Assembly: GCA_029212965.1 (NCBI GenBank)
Contig: JARGOV010000017.1
Span: 2,193-51,552, forward strand
Length of the DNA: 49,360 nucleotides
Direction of reading: 5' to 3'
Origin: Porticoccaceae bacterium
GTDB lineage: Bacteria; Pseudomonadota; Gammaproteobacteria; Pseudomonadales; Porticoccaceae
Numbering within the stretch: position 1 is the stretch's first letter; each line of letters begins with the position of its first letter. The notes below the pieces were generated by a model. It made no database searches. It was not told the DNA's origin and was given only the letters and a program-made list of their open reading frames with translations. Shown here piece after piece: positions 1 through 49,360 of the stretch. The position numbers were made by a program, and so were the translations under genes.

Positions 1-920
1 TGCCCTGTGCGATGCTCAGCAATGAGGCTTTAAGCAAAGAGCTCAACACACTACGAGCACAAACGAATAAGCCCTATAGCGTCAATTTTTTTTGTCACAC
101 ATCTCCACCATCGCAACCTCAACAGGAAGCGGCCTGGCGCAAAATACTGGCACCCTATTACGAAGAATATGGACTAGATAGTGACGCCATACCCAAAGGG
201 CCTGAGCGCAGGCCTTTTAGTCATGAGACCGCAGATGTAATGGAAGCTTTCAAGCCAGCAGTGGTGAGCTTTCATTTTGGTCTGCCTGAAACAAAATTAT
301 TGGCACGCGTGAAAAACTGGGGTAGTAAGGTCATCGCTTCTGCCACCACTCTCGAGGAAGCACTATTTTTAGAGGCGGCAGGTGTAGACGGAATTATCGC
401 CCAAGGACTGGAGGCTGGCGGGCACCGTGGCAACTTTTTGAGCAATGACCTGAGTCGACAAATGGGGACGCTCTCTCTAGTGCCACAAATAGCTAATGCG
501 GTAAAACTGCCAGTAATCGCAACCGGTGGGATAGTCGATGCAAAAGGGGTGGCCGCAGCGAGGGCGCTAGGCGCTGCTGGTGTACAAATAGGTACAGCGT
601 ATTTACTCTGTGACGAAAGTACAACCAGCGTTCTGCACCGTAGAGCACTGGAAAGTGATGCCGCCCGCCACACCGTATTAACCAATATTTTTTCAGGCAG
701 GCCAGCGCGCGGCATTGTTAATCGCGCTATCACTGAACTCGGCCCCATGAATCATTCAGTGCCAGCCTTCCCGCTGGCGAGCACTGCTATGGCACCCTTG
801 CGAGCTGCATGTGAAAAACAAAGCAGTAAAGATTTTAGCCCTTTATGGTGTGGTCAAAATACCAGTGGCTGCAAAGAGGTCAGCGCCGCAGCATTAACTT
901 TGTCTTTAGCGGCAAGTTAG
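1..920 (+). CDS. Nitronate monooxygenase / NPD-family flavoprotein, 5' end cut off by the window
   Basis: FMN-dependent enzyme of the nitronate monooxygenase (2-nitropropane dioxygenase-like) family, which oxidises alkyl nitronates to carbonyl compounds and nitrite. The reading frame is open to base 3, with codons for Pro-Cys-Ala before the first Met at 12, and the visible protein starts in the middle of the family's first barrel strands. The N-terminus therefore lies outside the window. Visible marks are VNFFCH near the start, the catalytic-His motif EAGGHRG (about residue 138 counted from the Met at 12), and the phosphate-binding ATGGI and GAAGVQIGTAYL stretches further on. The product is cytoplasmic. 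The next gene is convergent with only about 40 bp between. Family assignment is firm; the physiological substrate is not known. Confidence 0.88.
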   Translation, partial: PCAMLSNEALSKELNTLRAQTNKPYSVNFFCHTSPPSQPQQEAAWRKILAPYYEEYGLDSDAIPKGPERRPFSHETADVMEAFKPAVVSFHFGLPETKLLARVKNWGSKVIASATTLEEALFLEAAGVDGIIAQGLEAGGHRGNFLSNDLSRQMGTLSLVPQIANAVKLPVIATGGIVDAKGVAAARALGAAGVQIGTAYLLCDESTTSVLHRRALESDAARHTVLTNIFSGRPARGIVNRAITELGPMNHSVPAFPLASTAMAPLRAACEKQSSKDFSPLWCGQNTSGCKEVSAAALTLSLAAS

Positions 921-960
921 TAAGTGTATCGGGCAACTATAAGTCGATCGCTATTTGTCT

Positions 961-1728
961 CTATTGACTACTCAGTAAGTCATGCACGTAACGAATGGGA
1001 ATCGCATAACTAATGCCCGAGGGCTTTTCTAACACTGTCTCTTTCGAGCCCTTGACGAAAACACTATTGATAACACCAATCACTTCTCCAGTATCACGCT
1101 TGTAAACAGGACTACCACTATTGCCGGGATAAGCGGTGGCATCGAGCTGGTACACCTCAAAAGGGTTGCGCATGCGCTTCATCTGGGCAGCAGTAATCGC
1201 GCGTGACGATATAGCCGGAATGACAATGGGGGTAATAGCCGAGATGATACCCTTGTGAGTAACCGGATAAAGACCCAGCACCATGCCGATAGGGAAGCCG
1301 GTGAGGGCAATGTCAGAGCCTTCACGAATCAAGGCTGCGTCCCCCAGACGCATGGCTGGCAAAGAACCGTCAATAATTTCGAGTAAAGCGAGGTCATGAT
1401 CTCTGTCTTCGCGTAACACCCTAACGATCATTGCATTACCCGTTTTACCTCTGCCCACAAAGATGGCCAAACTTTCTTTGTTAGCACGGTCCAGCTTTTC
1501 GGGTAGCACGTGATAGTTAGTAATTACCTGACGGCCGTTACCGACGACAAAGCCCGTACCACGAAAATTAATAGCTGGCTTCTGATTACCTCGAACAGGT
1601 CGCACAGTGCCAATACCCACAATACTGGGGCGCAGGCTATCGATCACATCGGCGAGCTCTGTGGTTCTGGCAAACGGTGAGAGCAGGAGAATAGCGGCAC
1701 AAAAGAGTATCCCGAACCAGGCTTTCAT
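961..1728 (-). CDS. Secreted trypsin-like serine protease (S1C/DegP-like, no PDZ domain)
   Basis: A 255-residue protein with an N-terminal signal sequence (hydrophobic stretch at residues 6-19, ending near FARTTEL), so it probably acts in the periplasm. The chymotrypsin-fold catalytic triad is visible: His73 in TNYHVL, Asp112 in DHDLALLEI, and Ser204 in GNSGSP. The chain ends after the protease domain, so it lacks the PDZ domains of DegP/DegS. The start is an ATG at 1728. It is convergent with the upstream flavoprotein gene and divergent from the ugd gene, so it is probably monocistronic. The peptide specificity cannot be told from sequence. Confidence 0.85.
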   Translation of the reverse strand: MKAWFGILFCAAILLLSPFARTTELADVIDSLRPSIVGIGTVRPVRGNQKPAINFRGTGFVVGNGRQVITNYHVLPEKLDRANKESLAIFVGRGKTGNAMIVRVLREDRDHDLALLEIIDGSLPAMRLGDAALIREGSDIALTGFPIGMVLGLYPVTHKGIISAITPIVIPAISSRAITAAQMKRMRNPFEVYQLDATAYPGNSGSPVYKRDTGEVIGVINSVFVKGSKETVLEKPSGISYAIPIRYVHDLLSSQ

Positions 1729-1850
1729 AATGTGGCTCCAGCAGTGCAGGTTGCAATCACGCCTGCTAGTGGGTTTAGGAGAAAATCGTACTCAAAATCA
1801 AGTTTGAGATAGGTAACACAGCAAACACTTTAACAAAAGCCCGCTTCAAT

Positions 1851-1867
1851 GTGGACAGTGTCCCCAC
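1851..1867. promoter_or_regulatory. Inverted repeat upstream of ugd, possible operator
   Basis: GGACA and TGTCC arms surround a single G inside GTGGACAGTGTCCCCAC, giving a short dyad. It lies 17 bases upstream of a TATAAT hexamer at 1884-1889 that could be the -10 box of the ugd gene. No convincing -35 box is seen at the normal distance. The dyad may be a regulator site, but no regulator is identified. Confidence 0.3.
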
Positions 1868-2017
1868 TACCCTCGCAGCAAGGTATAATCAGCACTTTCG
1901 ATAATCTTTAATAAAACGTAAGCACACAACAGACACAAGGATTTGCAGTGCAATGCCCTCGCACTAACTCTTCTACACCAACATTTATCCCATGATTTAA
2001 CAACAGGTTTCAAAAAA

Positions 2018-3352
2018 ATGAAAATATCCGTATTCGGCACCGGCTATGTCGGCCTTGTCACTGGAGCCTGCCTTGCAGAGGTGGGGCACGATGTCATTTG
2101 CATGGACGTCGACCAGGGAAAAATTGACCAACTCAATAATGGCATTCTACCTATTTGGGAAGCGGGACTTGAAGACATTGTGCAACGCAATCGTGAAGAT
2201 AACCGCCTGCGCTTCACCACCGATGCAGACCTTGTCGTAGCCCATGGTCTTATCCAGCTAATCGCCGTCGGTACTCCACCAGACGAAGATGGTTCTGCCG
2301 ATTTACAGTATGTTTTAGCCGTGGCTAAAACCATTGCCGAGCGAATGACAGAACAACGTATTATTGTCGATAAATCGACTGTGCCGGTCGGTACAGCCGA
2401 TAAAGTAAAAGCACAAGTAGAGGCTACGCTACAGAATCGTGGGAAAGACATCCCCTTCGCCGTGGTATCGAACCCCGAGTTTCTTAAAGAAGGCGCTGCA
2501 ATCAATGACTTCATGAAGCCCGACCGTATTATTATTGGCACTGATTCTAATGAAGCAGAAAAGCTACTGCGCGAACTCTACGAACCTTTTAACCGCCAGC
2601 AAGAACGCACAATGTTTATGGACATTCGTTCTGCCGAGCTGACAAAGTACGCTGCTAACGCCATGCTCGCCACCAAAATCAGCTTTATGAATGAACTATC
2701 AAATATGGCTGAATTGCTCGGTGCCGACATTGAAGCGGTACGTAAAGGCATGGGCTCCGATCCCCGCATCGGCTACCACTTTATTTATCCCGGCTGCGGC
2801 TATGGCGGTTCCTGCTTTCCCAAAGATGTTAAAGCCCTTTCCAAAACAGCTGAACAGCTAGGCTATAACGCTGAACTATTAAAGTCTGTTGACCACGTCA
2901 ATGAAAAACAAAAAACTCGCCTGTTTAGTAAGCTTACACATTACTTTGGCGGCATAGAAAACCTTACCGGTAAGACTATTGCGCTTTGGGGACTGGCTTT
3001 CAAACCTAATACTGACGACATGCGCGAAGCTCCGAGTCGTACTGTAATGGAAGCCTTGTGGCAAGCCGGTGCCAAAGTAAAAGCCTTCGACCCTGTGGCA
3101 ATGGATGAGACACAACGCATTTATGCAGACAACGAAAACCTGCAACTTTGTGACGACAAATACTCAGTCTTAAATGACAGCGATGCGCTGGTGATCTGCA
3201 CTGAGTGGCAGCAATTTCGCGCACCAGACTTTGATGAAATAGCCCTACGTTTGAACAACAAAGTCATTATCGATGGTCGCAACCTCTATTCACCTGAGCG
3301 GCTTGAAAAAGATAACTGGGCTTACTATGCCATCGGCCGTGGTCGGTCTTAA
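2018..3352 (+). CDS. ugd: UDP-glucose 6-dehydrogenase
   Basis: Oxidises UDP-glucose to UDP-glucuronate with two NAD+, feeding acidic-sugar polysaccharide synthesis. The 444-residue length is normal. The NAD-binding motif GTGYVG is at residues 7-12, the central helix and substrate lobe carry SNPEFLKEG (151-159), and the thiohemiacetal-forming Cys266 is in GGSCFPKD. The frame is open further upstream to a TTG at 1943, but the ATG at 2018 places the Rossmann strand [11 protein letters not shown] at the very N-terminus as in the family, so it is preferred. The epimerase gene follows after 26 bp and is probably cotranscribed. Together they would supply UDP-glucuronate and UDP-galacturonate. Confidence 0.95.
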
Positions 3353-3378
3353 GTAATAAACAAGAGATAAATGGACAG

Positions 3379-4431
3379 ATGAAAATATTAATTACTGGCA
3401 CCGCTGGTTTTATCGGTTCACACCTTGCCCTAAAATTCTTGGCGCGCGGTGATGAGGTTATCGGGCTCGACAATATTAACGACTATTACGATCAGCGCGT
3501 TAAATACGGTCGACTAAAGCGCGCCGGTATTAATATAAGCGACATCAGCTACAACCGTTGTGTTGCCAGCAATCAATATCCCAATTACCAATTTATTCAA
3601 CTCAACCTTGAAGATGCTGATAACTTAAATGCCCTGTTTGCGGAACAGCAATTCGATGCGGTCTGCAACCTCGCGGCACAGGCCGGAGTACGTTATAGCC
3701 TAACTAACCCTCAGGCTTATATCAGCAGTAATATCGTTGGTTTTTGCAATATTCTTGAATCCTGCCGCCATAATGGCGTTAAAAAGCTTAGCTACGCCAG
3801 TAGCTCTTCCGTTTATGGGCTCAACGAAGCTCAACCCTTTTCAACCTCCGCCAATGTCGATCACCCCATTAGCCTTTATGCTGCCAGTAAAAAATCCAAT
3901 GAGCTGATGGCCCACACCTATTCCCATCTTTACCAATTATCCACAACTGGACTACGCTTTTTTACAGTGTACGGCCCTTGGGGAAGGCCCGACATGGCTT
4001 TATACCTGTTTACGAAAGCTATTCTTGAAGGCAAGTCGATTGATGTGTTCAATCACGGAGAGATGCAAAGGGACTTCACCTACATTGACGACATTGTCGG
4101 GGGCATTATTCGTGTCATCGACAATCCACCCAAAGGCAATGCCTCTTGGGATGGCAAAACCCCAGATCCTTCGAGCTCGCCAGCACCCTATAAAATTTAC
4201 AATATTGGCAACAACAACCCTGTGCGCCTAATGGATTTTATTAGTGCTCTAGAAAACAAATTGGGAAAAACGGCAAATAAGAATATGCTACCCCTACAAC
4301 CCGGCGATGTACCTAGTACGTATGCCGATGTCAGTGACCTGGTTAGCGACCTCGACTATCAACCGCAAACCTCAATACAGGAAGGCATTAATCGCTTCGT
4401 CGACTGGTATAGGGATTTTTTTAATTGCTAA
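3379..4431 (+). CDS. NAD-dependent epimerase, UDP-glucuronate 4-epimerase-like
   Basis: Extended short-chain dehydrogenase of 350 residues with the NAD motif GTAGFIG at 7-13, the catalytic segment SSSSVYG (141-147), and the Tyr167/Lys171 pair in YAASKK. Features typical of UDP-glucuronate 4-epimerases are the early DNINDYYD segment, the [15 protein letters not shown] run and the following DFTYIDD. It sits 26 bp behind ugd, whose product is the expected substrate, so it probably makes UDP-galacturonate. Similar enzymes act on UDP-GlcNAc or other nucleotide sugars, so the substrate is inferred from context. It is cytoplasmic. Confidence 0.88.
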
Positions 4432-4563
4432 AAACTTCATTCAACATCTTGATGCGATCATCTAAATTACGAATAGTAAACAAGCGATAGTAATAATCGA
4501 TTACGCGACATAACCTTGATTTCTCAACTCGATATCTGGATAACGATAAATCAGAAACTGGGA

Positions 4564-4589
4564 TTCTAGCGATTGCTTAGAAATTTTTT
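4564..4589 (+). terminator. Weak intrinsic terminator after the ugd-epimerase pair
   Basis: TTCTAGC pairs with GCTTAGAA with one bulged base around a GATT loop, followed directly by ATTTTTTA. The stem is short and the gene stop lies about 130 bp upstream, so this is only a candidate. Confidence 0.4.
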
Positions 4590-4635
4590 AAAGGCCTGAT
4601 TTTATATAGAAGAGTGGAACACTGAAAATCAAATA

Positions 4636-4839
4636 TTACTTCTCAAGTGCAAACACTATTTTCAGGTCTACGATGTATTCTTTGATCACGCCAGCTTCAA
4701 CTTTGGCGCGCTCGCCAACAATCTCAATAGACTCAATACCGCGCAAGGTTTGGCTCGCCCGGGCATAACCTTTTTCCAGAGCATCCTTAAAACTTACTGG
4801 CGAAGCGGCACTGACACTTGATACGCTCGATACGCTCAT
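4636..4839 (-). CDS. Dodecin-like small protein, copy 1
   Basis: A 67-residue protein with the dodecin fold signature: a helix region SFKDALEKGYARASQTLRGI, then beta strands ending EYIVDLKIVFALEK. Dodecins form hollow dodecamers that store flavins or related cofactors in the cytoplasm. By eye alignment, the tryptophan that stacks on flavin in archaeal and bacterial dodecins is replaced by Glu (the SIEIVGER stretch), so flavin binding is uncertain. The N-terminus is Ser/Val rich. The start is fixed by the AGGAG ribosome site 9 bases upstream. It is the last gene of the minus-strand block and follows a paralogue by 9 bp. Confidence 0.8.
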   Translation of the reverse strand: MSVSSVSSVSAASPVSFKDALEKGYARASQTLRGIESIEIVGERAKVEAGVIKEYIVDLKIVFALEK

Positions 4840-4848
4840 CTGAAACTC

Positions 4849-5070
4849 CTATAAATGTAATAAATCAGGCGGTGTTATGGTGAATTTCAAGTAAGCACGA
4901 ACTTGAAAATTGGGTTCGCCACTAGGCTCTATACAAACCGATTTACTCACGACTTCTACAGTGTGAATACCTCGCAATGTTTTATTAGCCCGCTGTAAAA
5001 TACGCTCAATCGCTTCCTCAAATGATACCAGTGAGGTGCCGATTAATTCATTCTCTTTACCATGCGTCAT
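4849..5070 (-). CDS. Dodecin-like small protein, copy 2
   Basis: A 73-residue dodecin-family protein: helix SFEEAIERILQRANKTLRGI followed by strands with HTVEVVSKS and YLKFTIT. As in the neighbouring copy, the usual flavin-stacking Trp position appears to be Glu. It differs clearly from copy 1 and has a longer C-terminus (PPDLLHL), so the two are old paralogues, or could form a mixed shell. A GGAAGGG ribosome site precedes the ATG. It lies 16 bp after the MBL-fold hydrolase gene and is probably in its transcript. Confidence 0.78.
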   Translation of the reverse strand: MTHGKENELIGTSLVSFEEAIERILQRANKTLRGIHTVEVVSKSVCIEPSGEPNFQVRAYLKFTITPPDLLHL

Positions 5071-5086
5071 GACAGCCCTTCCTTAT

Positions 5087-6133
5087 TTAGTATGTTACTG
5101 ACTTGAATATGACACCGGGTTCTGGGGTCGCCAGTAGCGCATAATGTACCACCCCAGCCACCTCTTTCGCCGTCACATAACCTTCATCTAGCAGGAGGTC
5201 GAGATGCCCCATTACCTCAGAGATTACCGCATAAAGTTGCTCTTCCCAAACTTTTGGAAAGAGCTGTTGACCTACCTCAAGTGGTGTCTGCTCACCGCCT
5301 TTCTCAAGTATCTTCGCTATTTTCAACAAGCGCCGTTCCGTCGACAGTTTATAACCCACAATTAACTGTCGATGATCCTGAAAAACATCACCGTGGCTTG
5401 GGTAAATATAGCGTACTTCATAAGGTAACACTTTATCAGCAGAGCCGTAATATTGAGACAATGTATGAATTCGTTCGCCCTCTGGGGTTTCAGGAAATTC
5501 CAATAAACACACAGGTGTCACATCGGGGAGTAAGTGATCACCAGAGAACATTTGTTGACTCTGCGCCTGCCAGAAAACCACTTCTTCAGGGCAGTGTCCC
5601 GGCGTATGAATCACTTTCAAATCAAAACCCTTAATGGGCACGACGTCGTTATCTTTTAGCTCGCGATCAAGCTCACAGGGCTTGAAAATATCCGCAATAT
5701 AGGCCCGATAATCATAGGCTTTGTCATACATTTGGGCACTAAAACCGTAGCGCTGTAGAACGGCTCGCTCAACTTCTATGCGCTCGGGTGACGGAAGAAA
5801 ACTTGCGATGGTTGAGCTGACATTTTCATGGCCCCAAATCTCGCAATCCGAAGTTTCACGAATGCGACTGGCTTGCCCCATGTGATCCGTATGAGCATGG
5901 GTGAGTAACAACAAAGTAATATCTTTAATACCATAACCAGCTTCATTCAGACCTGCCTGTAAAGCTTGCCAGGCCTCTTCTGTACCCACACCGGTATCAA
6001 TCAGCACCAACTGATCGGAACCTGCTTCTGGCAAAATCACATAGCTATTGATATCACCAACACCAAAAGGGGTGGGAGTAGGAATACGTAAAATACGCCC
6101 GAAACGTTTTACAGCCACTGGCTCGGCGCTCAC
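5087..6133 (-). CDS. Metallo-beta-lactamase-fold hydrolase with C-terminal winged-helix-like tail
   Basis: A 348-residue cytoplasmic protein of the MBL superfamily. The metal-binding motif HAHTDH is at residues 79-84, with IDTGVG just before it and HTPGHCPEEVVF and SGDHLL further on, so a binuclear zinc site is likely. The C-terminal 90 residues resemble the LACTB2-like helical extension. The best start visible is a GTG at 6133; no ATG is in frame nearby. It belongs to the minus-strand catabolic block, where it may cleave an ester, lactone or CoA thioester. The substrate is unknown. Confidence 0.82.
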   Translation of the reverse strand: MSAEPVAVKRFGRILRIPTPTPFGVGDINSYVILPEAGSDQLVLIDTGVGTEEAWQALQAGLNEAGYGIKDITLLLLTHAHTDHMGQASRIRETSDCEIWGHENVSSTIASFLPSPERIEVERAVLQRYGFSAQMYDKAYDYRAYIADIFKPCELDRELKDNDVVPIKGFDLKVIHTPGHCPEEVVFWQAQSQQMFSGDHLLPDVTPVCLLEFPETPEGERIHTLSQYYGSADKVLPYEVRYIYPSHGDVFQDHRQLIVGYKLSTERRLLKIAKILEKGGEQTPLEVGQQLFPKVWEEQLYAVISEVMGHLDLLLDEGYVTAKEVAGVVHYALLATPEPGVIFKSVTY

Positions 6134-6211
6134 CGACTCGACCCACCCATAACTGTAACGAATTTATAGAAGGTCGCTGAAATCAACGTTGGAGCGTTAA
6201 GATGTAACATA

Positions 6212-6829
6212 CTATGAATCACTGTTATCGGCCTTCATGTCTAGAACCTCAACAGTTTCAGGCGCTTGATAGTAATCGGGGAAATCTTCTTTGACGACCG
6301 GACTTTGCGGCGACCAGGTGAAACAGCCATTGAGCATAAAAGGGGCTTGGTCGGATTCCATTTCACCGCGATCTGCCGGCTCCAAGCCCATCAACTCGCG
6401 TGCATAGTCAGCCGATAAGGTTTGAAAAGTTACCGTTGCTAGAGGGCCTAATAACTCAGCGAGGTGAGTGCAACCCAGAACACCACCCACCACCTCACGT
6501 ACTCGTCTGTTCCAGCCAGCGCCTATTTTTAGGCCTACGATACCTTGAAAATTGCCCAACACATCAGAGCAAATGGTATAGGGCTGCACATCCATCACCA
6601 CCTCAATAGCCTGCACGACCAATTCCCGATCAATGGTCAGACGTATCGACATATCATGCACCGGCAAGCCTGAAGCCACTGTGCCTCGCCATTTGTTCTC
6701 GTAGGTATAGGTTTTCTTGTCGACGATGTGTGCCTCAATATCCCACAGGCCATCATCGCGGTAATAACCCGTTAAATCGATGTTGCGGGTGTGTAAGTGC
6801 TGTCGAGCTTGCGGTGGTGATAAAGGCAT
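6212..6829 (-). CDS. DUF2889 family protein
   Basis: A 205-residue protein matching the DUF2889 family pattern: RNIDLTGYYRDDGLWDIEAH near the N-terminus, VHDMSIRLTID in the middle, and the conserved GAGWNRRVREVVGGVLGCTHL run with TELL-like sequence after it. No signal peptide or membrane segment is seen. The biochemical role of the family is unknown. Members often sit beside oxidoreductase and acyl-CoA catabolic genes in sphingomonads and marine gammaproteobacteria, as here, which is general knowledge and not a function. It lies between the MBL hydrolase and the alcohol dehydrogenase on the same strand. Confidence 0.8.
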   Translation of the reverse strand: MPLSPPQARQHLHTRNIDLTGYYRDDGLWDIEAHIVDKKTYTYENKWRGTVASGLPVHDMSIRLTIDRELVVQAIEVVMDVQPYTICSDVLGNFQGIVGLKIGAGWNRRVREVVGGVLGCTHLAELLGPLATVTFQTLSADYARELMGLEPADRGEMESDQAPFMLNGCFTWSPQSPVVKEDFPDYYQAPETVEVLDMKADNSDS

Positions 6830-6887
6830 CAGTTAAAACGTTCCTGTTTTTTTAAATTAGACCCTGGGTGAATGGCTAAACCACACA

Positions 6888-7904
6888 TCAGGGCGTGAGT
6901 ACCACACGACCTTTAATATCGCCGGCGTGTAAGCGTGCGACAACTTCGTTTATCGCGTCTAAAGGCTGACGCTCAATATGGGGTGTAATATGTCCCAGGC
7001 GCGCCAGTTCGAGCACTTCTTTAAGCTCCTGGCGGTTGCCCCAAATACTGGTGGTTACCTCAACCTCTAGAGGGATTTCCCAAAAAGTAAAGGGTAACGT
7101 ACCACCAGCAATGCCCACCACCACAATTTTCCCAGCGACGGCAACACTAGCCGCGGCACTTTTCAGTGTCGCATCGGCACCAACAAAGTCGATAACAGCA
7201 TCGGCACCAATACCATCGGTGGCGGCCTTCACTTCAGCACCGACATCACCCCCGGCATTGATGATTACATCCGCACCCAGCTCTTTGGCCATCGCCAGTT
7301 TTTCATCACTCAGATCAATGGCAATCAAACGCACAGAGGGTGCTAGAGCCTGGGCAATTTGCAAGGCCATGTGGCCGAGGCCGCCGACACCGATAATCGC
7401 CAAAGTGCGGCCCGGGGCCAACTTCGACAAGGTCTTTTTGACCGCTCGATAGGGCGTCAAAGCCGCATCGGTAAGCGGTGCAGCAACCACGGGGTCGAGG
7501 CCATTGAGTTTCACCAGATTGCGCGAGTGGGGCACGTAGAGCTTCTCGGCCCAGCCGCCATCAACCATAATTCCAGGATAGATTGGGTTTTGGCAGAGGT
7601 TCTCTTCACCCTGCTCGCAGAAGCGGCAGCCACCGCAACCCCAGGCGCCGAAAACTGCCACACCGTCACCCACGGCGACATCTTTCACGTCACTACCCAC
7701 AGCTTCAACAATGCCGGCATTTTCATGACCCAGTGTGATGGGCTGTTGGCGTGTACCCACTTCCCCATCAATAACATGCAGGTCGGAATGGCATACGCCG
7801 GCACCCGATATACGTACCAGCACGCCGGTGGGTCCAACGTCGGGTTCGGGCAATTCTTCTACGGTCAGTGGTTTACCCACGCCATTAAATCTTGTTGCTT
7901 TCAT
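6888..7904 (-). CDS. Zinc-dependent NAD(P) alcohol dehydrogenase (MDR family)
   Basis: A 338-residue medium-chain dehydrogenase/reductase that should interconvert an alcohol and an aldehyde or ketone. Catalytic zinc ligands are Cys38 and His60 (GHEN motif). Structural zinc ligands are Cys90, Cys93, Cys96 and Cys104 in GCGGCRFCEQGEENLC. The Rossmann motif GVGGLG is at 172-177. The length and motifs fit the AdhP/AdhA class. A GAGGA ribosome site sits 8 bases before the ATG. Its place between hydrolase and SDR genes suggests it oxidises an alcohol intermediate of one pathway. Confidence 0.9.
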   Translation of the reverse strand: MKATRFNGVGKPLTVEELPEPDVGPTGVLVRISGAGVCHSDLHVIDGEVGTRQQPITLGHENAGIVEAVGSDVKDVAVGDGVAVFGAWGCGGCRFCEQGEENLCQNPIYPGIMVDGGWAEKLYVPHSRNLVKLNGLDPVVAAPLTDAALTPYRAVKKTLSKLAPGRTLAIIGVGGLGHMALQIAQALAPSVRLIAIDLSDEKLAMAKELGADVIINAGGDVGAEVKAATDGIGADAVIDFVGADATLKSAAASVAVAGKIVVVGIAGGTLPFTFWEIPLEVEVTTSIWGNRQELKEVLELARLGHITPHIERQPLDAINEVVARLHAGDIKGRVVLTP

Positions 7905-7954
7905 TAATATGTCCTCAACAGGCTTAAGCCTTTATTCTTGCACTGTGTGCTCAT

Positions 7955-8806
7955 TCAGCACTTGAGTTTATAGCGCTCACCATCGGCGACAATATAACCC
8001 GCCGTGGGTGGTGAAAAATGAGTGCCGATGACCAGCACCGGCTTATCAACATATTTGCCATAAAAATCCCAGCGGGTGTCGATAGCTTTCGGCGGATCGT
8101 AATCGGCATAGCAGGACCACTCGGGGCGCGCCAGCTGACAGGGGTGGTGGGTCATATCACCGGTAATGACCGCATCTTCGCCGCCCGATGAAATACGTAC
8201 GCTGATTTGCCCTGCTGTGTGCCCGTGAGTGGGTTCAAACCACACCTCGTCGTTGACACGATGATCGCAGGGGACCAGATCAGCTAAACCGGCATCGATT
8301 ACCGGTTGTACCGAGTCCTCTAGCACCGGGCCAAAGTGTTCAGTGTCAGGTTCCTTTTCCCACGCTTCCCACTCCTTACGACCAAACAGGTAGCGCGCAT
8401 TAGGGAAGGTTGGCACCCATTCACCATCAACCAGCATGGTATTCCAGCCAACGTGATCGACATGTAAATGGGTACAAATGACATAGTCAATACTTTCCCG
8501 GGGGTGGCCTGCTGCCGCAAGATTTTCAAGAAAGGGACCCTTGCGCATTGCCCAGGCTTCAGTAGTACGCTCTTTGTCGTTACCCAGGCAGGTATCGACC
8601 ATGATTTTCACCCCCTGCGTTTCTATAATCAGGGCGTGAATGCTCATTTTCAGCCAGCCCCTGTCGGTAATAAAATTGGGACTCAACCAATCGATTGCTA
8701 ACAGCTTCTCCGGTGTCGCGTCTGGCAAGACAAACTTACCGGGGACAGGGGAATCCTCTTCAACAATTTTAGTAATTCTGACATCGCCAACCTGCCAATC
8801 TGCCAT
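7955..8806 (-). CDS. Metallo-beta-lactamase-fold hydrolase (lactonase-like)
   Basis: A 283-residue MBL-fold protein with HLHVDH (residues 113-118) preceded by a MVDTCLGND strand, then PTHGHTAGQ and ITGDMTHHP, so all metal-ligand motifs are present. The arrangement resembles AHL-lactonase/aryl-sulfatase-like groups that open lactones or esters. The frame is open to a GTG at 8812, but AAGGAG lies only one base before that codon and 7 bases before the ATG at 8806, so the ATG is chosen. It sits among a flavin oxygenase, SDR and ADH genes. A role in opening a ring made by the oxygenase is an inference. Confidence 0.85.
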   Translation of the reverse strand: MADWQVGDVRITKIVEEDSPVPGKFVLPDATPEKLLAIDWLSPNFITDRGWLKMSIHALIIETQGVKIMVDTCLGNDKERTTEAWAMRKGPFLENLAAAGHPRESIDYVICTHLHVDHVGWNTMLVDGEWVPTFPNARYLFGRKEWEAWEKEPDTEHFGPVLEDSVQPVIDAGLADLVPCDHRVNDEVWFEPTHGHTAGQISVRISSGGEDAVITGDMTHHPCQLARPEWSCYADYDPPKAIDTRWDFYGKYVDKPVLVIGTHFSPPTAGYIVADGERYKLKC

Positions 8807-8840
8807 TACCACTCTCCTTCAAATTTTGTAGACACCTTGT

Positions 8841-9620
8841 TTACGCGTTGCGAATCCACAAGCCACCATCAACCGGCATAATGACGCCGGTCATAAAGGA
8901 AGCGGAAGGCAGGGCAAAATTAAAGGTGGCATGAGCCACCTCCTCCGGGTCGCCATAACGGCGCACAGCGACGCGACGCTTGGCAAAGGTGACCTTGTGC
9001 TCGTCGCTAATAAAATCGGTCAATGGCGTTTTAATCGGCCCGGGGCAAACACAGTTAGCGGTAATGCCTTCGCGGCCAAGGTCAACGGCTAGCGACTTAG
9101 TAAAGCCCACAACGGCATGCTTCGCGGCAGTATAAGGCCCAGCATTCTCAGTGGCACCAAGGCCTTCAGTGGAGGCAATATTGATAATGCGCCCGTGTTC
9201 GGCTTTGCGCAGCATGGGCAGTGAGGCCCGTACTATGCGTTGCACTGAGTTAATAAGAACATCCATACCAAACTGCCAACGCTCTTCGTACTTTTCGCTG
9301 TCGAGTTTGACAAACACGCCCAAGCCCGCGTTGTTGACGAGAATATCCAGCCCGCCAAATTCAGCGCCAATGGCGTTTGTCACTTCGATAATACGCTCGG
9401 CATCGCAGACATCCAAAGCCCAAGCTTTAGCAATACCACCGGCGTCGTTGATCTCTTTCGCTACCGCTTCGGCTTTCTCCTGATCGCGATCAGTGACTGC
9501 GACCTTGGCGCCTTCATCGGCGAAAAGTATCGCCGTTGCACGGCCCATACCGCTGGCTGCACCCGTTACATGAACCACGCTACCTTTAACTGAACGACTT
9601 AATTTACTGAGTCTTGCCAC
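8841..9620 (-). CDS. Short-chain dehydrogenase/reductase
   Basis: Classical SDR of 259 residues: cofactor motif TGAASGMG (19-26), NNAG (96-99), and the catalytic Ser150, Tyr163 and Lys167 (YTAAK). An Asp after the second strand (VTDRD) points to NAD preference. The start is a GTG at 9620 with AAGG 9 bases upstream. It lies between the LLM oxidoreductase and MBL genes and probably oxidises a hydroxyl or reduces a keto group of the same substrate. It is unlike the tandem SDR pair at 19.6-21.3 kb. Confidence 0.9.
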   Translation of the reverse strand: MARLSKLSRSVKGSVVHVTGAASGMGRATAILFADEGAKVAVTDRDQEKAEAVAKEINDAGGIAKAWALDVCDAERIIEVTNAIGAEFGGLDILVNNAGLGVFVKLDSEKYEERWQFGMDVLINSVQRIVRASLPMLRKAEHGRIINIASTEGLGATENAGPYTAAKHAVVGFTKSLAVDLGREGITANCVCPGPIKTPLTDFISDEHKVTFAKRRVAVRRYGDPEEVAHATFNFALPSASFMTGVIMPVDGGLWIRNA

Positions 9621-9779
9621 AATGTTTTACCTTTTAAGTGAGTGTCACAGCCCAACAGCTTATCTGCTGGGTCTGGCTGACAAAGAGAATAATGAAACCT
9701 CAACCTCGGCCCAGTAACACTGGTACGGGATTGAGGCTGTGAAATACTATAGTTGCTGAATCTAGTTGATGAGCCTGGT

Positions 9780-10880
9780 TTAAGCGACCTTATCGGCGGC
9801 CTGACCGACCTCTGCCGCCTGCAGTACCGGCAGACATTTCTCGGCAAACAGCTTCATTTGATTATGCACAATATCGTAAGGCAAGCCAGCAAAGGAAAAG
9901 GAAACATTGAAGGTCACCGGCCCGGCTAGAGACTGAATATTGTTCATTTGGTCGATACACTCCTGCGGCGTACCAAAGATTTGATTATCGACATAGAGAT
10001 TACCCATCGACTCAGAGCTGCGATCGCGCATCAAACCAGCCGATTTTGCGTAGAACTCATAACCCTTCACATCAGTAAAATGGGTGCCATCCATCTCATA
10101 GTGGGCCAGGGCCGAAATCCAGTAGTCCGTCATGTACTTTTCGGCCAGCTCACGGGCCCGTTCGCCATCTTCATCGACCATCACAAAGACATTGGCCACC
10201 ACCGGTGGCGCCTCATGGCCCTGATGCTTGAGGAAAGCCTCCCGATAGACGCGACAGTCTTCGGCTCGCGATTTCCACGGAGATATGGCAAAGACCATCA
10301 TACCCAAACCCAGACGAGCGATAATTTCAGCGGTTTCCGGCGACTGACAAGTCACATAGGTACGATCTAAATACGGCGGCAGTGGGGCCGGGCGAATGTC
10401 GCGAGCCACCTGCTTAAAGTACTCGCCGTCGTGATCCTTCGCTTTGCCTGTTTCGAGCATATCGAGAACCATTTGCGACGATTCTTCAAAGATGCCTCTC
10501 GAGTCGTTCATATCAACGCCAAAGCCATCATACTCAACCCGGCCAATGCCTCGACCTATGCCCAGCAATAAACGGCGATCACAGAGGTTGTCGAGCATGG
10601 CAATATCGGTGGCTACGCGCAAAGGATCTTTGTGCCAAGGAATAATAATCGCACCCGTACCCAGCTTGACCTTCTCCGTTTTACCGGCGAGATAAGACAG
10701 CATTTCAATGGGATTGGGGCACAGGGTATAGTCGGTAAAATGGTGCTCAACCGCCCAAATAGAATCAAAACCCAGGGGTTCTGCCATCTCACAAACAGCT
10801 AGCTCTTTTTTGTACATATCATAATCGGCCATAGGCAGATTAGGGTGGTTTTGAAATAGCATTAACACGCCAATATCCAT
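9780..10880 (-). CDS. LLM-class flavin-dependent oxidoreductase (luciferase-like monooxygenase)
   Basis: A 366-residue TIM-barrel protein of the bacterial luciferase-like family, which uses reduced FMN or F420. It begins with the beta-1 segment DIGVLMLFQNHPN, has AVEHHFTDYT around residues 43-52, the GTGAIIIPWHKDPLRVA strand and RLLLGIGRGIGRVEYDGFG, all typical of the alkanal monooxygenase-like group. It is the first gene of the minus-strand block, with AAGGA 9 bases before the ATG and a terminator upstream (11087-11123) separating it from the ABC genes. A Baeyer-Villiger or hydroxylation role is possible; a separate flavin reductase is not in the window. Confidence 0.87.
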   Translation of the reverse strand: MDIGVLMLFQNHPNLPMADYDMYKKELAVCEMAEPLGFDSIWAVEHHFTDYTLCPNPIEMLSYLAGKTEKVKLGTGAIIIPWHKDPLRVATDIAMLDNLCDRRLLLGIGRGIGRVEYDGFGVDMNDSRGIFEESSQMVLDMLETGKAKDHDGEYFKQVARDIRPAPLPPYLDRTYVTCQSPETAEIIARLGLGMMVFAISPWKSRAEDCRVYREAFLKHQGHEAPPVVANVFVMVDEDGERARELAEKYMTDYWISALAHYEMDGTHFTDVKGYEFYAKSAGLMRDRSSESMGNLYVDNQIFGTPQECIDQMNNIQSLAGPVTFNVSFSFAGLPYDIVHNQMKLFAEKCLPVLQAAEVGQAADKVA

Positions 10881-11086
10881 AATATAAAATCCTTATTTTT
10901 AGTGTTATAAGTTGTAAAATTTAGAATTTAATTGGCCGCTATCTTTACATAAGCAATGTCTGCTAAACAAATCTAAATAGGCTCTATGGCACACCCTCAG
11001 GCGGGTGTTCTGTATTGGCAAAACGAGTGCGGGTCTGATGCAGAAACCCCAGACTTGGCGTGTTGTCCCTGGATTTATAGGCGTAC

Positions 11087-11123
11087 AAACGAAAGGGGGC
11101 TGAATAACAGCCCCCTTTCGTTT
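11087..11123 (-). terminator. Strong intrinsic terminator after the nitrate ABC operon
   Basis: A 16-bp perfect stem (11087-11102 with 11108-11123) encloses the loop AATAA; the arms contain CGAAAGGGGGC and GCCCCCTTTCG. On the minus strand it follows the stop of the double-ATPase gene by 35 bases. The outer arm ends in TTT rather than a long U-tract. It separates the ABC operon from the LLM operon. Confidence 0.8.
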
Positions 11124-11157
11124 AGTAATAGTCGAAAAATTTAAAGTGAGAAGGTAC

Positions 11158-12819
11158 TCAATGCTGATCGCACTCGGCAAGGAAAGTGATCAAACTTTCT
11201 CGGTAATCATAGTAGTCAGGGTGTTCGAGTAAGGCTTTACGCGTGCGTGGACGAGGAAGATCGATATCGATCACTTTACCCACTGTCGCTTCCGGGCCAT
11301 TGGTCATCATCACAACGCGATCGGCCAGCAGTATCGCTTCATCGACGTCATGGGTGACCATCACTGCGGTCAACTTTGTACGATCCCACACCTCCATTAA
11401 CACTTCCTGTAGCTCCCAGCGCGTCAGAGAGTCGAGCATACCGAAGGGCTCATCCAGCAATAATAATTTAGGCGACAACGCAAAGGCACGGGCAATGCCA
11501 ACACGCTGACGCATACCATTAGACATATCGTCCGCCTTTTTATGTAGAGAATCGCCTAAACCAACACGGGTTAGATAATATTCCACAATGTCATTGCGCT
11601 CACTTTGCTGAGCATGTGGGTAGACACTTTCAACACCAAGAGAAACATTTTCTGTCGCCGTCAGCCAGGGAAATAGACTCGGCGCCTGGAAGACAACGGC
11701 ACGATCGGGGCCGGCAGAAACAACTTCCTTACCATCGAGAATAATACCGCCCTTGCTGATTTCGTTAAGGCCCGCTGTCATCGAAAGTACTGTCGACTTG
11801 CCACAACCCGAATGACCAATCAGCGAAATAAATTCGCCTTTTTTCATCTTCAAATTAAAATCTTTAACAACAGCCACGGGGCCTTTTGGCGTTGGGTAGA
11901 CTTTATCGAGTTGGGTATATTCAAGATAGCGTTCCTTACCCAGGTTTTCTGTGGATGGTTTGAGAGCCGTTTTGTCCGCACGCCAATCCGTGGTGGTATT
12001 GGGTCGTACAGGTGGCAAGGCAATGCTACTTTCATTGCTGCTCCCCTCGATACCAATAGCCATCAGGTATTGTGTAATTTCGGCGCGAAGCGCCTTAAAA
12101 GCCGGATCGTGATTCATCGCGCTACGATCACGAGGGCGCGGTAAATCAATTTTAAATTCTGGCCCAAAGGTCGCCTTGGGGCCGGGTTTTAAGGGGATAA
12201 CCCGGTCGGCCATGATCAAGCCTTCATCGACATCATTAGTGATAAGGATGACGGTTTTCTTTTCCTGCTCCCAAATTTGCAAAATCTCATCCTGCAAGTT
12301 GGCCCGCGTTAGAGCATCGAGAGCACTGAGTGGCTCGTCCAGAAGTAAAATATCCGGGCTGGCAGCAAGGGCACGGGCCACATTGACCCGCTGTCGCATA
12401 CCACCAGACAATTCGGCTGGGCGTTTATATAAAGCTGGAGTTAGGCCCACCATATCGACATATTTTAAGACCCGTGCTTCCCTTTCTTTTTTTGGCTTAT
12501 CAGAAAATATTTGATCGACCGAAAGAGCGACATTACCTTGCACAGTGAGCCAGGGCATTAGGGAGTAATTTTGAAAAACTACTCCCCTGTCTGAATCGGG
12601 CCCGGTGATTGCCTTTCCCTCTTTTGTAATTGTGCCTTCGTCAGGCTGTATTAAACCGGCAATGGCTGAAATCAGGGTGGTTTTACCGCTGCCAGAAAAA
12701 CCCACAATGGCAACAAATTCGCCTTCAGTAATTTCCAGATTAATATCTTTCAGCACAGCTGTTTTGTCAGAACCTTCACCGTAGGACTTGCTGACTTTAT
12801 CAAGCGCTAGAAGCGTCAT
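11158..12819 (-). CDS. Nitrate/nitrite ABC transporter, two fused ATPase domains
   Basis: A 553-residue protein with two complete ABC ATPase domains (about 1-260 and 297-553). Domain 1: Walker [10 protein letters not shown] (40-48), signature LSGGMRQ (from 137), Walker B ILLLDEP. Domain 2: Walker [10 protein letters not shown], signature MSNGMRQ (from 432), Walker B LLLLDEP. Each domain ends with the DLPRPR run of the nitrate/taurine subfamily. Domain 1 has Asn195 where the switch histidine is expected (ITNDVDEG), while domain 2 keeps His490, and domain 2 carries SNG instead of SGG. This predicts one normal and one altered ATP site. It energises uptake with the permease 30 bp upstream. Nitrate or nitrite as substrate is inferred from the NasS/NasT context. 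Confidence 0.88.
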
Positions 12820-12849
12820 TTCTTTAGTTTCCTTTCTGTAAAACAGCTG

Positions 12850-14010
12850 TTAAATATTGGTTTCGCCGAATGAGAATATTTTTTGTAAGGTCATCATTAC
12901 TCGGTCGAGTGCAAAACCAATCAATCCAATAGTGAACACGGCAACCATAATGCGACCCAGCGAATGAGAACTACCGTTTTGAAATTCATCCCAAACAAAC
13001 TTTCCCAAACCGGGATTTTGCGCCAGCATTTCAGCCGCGATTAATACCATCCACCCAACACCGAGAGAAAGGCGTAAACCGGTAAAAATTAAAGGCAGCG
13101 ATGAAGGCAAAATAATTTTAGTAATTTGTGTCATTTTGCTCAGTCGAAGTACTTTACCGACATTTACCAAATCTTTGTCGATTGATGAAACACCTACCGA
13201 TGTATTAATCAATGTTGGCCACAGGGAGCAAAGTGTGACGGTAATAGCTGACGTGAGAAACGACTTGTCGAACCAGGAATCATCATTGGTGACATAAACC
13301 GCGCTGACGATCATAGTCACAATTGGCAACCAGGCCAGTGGCGAGACCGGTTTAAAGATTTGAATAACCGGATTGATTGCCGTATTAACCAAGCTGCTCA
13401 TTCCGCAAAGAATGCCAATAGGTACGGCGACCAATGTGGCTATAACAAAGCCAGTAAACACTGTGTAAAGACTGGTGACTATTTGATCGAGGTAAGTCGC
13501 CTTACCAGTATAGGGCCGGATTTTTACGACAGCATCTGGATTTTTCGCTAATTTTTTTGCATTTCGTGCTTTCTGGCGCTCATAAAAAGCAACGGCTTTT
13601 TCTCTTTCAACGTCATGCTCCTCTAACAAACCCTGGGCTTCCTTATAAACGGCAACCGGTCCTGGTATCACACCAAGACTGGTTTGTATTTGGGCAGCTC
13701 CCCAACTCCAGAACATTAAAAACGCTATAAAAAATAGCACTGGCGCACCAATGACAATTAATAATTCACGAAATTGTGCTTTTGGGCTTTCTCCGCCACA
13801 AAGTTTAACGAGGGGCACAAACCAGGTGAAACCAATTAAATCCAGAACTTTATTAATCCGCACATACAGCGGTGTCGTATCTCCCGATGCTTTATTCTCT
13901 GAAGGGGGTTCTTCACTGGCTATTGCTTGATTGACAAGGGGTGGCTCTGGTGGTGTTTTTTCTGCAGTTTTTTTCATGGCGTCCGGTGTCGTAGCTGTTA
14001 ATTCGGTCAT
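12850..14010 (-). CDS. Nitrate/nitrite ABC transporter permease (NrtB-like)
   Basis: Inner-membrane permease of 386 residues. A Pro/Glu-rich soluble N-terminus (1-75) is followed by a first membrane segment at about 82-104, a charged linker rich in Lys and Glu (125-170), and then the binding-protein-dependent permease domain with several membrane helices (from about 178). The EAA-like cytoplasmic loop that contacts the ATPase is near 278-308 (VNVGKVLRLSK, LPSSLPLIFTGLR). The long N-terminal extension and linker are typical of proteobacterial NrtB-like permeases. It lies between the binding-protein gene and the double-ATPase gene on one transcript. Confidence 0.87.
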   Translation of the reverse strand: MTELTATTPDAMKKTAEKTPPEPPLVNQAIASEEPPSENKASGDTTPLYVRINKVLDLIGFTWFVPLVKLCGGESPKAQFRELLIVIGAPVLFFIAFLMFWSWGAAQIQTSLGVIPGPVAVYKEAQGLLEEHDVEREKAVAFYERQKARNAKKLAKNPDAVVKIRPYTGKATYLDQIVTSLYTVFTGFVIATLVAVPIGILCGMSSLVNTAINPVIQIFKPVSPLAWLPIVTMIVSAVYVTNDDSWFDKSFLTSAITVTLCSLWPTLINTSVGVSSIDKDLVNVGKVLRLSKMTQITKIILPSSLPLIFTGLRLSLGVGWMVLIAAEMLAQNPGLGKFVWDEFQNGSSHSLGRIMVAVFTIGLIGFALDRVMMTLQKIFSFGETNI

Positions 14011-14100
14011 GGGAGTAGGCCTATTGATGGGGCTGACACGCCTGTGGCGCGACAGCCTTGTTAACTAACCTATGGCAATAGAATAAAAATTCTTTGCACG

Positions 14101-15531
14101 CTATTTCGCCTTATCCTTACCTTTTAAACCAATGGGCAAACTCTCTATGTAGGCATTGGGTTTTGTGCCGTCATAGGCGATACCGTCGATAAAGTCTTTT
14201 TGCGGAGGTCGAAAACCACTCTCACTATCGAGGTCGGGAAAGTCGGATGCTTTCAAGGTGCCCCCTTCAATCAAATCCCTAGCGGCAATGGCGTAGAGGT
14301 CGGGGCGATAGACAGACTTAGCCACATCGATATACCAGCTATCGGCTTTAAACTCATCGATTTGACCCCAACGGCGCATTTGTGTGAGATACCAGATCGC
14401 ATCACTGTAATAGGGGTAGGTCGCGTTGTAGCGAAAGAAAACATTAAAGTCAGGCACCTGACGCTTATCGCCTTTTTCGTATTCAAACGTGCCTGTCATG
14501 CTGTTGGCAATAACGTCGTAATCAGCACCCACATAGTTTGACTGTGAAAGTATTTTGACTGCCTCGGGCCGATTGGCATTGTCGTTGGCATCTAACCAAG
14601 CTGCCGCGCGAATTAATGCCTTGACCATACGTGCTGTGGTATTGGGGTATTTCTCAGAAAAGGCTTTGGTAATACCGAACACTTTCTCTGGGTTATCTTT
14701 CCAAATTTCATAATCGGTAATGACCGGCACGCCAATACCTTTAAACACGGCCTGTTGATTCCAAGGTTCGCCCACACAGTAACCAAAGATAGTGCCAGCT
14801 TCCATTGTGGCGGGCATTTGTGGTGGCGGTGTCACTGAAAGAAGTACCTCAGCATTGAGCTGACCACTGATATCTCCCGTCGATGGTGCGTAATAACCGG
14901 GGTGGATACCCCCAGCAGCGAGCCAGTACCGCAACTCATAGTTATGGGTCGAGACCGGAAAAACCATCCCCATATTGAAGGGTTTACCCTGCTCGCGGTA
15001 GCTATCAACAACCGGCTTCAGTGAGCTGGCTTTAATCGGATGGACGGGTTTACCATCAGGTTGAAGGGGAACATGGGGTTTCATTTGCGCCCAAATATCG
15101 TTGGATACGGTAATGGCGTTACCGTTTAGATCCATACTAAAGGGGGTGATAATGTGGGCCTTAGTACCGAAACCAATCGTCGCGGCGAGTGGTTGCCCTG
15201 CCAGCATATGAGCACCATCTAACTGCCCATCAATAACACCGTCGAGTAGGACTTTCCAGTTAGCCTGGGCCTCAAGGGTGACGTACAAGCCTTCGTCTTC
15301 GAAATAGCCCTTCTCATAGGCAACGGCCAAAGGCGCCATATCTGTTAATTTAATAAAACCAAATTTTAATTCTTCTTTTTCAGGCTCCCCTATTTCTGCC
15401 CAGCTCCCTAGTGATAGTAAAGATCCAGCCAGGGCGACCGTGATCGTTTTAAATGTCACCAGCGGGACAGATGTTTTTTTTCGACGTCGAATAATTGCCG
15501 ATAATGTTGATAGCACAGGGTGGTTCGCCAT
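14101..15531 (-). CDS. Nitrate ABC transporter substrate-binding protein (NrtA/CmpA family)
   Basis: A 476-residue exported binding protein. The N-terminus has a positively charged RRRKK segment, then a hydrophobic stretch ([14 protein letters not shown]), so a cleaved signal peptide is likely. Family marks are [42 protein letters not shown] and [10 protein letters not shown]. It captures nitrate, nitrite or bicarbonate in this family; nitrate is favoured by the neighbouring regulator genes. AAGGAG lies 9 bases before the ATG. Its leader carries a sigma-54 type promoter and an antitermination-type attenuator. It resembles the NasS-like protein encoded upstream, which lacks a signal peptide. 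Confidence 0.88.
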
Positions 15532-15580
15532 AATTAACTACTCCTTCAATAACCTTTGTACGTATTAGTACTGCAGGGTA

Positions 15581-15636
15581 AAAAAATAAAAAAGCCAGTT
15601 ATTCACTGACACTCGGGGTCTGTGAATAACTGGCTT
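15581..15636 (-). terminator. Leader terminator (attenuator) before the nrtA-like gene
   Basis: A perfect 15-bp stem (15592-15606 with 15622-15636), then a T-T mismatch and 3 more pairs closing a 7-base loop. On the minus strand it is followed at once by a U-rich run (15593 down to 15581). It lies between the sigma-54 promoter and the start codon, about 60 bases upstream of the ATG, so it should stop transcription unless antitermination occurs. Confidence 0.85.
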
Positions 15637-15643
15637 CGTTGCC
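15632..15643 (-). promoter_or_regulatory. Hexaloop hairpin, candidate NasT (ANTAR) target in the nrtA leader
   Basis: The leader RNA can form GGC-AACGAA-GCC, a six-base loop with A at position 1 and G at position 4, the loop identity recognised by ANTAR antiterminators. Its 3' arm (15632-15636) is also part of the 5' arm of the terminator, so the two structures exclude each other. The stem is only 3 bp, and a second upstream hexaloop was not found. Confidence 0.5.
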
Positions 15644-15674
15644 TTAAAATATTGTTTATGCGCAATTACATTAA

Positions 15675-15690
15675 TACAAATTACATGCCA
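15675..15690 (-). promoter_or_regulatory. Sigma-54 type -24/-12 promoter of the nrtA-like operon
   Basis: On the minus strand the sequence is TGGCATGTAATTTGTA, against the consensus TGGCACG, four bases, TTGCA: 9 of 11 informative positions... the two differences are C to T in the -24 block and GC to GT at -12. Spacing is exact. The start of transcription would fall near 15664. The same variant occurs before the porin gene. Confidence 0.65.
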
Positions 15691-15868
15691 AGCTTTTAAT
15701 TAGCAGCCATTACCTTATAAATAGAAGATGAATACTGACTTTCATTAAAAAAATAATTAACCAAAATGGAATGATGATTTTATTTGGTGCGAAAGATTGA
15801 TAATTTTTATCATTAACTGTCGAGACTGCACTAATTTTGAGCACCTGTTGAAGCGATGTGCTCATCGG

Positions 15869-17080
15869 TTAAGGCTGGCAGGGAGAAAACGTCCCACCGT
15901 TAAGAAACAAGTCTGGCCCTAACTCTAAAGAGTCTTCAAACAGATACGAAGTGGTATGAACACCTTCTTTTTTATAGTCAGTAGAGGGGTATTTATAGCC
16001 GAGTAATAATGCCGCTTCGCGATAAAGGTCAGCTCTATAAACCTTTTCAGTAAGCTGACAGATTTCACTATCACTCATGGTTTCTCCCTGTAACTCGAGA
16101 GTTTTTCTGAGCAAATATTCCGCTCGAGAACGCCAAGGAAACCCTGCCTGGTAGCGGTGAAAAACAATAAAGTCCCTATTATTACGTGTCCCGCTATGTT
16201 TACTGTATTGAAAGTCTCCAAGCAAAGCCGGCTTTAGCACGTGCTCAGGCAAATCTAAATACTGTTGCCGGGCGAGCACGGGGACACTCGCCTGTCGATT
16301 TTCCTGGTGAGATAGCCAGGTTGCAGCCTCCATTACGGCCAGGCGCAAACGCAAATGTGTAGAGGGGTAATTGTTATGCCAGTGCTCGGCGACAACGAGT
16401 GCTTTTTCAGGTGCGTTATTCCATAGCTGATAACCAGAAACGACAGATGAACCGACCCCGGCCTGTATCGCAGCGGTATTCCAGGGTTCGCCCACGCAAA
16501 AGCCATCGATAATGCCCCGCGCAAGATTATCAACCATTTGCTCTGGCGGCAGAACGATAATCTTTACATCACGGTCAGGACATATGCCACCCAACCTTAG
16601 CCAGTGGCGCAATTGAAATGTGTGCATAGAGTAGGGGTAAACCGTCGCCAATGTTAACTGTCGAGGTAAAGTCGAAATAATTTTACCTAATCGTCGTGCT
16701 GCAATTACGGGGTCAGGACAACTGTCACCTGTTTTATTTGTATCAATATCAAGCTGTTTGCTTAAACCAGAGGACAGGGTTATCGCATTACCATTTAAGC
16801 TCAGCATCAAGCCAGTAATAAAGGGGCCTGAGGTGTTTTTAAGACCGGGCGATGTGACCAGGGGCATTGGCGCCAACATTTGCGAGGCATCTAGCGTGCC
16901 GACAGCGACCTTGTCTCGAACATTAGCCCAGGACACCTCTCTGCTAAGCGTGACCTCTAACCCGTAGCGTTCAAAAAACTTTTGTTCATGGGCAATGATA
17001 AGCGGTGCGCTGTCACTTAGACGCATATAGCCAATATTGAGGTGCGTTTTTTCTGCTGGGCTGAGACTATTTAGGTTCAT
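15869..17080 (-). CDS. nasS: Nitrate sensor NasS, cytoplasmic NrtA-like protein
   Basis: A 403-residue member of the NrtA/CmpA family without a signal peptide, as expected for NasS, which binds nitrate or nitrite in the cytoplasm and releases NasT. Family marks: LNIGYMRLSDSAPLIIAHEQ, DASQMLAPMPL, SLNGNAITLSS and DGFCVGEPWN. The frame is open to 17140, but the ATG at 17080 has GAAGG 9 bases upstream and starts at the conserved part, so it is chosen. It overlaps the nasT stop by 14 bp, which suggests translational coupling and equal dosage of the two partners. Confidence 0.86.
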   Translation of the reverse strand: MNLNSLSPAEKTHLNIGYMRLSDSAPLIIAHEQKFFERYGLEVTLSREVSWANVRDKVAVGTLDASQMLAPMPLVTSPGLKNTSGPFITGLMLSLNGNAITLSSGLSKQLDIDTNKTGDSCPDPVIAARRLGKIISTLPRQLTLATVYPYSMHTFQLRHWLRLGGICPDRDVKIIVLPPEQMVDNLARGIIDGFCVGEPWNTAAIQAGVGSSVVSGYQLWNNAPEKALVVAEHWHNNYPSTHLRLRLAVMEAATWLSHQENRQASVPVLARQQYLDLPEHVLKPALLGDFQYSKHSGTRNNRDFIVFHRYQAGFPWRSRAEYLLRKTLELQGETMSDSEICQLTEKVYRADLYREAALLLGYKYPSTDYKKEGVHTTSYLFEDSLELGPDLFLNGGTFSPCQP

Positions 17081-17690
17081 CCACGGGTGCCTTCTTTGAA
17101 TCTTGATCCAGAATTGCGATAACGTTTTTAGCAACATCAACCAGGGTTTGATTATTATTCATGGCGAGGTTACGCATATTTTTATGGGCCTCGGGTTCAG
17201 CTATTTTTTGATGCTTCATCAATAAGCGCTTGGCTTTATCGAGCGTATTTTTATCATCCAATGCTTGTTGGGTACTACTAAGCTGTTGTCGTAACGCCTG
17301 AAACATTTCAAATTGAGCTAGAGCAACGTCGATAACAGGTTTAACCTTGTCAGGGTTAATATCCTCCATCAAATAAGCACTGACACCGACATTTATCGCC
17401 TGGCGGATAAACGCTGGGTCCTCCTCATTCGAGAACATCACCACCGGTGTCGGATTGTGCTGGTTTATCAGTGACAGGCTTTCGAGAATATCTCGATCAG
17501 GAGACTCAATGTCTATCATTACCACATGTGGTTTGAGCTCCTGGATTTGAAATAACAGGCCCGATGCACTGGTCAACATTGCAACAATATGGAAGCCGCA
17601 GACATTGAGTGCCTGCTCGACCATAGCAGCACGCTGGGGGTGGTCGTCGACCAACATTACGCGAACTTCTTTGTGACTAGAGTGATCCAA
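17067..17690 (-). CDS. nasT: Nitrate-responsive antiterminator NasT (receiver plus ANTAR domain)
   Basis: A 207-residue protein with a receiver-like N-terminal domain (VMLVDDHPQR with Asp15/Asp16; Asp60 at the phosphorylation position in MIDIES; late FSNEED region) and a C-terminal ANTAR RNA-binding domain (about 130-195, with LDKAKRLLMKHQKIAEPEAH). NasT binds leader RNA and prevents termination; NasS holds it inactive without nitrate. The start is a TTG at 17690; the next Met (residue 12) would remove the first beta strand, so TTG is preferred. The porin gene lies upstream on the same strand with a terminator between. Confidence 0.9.
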   Translation of the reverse strand: MDHSSHKEVRVMLVDDHPQRAAMVEQALNVCGFHIVAMLTSASGLLFQIQELKPHVVMIDIESPDRDILESLSLINQHNPTPVVMFSNEEDPAFIRQAINVGVSAYLMEDINPDKVKPVIDVALAQFEMFQALRQQLSSTQQALDDKNTLDKAKRLLMKHQKIAEPEAHKNMRNLAMNNNQTLVDVAKNVIAILDQDSKKAPVDEPK

Positions 17691-17752
17691 TACAACCTAT
17701 CCTATAGCCTTAGGCCTGATATTTTTTTACCGCGTACACCTGCAGTCACTAC

Positions 17753-17834
17753 AAAAAAGTGTTGCCATTCGAGCGGGGCTTCATACCAAGTTGGCAATCC
17801 TTATTCGCCTGGTATGACTGAGAAGCACGCCCCT
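17753..17834 (-). terminator. Structured terminator between the porin gene and nasT
   Basis: On the minus strand, about 22 bases past the porin stop, CATACC/GGTATG arms (17782-17787 and 17811-17816) and a second, mutually exclusive hairpin TTGCCA/TGGCAA (17792-17797 with 17762-17767) are possible. The second is followed two bases later by six U (17758-17753). It most simply ends the porin transcript. No A1/G4 hexaloop is seen here. Confidence 0.55.
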
Positions 17835-17856
17835 TGTTCACTAAACCGTATACACG

Positions 17857-19083
17857 CTAAAACGTCGCTGTCACCATCAACCAGGCTTTATCCGTATCGG
17901 TAGAAAAATCATCGGCCTCATAGGCCGCGTATTTGAATAATACGCTGTAATTCTTGCTGAATTTATACGCCGCAATGAAATCGAACTCACTGCCGTAATC
18001 CATGCCGCCTGTTTCCGCTTCAAAATCGTGGTAGAAGGCGATGAGTTTGACGCCCGCTATTTTTGTGGCGACTTTTAGGTAGGTATCTTCAATTCCGCCA
18101 GCAGGGGTCACCAGGAATTTGTCAGCGAAACCCTGGAACTTGTGCAATGTTGCCAAGGGGGTCTTAAAACCTATACCGTTATCACTCTCAAGTACTTCGT
18201 ACCCAAGTGCAACAGTCACTGGCTGAGTTTTAATAGCTAGCTCCGCAAAATAATAGCCAGCGTCATAGTCGAGAGGGCTATCTTTGTAATCACTTTGCTC
18301 AGCATAGGATAGATTAACCCCAAGACTGACACCATCGCTGACATTAAATCCGCCTTTGTATTCCAGCCCATAAGTACTGCTCGATAGGGCCGGGGCTTCT
18401 TCGAGGTCAAGTAAATAGCTAAAACCAGACAGGGTGTGGCCATCGGCAATTTTATAGGTAGCGATAAGTGCGTGGCTATCGCCCTCAAAATCAGCATCGG
18501 CTCCCTCAGGTCCAAATATACGGTTAACATCCCATATATAGCTGTAGTTGACCGTCAAGCTCTTCAGGGGTGCTAAAGAAATGCTCGCTGCATCAAAGGT
18601 TTGTTCATTTTGACGCCAGCCGACACCCCCCAAAAAGCGCTGCCCACTGTGGTTAATACGCTGGCGACCCAAGGTTGCCTTGTTTTTATCATCAAAGGCA
18701 TAGCTGATAAATGCCTGATTCACTTCTGTGTAATCCGGGTCTGCAACCACCGGATAGTTCGTTTTCCCATTTTCAGTATTGTTAAAGTTATCGTTACCGA
18801 TATAACTCACATTATCGACTTCAACTAAACCCATGAAACCCTCAGCCACACCTGATTTAAGGGTAATTCGCGACCTTAGTGTCGATGCATCAGCATCCTC
18901 TGGCTTACCGTCCTGATCAACATTCTCATAGCGGTAACGTAAGCTTAAGGCGACATCGCCTCCATCAATAGCTTCGCTAATACTATCAGCGAAAGGCTTG
19001 GCACTCGTCAGTGTTGATACAGACAGGCCCAGTACAACAGCACTTAGTGCAGCTGGGGTAATTTTCAATGAACGACTCAACAT
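17857..19083 (-). CDS. Outer-membrane porin, alginate-export-like beta barrel, likely nitrate-regulon porin
   Basis: A 408-residue protein with a signal peptide (hydrophobic run PAALSAVVLGLSVSTLTSA), then an alternating beta-strand pattern ending in VTATF, with the C-terminal Phe typical of barrels inserted by Bam. The segment SLRYRYENVDQDG and GRQRINHSGQRF resemble the alginate-export-like porin family. The open frame extends to 19215, but the ATG at 19083 has GAGGAGAG 8-9 bases upstream and begins with the signal peptide, so it is chosen. The leader has a sigma-54 type promoter, hexaloop hairpin and attenuator matching the nrtA leader. It probably lets nitrate or nitrite cross the outer membrane; the substrate is inferred. 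Confidence 0.8.
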   Translation of the reverse strand: MLSRSLKITPAALSAVVLGLSVSTLTSAKPFADSISEAIDGGDVALSLRYRYENVDQDGKPEDADASTLRSRITLKSGVAEGFMGLVEVDNVSYIGNDNFNNTENGKTNYPVVADPDYTEVNQAFISYAFDDKNKATLGRQRINHSGQRFLGGVGWRQNEQTFDAASISLAPLKSLTVNYSYIWDVNRIFGPEGADADFEGDSHALIATYKIADGHTLSGFSYLLDLEEAPALSSSTYGLEYKGGFNVSDGVSLGVNLSYAEQSDYKDSPLDYDAGYYFAELAIKTQPVTVALGYEVLESDNGIGFKTPLATLHKFQGFADKFLVTPAGGIEDTYLKVATKIAGVKLIAFYHDFEAETGGMDYGSEFDFIAAYKFSKNYSVLFKYAAYEADDFSTDTDKAWLMVTATF

Positions 19084-19161
19084 TCGGACTCTCCTCGGAT
19101 TAATAACAGCAGGCAATAATATTGCGGCTAACGCTGTTGACTGAATGAGTAAAAACAAAGC

Positions 19162-19203
19162 AAAAAAAAGCCCATAGGCCACGGGAGGGGGTGACCTATG
19201 AGC
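19162..19203 (-). terminator. Leader terminator (attenuator) before the porin gene
   Basis: Arms 19191-19203 and 19170-19182 form a 13-bp stem with two G-U pairs around an 8-base loop. On the minus strand eight U follow directly (19169-19162). It lies about 80 bases upstream of the porin ATG and downstream of its sigma-54 type promoter, so it is a conditional terminator within the leader and not the end of another gene. Confidence 0.82.
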
Positions 19204-19213
19204 TCCATTGCTC
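19200..19213 (-). promoter_or_regulatory. Hexaloop hairpin, candidate NasT (ANTAR) target in the porin leader
   Basis: The RNA GAGCAATGGAGCTC forms a 4-bp stem with loop AATGGA, A at 1 and G at 4. Its 3' arm GCTC is shared with the 5' arm of the terminator, so formation of one blocks the other. Further upstream AGCGGA and TCCGCT (around 19249 and 19222) can pair as a possible first stem, but without a hexaloop. Confidence 0.6.
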
Positions 19214-19266
19214 AATAGCGGAACAGGGGGGTATTACAGCTTGATGAATCCGCTGACTAACAACAA

Positions 19267-19282
19267 TACAATTCCCATGCCA
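19267..19282 (-). promoter_or_regulatory. Sigma-54 type -24/-12 promoter of the porin gene
   Basis: The minus-strand sequence TGGCATGGGAATTGTA has the same TGGCATG and TTGTA blocks with the same four-base spacing as the promoter at 15675-15690, while the spacer bases differ. Transcription would start near 19257, giving a leader of about 170 bases containing the hexaloop and attenuator. Confidence 0.68.
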
Positions 19283-19592
19283 TTTTATTAAGTCATTGTT
19301 TTTATTGAAAAAATATATTTACCCCCGAATTTCCTCGTATTAACATCAACCCACAGGTGATAAACATGCCTCATGATCAAACATCTCGCTCCAATCTAGG
19401 GCTTACATTCACTATTAAGTTACGGCCCGGACCGGCTAAAGCCTTTCGCTTTACTGTTGCCATACGCTGATTTTAACGCTACCCATTTATTTGAGGGTTA
19501 ACCCAATAGTAAGATCTATAAAACAGGCCGGTATCTCGCCTTTTTCATCAAAAGCCACTATATTGCCCCTGCTTTAAAACAAAATGTAAAGG

Positions 19593-19620
19593 CTGACTAA
19601 AGCCTTCTGCCATTTATAAT
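19593..19620 (+). promoter_or_regulatory. Sigma-70 type promoter of the tandem SDR genes
   Basis: A perfect TATAAT at 19615-19620 is preceded, with 16 bases between, by CTGACT (19593-19598), which keeps the TGAC core of the -35 box. The first SDR start codon is 23 bases downstream of the -10 box. Confidence 0.55.
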
Positions 19621-19642
19621 TTACTAACTCAGGGGAAAATTA

Positions 19643-20404
19643 ATGGGAACTTTAGATGGAAAAGTAGCACTTATTACCGGCGCGGCCCGCGGCCAGGGCG
19701 CTGCAGAAGCAAGACTCTTCGTCGAACGTGGAGCCAAAGTGATGATGACCGACGTACTCGACGACGAAGGCCAACAAGTCGCTGCACAAATCGGTGATAG
19801 CGCAGCCTACATGCACCTTGATGTGACGAGTGAGCAAGGCTGGAAAGACGTCGTCGCTGCCACTGTCAAAAAATTTGGCAAGCTGAACGTTCTTATTAAT
19901 AACGCTGGCATTATCACACCCGCAAAAGAAGTTCATGAAACATCATTAGAAGACTACCGTAAGGTCATCGACATCAATCAAATTGGTGTTTTTCTTGGTA
20001 TGCGAGAAGTTGTCGAGCCAATGAAAAATGCCGGTGGCGGCTCAATCGTCAACATATCTTCCATTGATGGCTTAACCGGCATGTACGGTGCCAGCGCTTA
20101 TTGTGCCAGTAAGTTTGCGGTACGAGGTATGACCAAAGTTGCGGCACTAGAGCTGGGTAAATACGCCATCCGTGTCAACTCTCTCCACCCAGGTGGTGTG
20201 AAAACGAAGATATTGGATGACATTAACCTTAGCGAAGAGCAGGCAGAAGAAGCGTTTAAAGCGAGTCCTTTGGGCCGCATTGGCAAATCGGAAGAAATGG
20301 CAACGCTGGCAGCTTATCTCGCCTCAGATGACGCCTCCTACTCAACCGGGTCCGAATTTGTTGCCGACGGCGGTTTAACCGCAGGCTTCTCTCTCGATAG
20401 CTAA
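19643..20404 (+). CDS. Short-chain dehydrogenase, first tandem copy
   Basis: A 253-residue classical SDR: TGAARGQG (12-19), Asp37 for NAD selection (MTDVLDDEG), NNAG (86-89), Ser140, Tyr153 and Lys157. The pattern resembles the bacterial 3-alpha/20-beta-hydroxysteroid dehydrogenase group (HLDVT, NISSIDG, GASAYCASKFAVRG), so a hydroxyl/ketone on a bulky alicyclic substrate is plausible but unproved. AGGGG precedes the ATG. The next gene is a close paralogue 92 bp away, with a terminator between. It is cytoplasmic. Confidence 0.9.
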   Translation: MGTLDGKVALITGAARGQGAAEARLFVERGAKVMMTDVLDDEGQQVAAQIGDSAAYMHLDVTSEQGWKDVVAATVKKFGKLNVLINNAGIITPAKEVHETSLEDYRKVIDINQIGVFLGMREVVEPMKNAGGGSIVNISSIDGLTGMYGASAYCASKFAVRGMTKVAALELGKYAIRVNSLHPGGVKTKILDDINLSEEQAEEAFKASPLGRIGKSEEMATLAAYLASDDASYSTGSEFVADGGLTAGFSLDS

Positions 20405-20426
20405 TCCACTTATAAGCCCGAACTTC

Positions 20427-20457
20427 AAAAAAGCTTGTCTAATGACAGGCTTTTTTT
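20427..20457 (+). terminator. Terminator between the tandem SDR genes
   Basis: AAAAAAGCTTGTC and GACAGGCTTTTTT pair over 13 positions with one G-U, loop TAAT, ending in a T-run. Only about 40 bases separate it from the second SDR start and no clear promoter is seen there, so partial read-through is likely. Confidence 0.82.
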
Positions 20458-20496
20458 ATTTTCAATAAAACAATTTCAATAAATAAGGCTAAAATA

Positions 20497-21255
20497 ATGA
20501 GTAATTTAAAAGGAAAAGTTGCACTGATTACTGGCGCAGCACGGGGTCAGGGTGCTGCAGAAGCTCGTCTCTTCGCGGCTCGAGGCGCTAAAGTCGTTAT
20601 TACCGATGTGCTCGATCAAGAGGGCAAGCAAGTCGCCGCCGATATTGGCGATGCAGCTCTCTACATTCACCTGGATGTTACCGATGAAAACTCCTGGGCA
20701 GCAGCAGTCAAAGAAACCGTTGCACATTTTGGCAAACTCAACGTGCTGGTCAACAATGCCGGTATTGTTCAGGTCAAACCACTCATTGACACAAGTGTTG
20801 CCGACTATATGAAAGTCATCGAAATCAACCAGCTGGGTGTTTTTCTTGGCATGCGCTCTGTTGCAGGGGCAATGAAAGACGCCGGCAGTGGCTCGATCAT
20901 TAATATTTCTTCCATCGACGGGCTTATCGGTATGTCCGGCGGTTCAGCCTACTGTGCGAGTAAGTTTGCAGTGCGCGGCATGACCAAGGTCGCCGCCATG
21001 GAATTGGGACCCGATAACATTCGCGTCAACTCCATTCACCCCGGCGGTATTCACACGCCTATGATTACCCAAGCGGGCATGGACGAGTCAGTCATGACAG
21101 ATATTTTCAGCAAGGTGCCGCTAGGGCGTGTTGGTCAGCCTGAAGAAATGGCAACGCTGGCCGCTTATTTAGCCTCTGATGACAGCTCTTACTCCACCGG
21201 TTCAGAGTTCATCGCCGATGGTGGTTTGACGTCGGGCTTTTCCCTTGAACACTAA
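20497..21255 (+). CDS. Short-chain dehydrogenase, second tandem copy
   Basis: A 252-residue SDR, roughly two-thirds identical by eye to the preceding copy over its whole length. TGAARGQG (12-19), NNAG, and Ser139, Tyr152, Lys156 are intact, so both copies should be active. They differ most in the substrate loop after residue 185 (HTPMITQAGMDES here against KTKILDDINLSEE in copy 1), which points to diverged substrate or stereo preference. AAGG lies 8 bases before the ATG. A terminator follows at 21301-21340. Confidence 0.9.
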   Translation: MSNLKGKVALITGAARGQGAAEARLFAARGAKVVITDVLDQEGKQVAADIGDAALYIHLDVTDENSWAAAVKETVAHFGKLNVLVNNAGIVQVKPLIDTSVADYMKVIEINQLGVFLGMRSVAGAMKDAGSGSIINISSIDGLIGMSGGSAYCASKFAVRGMTKVAAMELGPDNIRVNSIHPGGIHTPMITQAGMDESVMTDIFSKVPLGRVGQPEEMATLAAYLASDDSSYSTGSEFIADGGLTSGFSLEH

Positions 21256-21300
21256 CAAGCGTCGTCAATGCCAAGAGGCATAGGGATAACATCAGTCCAC

Positions 21301-21340
21301 AAAAAAAGCGCCTCCTATAATATAGGTAGGCGCTTTTTTA
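21301..21340. terminator. Bidirectional terminator between convergent SDR and LLM genes
   Basis: Arms A6-GCGCCT and AGGCGC-T6 flank an inner CCTATA/TATAGG stem with one bulged T. A-run on the left and T-run on the right make it usable from both strands; it lies 46 bases after the SDR stop and about 20 bases after the LLM stop. Confidence 0.82.
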
Positions 21341-21360
21341 TTTCAATTTGCCGCTAAAAA

Positions 21361-22686
21361 TCAGGGCAAATTCAGCTTCGCCAGCGCCTCACGATCAACA
21401 ACAGGAGCCCGCTTCGTACCCGGTGCCAACTTGACACTACCTGGCGTCCGATCAAACGGCCCAAACAGCCCAATTTCATCGGCATGCTTGCGCACCTCGG
21501 GTAATACTTCTTTACCCAACAGCTCAACACTGCGCAAACGGTCCTTATCACTGACATTGCCCTGTACGGCAAAACAGGTAAAAACACCGGGGCGAATAAC
21601 AGAGAGGATGTCCTTGATTTTCTGAGCGCAAGTCTCAGGGCTACCCACAACAATTTGCATGTTATCCTGAACTTTCTGGTAACCGGCAATCAGCTTGGCC
21701 TTCAGGGCATCGTAAGCTGATGCGTCCCAGCTATCATCGGAACTGGCCATTAATTTTTCTTTACTCACGCCCAACCAGCTACCACCCGGCTGTTGACCCA
21801 GCATGCGAATTGCACTCTTTGAATTATAGCCAGGAGGCAGAGTATGCTCAGGACGAGAGAAGGCATTTTGACCACCGCCGAAAACAAAACCTTTACCAAT
21901 TTCCTGCGCCTTTTCATCCGTATCAGCACAAAAGACAGGCAGCAAGTAGCCAAAGTTCTCAGGACCTGCTTGATAACCCAGCTCAGCGGATTTATCAGCG
22001 TACATATCCCACAAATCACAAGTTGGACCAAGTGCCGTGCCTAAACCGAGATAGGGATATTGTTTCTCAGCACACCACATAACGGTTTCAGCACTTAATA
22101 CGCCGGGAATCCACTGCTGAGGCATTTCCTGGTAGGGTTTGACCCACGGGTTCACATGACGATAGTGAAAATGCTTACCCTCGTAGCGCCAGGGGCCGTC
22201 TTTCGTCCAGCAATCCATAATGAACGAGTGAGCCTCGTTAAACATTTCACGGTTATAAGCAGGATTAGCATTATTGAAGAACTGCTCGCTACCTGCACCA
22301 CGTACCCAGCCAGAAACCAGGCGACCCCGAGAAATGGTATCAATAGTCGCCAGCTCTTCTGCTATTCGCAGAGGGTGTTTAACACCGGGTAACATATTAC
22401 CAATAATTACAATCTTGGCTTTGGACGTGATCCGCGCCAAAATAGCTGCTTCAATATTGACCACGCTGCCTGAGCAGAAAGGATTGCCGTGGTGCTCGTT
22501 AATGGCAACCGCATCGAAACCCACTTCTTCACAGAAACAGGCTTCGTCAAGGTAAAAGTTATAATCATGAGCCGACTTTTCGCGATCGACATAACTATTA
22601 GAAACGCCAAAGAAGGCACGGTTTTGAAGAACAGGGGCTTCATCGATATAACGCACGGGGCGTTCAGTAAAATGTGCAATTTGCAT
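21361..22686 (-). CDS. LLM-class flavin-dependent oxidoreductase, long form
   Basis: A 441-residue luciferase-like monooxygenase, longer than the 366-residue one at 9.8-10.9 kb. Marks include FDAVAINEHHGNPF, the GNMLPGVKHPLRIAEELA strand, DTISRGRLVSGWVRGAG (flavin phosphate region) and WRYEGKHFHYRHVNPWVKP. A C-terminal extension of about 40 residues (from GPFDRTPGSV) is unlike the short enzymes. It lies 25 bp after the alpha/beta hydrolase gene on the same strand, so oxygenation followed or preceded by hydrolysis is suggested. The substrate is unknown, and the flavin reductase must be encoded elsewhere. Confidence 0.87.
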   Translation of the reverse strand: MQIAHFTERPVRYIDEAPVLQNRAFFGVSNSYVDREKSAHDYNFYLDEACFCEEVGFDAVAINEHHGNPFCSGSVVNIEAAILARITSKAKIVIIGNMLPGVKHPLRIAEELATIDTISRGRLVSGWVRGAGSEQFFNNANPAYNREMFNEAHSFIMDCWTKDGPWRYEGKHFHYRHVNPWVKPYQEMPQQWIPGVLSAETVMWCAEKQYPYLGLGTALGPTCDLWDMYADKSAELGYQAGPENFGYLLPVFCADTDEKAQEIGKGFVFGGGQNAFSRPEHTLPPGYNSKSAIRMLGQQPGGSWLGVSKEKLMASSDDSWDASAYDALKAKLIAGYQKVQDNMQIVVGSPETCAQKIKDILSVIRPGVFTCFAVQGNVSDKDRLRSVELLGKEVLPEVRKHADEIGLFGPFDRTPGSVKLAPGTKRAPVVDREALAKLNLP

Positions 22687-22711
22687 GACTATTTAGTCTC
22701 CAATTCTTTTA

Positions 22712-23500
22712 TTACGCAAGGAAGTGTTTAACAGCGGCAACAAACTCTGCGCTATCTTCAATTTCTGGGCGGTGGCCAGTACCCTTGATAGTTACGATAT
22801 CGGCCTGGGGCAGAGCATCGTGATATTTTCTGATGCAATCCTGCGGCACCACTGCATCTTCACTACCACGAATCAGCAAAGTTGGCAGCTTGGCATTTTT
22901 TGCACTGCGCAACAGCTCAGGGAGGCTGGGGTTGAACATATAGGGTTCCCAACCGATACGTGCACTTTCAGCGCGGGCATCTTCAAATAACTCAAACTGC
23001 TCAGGTGACATTTCGCCGCCGTAGATTTCACTAAACTCTTTCACTTCATGATTAAACACTGTTTGACGTAAACAGGTTTTAATGGTGCAAGCAAAAATAT
23101 CAAAAATCTCACCCTCATCCGGTTTGATACCCATTGGGCCAACCAGCGTGATAGAACCGAGTAACTCAGGGTTTGCAGCGGCCATTTCAGCAGCGATATA
23201 GCCACCGGCAGAAAAACCCAATACATCTGGCTTTTCCAAACCCAGTTCACGGATCACATTCAAATAATAGTTCGCGAGATCGCGGTGACGCCACATCCAA
23301 TCCTGACGCGGTGACTTACCGAATCCCGGCTGTAAAGGAATAATGAGCTCTCTGTCTTTCGCCAGCTCTTCATTCCAACTCATCCAACCCGTGTAACCGA
23401 GCTCGTCGTGTAGCACCAGCAAGGGTTTGCCAGAACCACCTCGAACCAGGACAAGGTCTGAGCCGGCTAGATTCTGCGTTTCTTCTTTCCAAGTAGCCAA
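22712..23500 (-). CDS. Alpha/beta-fold hydrolase
   Basis: A 262-residue cytoplasmic hydrolase. The nucleophile elbow is GFSAGG with Ser97; Asp215 (RGSEDAVVP) and His243 (GTGHRPE) complete the triad. The fold resembles C-C bond or ester hydrolases of aromatic and terpene catabolism (MhpC-like layout). The start is a TTG at 23500, supported by AAGGAG 6 bases upstream and the absence of a nearby ATG. It is first of a two-gene unit with the long LLM oxidoreductase. Confidence 0.86.
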   Translation of the reverse strand: MATWKEETQNLAGSDLVLVRGGSGKPLLVLHDELGYTGWMSWNEELAKDRELIIPLQPGFGKSPRQDWMWRHRDLANYYLNVIRELGLEKPDVLGFSAGGYIAAEMAAANPELLGSITLVGPMGIKPDEGEIFDIFACTIKTCLRQTVFNHEVKEFSEIYGGEMSPEQFELFEDARAESARIGWEPYMFNPSLPELLRSAKNAKLPTLLIRGSEDAVVPQDCIRKYHDALPQADIVTIKGTGHRPEIEDSAEFVAAVKHFLA

Positions 23501-24051
23501 TGGTTTCTCCTTAAAATAATAGTGAGTTAAAAGTACTTAATTGAATCAACCCCTGATACAGCGATCAGTAGGGCCAATGCTCGTAGTCAAAACACCTCAC
23601 AAACACTAATTTTTGTTGTCTTGAGCGAGGCTTTATGAAAGTAATACGATGCTAAACTGTGAACTGAATTCAAACATGAGCAAAAAGCCTTAGCAACCAC
23701 AAATTTAGAGGGGCACACGCTCTGGGTCAACTAATACCACCAAAGTGAAATCTTAATTTGGTCCAACTCGAAGCTACCGTTCGTTAAAGCACCTTATACT
23801 CGCGGGTACGCTATGGTACCATTGCGCTCAGGCGAGCTCGTCGGAATGAAGGCAACGTAGAGAATACCCCCGCAAAAGCCTTAATCAGACGAGAAGAAAA
23901 AAAGACATCTCAGAATATCGCGACAACACGACTGCAGAATGACTCAAACGCACAGCTTCGTGTCTTTAACATCCGGCAAAATTGCTTTGACCAGCCCTTA
24001 CCGAACTGATGCAGCTCGGTATATGTGTCACTATTTACGATAAGGATTGAT
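23501..24051. other. Divergent gene-free region with a palindrome
   Basis: This 551-base gap separates the hydrolase (minus) from the RND genes (plus). I see no convincing gene. A palindrome ATGGTACCAT, extended by GC on both sides with a T-T mismatch, is at 23810-23825 and may be a repressor site. Nearby TATACT at 23796 could be a -10 box, without a clear -35. Confidence 0.4.
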
Positions 24052-25158
24052 ATGACCTTCAACTTTCGTCTTTGGCTACCCGCTTTCACACTCACTTTGT
24101 TTTTAGCAGCCTGTGGTGACGATCAGGATACCAAGCCTGTTCCGGCAGAAAAAACCAAGCCCGCTCCACGGGCAACCCTGATCAGTACAGCCCTGACCAA
24201 AACAGAAACCATAGAGGTTGTCGAACACTCTGTCGGCGCGTTGGAAAGTATTATCAGACCCGAGGTCTCCGCCGAGGTTGAAGGGCGCTTTCTGGGACGC
24301 TTCGTCGTTACCGGCCAACGCGTTAAGCCTGGGCAATTACTCGCAGAACTCGATACTGAGGATTACACCATCGCCGCCCAGGCTGCTGATGCCGAGGTCG
24401 CCCAACTTGAGGCTCTGACGAGAAATCAGCGTCGCACAGTGAAACGCTTTAACCAATTGATCAAGGATAAACTCATCTCAATCGACCGCTATGAGGAAGC
24501 TCGGGCACAGTTAGATTCGCTCGAGGAACAATTAAAAGCCGCCCAAGCGAGAAGTAATCAGAAACAGCGAGGGCTGACTAAAACCCGCGTGTTATCAGCC
24601 TATGACGGCATTGTTGATGAAGAATTAGCCAGCCCCGGTGACTTTTTGAAAGTAGGCGACCCTCTGTTCCGCATTATCAAGGTAGATAAACTTAGGGCAC
24701 GCCTACCCCTGCCTGAAACACTAGCCAATAGACTTTCTCTAGGCCTCAAGCTCAGATTGGTCTCGCCTATGGCTCCCGATGTTACGGTCGAGAGTTCAAT
24801 CCGCGAAATTAGGCCTACAGTCGGCTCTCGCAACCGGGCCATAGACATCCTCACCATTATCGACAACCCCGGTCCCTGGCAACCTGGGGCCAGTGTTACC
24901 GGTGAAATTATTCTCGACACCCGCGACAATGCCATTCTCGTTCCCAAAGCATCGTTGGTACTGCGGCCAGCTGGTAAGGTCGTCTATGTCATCAAAGACG
25001 GCATTGCCCATCAACGAATTGTCGAGGTCGGTGAATATATCGGCGCTAATATCGAAATTACTGCGGGGCTCAAAGACGGCGAAACGGTCGCGGTGAATGG
25101 CGCAGGCTTTCTTACTGACGGCTCACCGGTCAAAATTAGCGGAGCAAATAAGCCGTGA
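24052..25158 (+). CDS. RND efflux periplasmic adaptor lipoprotein
   Basis: A 368-residue membrane-fusion protein. The signal peptide ends in the lipobox LAAC, so it is lipid-anchored in the periplasm. Lipoyl halves flank a coiled hairpin with many Gln, Glu and Arg (about residues 115-175), followed by beta-barrel strands and a C-terminal domain. It links the RND pump to an outer-membrane channel. The frame opens at a GTG at 24025, but AAGGA 6-7 bases before the ATG at 24052 and the lipoprotein signal fix the later start. The pump gene overlaps its stop by 4 bp. Confidence 0.9.
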   Translation: MTFNFRLWLPAFTLTLFLAACGDDQDTKPVPAEKTKPAPRATLISTALTKTETIEVVEHSVGALESIIRPEVSAEVEGRFLGRFVVTGQRVKPGQLLAELDTEDYTIAAQAADAEVAQLEALTRNQRRTVKRFNQLIKDKLISIDRYEEARAQLDSLEEQLKAAQARSNQKQRGLTKTRVLSAYDGIVDEELASPGDFLKVGDPLFRIIKVDKLRARLPLPETLANRLSLGLKLRLVSPMAPDVTVESSIREIRPTVGSRNRAIDILTIIDNPGPWQPGASVTGEIILDTRDNAILVPKASLVLRPAGKVVYVIKDGIAHQRIVEVGEYIGANIEITAGLKDGETVAVNGAGFLTDGSPVKISGANKP

Positions 25159-28100
25159 ACCTACCATCGCTCTCCATCCACCGCCATGTACTGACAACCA
25201 TGCTGTCGGCGGCACTCATTCTCTTTGGTGTCATTGGCTATTCGCGGGTCGGCGTCGACCGCTACCCATCCACGGAATTCCCGCTGGTAGCAGTGCAGAC
25301 CAATTTAATCGGGGCCAACCCGAGTGTGATTGACGCCTCTATTACCAACATCATCGAAACTGCGGTCAACTCAGTGCCCGGTATCGAGCACATCTCCTCT
25401 ACCTCCTCGCCCGGTAATTCCCGCGTCGTCATCACCTTCGACATGGACAAAAATATCAACGTCGCCTTTGACGAAGTGCAATCTAAGGTGAACCAGGTTC
25501 TCAACCAGCTGCCGACCGATGCTGACCCACCGATCGTTGCCAAGCTGGAGTTCGGCGCCTCTCCCATTATGTGGCTAGCCCTGGAAGGCGATCGCACGAT
25601 GCAGCAGCTCAACAGCTACGCCATTAACATCATTAAGAAAAACCTCGAGACCATTAATGGCGTCGGCGAAGTAAAAATCGGCGGCAAACGTGAGCGTACA
25701 ATCCGCATCAACCTCAATCTCGATAGCATGGCAGCCTTTAACGTGACCACTGGCGAAGTGCTTGCCGCTGTGAGAAATGAACATTTCATGATGCCCGGTG
25801 GGTTCTTGGTCAGCGGTGAAACCGAGCACATGGTGAAACTCGACATGGAGTATCACGATCCGCGAGAGCTGGCAAACCTGGTGGTTGCCTATCGAGACGG
25901 TGCGCCGCTCAAACTTGGAGATATTGGCAAAATTGAAGACGGTATGGCCGACCCTCGTAGCCTGGCTCGAGTCAATGGCAAACCTACTGTCGGCCTCGGT
26001 ATTGCTAAGATTGCCGAAGCAAATACGGTAGAAATCATCGACGAAGCCATGCGTCGTATTAACGAGGAAATTCGCCCACAGCTACCACCCGGCATGAAGC
26101 TTACCGTCGCTTCCGATGATTCACTCTTTGTTCGCGCCATGATCAGCTCCCTGGAAGAACATTTAGTCCTCGGCACCGTGTTAACGGCCTTTGTCGTGTG
26201 GATCTTTCTTAAAAGTCTTCGCTCCACCGTTATTATCGCTACTGCCATCCCCATTTCATTATTTGGCTCCATCGCCGCGATATACTTTTTTGGCTACACC
26301 CTCAATTCCATGACCCTGCTAGCGCTACTTTTGTTAATTGGCATTGTTGTTGACGACGCCATCGTAGTGCTGGAAAACATTTATCGCCACCGTGAATCCA
26401 TTGACCCCGATCCCCGTTCTGCGGCTATCCACGGCACATCTGAAGTGGTGTTTCCGGTGCTGGCAGCCACCCTATCGCTGGTCTCTATTTTTGTGCCAGT
26501 GATTTTCCTCGGTGGTGTTATCGGTCAGTTTTTCTCTTCCTTTGCAGTAGTGGTCACTGTTGGTGTGCTGATTTCCTGGTTTGTTTCCATGACCTTGACC
26601 CCCATGCTTTGTTCTCGTTTTCTAGAAGTTGAAGAACACAGCGGTGGTCTCTATTACTGGCTGGAGCGTAGCTTTCGTGGCATGGAGAACATCTACACCA
26701 AATTGCTGGGGTTAGCTTTGCGCTTTCGCTGGACTGTGATTGTCATTACCTGGCTACTGGTTTTTGGCAGCACTTTCTTTCTAAACGATATTGGCAAGGA
26801 GTACTCACCTGATCAGGACGAAGCCAGCTTTATGATTATTGTGCGTACGCCTCTCGGCTCTGGCCTAGGCTATTCCAGTGACCGTCTCGCCGAAGTCGAG
26901 GACATTTTGGCCGAGCACAACGACGTGATAATAAGCGCCTTCTTCGGACTCGGCACCAGCGGTCGCCAAGTCACCACGGCCGTAGGTTTCGTGCGCATGA
27001 CCCCAGCCGACGAGCGTGAGCTAAGCCAGCAAGAGCTGATTGCCATTCTCGCCAAAAAATTTGCCACCATCCCCGGGGCTAAAGCCTTTGCCGCACCTAT
27101 CCCGAAAATGGGTGGACAACGCGGAGAACCACTACAATTTGCCATTAACGGTCCCAATCTAGATGAAGTTGCCCGTCTCTCTTATCAACTTGAAGAGAAA
27201 CTAGCGGCTGTTGACGGCATTGGTTATATCGATCTTGACCTGAATCTGGCGTTGCCCCAATATCAGTTGCGAGTCGATAGCACTCGCGCTGCCGATCTTG
27301 GGTTTTCGAGTTATGATATTGCCGAGGCCGTCAATGTTATGGTCGGCGGTATGGACGTCGCTAAATATAACGACCACCCCGGCGATGGCGAACGCTACGA
27401 TGTGCGCATAAAAGCTGATGAAAGTTATTTTCAATCGGCGGATGACATCGACCGTATTTACCTGCGCTCGCGCACTGGCACCATGATTCGTATTGACACC
27501 GTAGCCCATCTGGAAGAAACCCTCGGGCCAGCCTCAATTTCGCGCTTCGACTTACGTTATTCTGCGCCTTTTTACGGCAAGCCTGAACTACCTTTGGCTG
27601 ACGCTATTGCTACCGTAAAACAACTGTCGGATGAGATTTTACCTGTCGGCTACACCCTGGTTTTTAAAGGTCAAGCCGAGGAATTCGGTAAAACGGCCAG
27701 CAATATGGTCTTCGCCTTCACCCTCGCCACAATTTTGCTGTACATGGTACTGGCCAGCCAGTTCAACTCATTTTTGCAACCACTGATTATTATGACCGCC
27801 CAACCCCTGGCCATGATCGGCGGCATCGCCCTGCTCTGGTTAACCAACAACACATTGAATACTTATTCAATGATTGGCCTGGTATTACTGGTTGGACTGG
27901 TGGCTAAAAATGCGATTCTGCTGGTTGATCTCACCAACCAGCGACGCAGTGACGGCAAAGCCATCGATGAAGCCTTGATCGAGGCCTGCCCAATTCGCCT
28001 GCGCCCGGTACTAATGACGTCTTTCACAGTTATTCTCGCTATGTTGCCAGCCGCAATGGGCTTTGGTGCTGGACACGAAACGAATGGGCCACTGTCAATT

Positions 28101-28229
28101 GCTGTTATTGGCGGTATGTTGTCATCCACCTTACTTACACTCATCGTTGTGCCTGCCGTTTATTCCATTCTGGAGGGCTTTCTCGAAACGCTCAAACGCT
28201 GGCTAACCACGAGAAAGCTGGCCAAGTAA
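25155..28229 (+). CDS. RND efflux permease (HAE1-like)
   Basis: A 1024-residue inner-membrane pump of normal RND length. The first membrane helix is at about 12-30, followed by a large periplasmic loop, then helices 2-6 from about 337. The proton-relay Asp400/Asp401 in GIVVDDAIVVLEN are present, and the second half repeats the plan with a second periplasmic loop and helices from about 855. It starts with GTG within GTGA shared with the adaptor stop. No outer-membrane factor gene is adjacent, so a shared TolC-like channel is likely. Drug, lipid or toxic-intermediate export are all possible. Confidence 0.93.
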   Translation: MNLPSLSIHRHVLTTMLSAALILFGVIGYSRVGVDRYPSTEFPLVAVQTNLIGANPSVIDASITNIIETAVNSVPGIEHISSTSSPGNSRVVITFDMDKNINVAFDEVQSKVNQVLNQLPTDADPPIVAKLEFGASPIMWLALEGDRTMQQLNSYAINIIKKNLETINGVGEVKIGGKRERTIRINLNLDSMAAFNVTTGEVLAAVRNEHFMMPGGFLVSGETEHMVKLDMEYHDPRELANLVVAYRDGAPLKLGDIGKIEDGMADPRSLARVNGKPTVGLGIAKIAEANTVEIIDEAMRRINEEIRPQLPPGMKLTVASDDSLFVRAMISSLEEHLVLGTVLTAFVVWIFLKSLRSTVIIATAIPISLFGSIAAIYFFGYTLNSMTLLALLLLIGIVVDDAIVVLENIYRHRESIDPDPRSAAIHGTSEVVFPVLAATLSLVSIFVPVIFLGGVIGQFFSSFAVVVTVGVLISWFVSMTLTPMLCSRFLEVEEHSGGLYYWLERSFRGMENIYTKLLGLALRFRWTVIVITWLLVFGSTFFLNDIGKEYSPDQDEASFMIIVRTPLGSGLGYSSDRLAEVEDILAEHNDVIISAFFGLGTSGRQVTTAVGFVRMTPADERELSQQELIAILAKKFATIPGAKAFAAPIPKMGGQRGEPLQFAINGPNLDEVARLSYQLEEKLAAVDGIGYIDLDLNLALPQYQLRVDSTRAADLGFSSYDIAEAVNVMVGGMDVAKYNDHPGDGERYDVRIKADESYFQSADDIDRIYLRSRTGTMIRIDTVAHLEETLGPASISRFDLRYSAPFYGKPELPLADAIATVKQLSDEILPVGYTLVFKGQAEEFGKTASNMVFAFTLATILLYMVLASQFNSFLQPLIIMTAQPLAMIGGIALLWLTNNTLNTYSMIGLVLLVGLVAKNAILLVDLTNQRRSDGKAIDEALIEACPIRLRPVLMTSFTVILAMLPAAMGFGAGHETNGPLSIAVIGGMLSSTLLTLIVVPAVYSILEGFLETLKRWLTTRKLAK

Positions 28230-28279
28230 ACGACCAAATAAGCAGCGTCATTCAAGCAACCGAGGTTAATCACCTGCCA

Positions 28280-28320
28280 ATTCTCTACGGGGCTCTAAAC
28301 TTGTCAGCCCCGTAGAGAAT
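28280..28320. repeat. Perfect 15-bp inverted repeat after the RND genes
   Basis: Arms 28280-28294 and 28306-28320 (core CTCTACGGGGCT) are fully complementary around an 11-base spacer. No T-run follows on either strand, so it is not a standard intrinsic terminator. It may act as a rho-assisted terminator, an mRNA 3'-end stabiliser or a protein site. Confidence 0.75.
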
Positions 28321-28428
28321 GTTGCACTATCCCTCTCGAGCACGATCCCATCCCAGCACGACCCTGACGCCTAACATTGCGTGCTGGTGATTAATTCCCA
28401 ACTTGCCACCAGAATAGAGGTCAGTTCG

Positions 28429-29190
28429 ATGCGATTTGACAGCGTTAATTATGAAACACACGGTACTACCGCCCTTATCACTTTCGACGAGCCCGACAAG
28501 CTCAATGCCCTAAGCTCCGGGATTCGATCAGGTTTTTGCAAAGCTCTGGATCAGGCTCGCCATGACGACAATGTTCGCGTTATCGTATTGACTGGCGCCG
28601 GTACTAAGTCTTTCTGCGCCGGTGCTGATATCAGCGGCTTCGAATTCACCCCTAGCTATGCCAAAAACTTTATAGACGAAGTGCTCGATATCCTCGCGCT
28701 GGCCGAACAAATCCATAAGCCCGTTATCGCGGCGGTCAACGGCTACGCTTTTGGCGGCGGCTTTGAAATATCCATCGCCTGCGACTTTATTATCGCCTCT
28801 GAGCAAGCCAGGTTTTCAGTTCCAGAAATTCAACTCGGCCTCTTGCCCGGCTTTGCCATCGCCCGACTGAATAAATTAATCGGCCGCCAACAAGCCAAAT
28901 ACCTGAGTATGACCGGTGTCAAACTCAGTGCCGAAGAAGCGAAAGACTTAGGGCTTGTTCTGAAGGTTGTGCCACACGAACAACTGCTAGCAGAAGCCTT
29001 TGCACTAGCCGATGAAATAGCCAGTAAGCCACAAATGGCTATTCGCTACGCGAAGTCGATCTACAATCGTGAACTCGGCGGCGACGATTTAACCTACGCA
29101 AAGGACGCGATGCCTTTCCTGTTTCTCGATGACGACACCAAAGAGGGCGTTACGGCCTTTCGTGAAAAGCGCAAACCCGTTTTTAAATAG
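28429..29190 (+). CDS. Enoyl-CoA hydratase/isomerase
   Basis: A 253-residue crotonase-family enzyme. The oxyanion-hole motifs are CAGAD (63-67) and GGGFE (109-113), and both acid/base glutamates are present: Glu113 and Glu133 (VPEIQLG), as in true hydratases. It should hydrate 2-enoyl-CoA in beta-oxidation-type degradation. The frame is open to a GTG at 28381, but GAGG upstream of the ATG at 28429 and family length favour 28429. A transporter gene follows by 31 bp on the same strand. Confidence 0.9.
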   Translation: MRFDSVNYETHGTTALITFDEPDKLNALSSGIRSGFCKALDQARHDDNVRVIVLTGAGTKSFCAGADISGFEFTPSYAKNFIDEVLDILALAEQIHKPVIAAVNGYAFGGGFEISIACDFIIASEQARFSVPEIQLGLLPGFAIARLNKLIGRQQAKYLSMTGVKLSAEEAKDLGLVLKVVPHEQLLAEAFALADEIASKPQMAIRYAKSIYNRELGGDDLTYAKDAMPFLFLDDDTKEGVTAFREKRKPVFK

Positions 29191-29221
29191 ACCACTCGTA
29201 ACGCTTACATAGGCTTACCCC

Positions 29222-30589
29222 ATGGCTGTTAAAGACGCTGTAAGGGAGCGTGGGCAGTTTTCCTCGCGTTTCGGTTTTATCACCGCAGCGACCGGCTCAG
29301 CTGTAGGGCTAGGCAATATTTGGGGCTTTCCGACCCAAACAGCTAGCCATGGCGGCGGCGCTTTTGTGCTGGTTTACCTCGTTCTCGCCTTCTTGCTCGC
29401 CTATCCGGCTTTAATGGCAGAGCTGATCATCGGTCGTCACACACGGAGTAACATGGTCAGCGCCCTACCCCAACTGACGACAAGCCCGATGCTGAAAATA
29501 GTCGGGCGCGCAACTGGCTTGTTTGGGGTAGTAACCGCCAGTTTAATTCTCAGCTTTTACGCCATCGTCGCCAGTTGGCTAATGGTCCAGGTGCCCGCCG
29601 CACTGGCAGACATCGGCGGCCAGGGTCCGGCAGAAAACTGGCTCAATCAACCGAGCTTACTGCGCGATAGTCTTTTCTGTGGCCTGTTTTCACTGCTCAC
29701 TGCAGGCATTGTCGCTCGGGGTGTTACAGCGGGAATCGAGCGCTGGTCAACCCGGCTTATGCCGGCCCTGGTGTTACTGATACTCGGTCTGGTCGGCACT
29801 GTGCTTACCTTGCCCGGGGCGATGGAGGGTCTGCGTCTTTATCTGATACCCAATTTCAATCTACTTACCGGCCCTAGTTTGCTAACTAGCGCCATGGGCC
29901 AGGCCTTTTTTTCACTTTCCCTCGGCGTTGGCACCATGCTGGTTTATGGCTCCTACGTGAGTAAAGCTGACAATCTACCACTCACAGGAGCCTACGTTGC
30001 GCTAATTGATACCGGCATCGCCTTTCTCGCCGGCCTGCTGATTATCCCCGCTATGTTCGTCGCTCAGCAGCGGGGCATTGAAATTTACAACAGCGATAAC
30101 ACACTCATCGCCGGGCCCGATTTAATCCTACAAACCCTGCCCAGCCTGTTTAATTCTCTCGGCTTTGCCGGGGCCTTTATTGGCCTAATTTTCTTTCTAC
30201 TATTAACGATTGCCGCACTGACTTCATCAATATCTATGCTTGAAGTCCCTGTTACCTTTGTCCTCGAAAAATTTAAAATTAGCCGCTACCACGCTACCTG
30301 GCTTGTCGCTAGCATCATCTTTAGCCTTAGCCTGCTAATACTTAACAATTTTGACCAATTATTCACCGGCGTGATTCGCCTCACCACGACATATAGCCAA
30401 CCCTTGCTCGGCGTTATGCTCTGTGTATTTGCAGGTTGGGTACTACATCGCAATAAATTGCTAAGTGAGATCAGTAAGGGTTTTGCCGGAGCTAAGACCA
30501 GCCTATTCTGGAAAATTTGGCCAAGCTATATCCGCTTTATTTGCCCCTTGCTGATTATTCTTATGTTTGTACAGAACACCCGCAGCTAA
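29222..30589 (+). CDS. Sodium-dependent transporter, NSS/SNF family
   Basis: A 455-residue inner-membrane protein with about 11-12 membrane helices and the LeuT-fold first helix GSAVGLGNIWGFPTQ (25-39). It takes up amino acids or related solutes with sodium. The extracellular gate arginine of LeuT (NFLRFP) is Gly35 here; this variant recurs in a bacterial subgroup, but it means gating differs from LeuT. GGGAFVLVYL and LMAELIIGRHTRSN follow as in the family. It lies behind the enoyl-CoA hydratase and is convergent with the next gene. Confidence 0.9.
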   Translation: MAVKDAVRERGQFSSRFGFITAATGSAVGLGNIWGFPTQTASHGGGAFVLVYLVLAFLLAYPALMAELIIGRHTRSNMVSALPQLTTSPMLKIVGRATGLFGVVTASLILSFYAIVASWLMVQVPAALADIGGQGPAENWLNQPSLLRDSLFCGLFSLLTAGIVARGVTAGIERWSTRLMPALVLLILGLVGTVLTLPGAMEGLRLYLIPNFNLLTGPSLLTSAMGQAFFSLSLGVGTMLVYGSYVSKADNLPLTGAYVALIDTGIAFLAGLLIIPAMFVAQQRGIEIYNSDNTLIAGPDLILQTLPSLFNSLGFAGAFIGLIFFLLLTIAALTSSISMLEVPVTFVLEKFKISRYHATWLVASIIFSLSLLILNNFDQLFTGVIRLTTTYSQPLLGVMLCVFAGWVLHRNKLLSEISKGFAGAKTSLFWKIWPSYIRFICPLLIILMFVQNTRS

Positions 30590-30613
30590 ATAACGGGTAA
30601 AAGCGATGAATAA

Positions 30614-31318
30614 TTATTTCTGCGGTAATTTACTCAATAAATTTCGAGCCACCTCTTCAACCACTAGCTGGAAGGTTATCGGTCTCTCGGAGAAAGAGTC
30701 ATTGGAATACATCAGCTCTTCAGTCCCTTCCCAGACAATAGTACCGTTTTCGCTGTCCCATACCTGTAGAAACAAACGAATATTCGCCTGTTTAGTCTGA
30801 ATCATACGCCACCCCAACATCCCAAAACGTCCTTTTGCTCCCTGTTCAAAACCAGAAAGTTTCAATTGCGCCAGATAGCGAACGTCTGCGACGGCCCCCA
30901 CTTTTTTGAGTGAAGATTGCTTGAAAATGCCCGTATCGCTGTAATCGATATACATTTGTTTGTACTCATCAGCCAGATCGGCGTGATTGATAGCGCTGAG
31001 TGTTTCCGGCAAACCGACGACCCGCAGATGAGGTCGTTCTTCCTCAAGTACGCGGGCAAAAATAAAAGCCAAACTTTGTATGTCCTGCTCGCGCCCAGTC
31101 ACCGTTGAAGGCGTAATAAAACCTAGACCATAACTTTCGAAATCATTGACGGCTAAAGCAATATTTTCGAATTCAACCGAGGCATGAATCTGATGATTGG
31201 CGCAGCCTGTATTTAAAAAAAAGAGCACTGCCAGCAAACCCATGGCCCAAAAATTATTCACCGGAATCTTCTTAACCGGCAAGGAATATGTACTGAGTAC
31301 CAGTTTTTGATGCAGCAA
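30614..31318 (-). CDS. Unknown lipoprotein
   Basis: A 234-residue protein I do not recognise. A hydrophobic segment (MGLLAVLFFLNTGC) ends in a lipobox with Cys, so it is probably a lipoprotein. The mature part alternates strands and helices, with RYLAQLKLSGFEQGAKG and WDSENGTIVWEGTEEL, recalling lipoproteins that are expected to bind envelope components. The frame opens at a TTG at 31372; a second TTG at 31318 has AAGGAG 6 bases upstream, and ATG at 31243 has no clear ribosome site. I take 31318, with moderate confidence. It is convergent with the NSS gene and divergent from the CoA-transferase. Confidence 0.68.
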   Translation of the reverse strand: MLHQKLVLSTYSLPVKKIPVNNFWAMGLLAVLFFLNTGCANHQIHASVEFENIALAVNDFESYGLGFITPSTVTGREQDIQSLAFIFARVLEEERPHLRVVGLPETLSAINHADLADEYKQMYIDYSDTGIFKQSSLKKVGAVADVRYLAQLKLSGFEQGAKGRFGMLGWRMIQTKQANIRLFLQVWDSENGTIVWEGTEELMYSNDSFSERPITFQLVVEEVARNLLSKLPQK

Positions 31319-31505
31319 AATATTCTCCTTTTTTAACCTTGCTCCACTATATATGTAGTCGCAATTCAGCAAATTTGCTCGGTTTAATCACTCATATAAT
31401 ACCCACCATTTTTCTGTTACCTTCTGTCGGATAAAACTAAACCTGACAACACATAAGGGCATAAGCTGGCAGGTAACAATAATAATGACTCAAGGAGCGC
31501 CAATC

Positions 31506-32726
31506 ATGACCAATAATAAACAACATATGCTAAGTGGCATACGCATTCTCGACCTCACCCGCGCTTTAGCCGGGCCGAGCTGCACCCGCATGTTTGCGGA
31601 ACTGGGGGCGGAAGTCATCAAAATTGAACCCGCAGCAAATGGCGATATGGTCAGAGGCATATCCAAATTGCGAGGCGAACGTAGCCTGTACATTATTCAA
31701 CAAAGCCTCAACAAAAAAAGCCTTTGCGTCAATCTGCGCGACCCAGAGGGACTGGCACTTATCAAAGAACTTGTGCCCCATTGCGACGCTGTCGTGGAAA
31801 ACTTTAAACCGGGCATTATGGCTCAAATGGGACTAGGCTATGATGAGCTCTGCAAGCTCAAGTCCGATATTATTCTCTGCTCGATTTCGGCCCTCGGTCA
31901 AACGGGGCCTCTCTCTCATAAACCAGGCTACGACTATATTGCCCAAGCCTACGCTGGCATTACCTCAATGATCGGTGAGGCCGACGAAGCGCCGCACATA
32001 CCACTGGCCGGCATTGGCGATGTCAGCACCGGAGTGCACGGCGCTTTTGCCATTGCTGCTGCTCTGCTCGACCGTGCCCGCACAGGCAAGGGCCAGCACC
32101 TCGACATCGCTATACTCGACTGCTACTACCATTGTCACGAAATCAACGTGCATCAAGCCAGCGGCAGTGGTGGCGAGATTAAACCCACGCGCGCCGGCCG
32201 CCACCTCAGTTACCTCTGCCCAGCTGGCATATTCACAGGACGTGGAGGCAGTCTAGTACTCATGGGATTTATGCATCACTGGCCCGACCTTTGTGCTGCC
32301 ATGGGCCGCCCCGAATTGGTCGAAGACCCGCTATTTATTTCCGACGCTGCACGACTTGAACGCCGCGAGGAAGTGGTGCAGCTCATTGAAGAATGGCTTA
32401 TCACTTTTGACGATGTGCATAGCGCGGTTAGCACCCTCGAAAGCCACGGTATACCGTGTGCACCCATCTTAAGCGTCGAGGAAACATTGAGCTACCCTCA
32501 CCTGGTCGAGCGGGGCACAGTGCGCACCGTCGAAGACCCTCTCGCTGGAAAGTTCCAAATGCCCGGTATGCCAATAAAAAGCAGCGCCTACCCCGAAGAA
32601 AACAATTATCGCGCACCCACTCTGGGTGAACACAATCGGGAAATACTGCGGGACTTCCTTAAACGTAGCGATGTGGAGATTGATGCACTGGTAGAGGCAG
32701 GGGTGTTGGCTAGTGGGGAGTATTAA
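31506..32726 (+). CDS. CaiB/BaiF family (class III) CoA-transferase
   Basis: A 406-residue CoA-transferase that moves CoA between carboxylic acids. LDLTRALAGPSCTRMFAELGAEVIKIE opens the protein as in the family, and Asp172 in GDVSTG is the expected acyl-anhydride-forming aspartate. GSGGEIKPTRAGRHLS and GIPCAPILSVEE are also typical. AAGGAG 9 bases before the ATG at 31506 decides the start over the ATG at 31485. Its acid substrate is unknown; with the enoyl-CoA hydratase nearby, activation of a carboxylic acid for beta-oxidation-like degradation is a fair guess. Confidence 0.9.
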   Translation: MTNNKQHMLSGIRILDLTRALAGPSCTRMFAELGAEVIKIEPAANGDMVRGISKLRGERSLYIIQQSLNKKSLCVNLRDPEGLALIKELVPHCDAVVENFKPGIMAQMGLGYDELCKLKSDIILCSISALGQTGPLSHKPGYDYIAQAYAGITSMIGEADEAPHIPLAGIGDVSTGVHGAFAIAAALLDRARTGKGQHLDIAILDCYYHCHEINVHQASGSGGEIKPTRAGRHLSYLCPAGIFTGRGGSLVLMGFMHHWPDLCAAMGRPELVEDPLFISDAARLERREEVVQLIEEWLITFDDVHSAVSTLESHGIPCAPILSVEETLSYPHLVERGTVRTVEDPLAGKFQMPGMPIKSSAYPEENNYRAPTLGEHNREILRDFLKRSDVEIDALVEAGVLASGEY

Positions 32727-32741
32727 TTAAACAACCGTAAA

Positions 32742-33791
32742 TTACTCCACATAACCCTCTGGATTCTGACACTGCCAGTGCCAGCTATCTTGCATCATTT
32801 GCGGCAGACTTTGTTCGGCTCGCCAATTAAGTTCCCGCTGGGCTTTACCCGGCTCAGCCCAGCAGGCGGGAATATCGCCAGGGCGGCGGGCGGCTATTGT
32901 ATAGGGCACTTTGGCATTAGTTGCCGCTTCAAACGCTGCAATCATCTCTAGTACGGAGTAACCCTGCCCAGTACCCAAGTTCCAGGTGTGGCAGCCGGTG
33001 GGATTCTTTTCATCCAACAAAAACTGCAGCGCCTTCACGTGTCCAGCAACCAGATCGACCACGTGAATATAGTCACGTACACCGGTGCCATCAGGCGTCG
33101 GATAGTCGTCACCATACACGGTGAGTTCAGGCTGTTTACCTAATGCCACCTGCAGCATATACGGCAACAGATTATTGGGCACACCATTAGGCGCTTCGCC
33201 AATCATGCCACTGGGATGGGCACCAACCGGATTGAAATAGCGCAGCAAACCCACCCGCCAAAACTCAGCATCATCCAAACGGTCAGCCTCTGCCAAATCG
33301 CAGAAGACCCCTTCAATCATTTTTTTCGAGCCGCCATAAGGGTTGGTCGTTTGCAAAGGAAAAGATTCATCGATAGGCACCGCGTGGGGCTCCCCGTAAA
33401 CGGTCGCCGATGAGCTAAAAATAATGCACCCAACACCATGGCACTGCATCGCTTCGCAAAGAGTCAGGGTGCCGGCCACATTGTTTTGGTAGTACAGTAA
33501 TGGGTTGGTGCAGGATTCGCCCACCGCTTTTAAACCGGCGAAGTGCATAACCGCATCAATTGAGTACTGATTAAATAAGGTATCGAGGGTTGAGGCATCA
33601 CAGATATCACCTTCGATAGAATCAAAGTCTTTGCCGGTGATGGTCTTGACACGAGCCAGTGACAACGGCGAGCTATTAACTAAATTGTCGATCACGACAA
33701 TCTTATAGCCCGCATCAAGCAAGGCAACACAGGCGTGACTGCCGATATAACCCGCCCCGCCGGTGACTAATACTGTTGTGTTTCCATTCAT
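32742..33791 (-). CDS. galE: UDP-glucose 4-epimerase
   Basis: A 349-residue extended SDR that interconverts UDP-glucose and UDP-galactose. GGAGYIG (11-17), SSSATVYG (126-133) and Tyr152/Lys156 in YGGSKK are present, with GVRDYIHVVDLV and the AAGHTW-like CHTWNLGTGQGYSV run of GalE proteins. The frame opens at 33836, but AGGAAG 9 bases before the ATG at 33791 and the position of the Rossmann strand fix the start. It is divergent from the rml genes and convergent with the CoA-transferase. Confidence 0.93.
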   Translation of the reverse strand: MNGNTTVLVTGGAGYIGSHACVALLDAGYKIVVIDNLVNSSPLSLARVKTITGKDFDSIEGDICDASTLDTLFNQYSIDAVMHFAGLKAVGESCTNPLLYYQNNVAGTLTLCEAMQCHGVGCIIFSSSATVYGEPHAVPIDESFPLQTTNPYGGSKKMIEGVFCDLAEADRLDDAEFWRVGLLRYFNPVGAHPSGMIGEAPNGVPNNLLPYMLQVALGKQPELTVYGDDYPTPDGTGVRDYIHVVDLVAGHVKALQFLLDEKNPTGCHTWNLGTGQGYSVLEMIAAFEAATNAKVPYTIAARRPGDIPACWAEPGKAQRELNWRAEQSLPQMMQDSWHWQCQNPEGYVE

Positions 33792-33954
33792 CAATACGGT
33801 CTTCCTATAACTGAGTAACACGGCACGTAAATACACGGCCTAGGCCACTGATAATAAAATCGTTAGCGGCAAAGTATATTACAATCCTCCTCACCCAAGA
33901 GGGACAAAAGCTGAAAACAAACACAACACACACGTGCAAGGGATGACACAGTCA

Positions 33955-35067
33955 ATGAGCGCCAAAACCATTTTTATCACCGGCGGTGCTGGTTTTATCG
34001 GCTCCGCGCTGATCCGTTATCTCATTGCCGATACAAACTGCCATGTAGTCAATGTCGACAAGCTCACCTACGCTGGCAACCTCGAATCACTGGCCAGTGT
34101 CACCGACAGTGAACGCTATCACTTTGAGCGCGAAGATATTTGCGATGCCGCGGCGATGACCCGCCTGCTCGCCCAATATCGGCCCGATGCCATTATGCAT
34201 CTCGCAGCCGAAAGCCATGTTGACCGCTCTATTACTGGCCCCGCTGCGTTTATAGAGACCAACATTAACGGTACCTTCACCCTGCTCGAAGCGGCACGGC
34301 AGTACTGGGAAGCCCTTGATGACAAGAACAAAGTCGCTTTTCGCTTCCACCATATTTCCACCGACGAAGTTTACGGCGACCTCGAACCCGGCCTGCTGTT
34401 TACCGAAGATACCGCCTACGCACCCAGTTCCCCCTACTCTGCGAGCAAGGCCGCATCTGATCATTTAGTTAGAGCCTGGCAGCGCACCTATGACTTCCCA
34501 GTACTTATCACCAATTGCTCGAACAATTACGGCCCCAACCATTTTCCCGAGAAGCTTATCCCCCTGATGATCCTCAATGCCCTCGCGGGTAAAGCCTTAC
34601 CCATTTACGGTGACGGCCAGCAAATTCGCGACTGGCTGTATGTAGAGGATCATGTTCGCGCCCTGTATTGCGTACTGACCACAGGGAAAATTGGCGAAAC
34701 CTACAATATCGGCGGCCATAACGAGAAAACCAATCTCGACGTCGTCACCACCCTGTGCCAAATACTCGAACAACTGGCACCCGACAAACCCGCCGGTGTC
34801 ACCAACTACGTTGACCTGATCACCTACGTCCCCGACCGCCCCGGTCACGATTTACGGTACGCCATTGACGCCAGCAAAATACAGCGTGAACTGGGCTGGC
34901 AACCACAGGAAACCTTCGATAGCGGCCTACTGAAAACAGTCGAGTGGTTTATCAACAATCGAGCCTGGGTTGAAAATGTCAGCAGCGGCGCCTACCAGCA
35001 GTGGATAGACCAACACTATGAGACCCAGCACGACGAAGCCCAGAGTCATGAAGGACCGGTACGATGA
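33955..35067 (+). CDS. rmlB: dTDP-glucose 4,6-dehydratase
   Basis: Converts dTDP-glucose to dTDP-4-keto-6-deoxyglucose in dTDP-rhamnose synthesis. GGAGFIG is at 10-16, HISTDEVYG (Thr136, Asp137, Glu138) and Tyr161/Lys165 in [10 protein letters not shown] form the active site. It is 370 residues from the ATG at 33955; an in-frame ATG at 33943 touches its own AAGGG and is less likely. Its stop overlaps the rmlD start by 4 bp (ATGA), so they are coupled. Confidence 0.95.
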
Positions 35068-35957
35068 CAACCAACATTCTCCTACTCGGCGCCGACGGAC
35101 AAGTGGGCTGGGAGTTGCGCCGCTCGCTGTTGAGTGTCGGCAGGGTCACCGCCATCACTCGCCAACATTGTAAACTCACTGACAAAGCCGCCGTTACAGC
35201 CCTCATCGCCAGCCATAACCCCGACATTATTGTTAACGCTGTCGCCTACACCGCCGTTGATTTAGCCGAAGATGAAAGCGAGCAAGCCTATGCTCTCAAC
35301 CGTGATCTGCCCACCCTGCTCGGCGAGCTAGCGCGCCAGCGAGATATTCTCTTGGTTGATTACTCCACCGACTATGTGTTTGACGGCAGCAAAAAAGAAC
35401 CCTATTTCGAACACGACCAAACCGCACCCGCCAATGTATACGGCACCAGTAAACTGGCAGGGCTGCAGGCTTTACAGGCTAGCGGCTGCCGATATTTGGT
35501 GTTTCGCGTTAGCTGGGTCTACTCGGCGCGGCGCGGTAACTTTATTAAAACGATTCTGCGGCTCGCCGCTGAGCGCGACGCACTTAATATTGTCAGCGAC
35601 CAAATCGGCAGCCCAACACCAGCCAGCTTGATTGGTGATGTCACTGCCAATTGTTTACTGCTACTCGCCGTGGGGATCGGCCAGACAGGGGTTTATCACT
35701 TAGCACCCACCGGACAAACCAGCTGGCACGGTCTGGCACAAGAAATTGTTCGCCATGGACAAGCCCTCGGTATGTCCTTCGCCATCAAGCCCGAAGCCAT
35801 TCAACCAATACCGGCCTCAGACTATCCTACCCCAGCACAACGACCAGCCAATTCAGTGATGAACACCGATAAACTGCAACGGGCTTTCAAGTTACAATTA
35901 CCCCACTGGCAGGAACCACTGGCACACCTGCTGCAAGAGATCAGCACACGTAGTTAA
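35064..35957 (+). CDS. rmlD: dTDP-4-dehydrorhamnose reductase
   Basis: The last step of dTDP-L-rhamnose synthesis: NADPH-dependent reduction of dTDP-4-keto-rhamnose. The 297-residue protein has GADGQVG (9-15), a STDYVFDG block and a VYGTSKLAG Tyr/Lys motif. The ATG at 35064 overlaps the rmlB stop. Together with rmlB, rmlA and rmlC it gives a complete rhamnose nucleotide pathway, in the order B-D-A-C. Confidence 0.94.
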
Positions 35958-36003
35958 TTATTGAGTCATTAGACAGCATGTTGTAAACAAGGAATGCATA
36001 AGC

Positions 36004-36888
36004 ATGAGTCAACGTAAAGGCATTATTCTCGCCGGTGGTTCGGGCACACGCCTCTACCCCATTACTCAAGTTATCTCCAAACAATTGCTGCCAATTTACG
36101 ACAAACCGATGATTTACTACCCTCTCTCGACGCTGATGCTGGCGGGTATTAAAGATATTTTGCTCATCTCCACCCCCCAAGATACCCCCCGCTTTGAACA
36201 ACTGCTCGGCGACGGCAGCCAGTGGGGTCTGAACATTCAGTATGCTGTTCAGGCGTCGCCCGATGGACTTGCTCAGGCCTTTATTATTGGCAAAGCATTC
36301 CTCGGCTCTAGCCCCTCTGCGTTAATTCTTGGAGACAATCTATATTACGGCCACAACCTCAGCCAACTGTTACAGCGAGCCAATAAGGTAGAAAATGGCA
36401 GCACGGTGTTTGCCTATCCGGTACACGACCCCGAGCGCTACGGCGTGGTTCAATTTGATGCCACGGGCAAAGCGGTGAGCATCGAAGAAAAGCCTACACA
36501 CCCCAAGTCTCGTTACGCGGTCACCGGTCTGTACTTTTATGACAATCAAGTGGTCGACATTGCTGAGCAGATCAAACCCAGCCCCCGTGGCGAACTGGAA
36601 ATTACGGACGTCAATCAGATTTACCTCGACAAACAACAACTCAATGTCGAAAACCTGGGCCGCGGTGCTGCCTGGCTCGACACCGGCACTCACGAGTCTC
36701 TGCTTGAAGCAGCAAGCTTTATAAAAACCATCGAAACCCGACAGGGCTTGAAAATAGCCTGCCTCGAAGAAATCGCCTATCGCATGGGCTATATCGATGC
36801 AGCACAAGTTGAAACACTCGCCGAACCCCTGAAGAAAAATGGCTATGGCCAATACCTGCTACAAATTTTAAAAGAAGAAATTTTTTAA
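36004..36888 (+). CDS. rmlA: Glucose-1-phosphate thymidylyltransferase
   Basis: Makes dTDP-glucose from glucose-1-phosphate and dTTP, the first step of the rhamnose pathway. The 294-residue protein shows the nucleotide-binding GGSGTRLYP and [17 protein letters not shown] motifs, [10 protein letters not shown] and VEEKP-like [11 protein letters not shown]. Length and motifs are standard. AAGGA lies upstream of the ATG. It follows rmlD by 46 bp. Confidence 0.95.
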
Positions 36889-36925
36889 TCAGAACTGGAC
36901 GTTTCATCCCTAAAAAGGCCAAGTA

Positions 36926-37477
36926 ATGGAAGTCGAACACACCGAAATACCCGAAGTCGTACTGATTAAACCTGTGGTCTACGGCGACGAGCGTGGTTAT
37001 TTTAAAGAAACCTTCCATCAACAGCGCTACGCCGAATTGGGCATTGAACGCAATTTTGTGCAAGATAATGTTTCTTTTTCAAGCCGAGGGGTATTGCGTG
37101 GCCTACACTATCAATGGCCCAACCCACAGGGTAAATTGCTCTATGTCTTGCAAGGTGAAATCTTCGATGTCGCGGTAGATATTCGCGCCAACTCACCCAC
37201 CTTCGGCCACTGGGTGGGGCGCTTTTTATCTTCAGACAATCATCACCAATTATGGATACCCGAGGGCTTTGCCCATGGTTTTCTAGTGACCAGCGACACA
37301 GCATTAATCACTTATAAATGTACCGATCTCTATCACCCCGCCGACGAAGGCTGTGTGCAATGGAATGACCCAGCCATCGGTATCAACTGGCCGTTGGATC
37401 GCATAGAGGGTGCACCCAGCCTGTCGGGCAAAGACCAGCAGGGTAAATCATTAGCCGATTCGGTCCTTGAAAACTAA
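36926..37477 (+). CDS. rmlC: dTDP-4-dehydrorhamnose 3,5-epimerase
   Basis: Epimerises dTDP-4-keto-6-deoxyglucose at C3 and C5. The 183-residue cupin has His61 in GVLRGLHYQ as catalytic base, Tyr136 in YKCTDLYHP as the likely acid, and WIPEGFAHGF typical of RmlC. Its stop shares one base with the start of the next gene (TAATG), so translation is coupled to the amidotransferase-like gene. Confidence 0.94.
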   Translation: MEVEHTEIPEVVLIKPVVYGDERGYFKETFHQQRYAELGIERNFVQDNVSFSSRGVLRGLHYQWPNPQGKLLYVLQGEIFDVAVDIRANSPTFGHWVGRFLSSDNHHQLWIPEGFAHGFLVTSDTALITYKCTDLYHPADEGCVQWNDPAIGINWPLDRIEGAPSLSGKDQQGKSLADSVLEN

Positions 37478-39402
37478 TGCCTACAACTTCAAATCTCAAT
37501 ATGCCCAGTAATCGCAGCCCCAGCAATCTAAAACCGCCTACACTCACCCAAGGACTCGCCGGTTGGTTCTTACCCAATGCTGCGCCGCACAATGCCTATA
37601 TTGAACTTGACGCTATGTTGGCGGGCTTAAATACTTCGTTAAATGTCGACACCCATGCCAGCAATGTGTATTCCTGTGCCGTCACAGACAAGCTCTACCC
37701 ACTGAACAACAGAAGTACAGACAAAGGCATGGTCGCTATTATTGGCCACCCCCAGTGGAAAAGTACTCATCTGGCAAACATTGCGGCACAGACCAGCCAT
37801 AGCGCCGCACTCGCAGTCGCTTATGGAGAAGACAGTAACAATTTCCTTAATCAGCTCGGTGGCAGCTTTGCCTTTATGATTATTGATACTGTCAACAATA
37901 CTGTACTAGCCGGCGTTGATCGTCTCTGCCATTTTCCGCTGTACTATGCCCAGCCTAAAACTAGCCAAACTAAAGACGGATTGATCTTTGGCTCATCGGC
38001 CAGTACCGTGCTGTCTCACAGCTCTATTGAGCGTAGAATTCAGCCTCAGGGCATTTACGACTTTATATATTTCCACATGGTACCCAGTCCCGTTTCTATC
38101 TATCAGGGTCTGTCTAAACTCCCCGCCGGACATTACCTAAAATACAGTAGCGGCCACTTAGAAATACACAACTACTGGCAGCCCCATTTCTCAGAAAGCT
38201 CAAATAAAAGCTTTCGCGCCATGAGCAAAGAACTGCGACCCCAGCTTAAATCTGCCGTCAGTCGCGCCGTTACTGACTACACCACCACCGGCGCTTTTCT
38301 CAGTGGTGGTCTCGACAGCTCTAGCGTCACCGGCATGCTCTCTGAATTGAGCGAAGGCCAGGCCCGTGCCTACTCCATTGGCTTTGCCGCCGAAGGTTAT
38401 GACGAAATGGCCTACGCCCGCATTAGCGCGAAGAAATTTGGCGTTAAACTCAACGAGTACTACGTCACTCCCGATGATGTCGTCGAGGCACTACCCGACA
38501 TCGCCACCAGCTACGACGAACCCTTCGGCAATTCATCCGCCCTACCCGCCTATTTTTGCGCCAAGCTCGCTGCCGAAGACGGTATCAAATGCCTGCTCGC
38601 CGGTGACGGTGGTGATGAAATATTTGCCGGCAACGAGCGTTACGCCAAACAGGACATATTTGAGGCTTACCACAAAATTCCCGCTGCGTTGCGCAGCCAT
38701 TTTATAGAGCCTTTAACGCAGGCCCTGCCAAAAGAGATAGCCCTGGCGGCCAAGGCAAAAAGTTATATAGACCAGGCGAACGTGCCCCTGCCCGATCGTT
38801 TGCAAAGCTATAACTTTCTCAACCGTCATCGTCCGGAAGAAATATTTTCCAGCGACTTTCTTGCGCAAATAAACACCGCCTCGCCAGCCGCTCTGCAACA
38901 ACAGATTTACCAACGGCCACCCGACGCATCAACCTTAAACCGCATGCTCTATCTTGACTGGCAATTCACCCTGGCCGACAACGACCTGAGAAAGGTTAGC
39001 CATATGTGCTCTGTGGCTGGCGTGGAGGTCACCTACCCTATGCTCGACGATGAGCTACTTGCCTTTGCCTGCCAGATACCCAGCCAGTGGAAGATCAAGG
39101 GTAAAAACCTGCGCCACTTCTACAAAAAAGCCCTGCACAACTGGCTGCCCGATGAAACCATCAATAAGAAAAAACAAGGCTTCGGCCTGCCCTTCGGCGT
39201 GTGGATGCAAAGTCACCAGCCATTGCAAGAAATGGCCTATGACAATTTATTAAAACTTAAAAAGAGGCAATGGCTGAATTCAGGCTTTATTGATGAACTC
39301 ATAGACCTGCACCGAAATGGCCATGCGGCCTATTACGGCGAGTTAATTTGGGTGTTGACTGTACTCGAGCTATGGCTAGATGCTCGTTTTGATGCCCCCT
39401 AA
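37477..39402 (+). CDS. Asparagine-synthase-like amidotransferase with degenerate glutaminase domain
   Basis: A 641-residue relative of AsnB. The C-terminal ATP-pyrophosphatase domain is intact: FLSGGLDSSS (residues 274-283), GDGGDEIFAGNERY, and LRKVSHMCSVAGVEVTYPMLDDE. The N-terminal domain keeps the fold marks (LGGSFAFMIID, VDRLCHFPLYY) but the chain starts MPTTSNLN, so Cys2, the glutamine-hydrolysing nucleophile, is missing. It may use free ammonia, another amine or a partner, or form another adenylate-dependent amide. Polysaccharide loci often carry AsnB relatives that make uronamides; ugd and the epimerase at 2-4 kb could supply uronic acids. The true substrate is unknown. Confidence 0.85.
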   Translation: MPTTSNLNMPSNRSPSNLKPPTLTQGLAGWFLPNAAPHNAYIELDAMLAGLNTSLNVDTHASNVYSCAVTDKLYPLNNRSTDKGMVAIIGHPQWKSTHLANIAAQTSHSAALAVAYGEDSNNFLNQLGGSFAFMIIDTVNNTVLAGVDRLCHFPLYYAQPKTSQTKDGLIFGSSASTVLSHSSIERRIQPQGIYDFIYFHMVPSPVSIYQGLSKLPAGHYLKYSSGHLEIHNYWQPHFSESSNKSFRAMSKELRPQLKSAVSRAVTDYTTTGAFLSGGLDSSSVTGMLSELSEGQARAYSIGFAAEGYDEMAYARISAKKFGVKLNEYYVTPDDVVEALPDIATSYDEPFGNSSALPAYFCAKLAAEDGIKCLLAGDGGDEIFAGNERYAKQDIFEAYHKIPAALRSHFIEPLTQALPKEIALAAKAKSYIDQANVPLPDRLQSYNFLNRHRPEEIFSSDFLAQINTASPAALQQQIYQRPPDASTLNRMLYLDWQFTLADNDLRKVSHMCSVAGVEVTYPMLDDELLAFACQIPSQWKIKGKNLRHFYKKALHNWLPDETINKKKQGFGLPFGVWMQSHQPLQEMAYDNLLKLKKRQWLNSGFIDELIDLHRNGHAAYYGELIWVLTVLELWLDARFDAP

Positions 39403-39475
39403 ACCGATTATTCAAGGGCAAGAAGGGCACGCTGAACAAGTATGCCAACTATCCTGAATGATGGAGGCTGAACTA

Positions 39476-41908
39476 ATGACAAGAAAAAAACAGCTCCCAG
39501 CATTACTGATCGGCTGTCTCGTTTACACAATTTTTGTTATTTATGGCAGTCTGGTCCCACTGGACTTTATTTATCGCCCATGGAATGAAGCCTTGGCTAC
39601 ATTTCAGAATATCCGCTTTTTAAATTTGGGTATTGGCTCCAGAGCTGACTGGGTTGCCAATATTCTACTATTTATTCCGCTCACCTTCCTGTGGGCAGCA
39701 TTCTTCCATCAAAACTTAGCTCGCTTTCGCTATGTTATAGCCCTGATGATCCTGATTATCGCGGCCGGCCTAAGTGTATCCATCGAATTTACACAAATCT
39801 TTTTCCCTCAAAGAACCGTATCAATCAACGACATCATTGCTGAAATAACCGGCGCTATTGCCGGCCTCGTGATATGGCGGTGTTACGGACATCACTTCAA
39901 CACCTGGTTTAAACGCTGGTCGACAAACAGAGCGCCAGCAGGCAGGTATGAACAACTTCTCTATATTTATATTGCCATCATATTTGGCTACAACTTACTT
40001 CCTCTTGACCTCACCAACAGTCCTGTCGAGATCTATCACAAATGGGTTGAGGGAAAAATCCACATCATTCCTTTTTTTTCCAGCTTTGAACATGGAATAA
40101 GCAGCTTTTTGTACGGCATTTTCGTCGATATCATCATATGGGTGCCTGTTTCTTTTCTATGGATTCTCAGTGCAAAGAAAACCTTAGGCCAGGCTTTTAA
40201 ATGGTCGTGGTTTAGCGCGTTATTATTAGAGTTTTTACAAATCTTCGTTTACTCACGTGTCAGCGATTCGGCGGATTTGATAACAGCAGCTCTTGGAGCT
40301 GGGTTAGGCGTTTTTTTTGCCAAGAAATATCAACCCACACCTGCCAGCAATCCCATAATTAACAGCAATACCGCTGCCGAGAAAACAGCTCTTACTCGTG
40401 TCAATCAATCACTAACAGCGCCCTTGGCTTTGGTAGCGGGGTGGTCTGTCATACTTTTCCTTGTATTTTGGTTTCCGTATGATTTTCGGCTCGAACCTCA
40501 GCTTATAAAAGAACGCTTACCTCAGCTATATAGAGCGCCATTTTCGGCTTATTATTATGGCACTGAATTTCGAGCCATAACCTCCTTATTGAGCAAACTC
40601 GCCTTTTTCTTTCCTCTTGGCGTGTTGATTGCTCACTTAAAGGCAGTCTTACCCAACAACTGGCCCAGCAGTCTCGTTTCAACATTCATGGCCTTATGTT
40701 TAATGGGTATCGCCGCTTCGGTGGAACTTGGGCAGATTCTTCTGCCAGAGAAAAGTATCGACAGCGCTGATATTCTCGTCGCTATATTAGGGGGGGGACT
40801 CGGTTATTTCGCGTATCAATTTATCACTGGCGGCCATGGGGCCGTCCCAAGCTCGTCAAGAGACCCCAGACAAAGCAATAGTTTAAAAAGTGAAACATCC
40901 TCGAAACAGCAACCCACACCTATTTTGGCTAGAGCTCGTCGTTTGAACAAAGCTAACCACCAGCACGAAGCACTGCCACAACACAGTTTCCTCAGCTCAC
41001 CGTGGTTACTGCCCGTGCAATGGTTAATCGTCGCGCTTGCCTTTTATTTAATCGAAAATATAGCGGCTATTCCCTACAATGTCAGGGAGTTGGTCTCGAC
41101 TTCAACTTTATTCGAACGGCTAATTTTTGCCTCAGCGCTGTTGTGTGCAATCTGGCCACTGCTATTCGCAACCCGCGCCTACTGCACACGACATATCTCT
41201 GGCAAACAATTTTCTGCCATTGTCATCCTTCAGCCCTTTATTCTTTACGGCCTGCTGAGGCTGTCAGTGCCCCTCGAAAGCATCCACGACATTGTGGGCT
41301 ACCCTGTTATCTCTACCGCTTTTGGCCTGGAATCAATGCTCCGATTCGCCGCCTTATATGCATTGCCATCCTGGGCGCTTATCAGTGCCGTTATTGTCCT
41401 ACTTCACCCTGCCGCCAATCGTTTATTTGCCTGTTTTTTTCTGGGGATAATGACTCTTATCATCTGGCACTGGGTCGTTGTTAGCTCAGCAGCCACTGAT
41501 AATTTAACTGAACTGTTTCGCGACGGCGGTAACTGGCGGTCAACACTTTTGCTGGCCGGTTGGTTTATATGCTTAACAACCACCCTGATAACGGCCTTGA
41601 AAATAATCAGTGGTCAGAGTAAACACTGGTTGTTGGCCTTGCTCGCTATCGCTATTTCCTTTCCCCTGAGCTATTGGGTTCTCAACCAGGCATTAGAAAT
41701 TGTCATTATTAAGTATGATCAGGTTTTTTCAGGGTTACAGTTTTTACTCAGCCCTGATCGAGACCACTTTGTTGCCGAACAAGACTTGCTATTACGTTAC
41801 TTCCTAGCTTACTTTGTGCTATTAACTGGGCTGGGATGGCTGGGAATTTTGGCAACAACTTGCAAGCTACCCAAATCAACACAGGCAAAACACCTCGCTA
41901 AACCATAA
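39476..41908 (+). CDS. Large membrane protein with three VanZ-like domains
   Basis: An 810-residue inner-membrane protein. Three successive VanZ-like units are visible: about 10-137 (ANILLFIPLTF, IEFTQIFFPQRTVSINDI), 165-285 (LEFLQIFVYSRVSDSADLI) and 322-450 (VELGQILLPEKSIDSADIL). Each has an E-x-x-Q then a D-x-x-D-like pattern after a helix pair. A polar linker (455-510) leads to a C-terminal region with about seven more membrane helices and no recognised domain. GGAGG 8 bases before the ATG at 39476 decides that start. VanZ proteins are linked to glycopeptide resistance and envelope glycan, but their activity is unknown. The location suggests a role in polysaccharide assembly. Confidence 0.82.
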   Translation: MTRKKQLPALLIGCLVYTIFVIYGSLVPLDFIYRPWNEALATFQNIRFLNLGIGSRADWVANILLFIPLTFLWAAFFHQNLARFRYVIALMILIIAAGLSVSIEFTQIFFPQRTVSINDIIAEITGAIAGLVIWRCYGHHFNTWFKRWSTNRAPAGRYEQLLYIYIAIIFGYNLLPLDLTNSPVEIYHKWVEGKIHIIPFFSSFEHGISSFLYGIFVDIIIWVPVSFLWILSAKKTLGQAFKWSWFSALLLEFLQIFVYSRVSDSADLITAALGAGLGVFFAKKYQPTPASNPIINSNTAAEKTALTRVNQSLTAPLALVAGWSVILFLVFWFPYDFRLEPQLIKERLPQLYRAPFSAYYYGTEFRAITSLLSKLAFFFPLGVLIAHLKAVLPNNWPSSLVSTFMALCLMGIAASVELGQILLPEKSIDSADILVAILGGGLGYFAYQFITGGHGAVPSSSRDPRQSNSLKSETSSKQQPTPILARARRLNKANHQHEALPQHSFLSSPWLLPVQWLIVALAFYLIENIAAIPYNVRELVSTSTLFERLIFASALLCAIWPLLFATRAYCTRHISGKQFSAIVILQPFILYGLLRLSVPLESIHDIVGYPVISTAFGLESMLRFAALYALPSWALISAVIVLLHPAANRLFACFFLGIMTLIIWHWVVVSSAATDNLTELFRDGGNWRSTLLLAGWFICLTTTLITALKIISGQSKHWLLALLAIAISFPLSYWVLNQALEIVIIKYDQVFSGLQFLLSPDRDHFVAEQDLLLRYFLAYFVLLTGLGWLGILATTCKLPKSTQAKHLAKP

Positions 41909-42041
41909 GCAAACTACAAACAGCCCTAAGCTCTAATCACGTACCATCTGACAAACCAGCTTTGCTAAAATATAAATGGGGTAGTACTCACTGACAATGC
42001 CGACGACAGGCCCCGACAAAATAGTCATACAGGGAAAGTTA

Positions 42042-43430
42042 ATGTACCCCAAAATTGTCAAAAATTTACTCTTCCCTCTGCACGAAAAAATCATGCGCAG
42101 GCCCACCTTTGACTTCGCTGCCGAGCTGGAAAAAACCCAGTGGCTGAGTCGCGATGCCCTTGAACAACGCCAGCTCGACAAACTCAAAGCCCTGCTGAAT
42201 ATCGCAGTAGCCCACTCGCCCTGGCATGCCGAGCGCATTTACAAGGCACAAATACCTTTAACAGCAAACCAAACACTGAGTTTTACAGACCTCGCTCGTC
42301 TTCCCACGATGGATAAAAGCGACGCTCAAAGCCACCGCGAGCAAATAGCCTGGGCCGGTGTGCCCGGTGGCCGAAGTCTATACAATACAGGGGGCTCAAG
42401 CGGCCAGCCGCTCATTTTCTACTACGGCAAAGAACGCCAGGCCTCCGATGCGGCAAATAGAATGCGTGCACGTCGCTGGTGGGGTATTAATGTTGGGGAA
42501 AGAGAAGTCTTTCTCTGGGGCGCACCAGTTGAGCTGGCAAAAACAGATCGCATTAAGCAGTTTCGTGATCGCTTAATGAACCAGCTGCTGCTGAATGCTT
42601 TTGAAATGTCTCCCGACAGCATGCAGCGCTACATCCAGGCCATCGAAAAATTTCAGCCGACCTGCATTTATGGGTACGCCAGCAGCCTAACCCTATTCGC
42701 CAAGCATATAGAAACCCAGGGCAAGCTCCCCCACCTACCTCAGTTGAAAGTGGTTTGCACCACCGGTGAGCCCCTTTACCCCAATCAGCGCGCCATTATT
42801 CAGCGCGTTTTTGGTGTACCTGTCGCCAACGAATACGGCAGCCGAGATGCAGGGTTTATTGCCCATGAATCGCCAGAAGGCCAAATGCTCGCCTCGAACG
42901 AAACCATGATTTTAGAAATTCTCGACCCCAGTGGTCAGCCAGTGGCTGCAGGCGAAATTGGTGAGGCGGTAATTACGGGCTTACATTCCCAGGCCCAGCC
43001 TTTTATCCGCTATCGCACAGGCGACATGATCAAAGCCAGCGCTGAACAGTGTAAAGCCGACCGGGGGTTACAGGTGATTGACGAAGTGGTCGGCCGTTCA
43101 ACCGACTTCATTGTCGCCGCCGACGGCACCATTATGCATGCCCTCGCCGTTATTTATGTTTTGCGTGCCATAGAAGGCATGGGCGAATTTAAAATTATTC
43201 AGCACAGTACGACAGAGCTGGAAGTGCAATTTGTGCCCGCTGATGACTACGCTAACGACAACCGCTGGCAGACAGTAGCCGAACAGGAAATAACGCAGCA
43301 GCTCAAACAACGTCTGGGCCAAAGCACCAACATCATTTTAAAGAAAACGGACAAAATACCATCGGAAAAGTCGGGCAAGCATCGCTATGTGGTCAGTCAT
43401 GTTGCACTACCCGAAGGGTATACTGGCTAA
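42042..43430 (+). CDS. PaaK-like adenylate-forming enzyme in the polysaccharide locus
   Basis: A 462-residue member of the phenylacetate-CoA ligase (PaaK/CapK) family. The ATP loop reads YNTGGSSGQPL, and NEYGSRDAGFIAHES, RYRTGDM and GRSTDFIVAADG match adenylation-domain core motifs. AGGGAAAG 7 bases before the ATG at 42042 supports that start over the in-frame ATG at 41997. CapK-type members occur in capsule and O-antigen loci, where they are thought to activate a carboxylic acid for decoration of the glycan. Here it lies between the VanZ protein and glycosyltransferases. The acid is unknown. Confidence 0.86.
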   Translation: MYPKIVKNLLFPLHEKIMRRPTFDFAAELEKTQWLSRDALEQRQLDKLKALLNIAVAHSPWHAERIYKAQIPLTANQTLSFTDLARLPTMDKSDAQSHREQIAWAGVPGGRSLYNTGGSSGQPLIFYYGKERQASDAANRMRARRWWGINVGEREVFLWGAPVELAKTDRIKQFRDRLMNQLLLNAFEMSPDSMQRYIQAIEKFQPTCIYGYASSLTLFAKHIETQGKLPHLPQLKVVCTTGEPLYPNQRAIIQRVFGVPVANEYGSRDAGFIAHESPEGQMLASNETMILEILDPSGQPVAAGEIGEAVITGLHSQAQPFIRYRTGDMIKASAEQCKADRGLQVIDEVVGRSTDFIVAADGTIMHALAVIYVLRAIEGMGEFKIIQHSTTELEVQFVPADDYANDNRWQTVAEQEITQQLKQRLGQSTNIILKKTDKIPSEKSGKHRYVVSHVALPEGYTG

Positions 43431-43443
43431 GGCCCATCAATCC

Positions 43444-44424
43444 ATGAAAATTAGCACCATCATTCCCACCTATAACAACGCAGATTATATTGAGGAGGCC
43501 ATCAATAGTGTCCTCGCTCAATCCCATCCCGTTGATGAAATCATTGTTATCGACGACGGCTCAAGCGACGATACCGAAACACGTGTCAATGCGATAGCAC
43601 AAAAAACCGACAAGCTCAGCTACATCAAGCAACACAATCAAGGGCCATCTGTGGCCCGCAACCATGGCATTGAATTAGCCAATGGCGACTGGATTGCCTT
43701 TCTCGATGCCGACGACCGCTGGCCAAAAAATAAAATAGCTCTGCAAATAGCCGCCCTTCAACGTGAGCCAAGCCTACAACTCATTGCAGGCGACATGGCA
43801 GAAACCGACCAACAAGGCAATGTACAGGTCGAATCGGTACTCGCCAAACATCAACTACTTGAACCCTTTAAACGCCTTGCTGGTCGGCCTCTCAATAACG
43901 CACTTACTGCTTTGGTGAACAAAAACTTTATTCCCACCGGCACCGTGCTGGTCAAGAGAAGCGCCCTGATCGAGACTGGAAGCTTCAACCCTGGCATTCA
44001 CTTTGGCGAAGACCTTGAACTGTGGGCCAAAATAGCCTGCCACCACCCCATCACCTGCCTGCCCGAGCGGCTCATGTATCGCCGCCAACACGGCGCGAAT
44101 GCCACGCAAAACACCGGCCCTATGTTGGAAGATTTAGTCAAAGTCATGAATTCGGTTAGCCATTACGGTACCAAGCAACTAAAACAGCAGGGCACAAAGC
44201 CAAGTTCACTGGTCGCCTCTGCGCTCACCGGTCTAGGCTATTGGCACTTTAAACAGAGCAACTACAAACAAGCTCGAAAAGTTTTCGTCACTAGCGTGAA
44301 AACGCAAATCAGTAAACGTGCATTGCTTTACGCTGCGATATGCCTGCTGCCAGAGACAGTGATTAAAAGGCTAAAGGCGCTAAAGCAAAAAAGCACCAAG
44401 CTCCCCCCACGACCAACTATCTAA
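43444..44424 (+). CDS. Glycosyltransferase family 2
   Basis: A 326-residue GT-A fold transferase: STIIPTYNNADYIEEAINSVLAQ opens the protein, DDGSSDDT is the nucleotide-sugar motif and FLDADD the metal-binding DxD. A second block with HFGEDLELWAKIACH and the C-terminal helices are usual for GT2 enzymes that build repeat units. The ATG at 43444 lies 13 bp after the preceding stop; an in-frame ATG inside that gene (43387) is less likely. It acts at the cytoplasmic membrane face; the sugar is unknown. Confidence 0.9.
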   Translation: MKISTIIPTYNNADYIEEAINSVLAQSHPVDEIIVIDDGSSDDTETRVNAIAQKTDKLSYIKQHNQGPSVARNHGIELANGDWIAFLDADDRWPKNKIALQIAALQREPSLQLIAGDMAETDQQGNVQVESVLAKHQLLEPFKRLAGRPLNNALTALVNKNFIPTGTVLVKRSALIETGSFNPGIHFGEDLELWAKIACHHPITCLPERLMYRRQHGANATQNTGPMLEDLVKVMNSVSHYGTKQLKQQGTKPSSLVASALTGLGYWHFKQSNYKQARKVFVTSVKTQISKRALLYAAICLLPETVIKRLKALKQKSTKLPPRPTI

Positions 44425-44652
44425 ACCCTTAATAAAACCACTGGTCGCTGTGCTCTAAAACCAGGCGATAGGGGCTGCTAAAATATCGTTGGTTATATTG
44501 CCTAGACGTGACCTAGAACATGACATAGCTCGGCTAATCCCATAAAATCCCGCACAATAGCAAGTCTTCAACCACCCATAGCAGTAAGGAAATGGGCATT
44601 GCATAACAACCAACAAGGAACACGGGTTCTCACATAAACCCAGACAGTCACA

Positions 44653-45951
44653 ATGCCAACAACCGTACCCAAAAAAATTCTCTACGTCGAAAACGGCATT
44701 GGCTACGGTGGGGCTATCATTTGCTTGCGTCATCTGGTGAGAAACCTCGACCGCACCCGCTTTACCCCCATGGTTGTCACTGGACGTACCGGCCCACAGT
44801 ACCGTGAAATTGCCAACGAAGCCCAATGGCAACATATCGCTGACCGCCACCTCGACATCGTCACAGCCCAGCGAAAAACCAACGCTGCTACCTGGCTCGA
44901 CAAAATACCCGGTCTGCGTTTTATCACCAATCAAGTTCTCGCCCGTGCTGACGACTTGTTTAACTTCCTGCCCTTTTTCCTCCACTTACTGTGGACAGCC
45001 TGGCGTTTTAAAGCCGATCTAATACACGCCAATAACGAGCCCCTTTGCAACCGCGCTGCACTGCTGGTGGGTAAAATGCTAAAAATCCCCACTCTTTGTC
45101 ATGTTCGTGGCCAGCAAGATGGCACCCGCCTAATGCAGTGGGCCTATAGCCTGCCCAACCACTTTGCCCCCGTCTCGCACTGGGTTTCAAAAAGTATTCG
45201 AGACATGCTGAAAGTGCCCGAAGAAAAAATAACGGTTATTTATGATGGTCTCGAACTCGATGGACTCGACCCCAACATTAATGGCCAGGCCTTTCGCCAG
45301 CAATGCAACATAGGCGATGCTGATTTTGCCGTCGGACTTGTCGGGCTCCTCATACCCTGGAAGGGCCAAGAAATATTTATCGATGCCGCAAAACAATTAA
45401 AGGACCAAATCCCCCATTTAAAAATGCTCATCATTGGCGGCACGCCAGATGACTGCACCACCTATGAAGCCATGCTTAAACAGCGGGTGAACGCAGAAGG
45501 CTTAAGTACAACTATTATTTTTACCGGCCATGTCAGCGATATGCCCGCTGTATACAATGGTTTAGACGTAGTGGTATCAGCGTCAACCAGCCCCGAGCCA
45601 TTGGGCACCGTTGTTATAGAAAGCATGGCGCTGGGTCGCCCCTTAATAGGCCCCAACCACGGCGGAGCTGCCGAAATGATGCAACATCAAAGCACAGGGC
45701 TGCTTTTTGAACACGGCAATGCCACAGCCCTTGCCCAGCAAATACAGCAACTGCACCAACAACCTGAGCTAGCGCAAACACTGGGAGCCAATGCCCGCCG
45801 CCACGCCCTGGCCACCTTTGCCGTTGCAACACATGTTGAACACATGCAAAACCTGTACGCTCAGCTACTTGAAACTAAAGGCGATATCAAAAACCACCAA
45901 ACAAATGAGAATGATGTCGTCAAACCTCTTCACCAACGTGCTGACAAATAA
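44653..45951 (+). CDS. Glycosyltransferase family 4
   Basis: A 432-residue GT-B fold enzyme. The N-terminal GYGGAIICLRHL loop contacts the acceptor; the C-terminal domain has IPWKGQEIFIDA, IFTGHVSDMPAVYNGLDV, and EPLGTVVIESMALGRP, whose glutamates hold the nucleotide sugar. It starts 228 bp after the previous gene, in a stretch where I see no other gene or clear promoter. It precedes the exporter genes and probably extends or initiates the glycan. The sugar is unknown. Confidence 0.9.
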   Translation: MPTTVPKKILYVENGIGYGGAIICLRHLVRNLDRTRFTPMVVTGRTGPQYREIANEAQWQHIADRHLDIVTAQRKTNAATWLDKIPGLRFITNQVLARADDLFNFLPFFLHLLWTAWRFKADLIHANNEPLCNRAALLVGKMLKIPTLCHVRGQQDGTRLMQWAYSLPNHFAPVSHWVSKSIRDMLKVPEEKITVIYDGLELDGLDPNINGQAFRQQCNIGDADFAVGLVGLLIPWKGQEIFIDAAKQLKDQIPHLKMLIIGGTPDDCTTYEAMLKQRVNAEGLSTTIIFTGHVSDMPAVYNGLDVVVSASTSPEPLGTVVIESMALGRPLIGPNHGGAAEMMQHQSTGLLFEHGNATALAQQIQQLHQQPELAQTLGANARRHALATFAVATHVEHMQNLYAQLLETKGDIKNHQTNENDVVKPLHQRADK

Positions 45952-45994
45952 CCCAGGCTACAGCCAATAAATTCAAGGACGCGACGAAACAACG

Positions 45995-46813
45995 ATGATT
46001 AAAGTGTTTACCAGCCTCTACACCTATCGCGAACTTATCACAGCACTGGCGTGGAAAAACATCGTCGTACGCTACAAACAATCTTATCTTGGATTACTAC
46101 TCGCCATATTAAAACCCATAATGCTAATGGCCATATTCACTTTGGTGCGCAGCTTTATTGGCATTGAAACCGACGGCACACCCTACCCCATACTCACTTT
46201 TGCCGCCCTGCTACCCTGGATATTTTTTCAGGAATCTGCCTCTGAAGGCGTCAGCAGTGTGACCAGCAATACCGCCTTAATCAAAAAAATATACTTCCCC
46301 CGTGAGGTCTTCCCCATTACTGCCATGGTCACCAAGCTGGTCGAACTCGGCATCAGCTGCCTCATACTCGCAGGCTTAATGGTCTACTACCAAATGCTGC
46401 CAACCATATACGCACTGTGGGTGCCGCTAATTATTTTATACACCATGGTTATCGCCCTCACCATCAGTTTTTTTGGTGCCGCCATCAATGTTTATTACCG
46501 CGACATGTCGCAACTACTGCCGGTCGTGCTATCGCTACTTATGTACGCCTCACCCGTTATTTATCCACTGAGTTTGGTTCGACAAAAATTACTGGAAGAA
46601 CAAATAGCCGGTGACTGGTCAAACCACCTTTATACCCTTTACACCTTAAACCCGCTGGCGGGCATTATTGACAGCTTTCAACGTGTGTTACTCAAGGGCA
46701 CCGCGCCCGACTTTAACGCACTGCTACCCGGCTTTATGCTCATTGCCGTTTTGCTGCCCATTAGCTACCTGTTTTTTAAACGCGCCGAAAATTGGTTTGC
46801 AGATATCATATAA
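45995..46813 (+). CDS. Polysaccharide ABC exporter permease (Wzm-like)
   Basis: A 272-residue ABC-2 type permease with about six membrane helices. The N-terminus (YRELITALAWKNIVVRYKQSYLG) is the usual Wzm/KpsM start. It exports lipid-linked O-antigen or similar glycan across the inner membrane with the ATPase encoded 76 bp downstream. The gene arrangement therefore points to ABC-dependent, not Wzy-dependent, assembly. Confidence 0.9.
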   Translation: MIKVFTSLYTYRELITALAWKNIVVRYKQSYLGLLLAILKPIMLMAIFTLVRSFIGIETDGTPYPILTFAALLPWIFFQESASEGVSSVTSNTALIKKIYFPREVFPITAMVTKLVELGISCLILAGLMVYYQMLPTIYALWVPLIILYTMVIALTISFFGAAINVYYRDMSQLLPVVLSLLMYASPVIYPLSLVRQKLLEEQIAGDWSNHLYTLYTLNPLAGIIDSFQRVLLKGTAPDFNALLPGFMLIAVLLPISYLFFKRAENWFADII

Positions 46814-46889
46814 ATGCGCTCCTTGGCCGCGAGTACGCTAAAAAACACCAAATGCTCAGGTCACCACTGCATAACAAGTAGAAGAATTT

Positions 46890-48149
46890 ATGCCCATCAT
46901 TGAAGTCAAGCACCTCACCAAAGAATACGACCTTGGCACGATCACTAGCCTAAAGGACAATATTCGCCACACTCTGGCTAAATTACAGGGTAAAAGCACC
47001 TGGCAACGGGAGCGTTTTAAAGCCCTTGACGATGTCAACTTCAGCGTAGAAGAAGGTGAAGTGGTGGGCATTATTGGCCACAACGGCGCAGGCAAAAGCA
47101 CCTTGTTAAAGCATCTGGCCAACATCACCAAGCCCACCCGTGGGGAGGTGATAGTGCGCGGCAGCATTGCCCCCCTTATTGAGGTGGGTGCAGGCGTCAA
47201 CCCAGAGTTAACAGGACGAGAAAATATTTTCCTAAACGGGGCTATTCTTGGCATACCAAAAAAGGTCATACAAAGTAAGCTCGATGAGATTATCGACTTT
47301 TCAGAACTGGAACAATTTATCGACACCCCGGTAAAACGCTATAGCTCAGGTATGACTGTAAAACTGGGCTTCTCCATCGCGACCAGCATGGATGCCGATA
47401 TATTAATTATTGATGAGGTACTAGCAGTTGGAGACTTAGCATTCCAGCAGAAATGTATTGAACGAATGGAAGGTATGATTAAGAATCAAGGAAAAACCGT
47501 TTTAATCGTAGGGCATAATATCCGGCAATTGGAAAGACTCTGCTCGCGTATTATGCTCATGGATCACGGTAAAATATCGCTTGATGGTGATCCAAGAGAG
47601 GTCTGCGGTGTTTTTTTCAAGGAAGCACAGGATCGAACATATGCTAGGCATAAGCCTTCTGAAAGAGAAATAATCTCTCAACAGGATAGCGGAATAATCC
47701 AGATTAATAAAATAGAGCTACTTGATGATAATAAAGATACCCAAACTGGGACCGGACTACATGAGCCTCTTTCCGTACGTATAACTTTCACCTGCAACCA
47801 AAACATTGACAAACTTGAAGTTGTTGTTGGCTTCCATACATCTGATTTTGTTCATGTACTCTCAGTGAGTAACGCACTAGCTGATATACGCCCTACGATC
47901 AAGGCTGGAGTCCATCAAGTCGTTTGCCGTTTAAATGACATCCCTCTCAGACCTTTTTCATATAGTTTGAGGGTCGCATTCCTAGACCAATATAGGCAAA
48001 TGCTATGGTATGCGGACAACATAATGCCGGTCTCAATTACAGCAGGAAAATACGATATTACACGACTTCCCACCATAGGATTAATAGACGTTCCTGCAGA
48101 CTGGACTTTCCACGAGCAAGACGATAAGAACTATCATGAAAACACGTAA
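46890..48149 (+). CDS. Polysaccharide ABC exporter ATPase (Wzt-like) with carbohydrate-binding tail
   Basis: A 419-residue protein. The ATPase (1-245) has Walker A GHNGAGKS (63-70), signature YSSGM (151-155) and Walker B ILIIDE (171-176) with His209 as switch. The C-terminal 170 residues form the beta-rich Wzt_C-like domain that recognises the chain end before export. Base composition changes inside the gene: from about 47400 on it becomes clearly AT-richer, roughly from the Walker B region onward. The stop overlaps the next gene by 14 bp. Confidence 0.9.
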   Translation: MPIIEVKHLTKEYDLGTITSLKDNIRHTLAKLQGKSTWQRERFKALDDVNFSVEEGEVVGIIGHNGAGKSTLLKHLANITKPTRGEVIVRGSIAPLIEVGAGVNPELTGRENIFLNGAILGIPKKVIQSKLDEIIDFSELEQFIDTPVKRYSSGMTVKLGFSIATSMDADILIIDEVLAVGDLAFQQKCIERMEGMIKNQGKTVLIVGHNIRQLERLCSRIMLMDHGKISLDGDPREVCGVFFKEAQDRTYARHKPSEREIISQQDSGIIQINKIELLDDNKDTQTGTGLHEPLSVRITFTCNQNIDKLEVVVGFHTSDFVHVLSVSNALADIRPTIKAGVHQVVCRLNDIPLRPFSYSLRVAFLDQYRQMLWYADNIMPVSITAGKYDITRLPTIGLIDVPADWTFHEQDDKNYHENT

Positions 48150-48993
48150 ATTCATTAATAAAGTATGGCCAACAGAATTTGAGAAAGATTTAAAAAAATA
48201 TCGAAATGCTGAAAAAATTATTTATTTTTGGTCTAAAGGAAACAGCTCATCACCCGTCTACAATTTCGGTGATTTTTTATCATTAGTAGTTTCTGGAGAA
48301 ATAATAAACCGGTCGAAAACACGAATCAATTGCAAAAAAGAAAATTTTCTTTTTACAATTGGATCCATACTGCATTTTGCAAAAAATGAAAGTGTAATAT
48401 GGGGTTCTGGGATTAACGGGAAAGCACCAGATTGCGATTACAAGTTCAAAGAACTAGATGTACGAATGGTACGAGGTAAAATAACGGAAGAATTATTAAC
48501 GAGTAGAGGAATTAAAGTCGGTAATAGTACATACGGCGATCCTGCGCTTCTACTACCAACACTTTTTCCGAAGTTGAAATCGTCATCAAAAATAGGGAAG
48601 GCGATAGCAATTCCAAATTTAAATGAACTTGATATCTGCACCAAATTGGCACCAAAAAGTATTGACGTCATATCGCCTCTCCTACATTGGCGTTACATTT
48701 TGAAAGAAATTTTATCATGTGAGATAGTGCTAACATCGTCGTTACATGGACTCATTCTAGCGGAAGCATTTAACGTACCTGTCCGTCTATACAAACCATC
48801 AACTAGTGAAACGTTGTTAAAGTACAAAGATTACCTTTCTGGAACAGGCAGGGAAAATCAAATAGATATAGTTGCCCCCACATTTTATGAAGCATTTTCA
48901 ATCCATGACGGGGCAAGTTTCACACAGCCGCTTTTCGACCCTAAAGAAATGCTAAACACTTTTCCTTATGATATTTTAAACAATGAAAGATAG
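48136..48993 (+). CDS. Polysaccharide pyruvyltransferase family protein
   Basis: A 285-residue protein with the family pattern: NFGDFLSLVV near residue 43, GSILHF and VIWGSGING in the first Rossmann half, VRG and GDPALLLP after it, and TSSLHGLILAEAF in the second half. Such enzymes add pyruvate ketals to sugars using phosphoenolpyruvate, but some members have other acceptors. The coding sequence is AT-rich, unlike the genes before wzt. It overlaps the wzt gene by 14 bp, so it belongs to the operon. Confidence 0.83.
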   Translation: MKTRKFINKVWPTEFEKDLKKYRNAEKIIYFWSKGNSSSPVYNFGDFLSLVVSGEIINRSKTRINCKKENFLFTIGSILHFAKNESVIWGSGINGKAPDCDYKFKELDVRMVRGKITEELLTSRGIKVGNSTYGDPALLLPTLFPKLKSSSKIGKAIAIPNLNELDICTKLAPKSIDVISPLLHWRYILKEILSCEIVLTSSLHGLILAEAFNVPVRLYKPSTSETLLKYKDYLSGTGRENQIDIVAPTFYEAFSIHDGASFTQPLFDPKEMLNTFPYDILNNER

Positions 48994-49035
48994 AATTTCT
49001 TGCAGAAATAATTATAACAACGCGCATTATAAATC

Positions 49036-49360
49036 ATGAATATTGGAAGCTTCCCAGATCCAAAGAATCTAAAAAACCCATACCTAGACCTTTTTTATAA
49101 TGCTCTTAAGAAACATGAAATATATCTACATAACGGTTTAGAAATAAATGCGGCTTGGATTCTTGAAAATAAACAATTATTTCAAGGCATACACCTACAC
49201 TGGCCGGAAGATTTCTGGAGAAACTACCCTGCCGACCAAGCGGAAGTAAAAAACAAGCGAGAATTCATAAGGTTCATGCACAACAACATACCTTTTGCTT
49301 GGCGACTTACTAAATCTACACTTGGAAGAACAGACGAAACGAACTATAAACGGCCAAAAG
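49036..49360 (+). CDS. Glycosyltransferase, 3' end cut off by the window
   Basis: An open frame of 108 codons from the ATG at 49036 that runs off the window. It starts MNIGSFPDPKN and contains NPYLDLFYNALKKHEI and IHLHWPEDFW, the pattern of an N-terminal GT-B acceptor domain of polysaccharide glycosyltransferases. It is AT-rich like the preceding gene and follows it by 42 bp. The donor-binding half is outside the window, so the family cannot be fixed. Confidence 0.72.
   Translation, partial: MNIGSFPDPKNLKNPYLDLFYNALKKHEIYLHNGLEINAAWILENKQLFQGIHLHWPEDFWRNYPADQAEVKNKREFIRFMHNNIPFAWRLTKSTLGRTDETNYKRPK

Follow-up and report, generated by a model that had tools for sequence, protein, structure and literature searches.

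Background

In the NasS-NasT systems described from Paracoccus denitrificans, Bradyrhizobium, Azotobacter vinelandii and Pseudomonas putida, a nitrate sensor adjoins an ANTAR-domain regulator, and nitrogen-oxide genes, including the reductase genes nasABGHC, nos and nap, lie behind leader attenuators with nitrogen control superimposed on them (PMC3795266, PMC5424462, PMC6759348). NasS of Paracoccus is described as releasing NasT in response to nitrate (PMC3795266). The RNA targets in Enterococcus faecalis eut and Klebsiella oxytoca nasF carry a hexaloop with A at position 1 and G at position 4 (A1/G4), closed by a C-G pair and sharing sequence with a terminator; this hairpin (P2) is preceded by a second hexaloop hairpin, P1 (PMC3369931, PMC7496416). 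The linker between the two hexaloops in eut is given as 5-12 nt; deletion of P1 or a changed linker lowers induction of E. faecalis eutP (PMC3369931), and NasR reportedly requires about 12 uM to bind P2 by itself (PMC7496416). In the EutV-RNA structure 6WW6 the ANTAR dimer contacts one hexaloop at a time as its minimal motif; the antitermination model presented with it keeps P1 as a recruitment hairpin, and its authors call for the study of single-hexaloop sites (PMC8934654).

Here we describe a locus in a window of 49,360 nucleotides from a Porticoccaceae bacterium (contig JARGOV010000017.1), which resembles these systems in its adjoining sensor and ANTAR regulator, in nitrogen-oxide genes placed behind predicted leader attenuators with possible nitrogen control on top, and in the architecture of the hexaloop at the terminator, the A1/G4 loop with its C-G closing pair being present in both of its leaders. 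It differs in that its leaders precede a porin (with nasT and nasS) and an ABC transporter, nirB lacks an attenuator of its own, and each leader has one A1/G4 hexaloop and appears to be without P1.

Results and discussion

A nitrate-uptake locus with two matching leaders

The genes of the locus are, in the order of their transcription:

17857..19083, minus strand: outer-membrane porin of the Alginate_exp family (Pfam PF13372, E 5.5e-10)
17067..17690, minus strand: nasT, receiver plus ANTAR RNA-binding antiterminator (PF00072 and PF03861; best PDB match EutV 6wsh, E 1.2e-15)
15869..17140, minus strand: nasS, nitrate-sensor-like protein with an NrtA fold (PF13379; matches NrtA 2g29 and the regulatory domains of nitrate ABC ATPases)
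14101..15531, minus strand: nrtA, nitrate ABC transporter binding protein (PF13379, E 2.9e-98)
12850..14010, minus strand: nrtB, permease (PF00528; TIGR01183 below cut-off)
11158..12819, minus strand: nrtCD, two ATPase domains in one protein (TIGR01184, E 1.1e-183, two stretches)

The open frame of nasS overlaps nasT, and its true start is probably the ATG near 17080. A receiver-ANTAR protein adjoining an NrtA-like sensor reproduces the NasS-NasT arrangement, and in the source genome (94% complete) nasT accounts for all ANTAR matches.

The original prediction had reported that the minus-strand leaders of the porin gene and of nrtA share TGGCATG-N4-TTGTA, followed by an A1/G4 hexaloop and an overlapping terminator, and this holds for both, with the shared element at 19282-19267 and 15690-15675:

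19267..19282, minus strand: sigma-54-type element before the porin gene, TGGCATGGGAATTGTA, with GG at -24 and GT at -12 (exact match; predicted start about 19256)
19199..19214, minus strand: P2-type hexaloop hairpin of the porin leader, TGAGC[AATGGA]GCTCA, loop 19209-19204
19160..19206, minus strand: intrinsic terminator of the porin leader, its 5' arm beginning in the hexaloop (folding, covariation, model match)
15675..15690, minus strand: sigma-54-type element before nrtA, TGGCATGTAATTTGTA (exact match; predicted start about 15664)
15632..15643, minus strand: P2-type hexaloop hairpin of the nrtA leader, GGC[AACGAA]GCC, loop 15640-15635
15579..15637, minus strand: intrinsic terminator of the nrtA leader, with a 16-pair stem, the 5' arm of which starts at loop position 4 of the hexaloop

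Folding of the leader pieces gave z-scores of -9.6 (nrtA) and -4.6 (porin), and both terminators start inside the hexaloop, so that hexaloop hairpin and terminator share an arm and are mutually exclusive. The hexaloop stem on the nrtA side has three pairs only. When both strands were scanned, an A1/G4 hexaloop with its 3' side forming the start of a terminator (hereafter the composite) was found exactly twice, in these two leaders, against a mean of 0.225 and a maximum of 2 per window in 40 first-order Markov shuffles; together with a sigma-54-type site it occurred in the shuffles at a mean of 0.025 and a maximum of 1. The matching leaders are therefore real.

Conservation of the leader RNA and its association with NasT

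An Rfam search of the window gave no family at gathering score, so the leaders could be compared with an ANTAR RNA model only by building a covariance model in this analysis. This model scored the nrtA leader at 51.3 bits and the porin leader at 48.1, both being training sequences, and the next site in the source genome at 21.8; among the 150 of 910 first-look candidates that were scored, a third strong copy was not found. In an alignment of 30 sequences the terminator stem covaries: 94 cells showed a change on both sides, compared with 30.6 in shuffles. Pair counts for the hexaloop stem, which hardly varies, are weakly supportive, and the invariance of A1 and G4 carries no evidential weight because both were search criteria.

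The gene order and the leaders are kept in relatives. The loop of the nrtA leader is the same in loci L084 and L085, and the porin hexaloop stem reads TGGGC/GCCCA in L084 with its loop unchanged. In 45 of 80 loci a porin homologue is encoded upstream of nasT, and the composite precedes 41 of these 45 porins and 41 of 47 nrtA genes; 13 of the composite matches in the 80 loci lacked a sigma-54-type site, at least some of them being chance occurrences inside genes. Among 61 genomes from the family, all 20 with NasT contain the RNA, several of them having supplied training sequences for the model, as against one of the 41 without NasT. With nasT, the one ANTAR match in the source genome, lying (as originally noted) between the porin leader and the nrtA leader, this co-occurrence and the conserved order support a NasT regulon comprising both leaders as the best reading, and both nitrate-uptake transcripts seem to begin with a predicted RNA on/off switch for NasT.

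Seven more model matches in other genera were inspected, and their downstream genes were named by eye: two precede nrtA, two precede a gene for an FAD oxidoreductase accompanied by multiheme cytochrome genes, one a siroheme-synthase-like gene and one nasT, while the last is cut by a contig end. Locus L182 has a further copy before nirB. In the window's genus nirB has a sigma-54-type site and no attenuator, and the regulon there apparently does not extend beyond uptake. The nirB leaders were counted in 18 of 28 loci, those with a usable start and upstream sequence (ten were left out owing to a frame on the wrong strand, truncation, missing upstream sequence or the lack of a long frame).

Candidate sigma-54 promoters

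The pattern TGGCAYRNNNNTTGYW has two exact matches in the window, one in each leader; with one mismatch allowed there are seven, which is within chance (4.6 expected). As to the assignment of these sites to sigma-54, the GG at -24 and the 10-base spacing stand in both leaders, but the -12 dinucleotide reads GT and not the canonical GC. TGGCA and TTG of the porin leader are common to the three nearest relatives, in which the element of the nrtA leader is likewise kept. Among 61 distinct sites of the NasT clade to which the window belongs, the -12 dinucleotide is GT in 21, GA in 21, GC in 17 and GG in two, whereas outside the clade it is GC in eight of 12. Both rpoN and ntrC were found in the source genome; none of the 14 matches to an NtrC-like site stands out (16.8 expected). 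We accordingly treat both sites as candidate sigma-54 promoters in which the canonical C at -12 is missing.

A clade of NasT proteins whose leaders lack a standard P1

No second A1/G4 hexaloop was found in either leader, which confirms the earlier caveat that only one was clear in each. This appears from comparison of leaders to be a lineage-wide feature and not a weakness of the window's own sequence: P1 was detected in two of 98 leaders of the window's NasT clade, which is near chance, against 27 of 40 elsewhere. With a 3-pair stem rule the clade count rises to six of 98 (2.0 in shuffles), and a possible P1 of three pairs is present in the porin leader of the relatives L088, L089 and L091. 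Among hexaloops predicted in the search for P1, A1/G4 is present in none of nine in the clade and in 28 of 34 elsewhere. The clade spans 58 of 92 tree rows; for the P1 counts it was set by a His or Phe at the NasT position discussed below, with L085 and L086 added and L063 and L073, which the tree places elsewhere, removed. Before counting we dropped composites lacking a sigma-54-type site of score 12.5 within 160 nt, hexaloops with another composite within the following 45 nt, and exact duplicates. Near-identical leaders were kept, and L034-L073 and L084-L163 overlap, having reached the same genomes by two routes.

The hexaloop itself also differs, its consensus in the clade being AACGAW instead of AAAGGC, and P2 in the clade is closed by C-G in 66 of 98 leaders and by U-G in 32. 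In the NasT of the window, an alignment with numbering counted from D54 indicates that the EutV contacts K147, K149, E160, R168, M172 and N173 are kept, while R142, K143, R175 and R177 are replaced by Lys, Asn, Asn and Thr. Tyr164, which in EutV stacks on G4, is His in the window and mostly His or Phe in the clade; L085 and L086 are Tyr-bearing members that also lack P1. A test on the tree for joint change of P1 and this aromatic residue yielded no more than two independent pairs on starred branches (four on all branches), without significance, so that the link between Tyr to His/Phe and the loss of P1 has the weight of one clade-level coincidence.

A rather unlikely alternative, though the one that survives best, is that these are two-hairpin ANTAR targets whose first hairpin breaks the A1/G4 rule and was thereby invisible to our search. 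Of the 50 deduplicated clade leaders that have 25 nt or more before P2, half fold more than one standard deviation better than shuffles (mean z -1.15), a stem AGCGGA..TCCGCT upstream in the porin leader is common to the window and L084, and some hairpins in the place of P1 outside the clade have G1/G4 loops (L153, L059). However, a search of the clade leaders between predicted start and P2 by word enrichment and hairpin folding, in which alone near-identical leaders were filtered at 80%, recovered no shared loop or word above shuffles: the best 6-mers, TGCAAT and GCAATG, occur in seven leaders each (about 1.2 expected), and the best word in the shuffles also reached seven. Moreover, no block of this segment, in either leader, is common to the window and the three relatives nearest to it, and the distance from predicted start to P2 is 4-5 nt in 11 of 98 leaders and 15-16 nt in eight more, a lack of room that depends on the promoter assignment.

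The near-chance frequency of P1, the different loop consensus, the His or Phe in place of Tyr and the requirement of eutP for P1 together suggest what looks like a conserved single-hexaloop variant of ANTAR antitermination.

A proposed model for NasT-dependent antitermination

We think it likely that transcripts of both operons start at the sigma-54-type sites, meet a leader terminator, and are released from it by NasT acting on a single hexaloop. The sigma-54-type promoters would make it probable that the porin and nrtA operons are switched on by nitrogen limitation. By default, RNA polymerase would stop at the leader terminator, a structure borne out by comparison. If the locus works like NasST of Paracoccus, nitrate would cause NasS to release NasT, which would then hold the A1/G4 hexaloop at the 5' edge of the terminator so that its GC-rich base could not form, allowing transcription of the porin gene (with nasT and nasS) and of nrtABCD. 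Clade leaders would act through this one hexaloop, unlike the published ANTAR targets; comparison shows them to lack a standard P1, and the hexaloop that remains would suffice.

That NasT binds the hexaloops with a different main effect, such as its own titration or an effect on translation, is very improbable: single-hexaloop ANTAR sites have been suggested where there is no race with polymerase, for example in sequestration (PMC8934654), but here the 3' arm of the hexaloop also belongs to a covarying intrinsic terminator, and this overlap, though a search criterion, was found in 82 of the 92 leaders that had been selected by the position of their porin or nrtA gene. Constitutive terminators bearing hexaloops by coincidence are scarcely credible. 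A terminator behind nasS on its strand, as at the nrtA-side site, would be common, whereas at the porin-side site, between divergent genes, it would not; the rarity of composites in shuffled windows, their recurrence before porin and nrtA genes and the tight link to NasT all speak against this reading.

Going beyond antitermination as such, we put at about even chances the broader proposal that a mostly marine gammaproteobacterial lineage (Porticoccaceae/SAR92, Halieaceae, Microbulbifer) rebuilt the mechanism on one hexaloop, with P1 lost, the loop changed from AAAGGC to AACGAW, U-G closure allowed and Tyr replaced by His or Phe, the NasT dimer capturing the terminator hexaloop directly. If it is true, the presence of nasT and nasS within the same operon would provide positive feedback.

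The EutV structure suggests that an ANTAR dimer holds one hexaloop at a time, yet eutP needs two. A clade without P1, in which some leaders have hardly any RNA before P2, would offer natural templates for asking whether P1 is a dispensable recruitment device. To the genes probably controlled by NasT these leaders also add one for an outer-membrane porin and, in certain genomes, nasT, in marine bacteria with the SAR92 group among them.

Matching leaders of the porin and nrtA genes

On the minus strand of the window the genes run in the order porin, nasT, nasS, nrtA, nrtB and a two-ATPase nrtCD. The leaders of porin and nrtA, the 5' RNA segments before these genes, have in common the sigma-54-type element TGGCATG-N4-TTGTA, of which they hold the only two exact matches in the window. 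Each contains a single hairpin with a six-base loop that has A first and G fourth (an A1/G4 hexaloop), and within that hexaloop starts the 5' arm of an intrinsic terminator. Scanning both strands of the window recovered this composite at these two places only, against a chance expectation of 0.225 composites per window on average in 40 Markov shuffles, confirming the original observation of matching sigma-54-type, hexaloop and terminator leaders. Separately from the leaders, we observed the following:

11158-12819, minus strand: nrtCD, two ABC ATPase domains within one 553-aa protein, matched at full length in loci L084 and L085 (L086 ends at the locus edge) and in most other relatives mainly at its C-terminal half
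15839-15863: inverted repeat GAGCAC-N13-GTGCTC, directly after nasS and ~150 nt before the promoter element of nrtA; no clear form was seen in L084-L086
19643-20404 and 20497-21255, plus strand: two neighbouring short-chain dehydrogenase-like genes that resemble each other and point away from the porin leader (only the first was searched against protein families)

Conservation of the leaders and their link to NasT

Of 293 genomes of the order, 112 gave a NasT match at E <= 1e-10; among the weaker matches are other ANTAR proteins and receiver proteins. From 154 loci found in a single scan of the genome collection the best 80, all titled, were taken, the nearest being from Porticoccaceae/SAR92-type genomes; some loci belong to what we take to be Halieaceae and SAR92. 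Of these best 80 of 154, 45 have a porin upstream of nasT, 41 of them with a composite leader; three of the four misses are cut off at a contig end, and the fourth, a Halioglobus locus (L137), has an unchanged layout with A, not G, at loop position 4. An nrtA of >60% identity lies downstream in 47 of the best 80 of 154, with the composite in 41, and the other six were judged by eye to carry near forms: two with the loop GATGTT, three with a weak T run and one with A4. In L137 (Halioglobus pacificus) the A4 replacement is seen in both leaders, before 4615 and 8209 (loops AATACT and AACAAC), possibly a co-change of both targets.

When the window is compared with its three nearest relatives, the leader blocks in common are mainly the promoter element, hexaloop and terminator. 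In a 30-sequence alignment 92% of the cells of the terminator stem are paired, with both sides changed in 94 cells versus 30.6 in shuffles. The short stem of P2, the hexaloop at the 5' edge of the terminator, is paired in 97% of cells, and because it hardly varies its covariation support is weak. A1 and G4 are invariant in this alignment because both were search criteria.

A covariance model built from these 30 segments gave two strong matches in the window's genome (2.76 Mb, 94% complete), the nrtA leader at 51.3 bits and the porin leader at 48.1 bits, each of them a training sequence; the next match, at 21.8 bits, is without the hexaloop part of the model, and one weak match covers the whole model (14.7 bits, E 3.5). 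Among 61 family genomes the model matches 21, and these include all 20 genomes with NasT (E <= 1e-40), several of which had supplied training sequences; the sole model-positive genome without NasT is 66% complete and its match is weak. Within the window's genus, NasT and the RNA are both present in three of seven genomes and both absent in four. This co-occurrence, and the fact that NasT is the only ANTAR match in the window's genome, ties the leader RNA to NasT, as had been proposed.

Absence of the P1 hexaloop and accompanying changes

Published ANTAR targets carry two A1/G4 hexaloops, P2 and an upstream P1, and at eutP induction is lowered by P1 deletion or a linker change (excerpts of PMC3369931). 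The EutV-RNA paper reports that the EutV dimer is unable to hold both hexaloops simultaneously, proposes that P1 serves as a hairpin for recruitment, and does not settle what single hexaloops do (excerpts of PMC8934654). We counted P1 (C-G closing pair, >=4 pairs, <=60 nt upstream of P2) in 138 distinct leaders. In the window's clade, the NasT tree group holding the window NasT, it occurs in 2 of 98 leaders (shuffle mean 0.82, maximum 4), versus 27 of 40 outside (shuffle mean 0.37); the single clear hexaloop per leader noted originally thus holds clade-wide, a second being near chance. With >=3 pairs the counts are 30/40 outside (shuffle mean 1.2, maximum 5) versus 6/98 inside (shuffle mean 2.0, maximum 7). 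Free folding from the predicted start to P2 agrees, with A1/G4 in 28 of 34 predicted hexaloops outside the clade (33 leaders) and in 0 of 9 inside (50 leaders). This segment is <=16 nt in 19 of the 98 clade leaders; in 11 of these, all of Microbulbifer type, it is 4-5 nt, too short for any hairpin if the promoter is right, and 16 nt is barely enough for a 3-pair hairpin, as in L091. The only exceptions in the clade that look real are L088, L089 and L091, whose porin leaders have GAC[ATTGCA]GTC right where transcription is predicted to start.

In a NasT tree of 92 rows (quick method, midpoint root) the clade forms one group of 58 (SH-aLRT 97), and by a slightly looser rule P1 is found in 3 of these 58 versus 23 of the 34 other rows. 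EutV Tyr164 stacks on G4 (excerpts of PMC8934654). Among the tree rows the equivalent position is His or Phe inside the clade, with Tyr in L085 and L086 only, and Tyr outside it, except in L063 and L073. The P2 loops inside the clade are chiefly AACGAA (30/98), AACGAT (18/98) and AATGAA (14/98), closed by C-G (66/98) or U-G (32/98); outside, AAAGGC predominates (26/40) and closing is always C-G (40/40). P1 loss, the P2 loop and closing shift and the change at the Tyr164 position coincide on about one branch; the tree offers two independent pairs for their association, too few to test.

Putative mechanism and the extent of the regulon

The porin and nrtA leaders would be transcribed from promoters under sigma-54/NtrC control, and by default transcription would terminate at the intrinsic terminator. 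Nitrate would release NasT from NasS, as shown in Paracoccus (excerpts of PMC3795266), and NasT would then bind the hexaloop and permit read-through, a single hexaloop presumably sufficing for antitermination. EutV binds isolated P2 with an affinity in the micromolar range that does not differ significantly from that for the double motif (excerpts of PMC8934654), and NasR does so at about 12 uM, more weakly than the double motif (excerpts of PMC7496416), making direct capture of the P2 hexaloop by NasT plausible, though uncertain. The papers searched, as listings and excerpts, with few subscription journals and none of the Azotobacter or Pseudomonas antitermination studies among them, describe neither single-hexaloop NasT leaders nor a NasT-controlled porin. 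The component parts are already known; what is new is the clade-wide form devoid of P1.

The family search gave 46 model matches. Seven that do not belong to the pair of leaders usual in the window's layout were inspected, with genes named by eye. Two lie before nrtA, one before nasT, one is cut off at a contig end and one lies before a siroheme-synthase-like gene with a transporter gene after it; the remaining two, in genus g2, precede an FAD oxidoreductase and then multiheme cytochrome genes. Leaders away from nasT, and the nirB locus of the window's genome, are:

G242:C1 near 1520590 (L210): hexaloop-terminator leader of the FAD oxidoreductase and cytochrome genes, genus g2
G325:C2 near 53938 (L211): hexaloop-terminator leader of the FAD oxidoreductase and cytochrome genes, genus g2
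G000:C16:92236-94614 (L083): nirB of the window's genome (genus relatives L170, L172, L174-L176)

In 14 Microbulbifer loci no match to the porin was found; in seven of these the composite precedes nasT, within 69-124 nt in four. The minus strand of the window showed no terminator-like site in the interval from porin to nasT. Together these results suggest that NasT may feed back positively on its own operon.

The nirB gene of the window's genome has a good sigma-54-type site and a leader of about 60-85 nt in which neither hexaloop nor terminator was found. The same site without an attenuator is seen at nirB in all six genus genomes where nirB was found, three of which lack NasT. Of 18 usable family nirB leaders, one has the composite (L182, with a model match upstream of nirB). 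In some other genera (G242, G078, G202) nirB lies <= about 10 kb from nasT and may be served by the nrt leader. Given that the nirB leaders of the window's genus are without an attenuator, NasT in this genus seems to gate uptake, not reduction.
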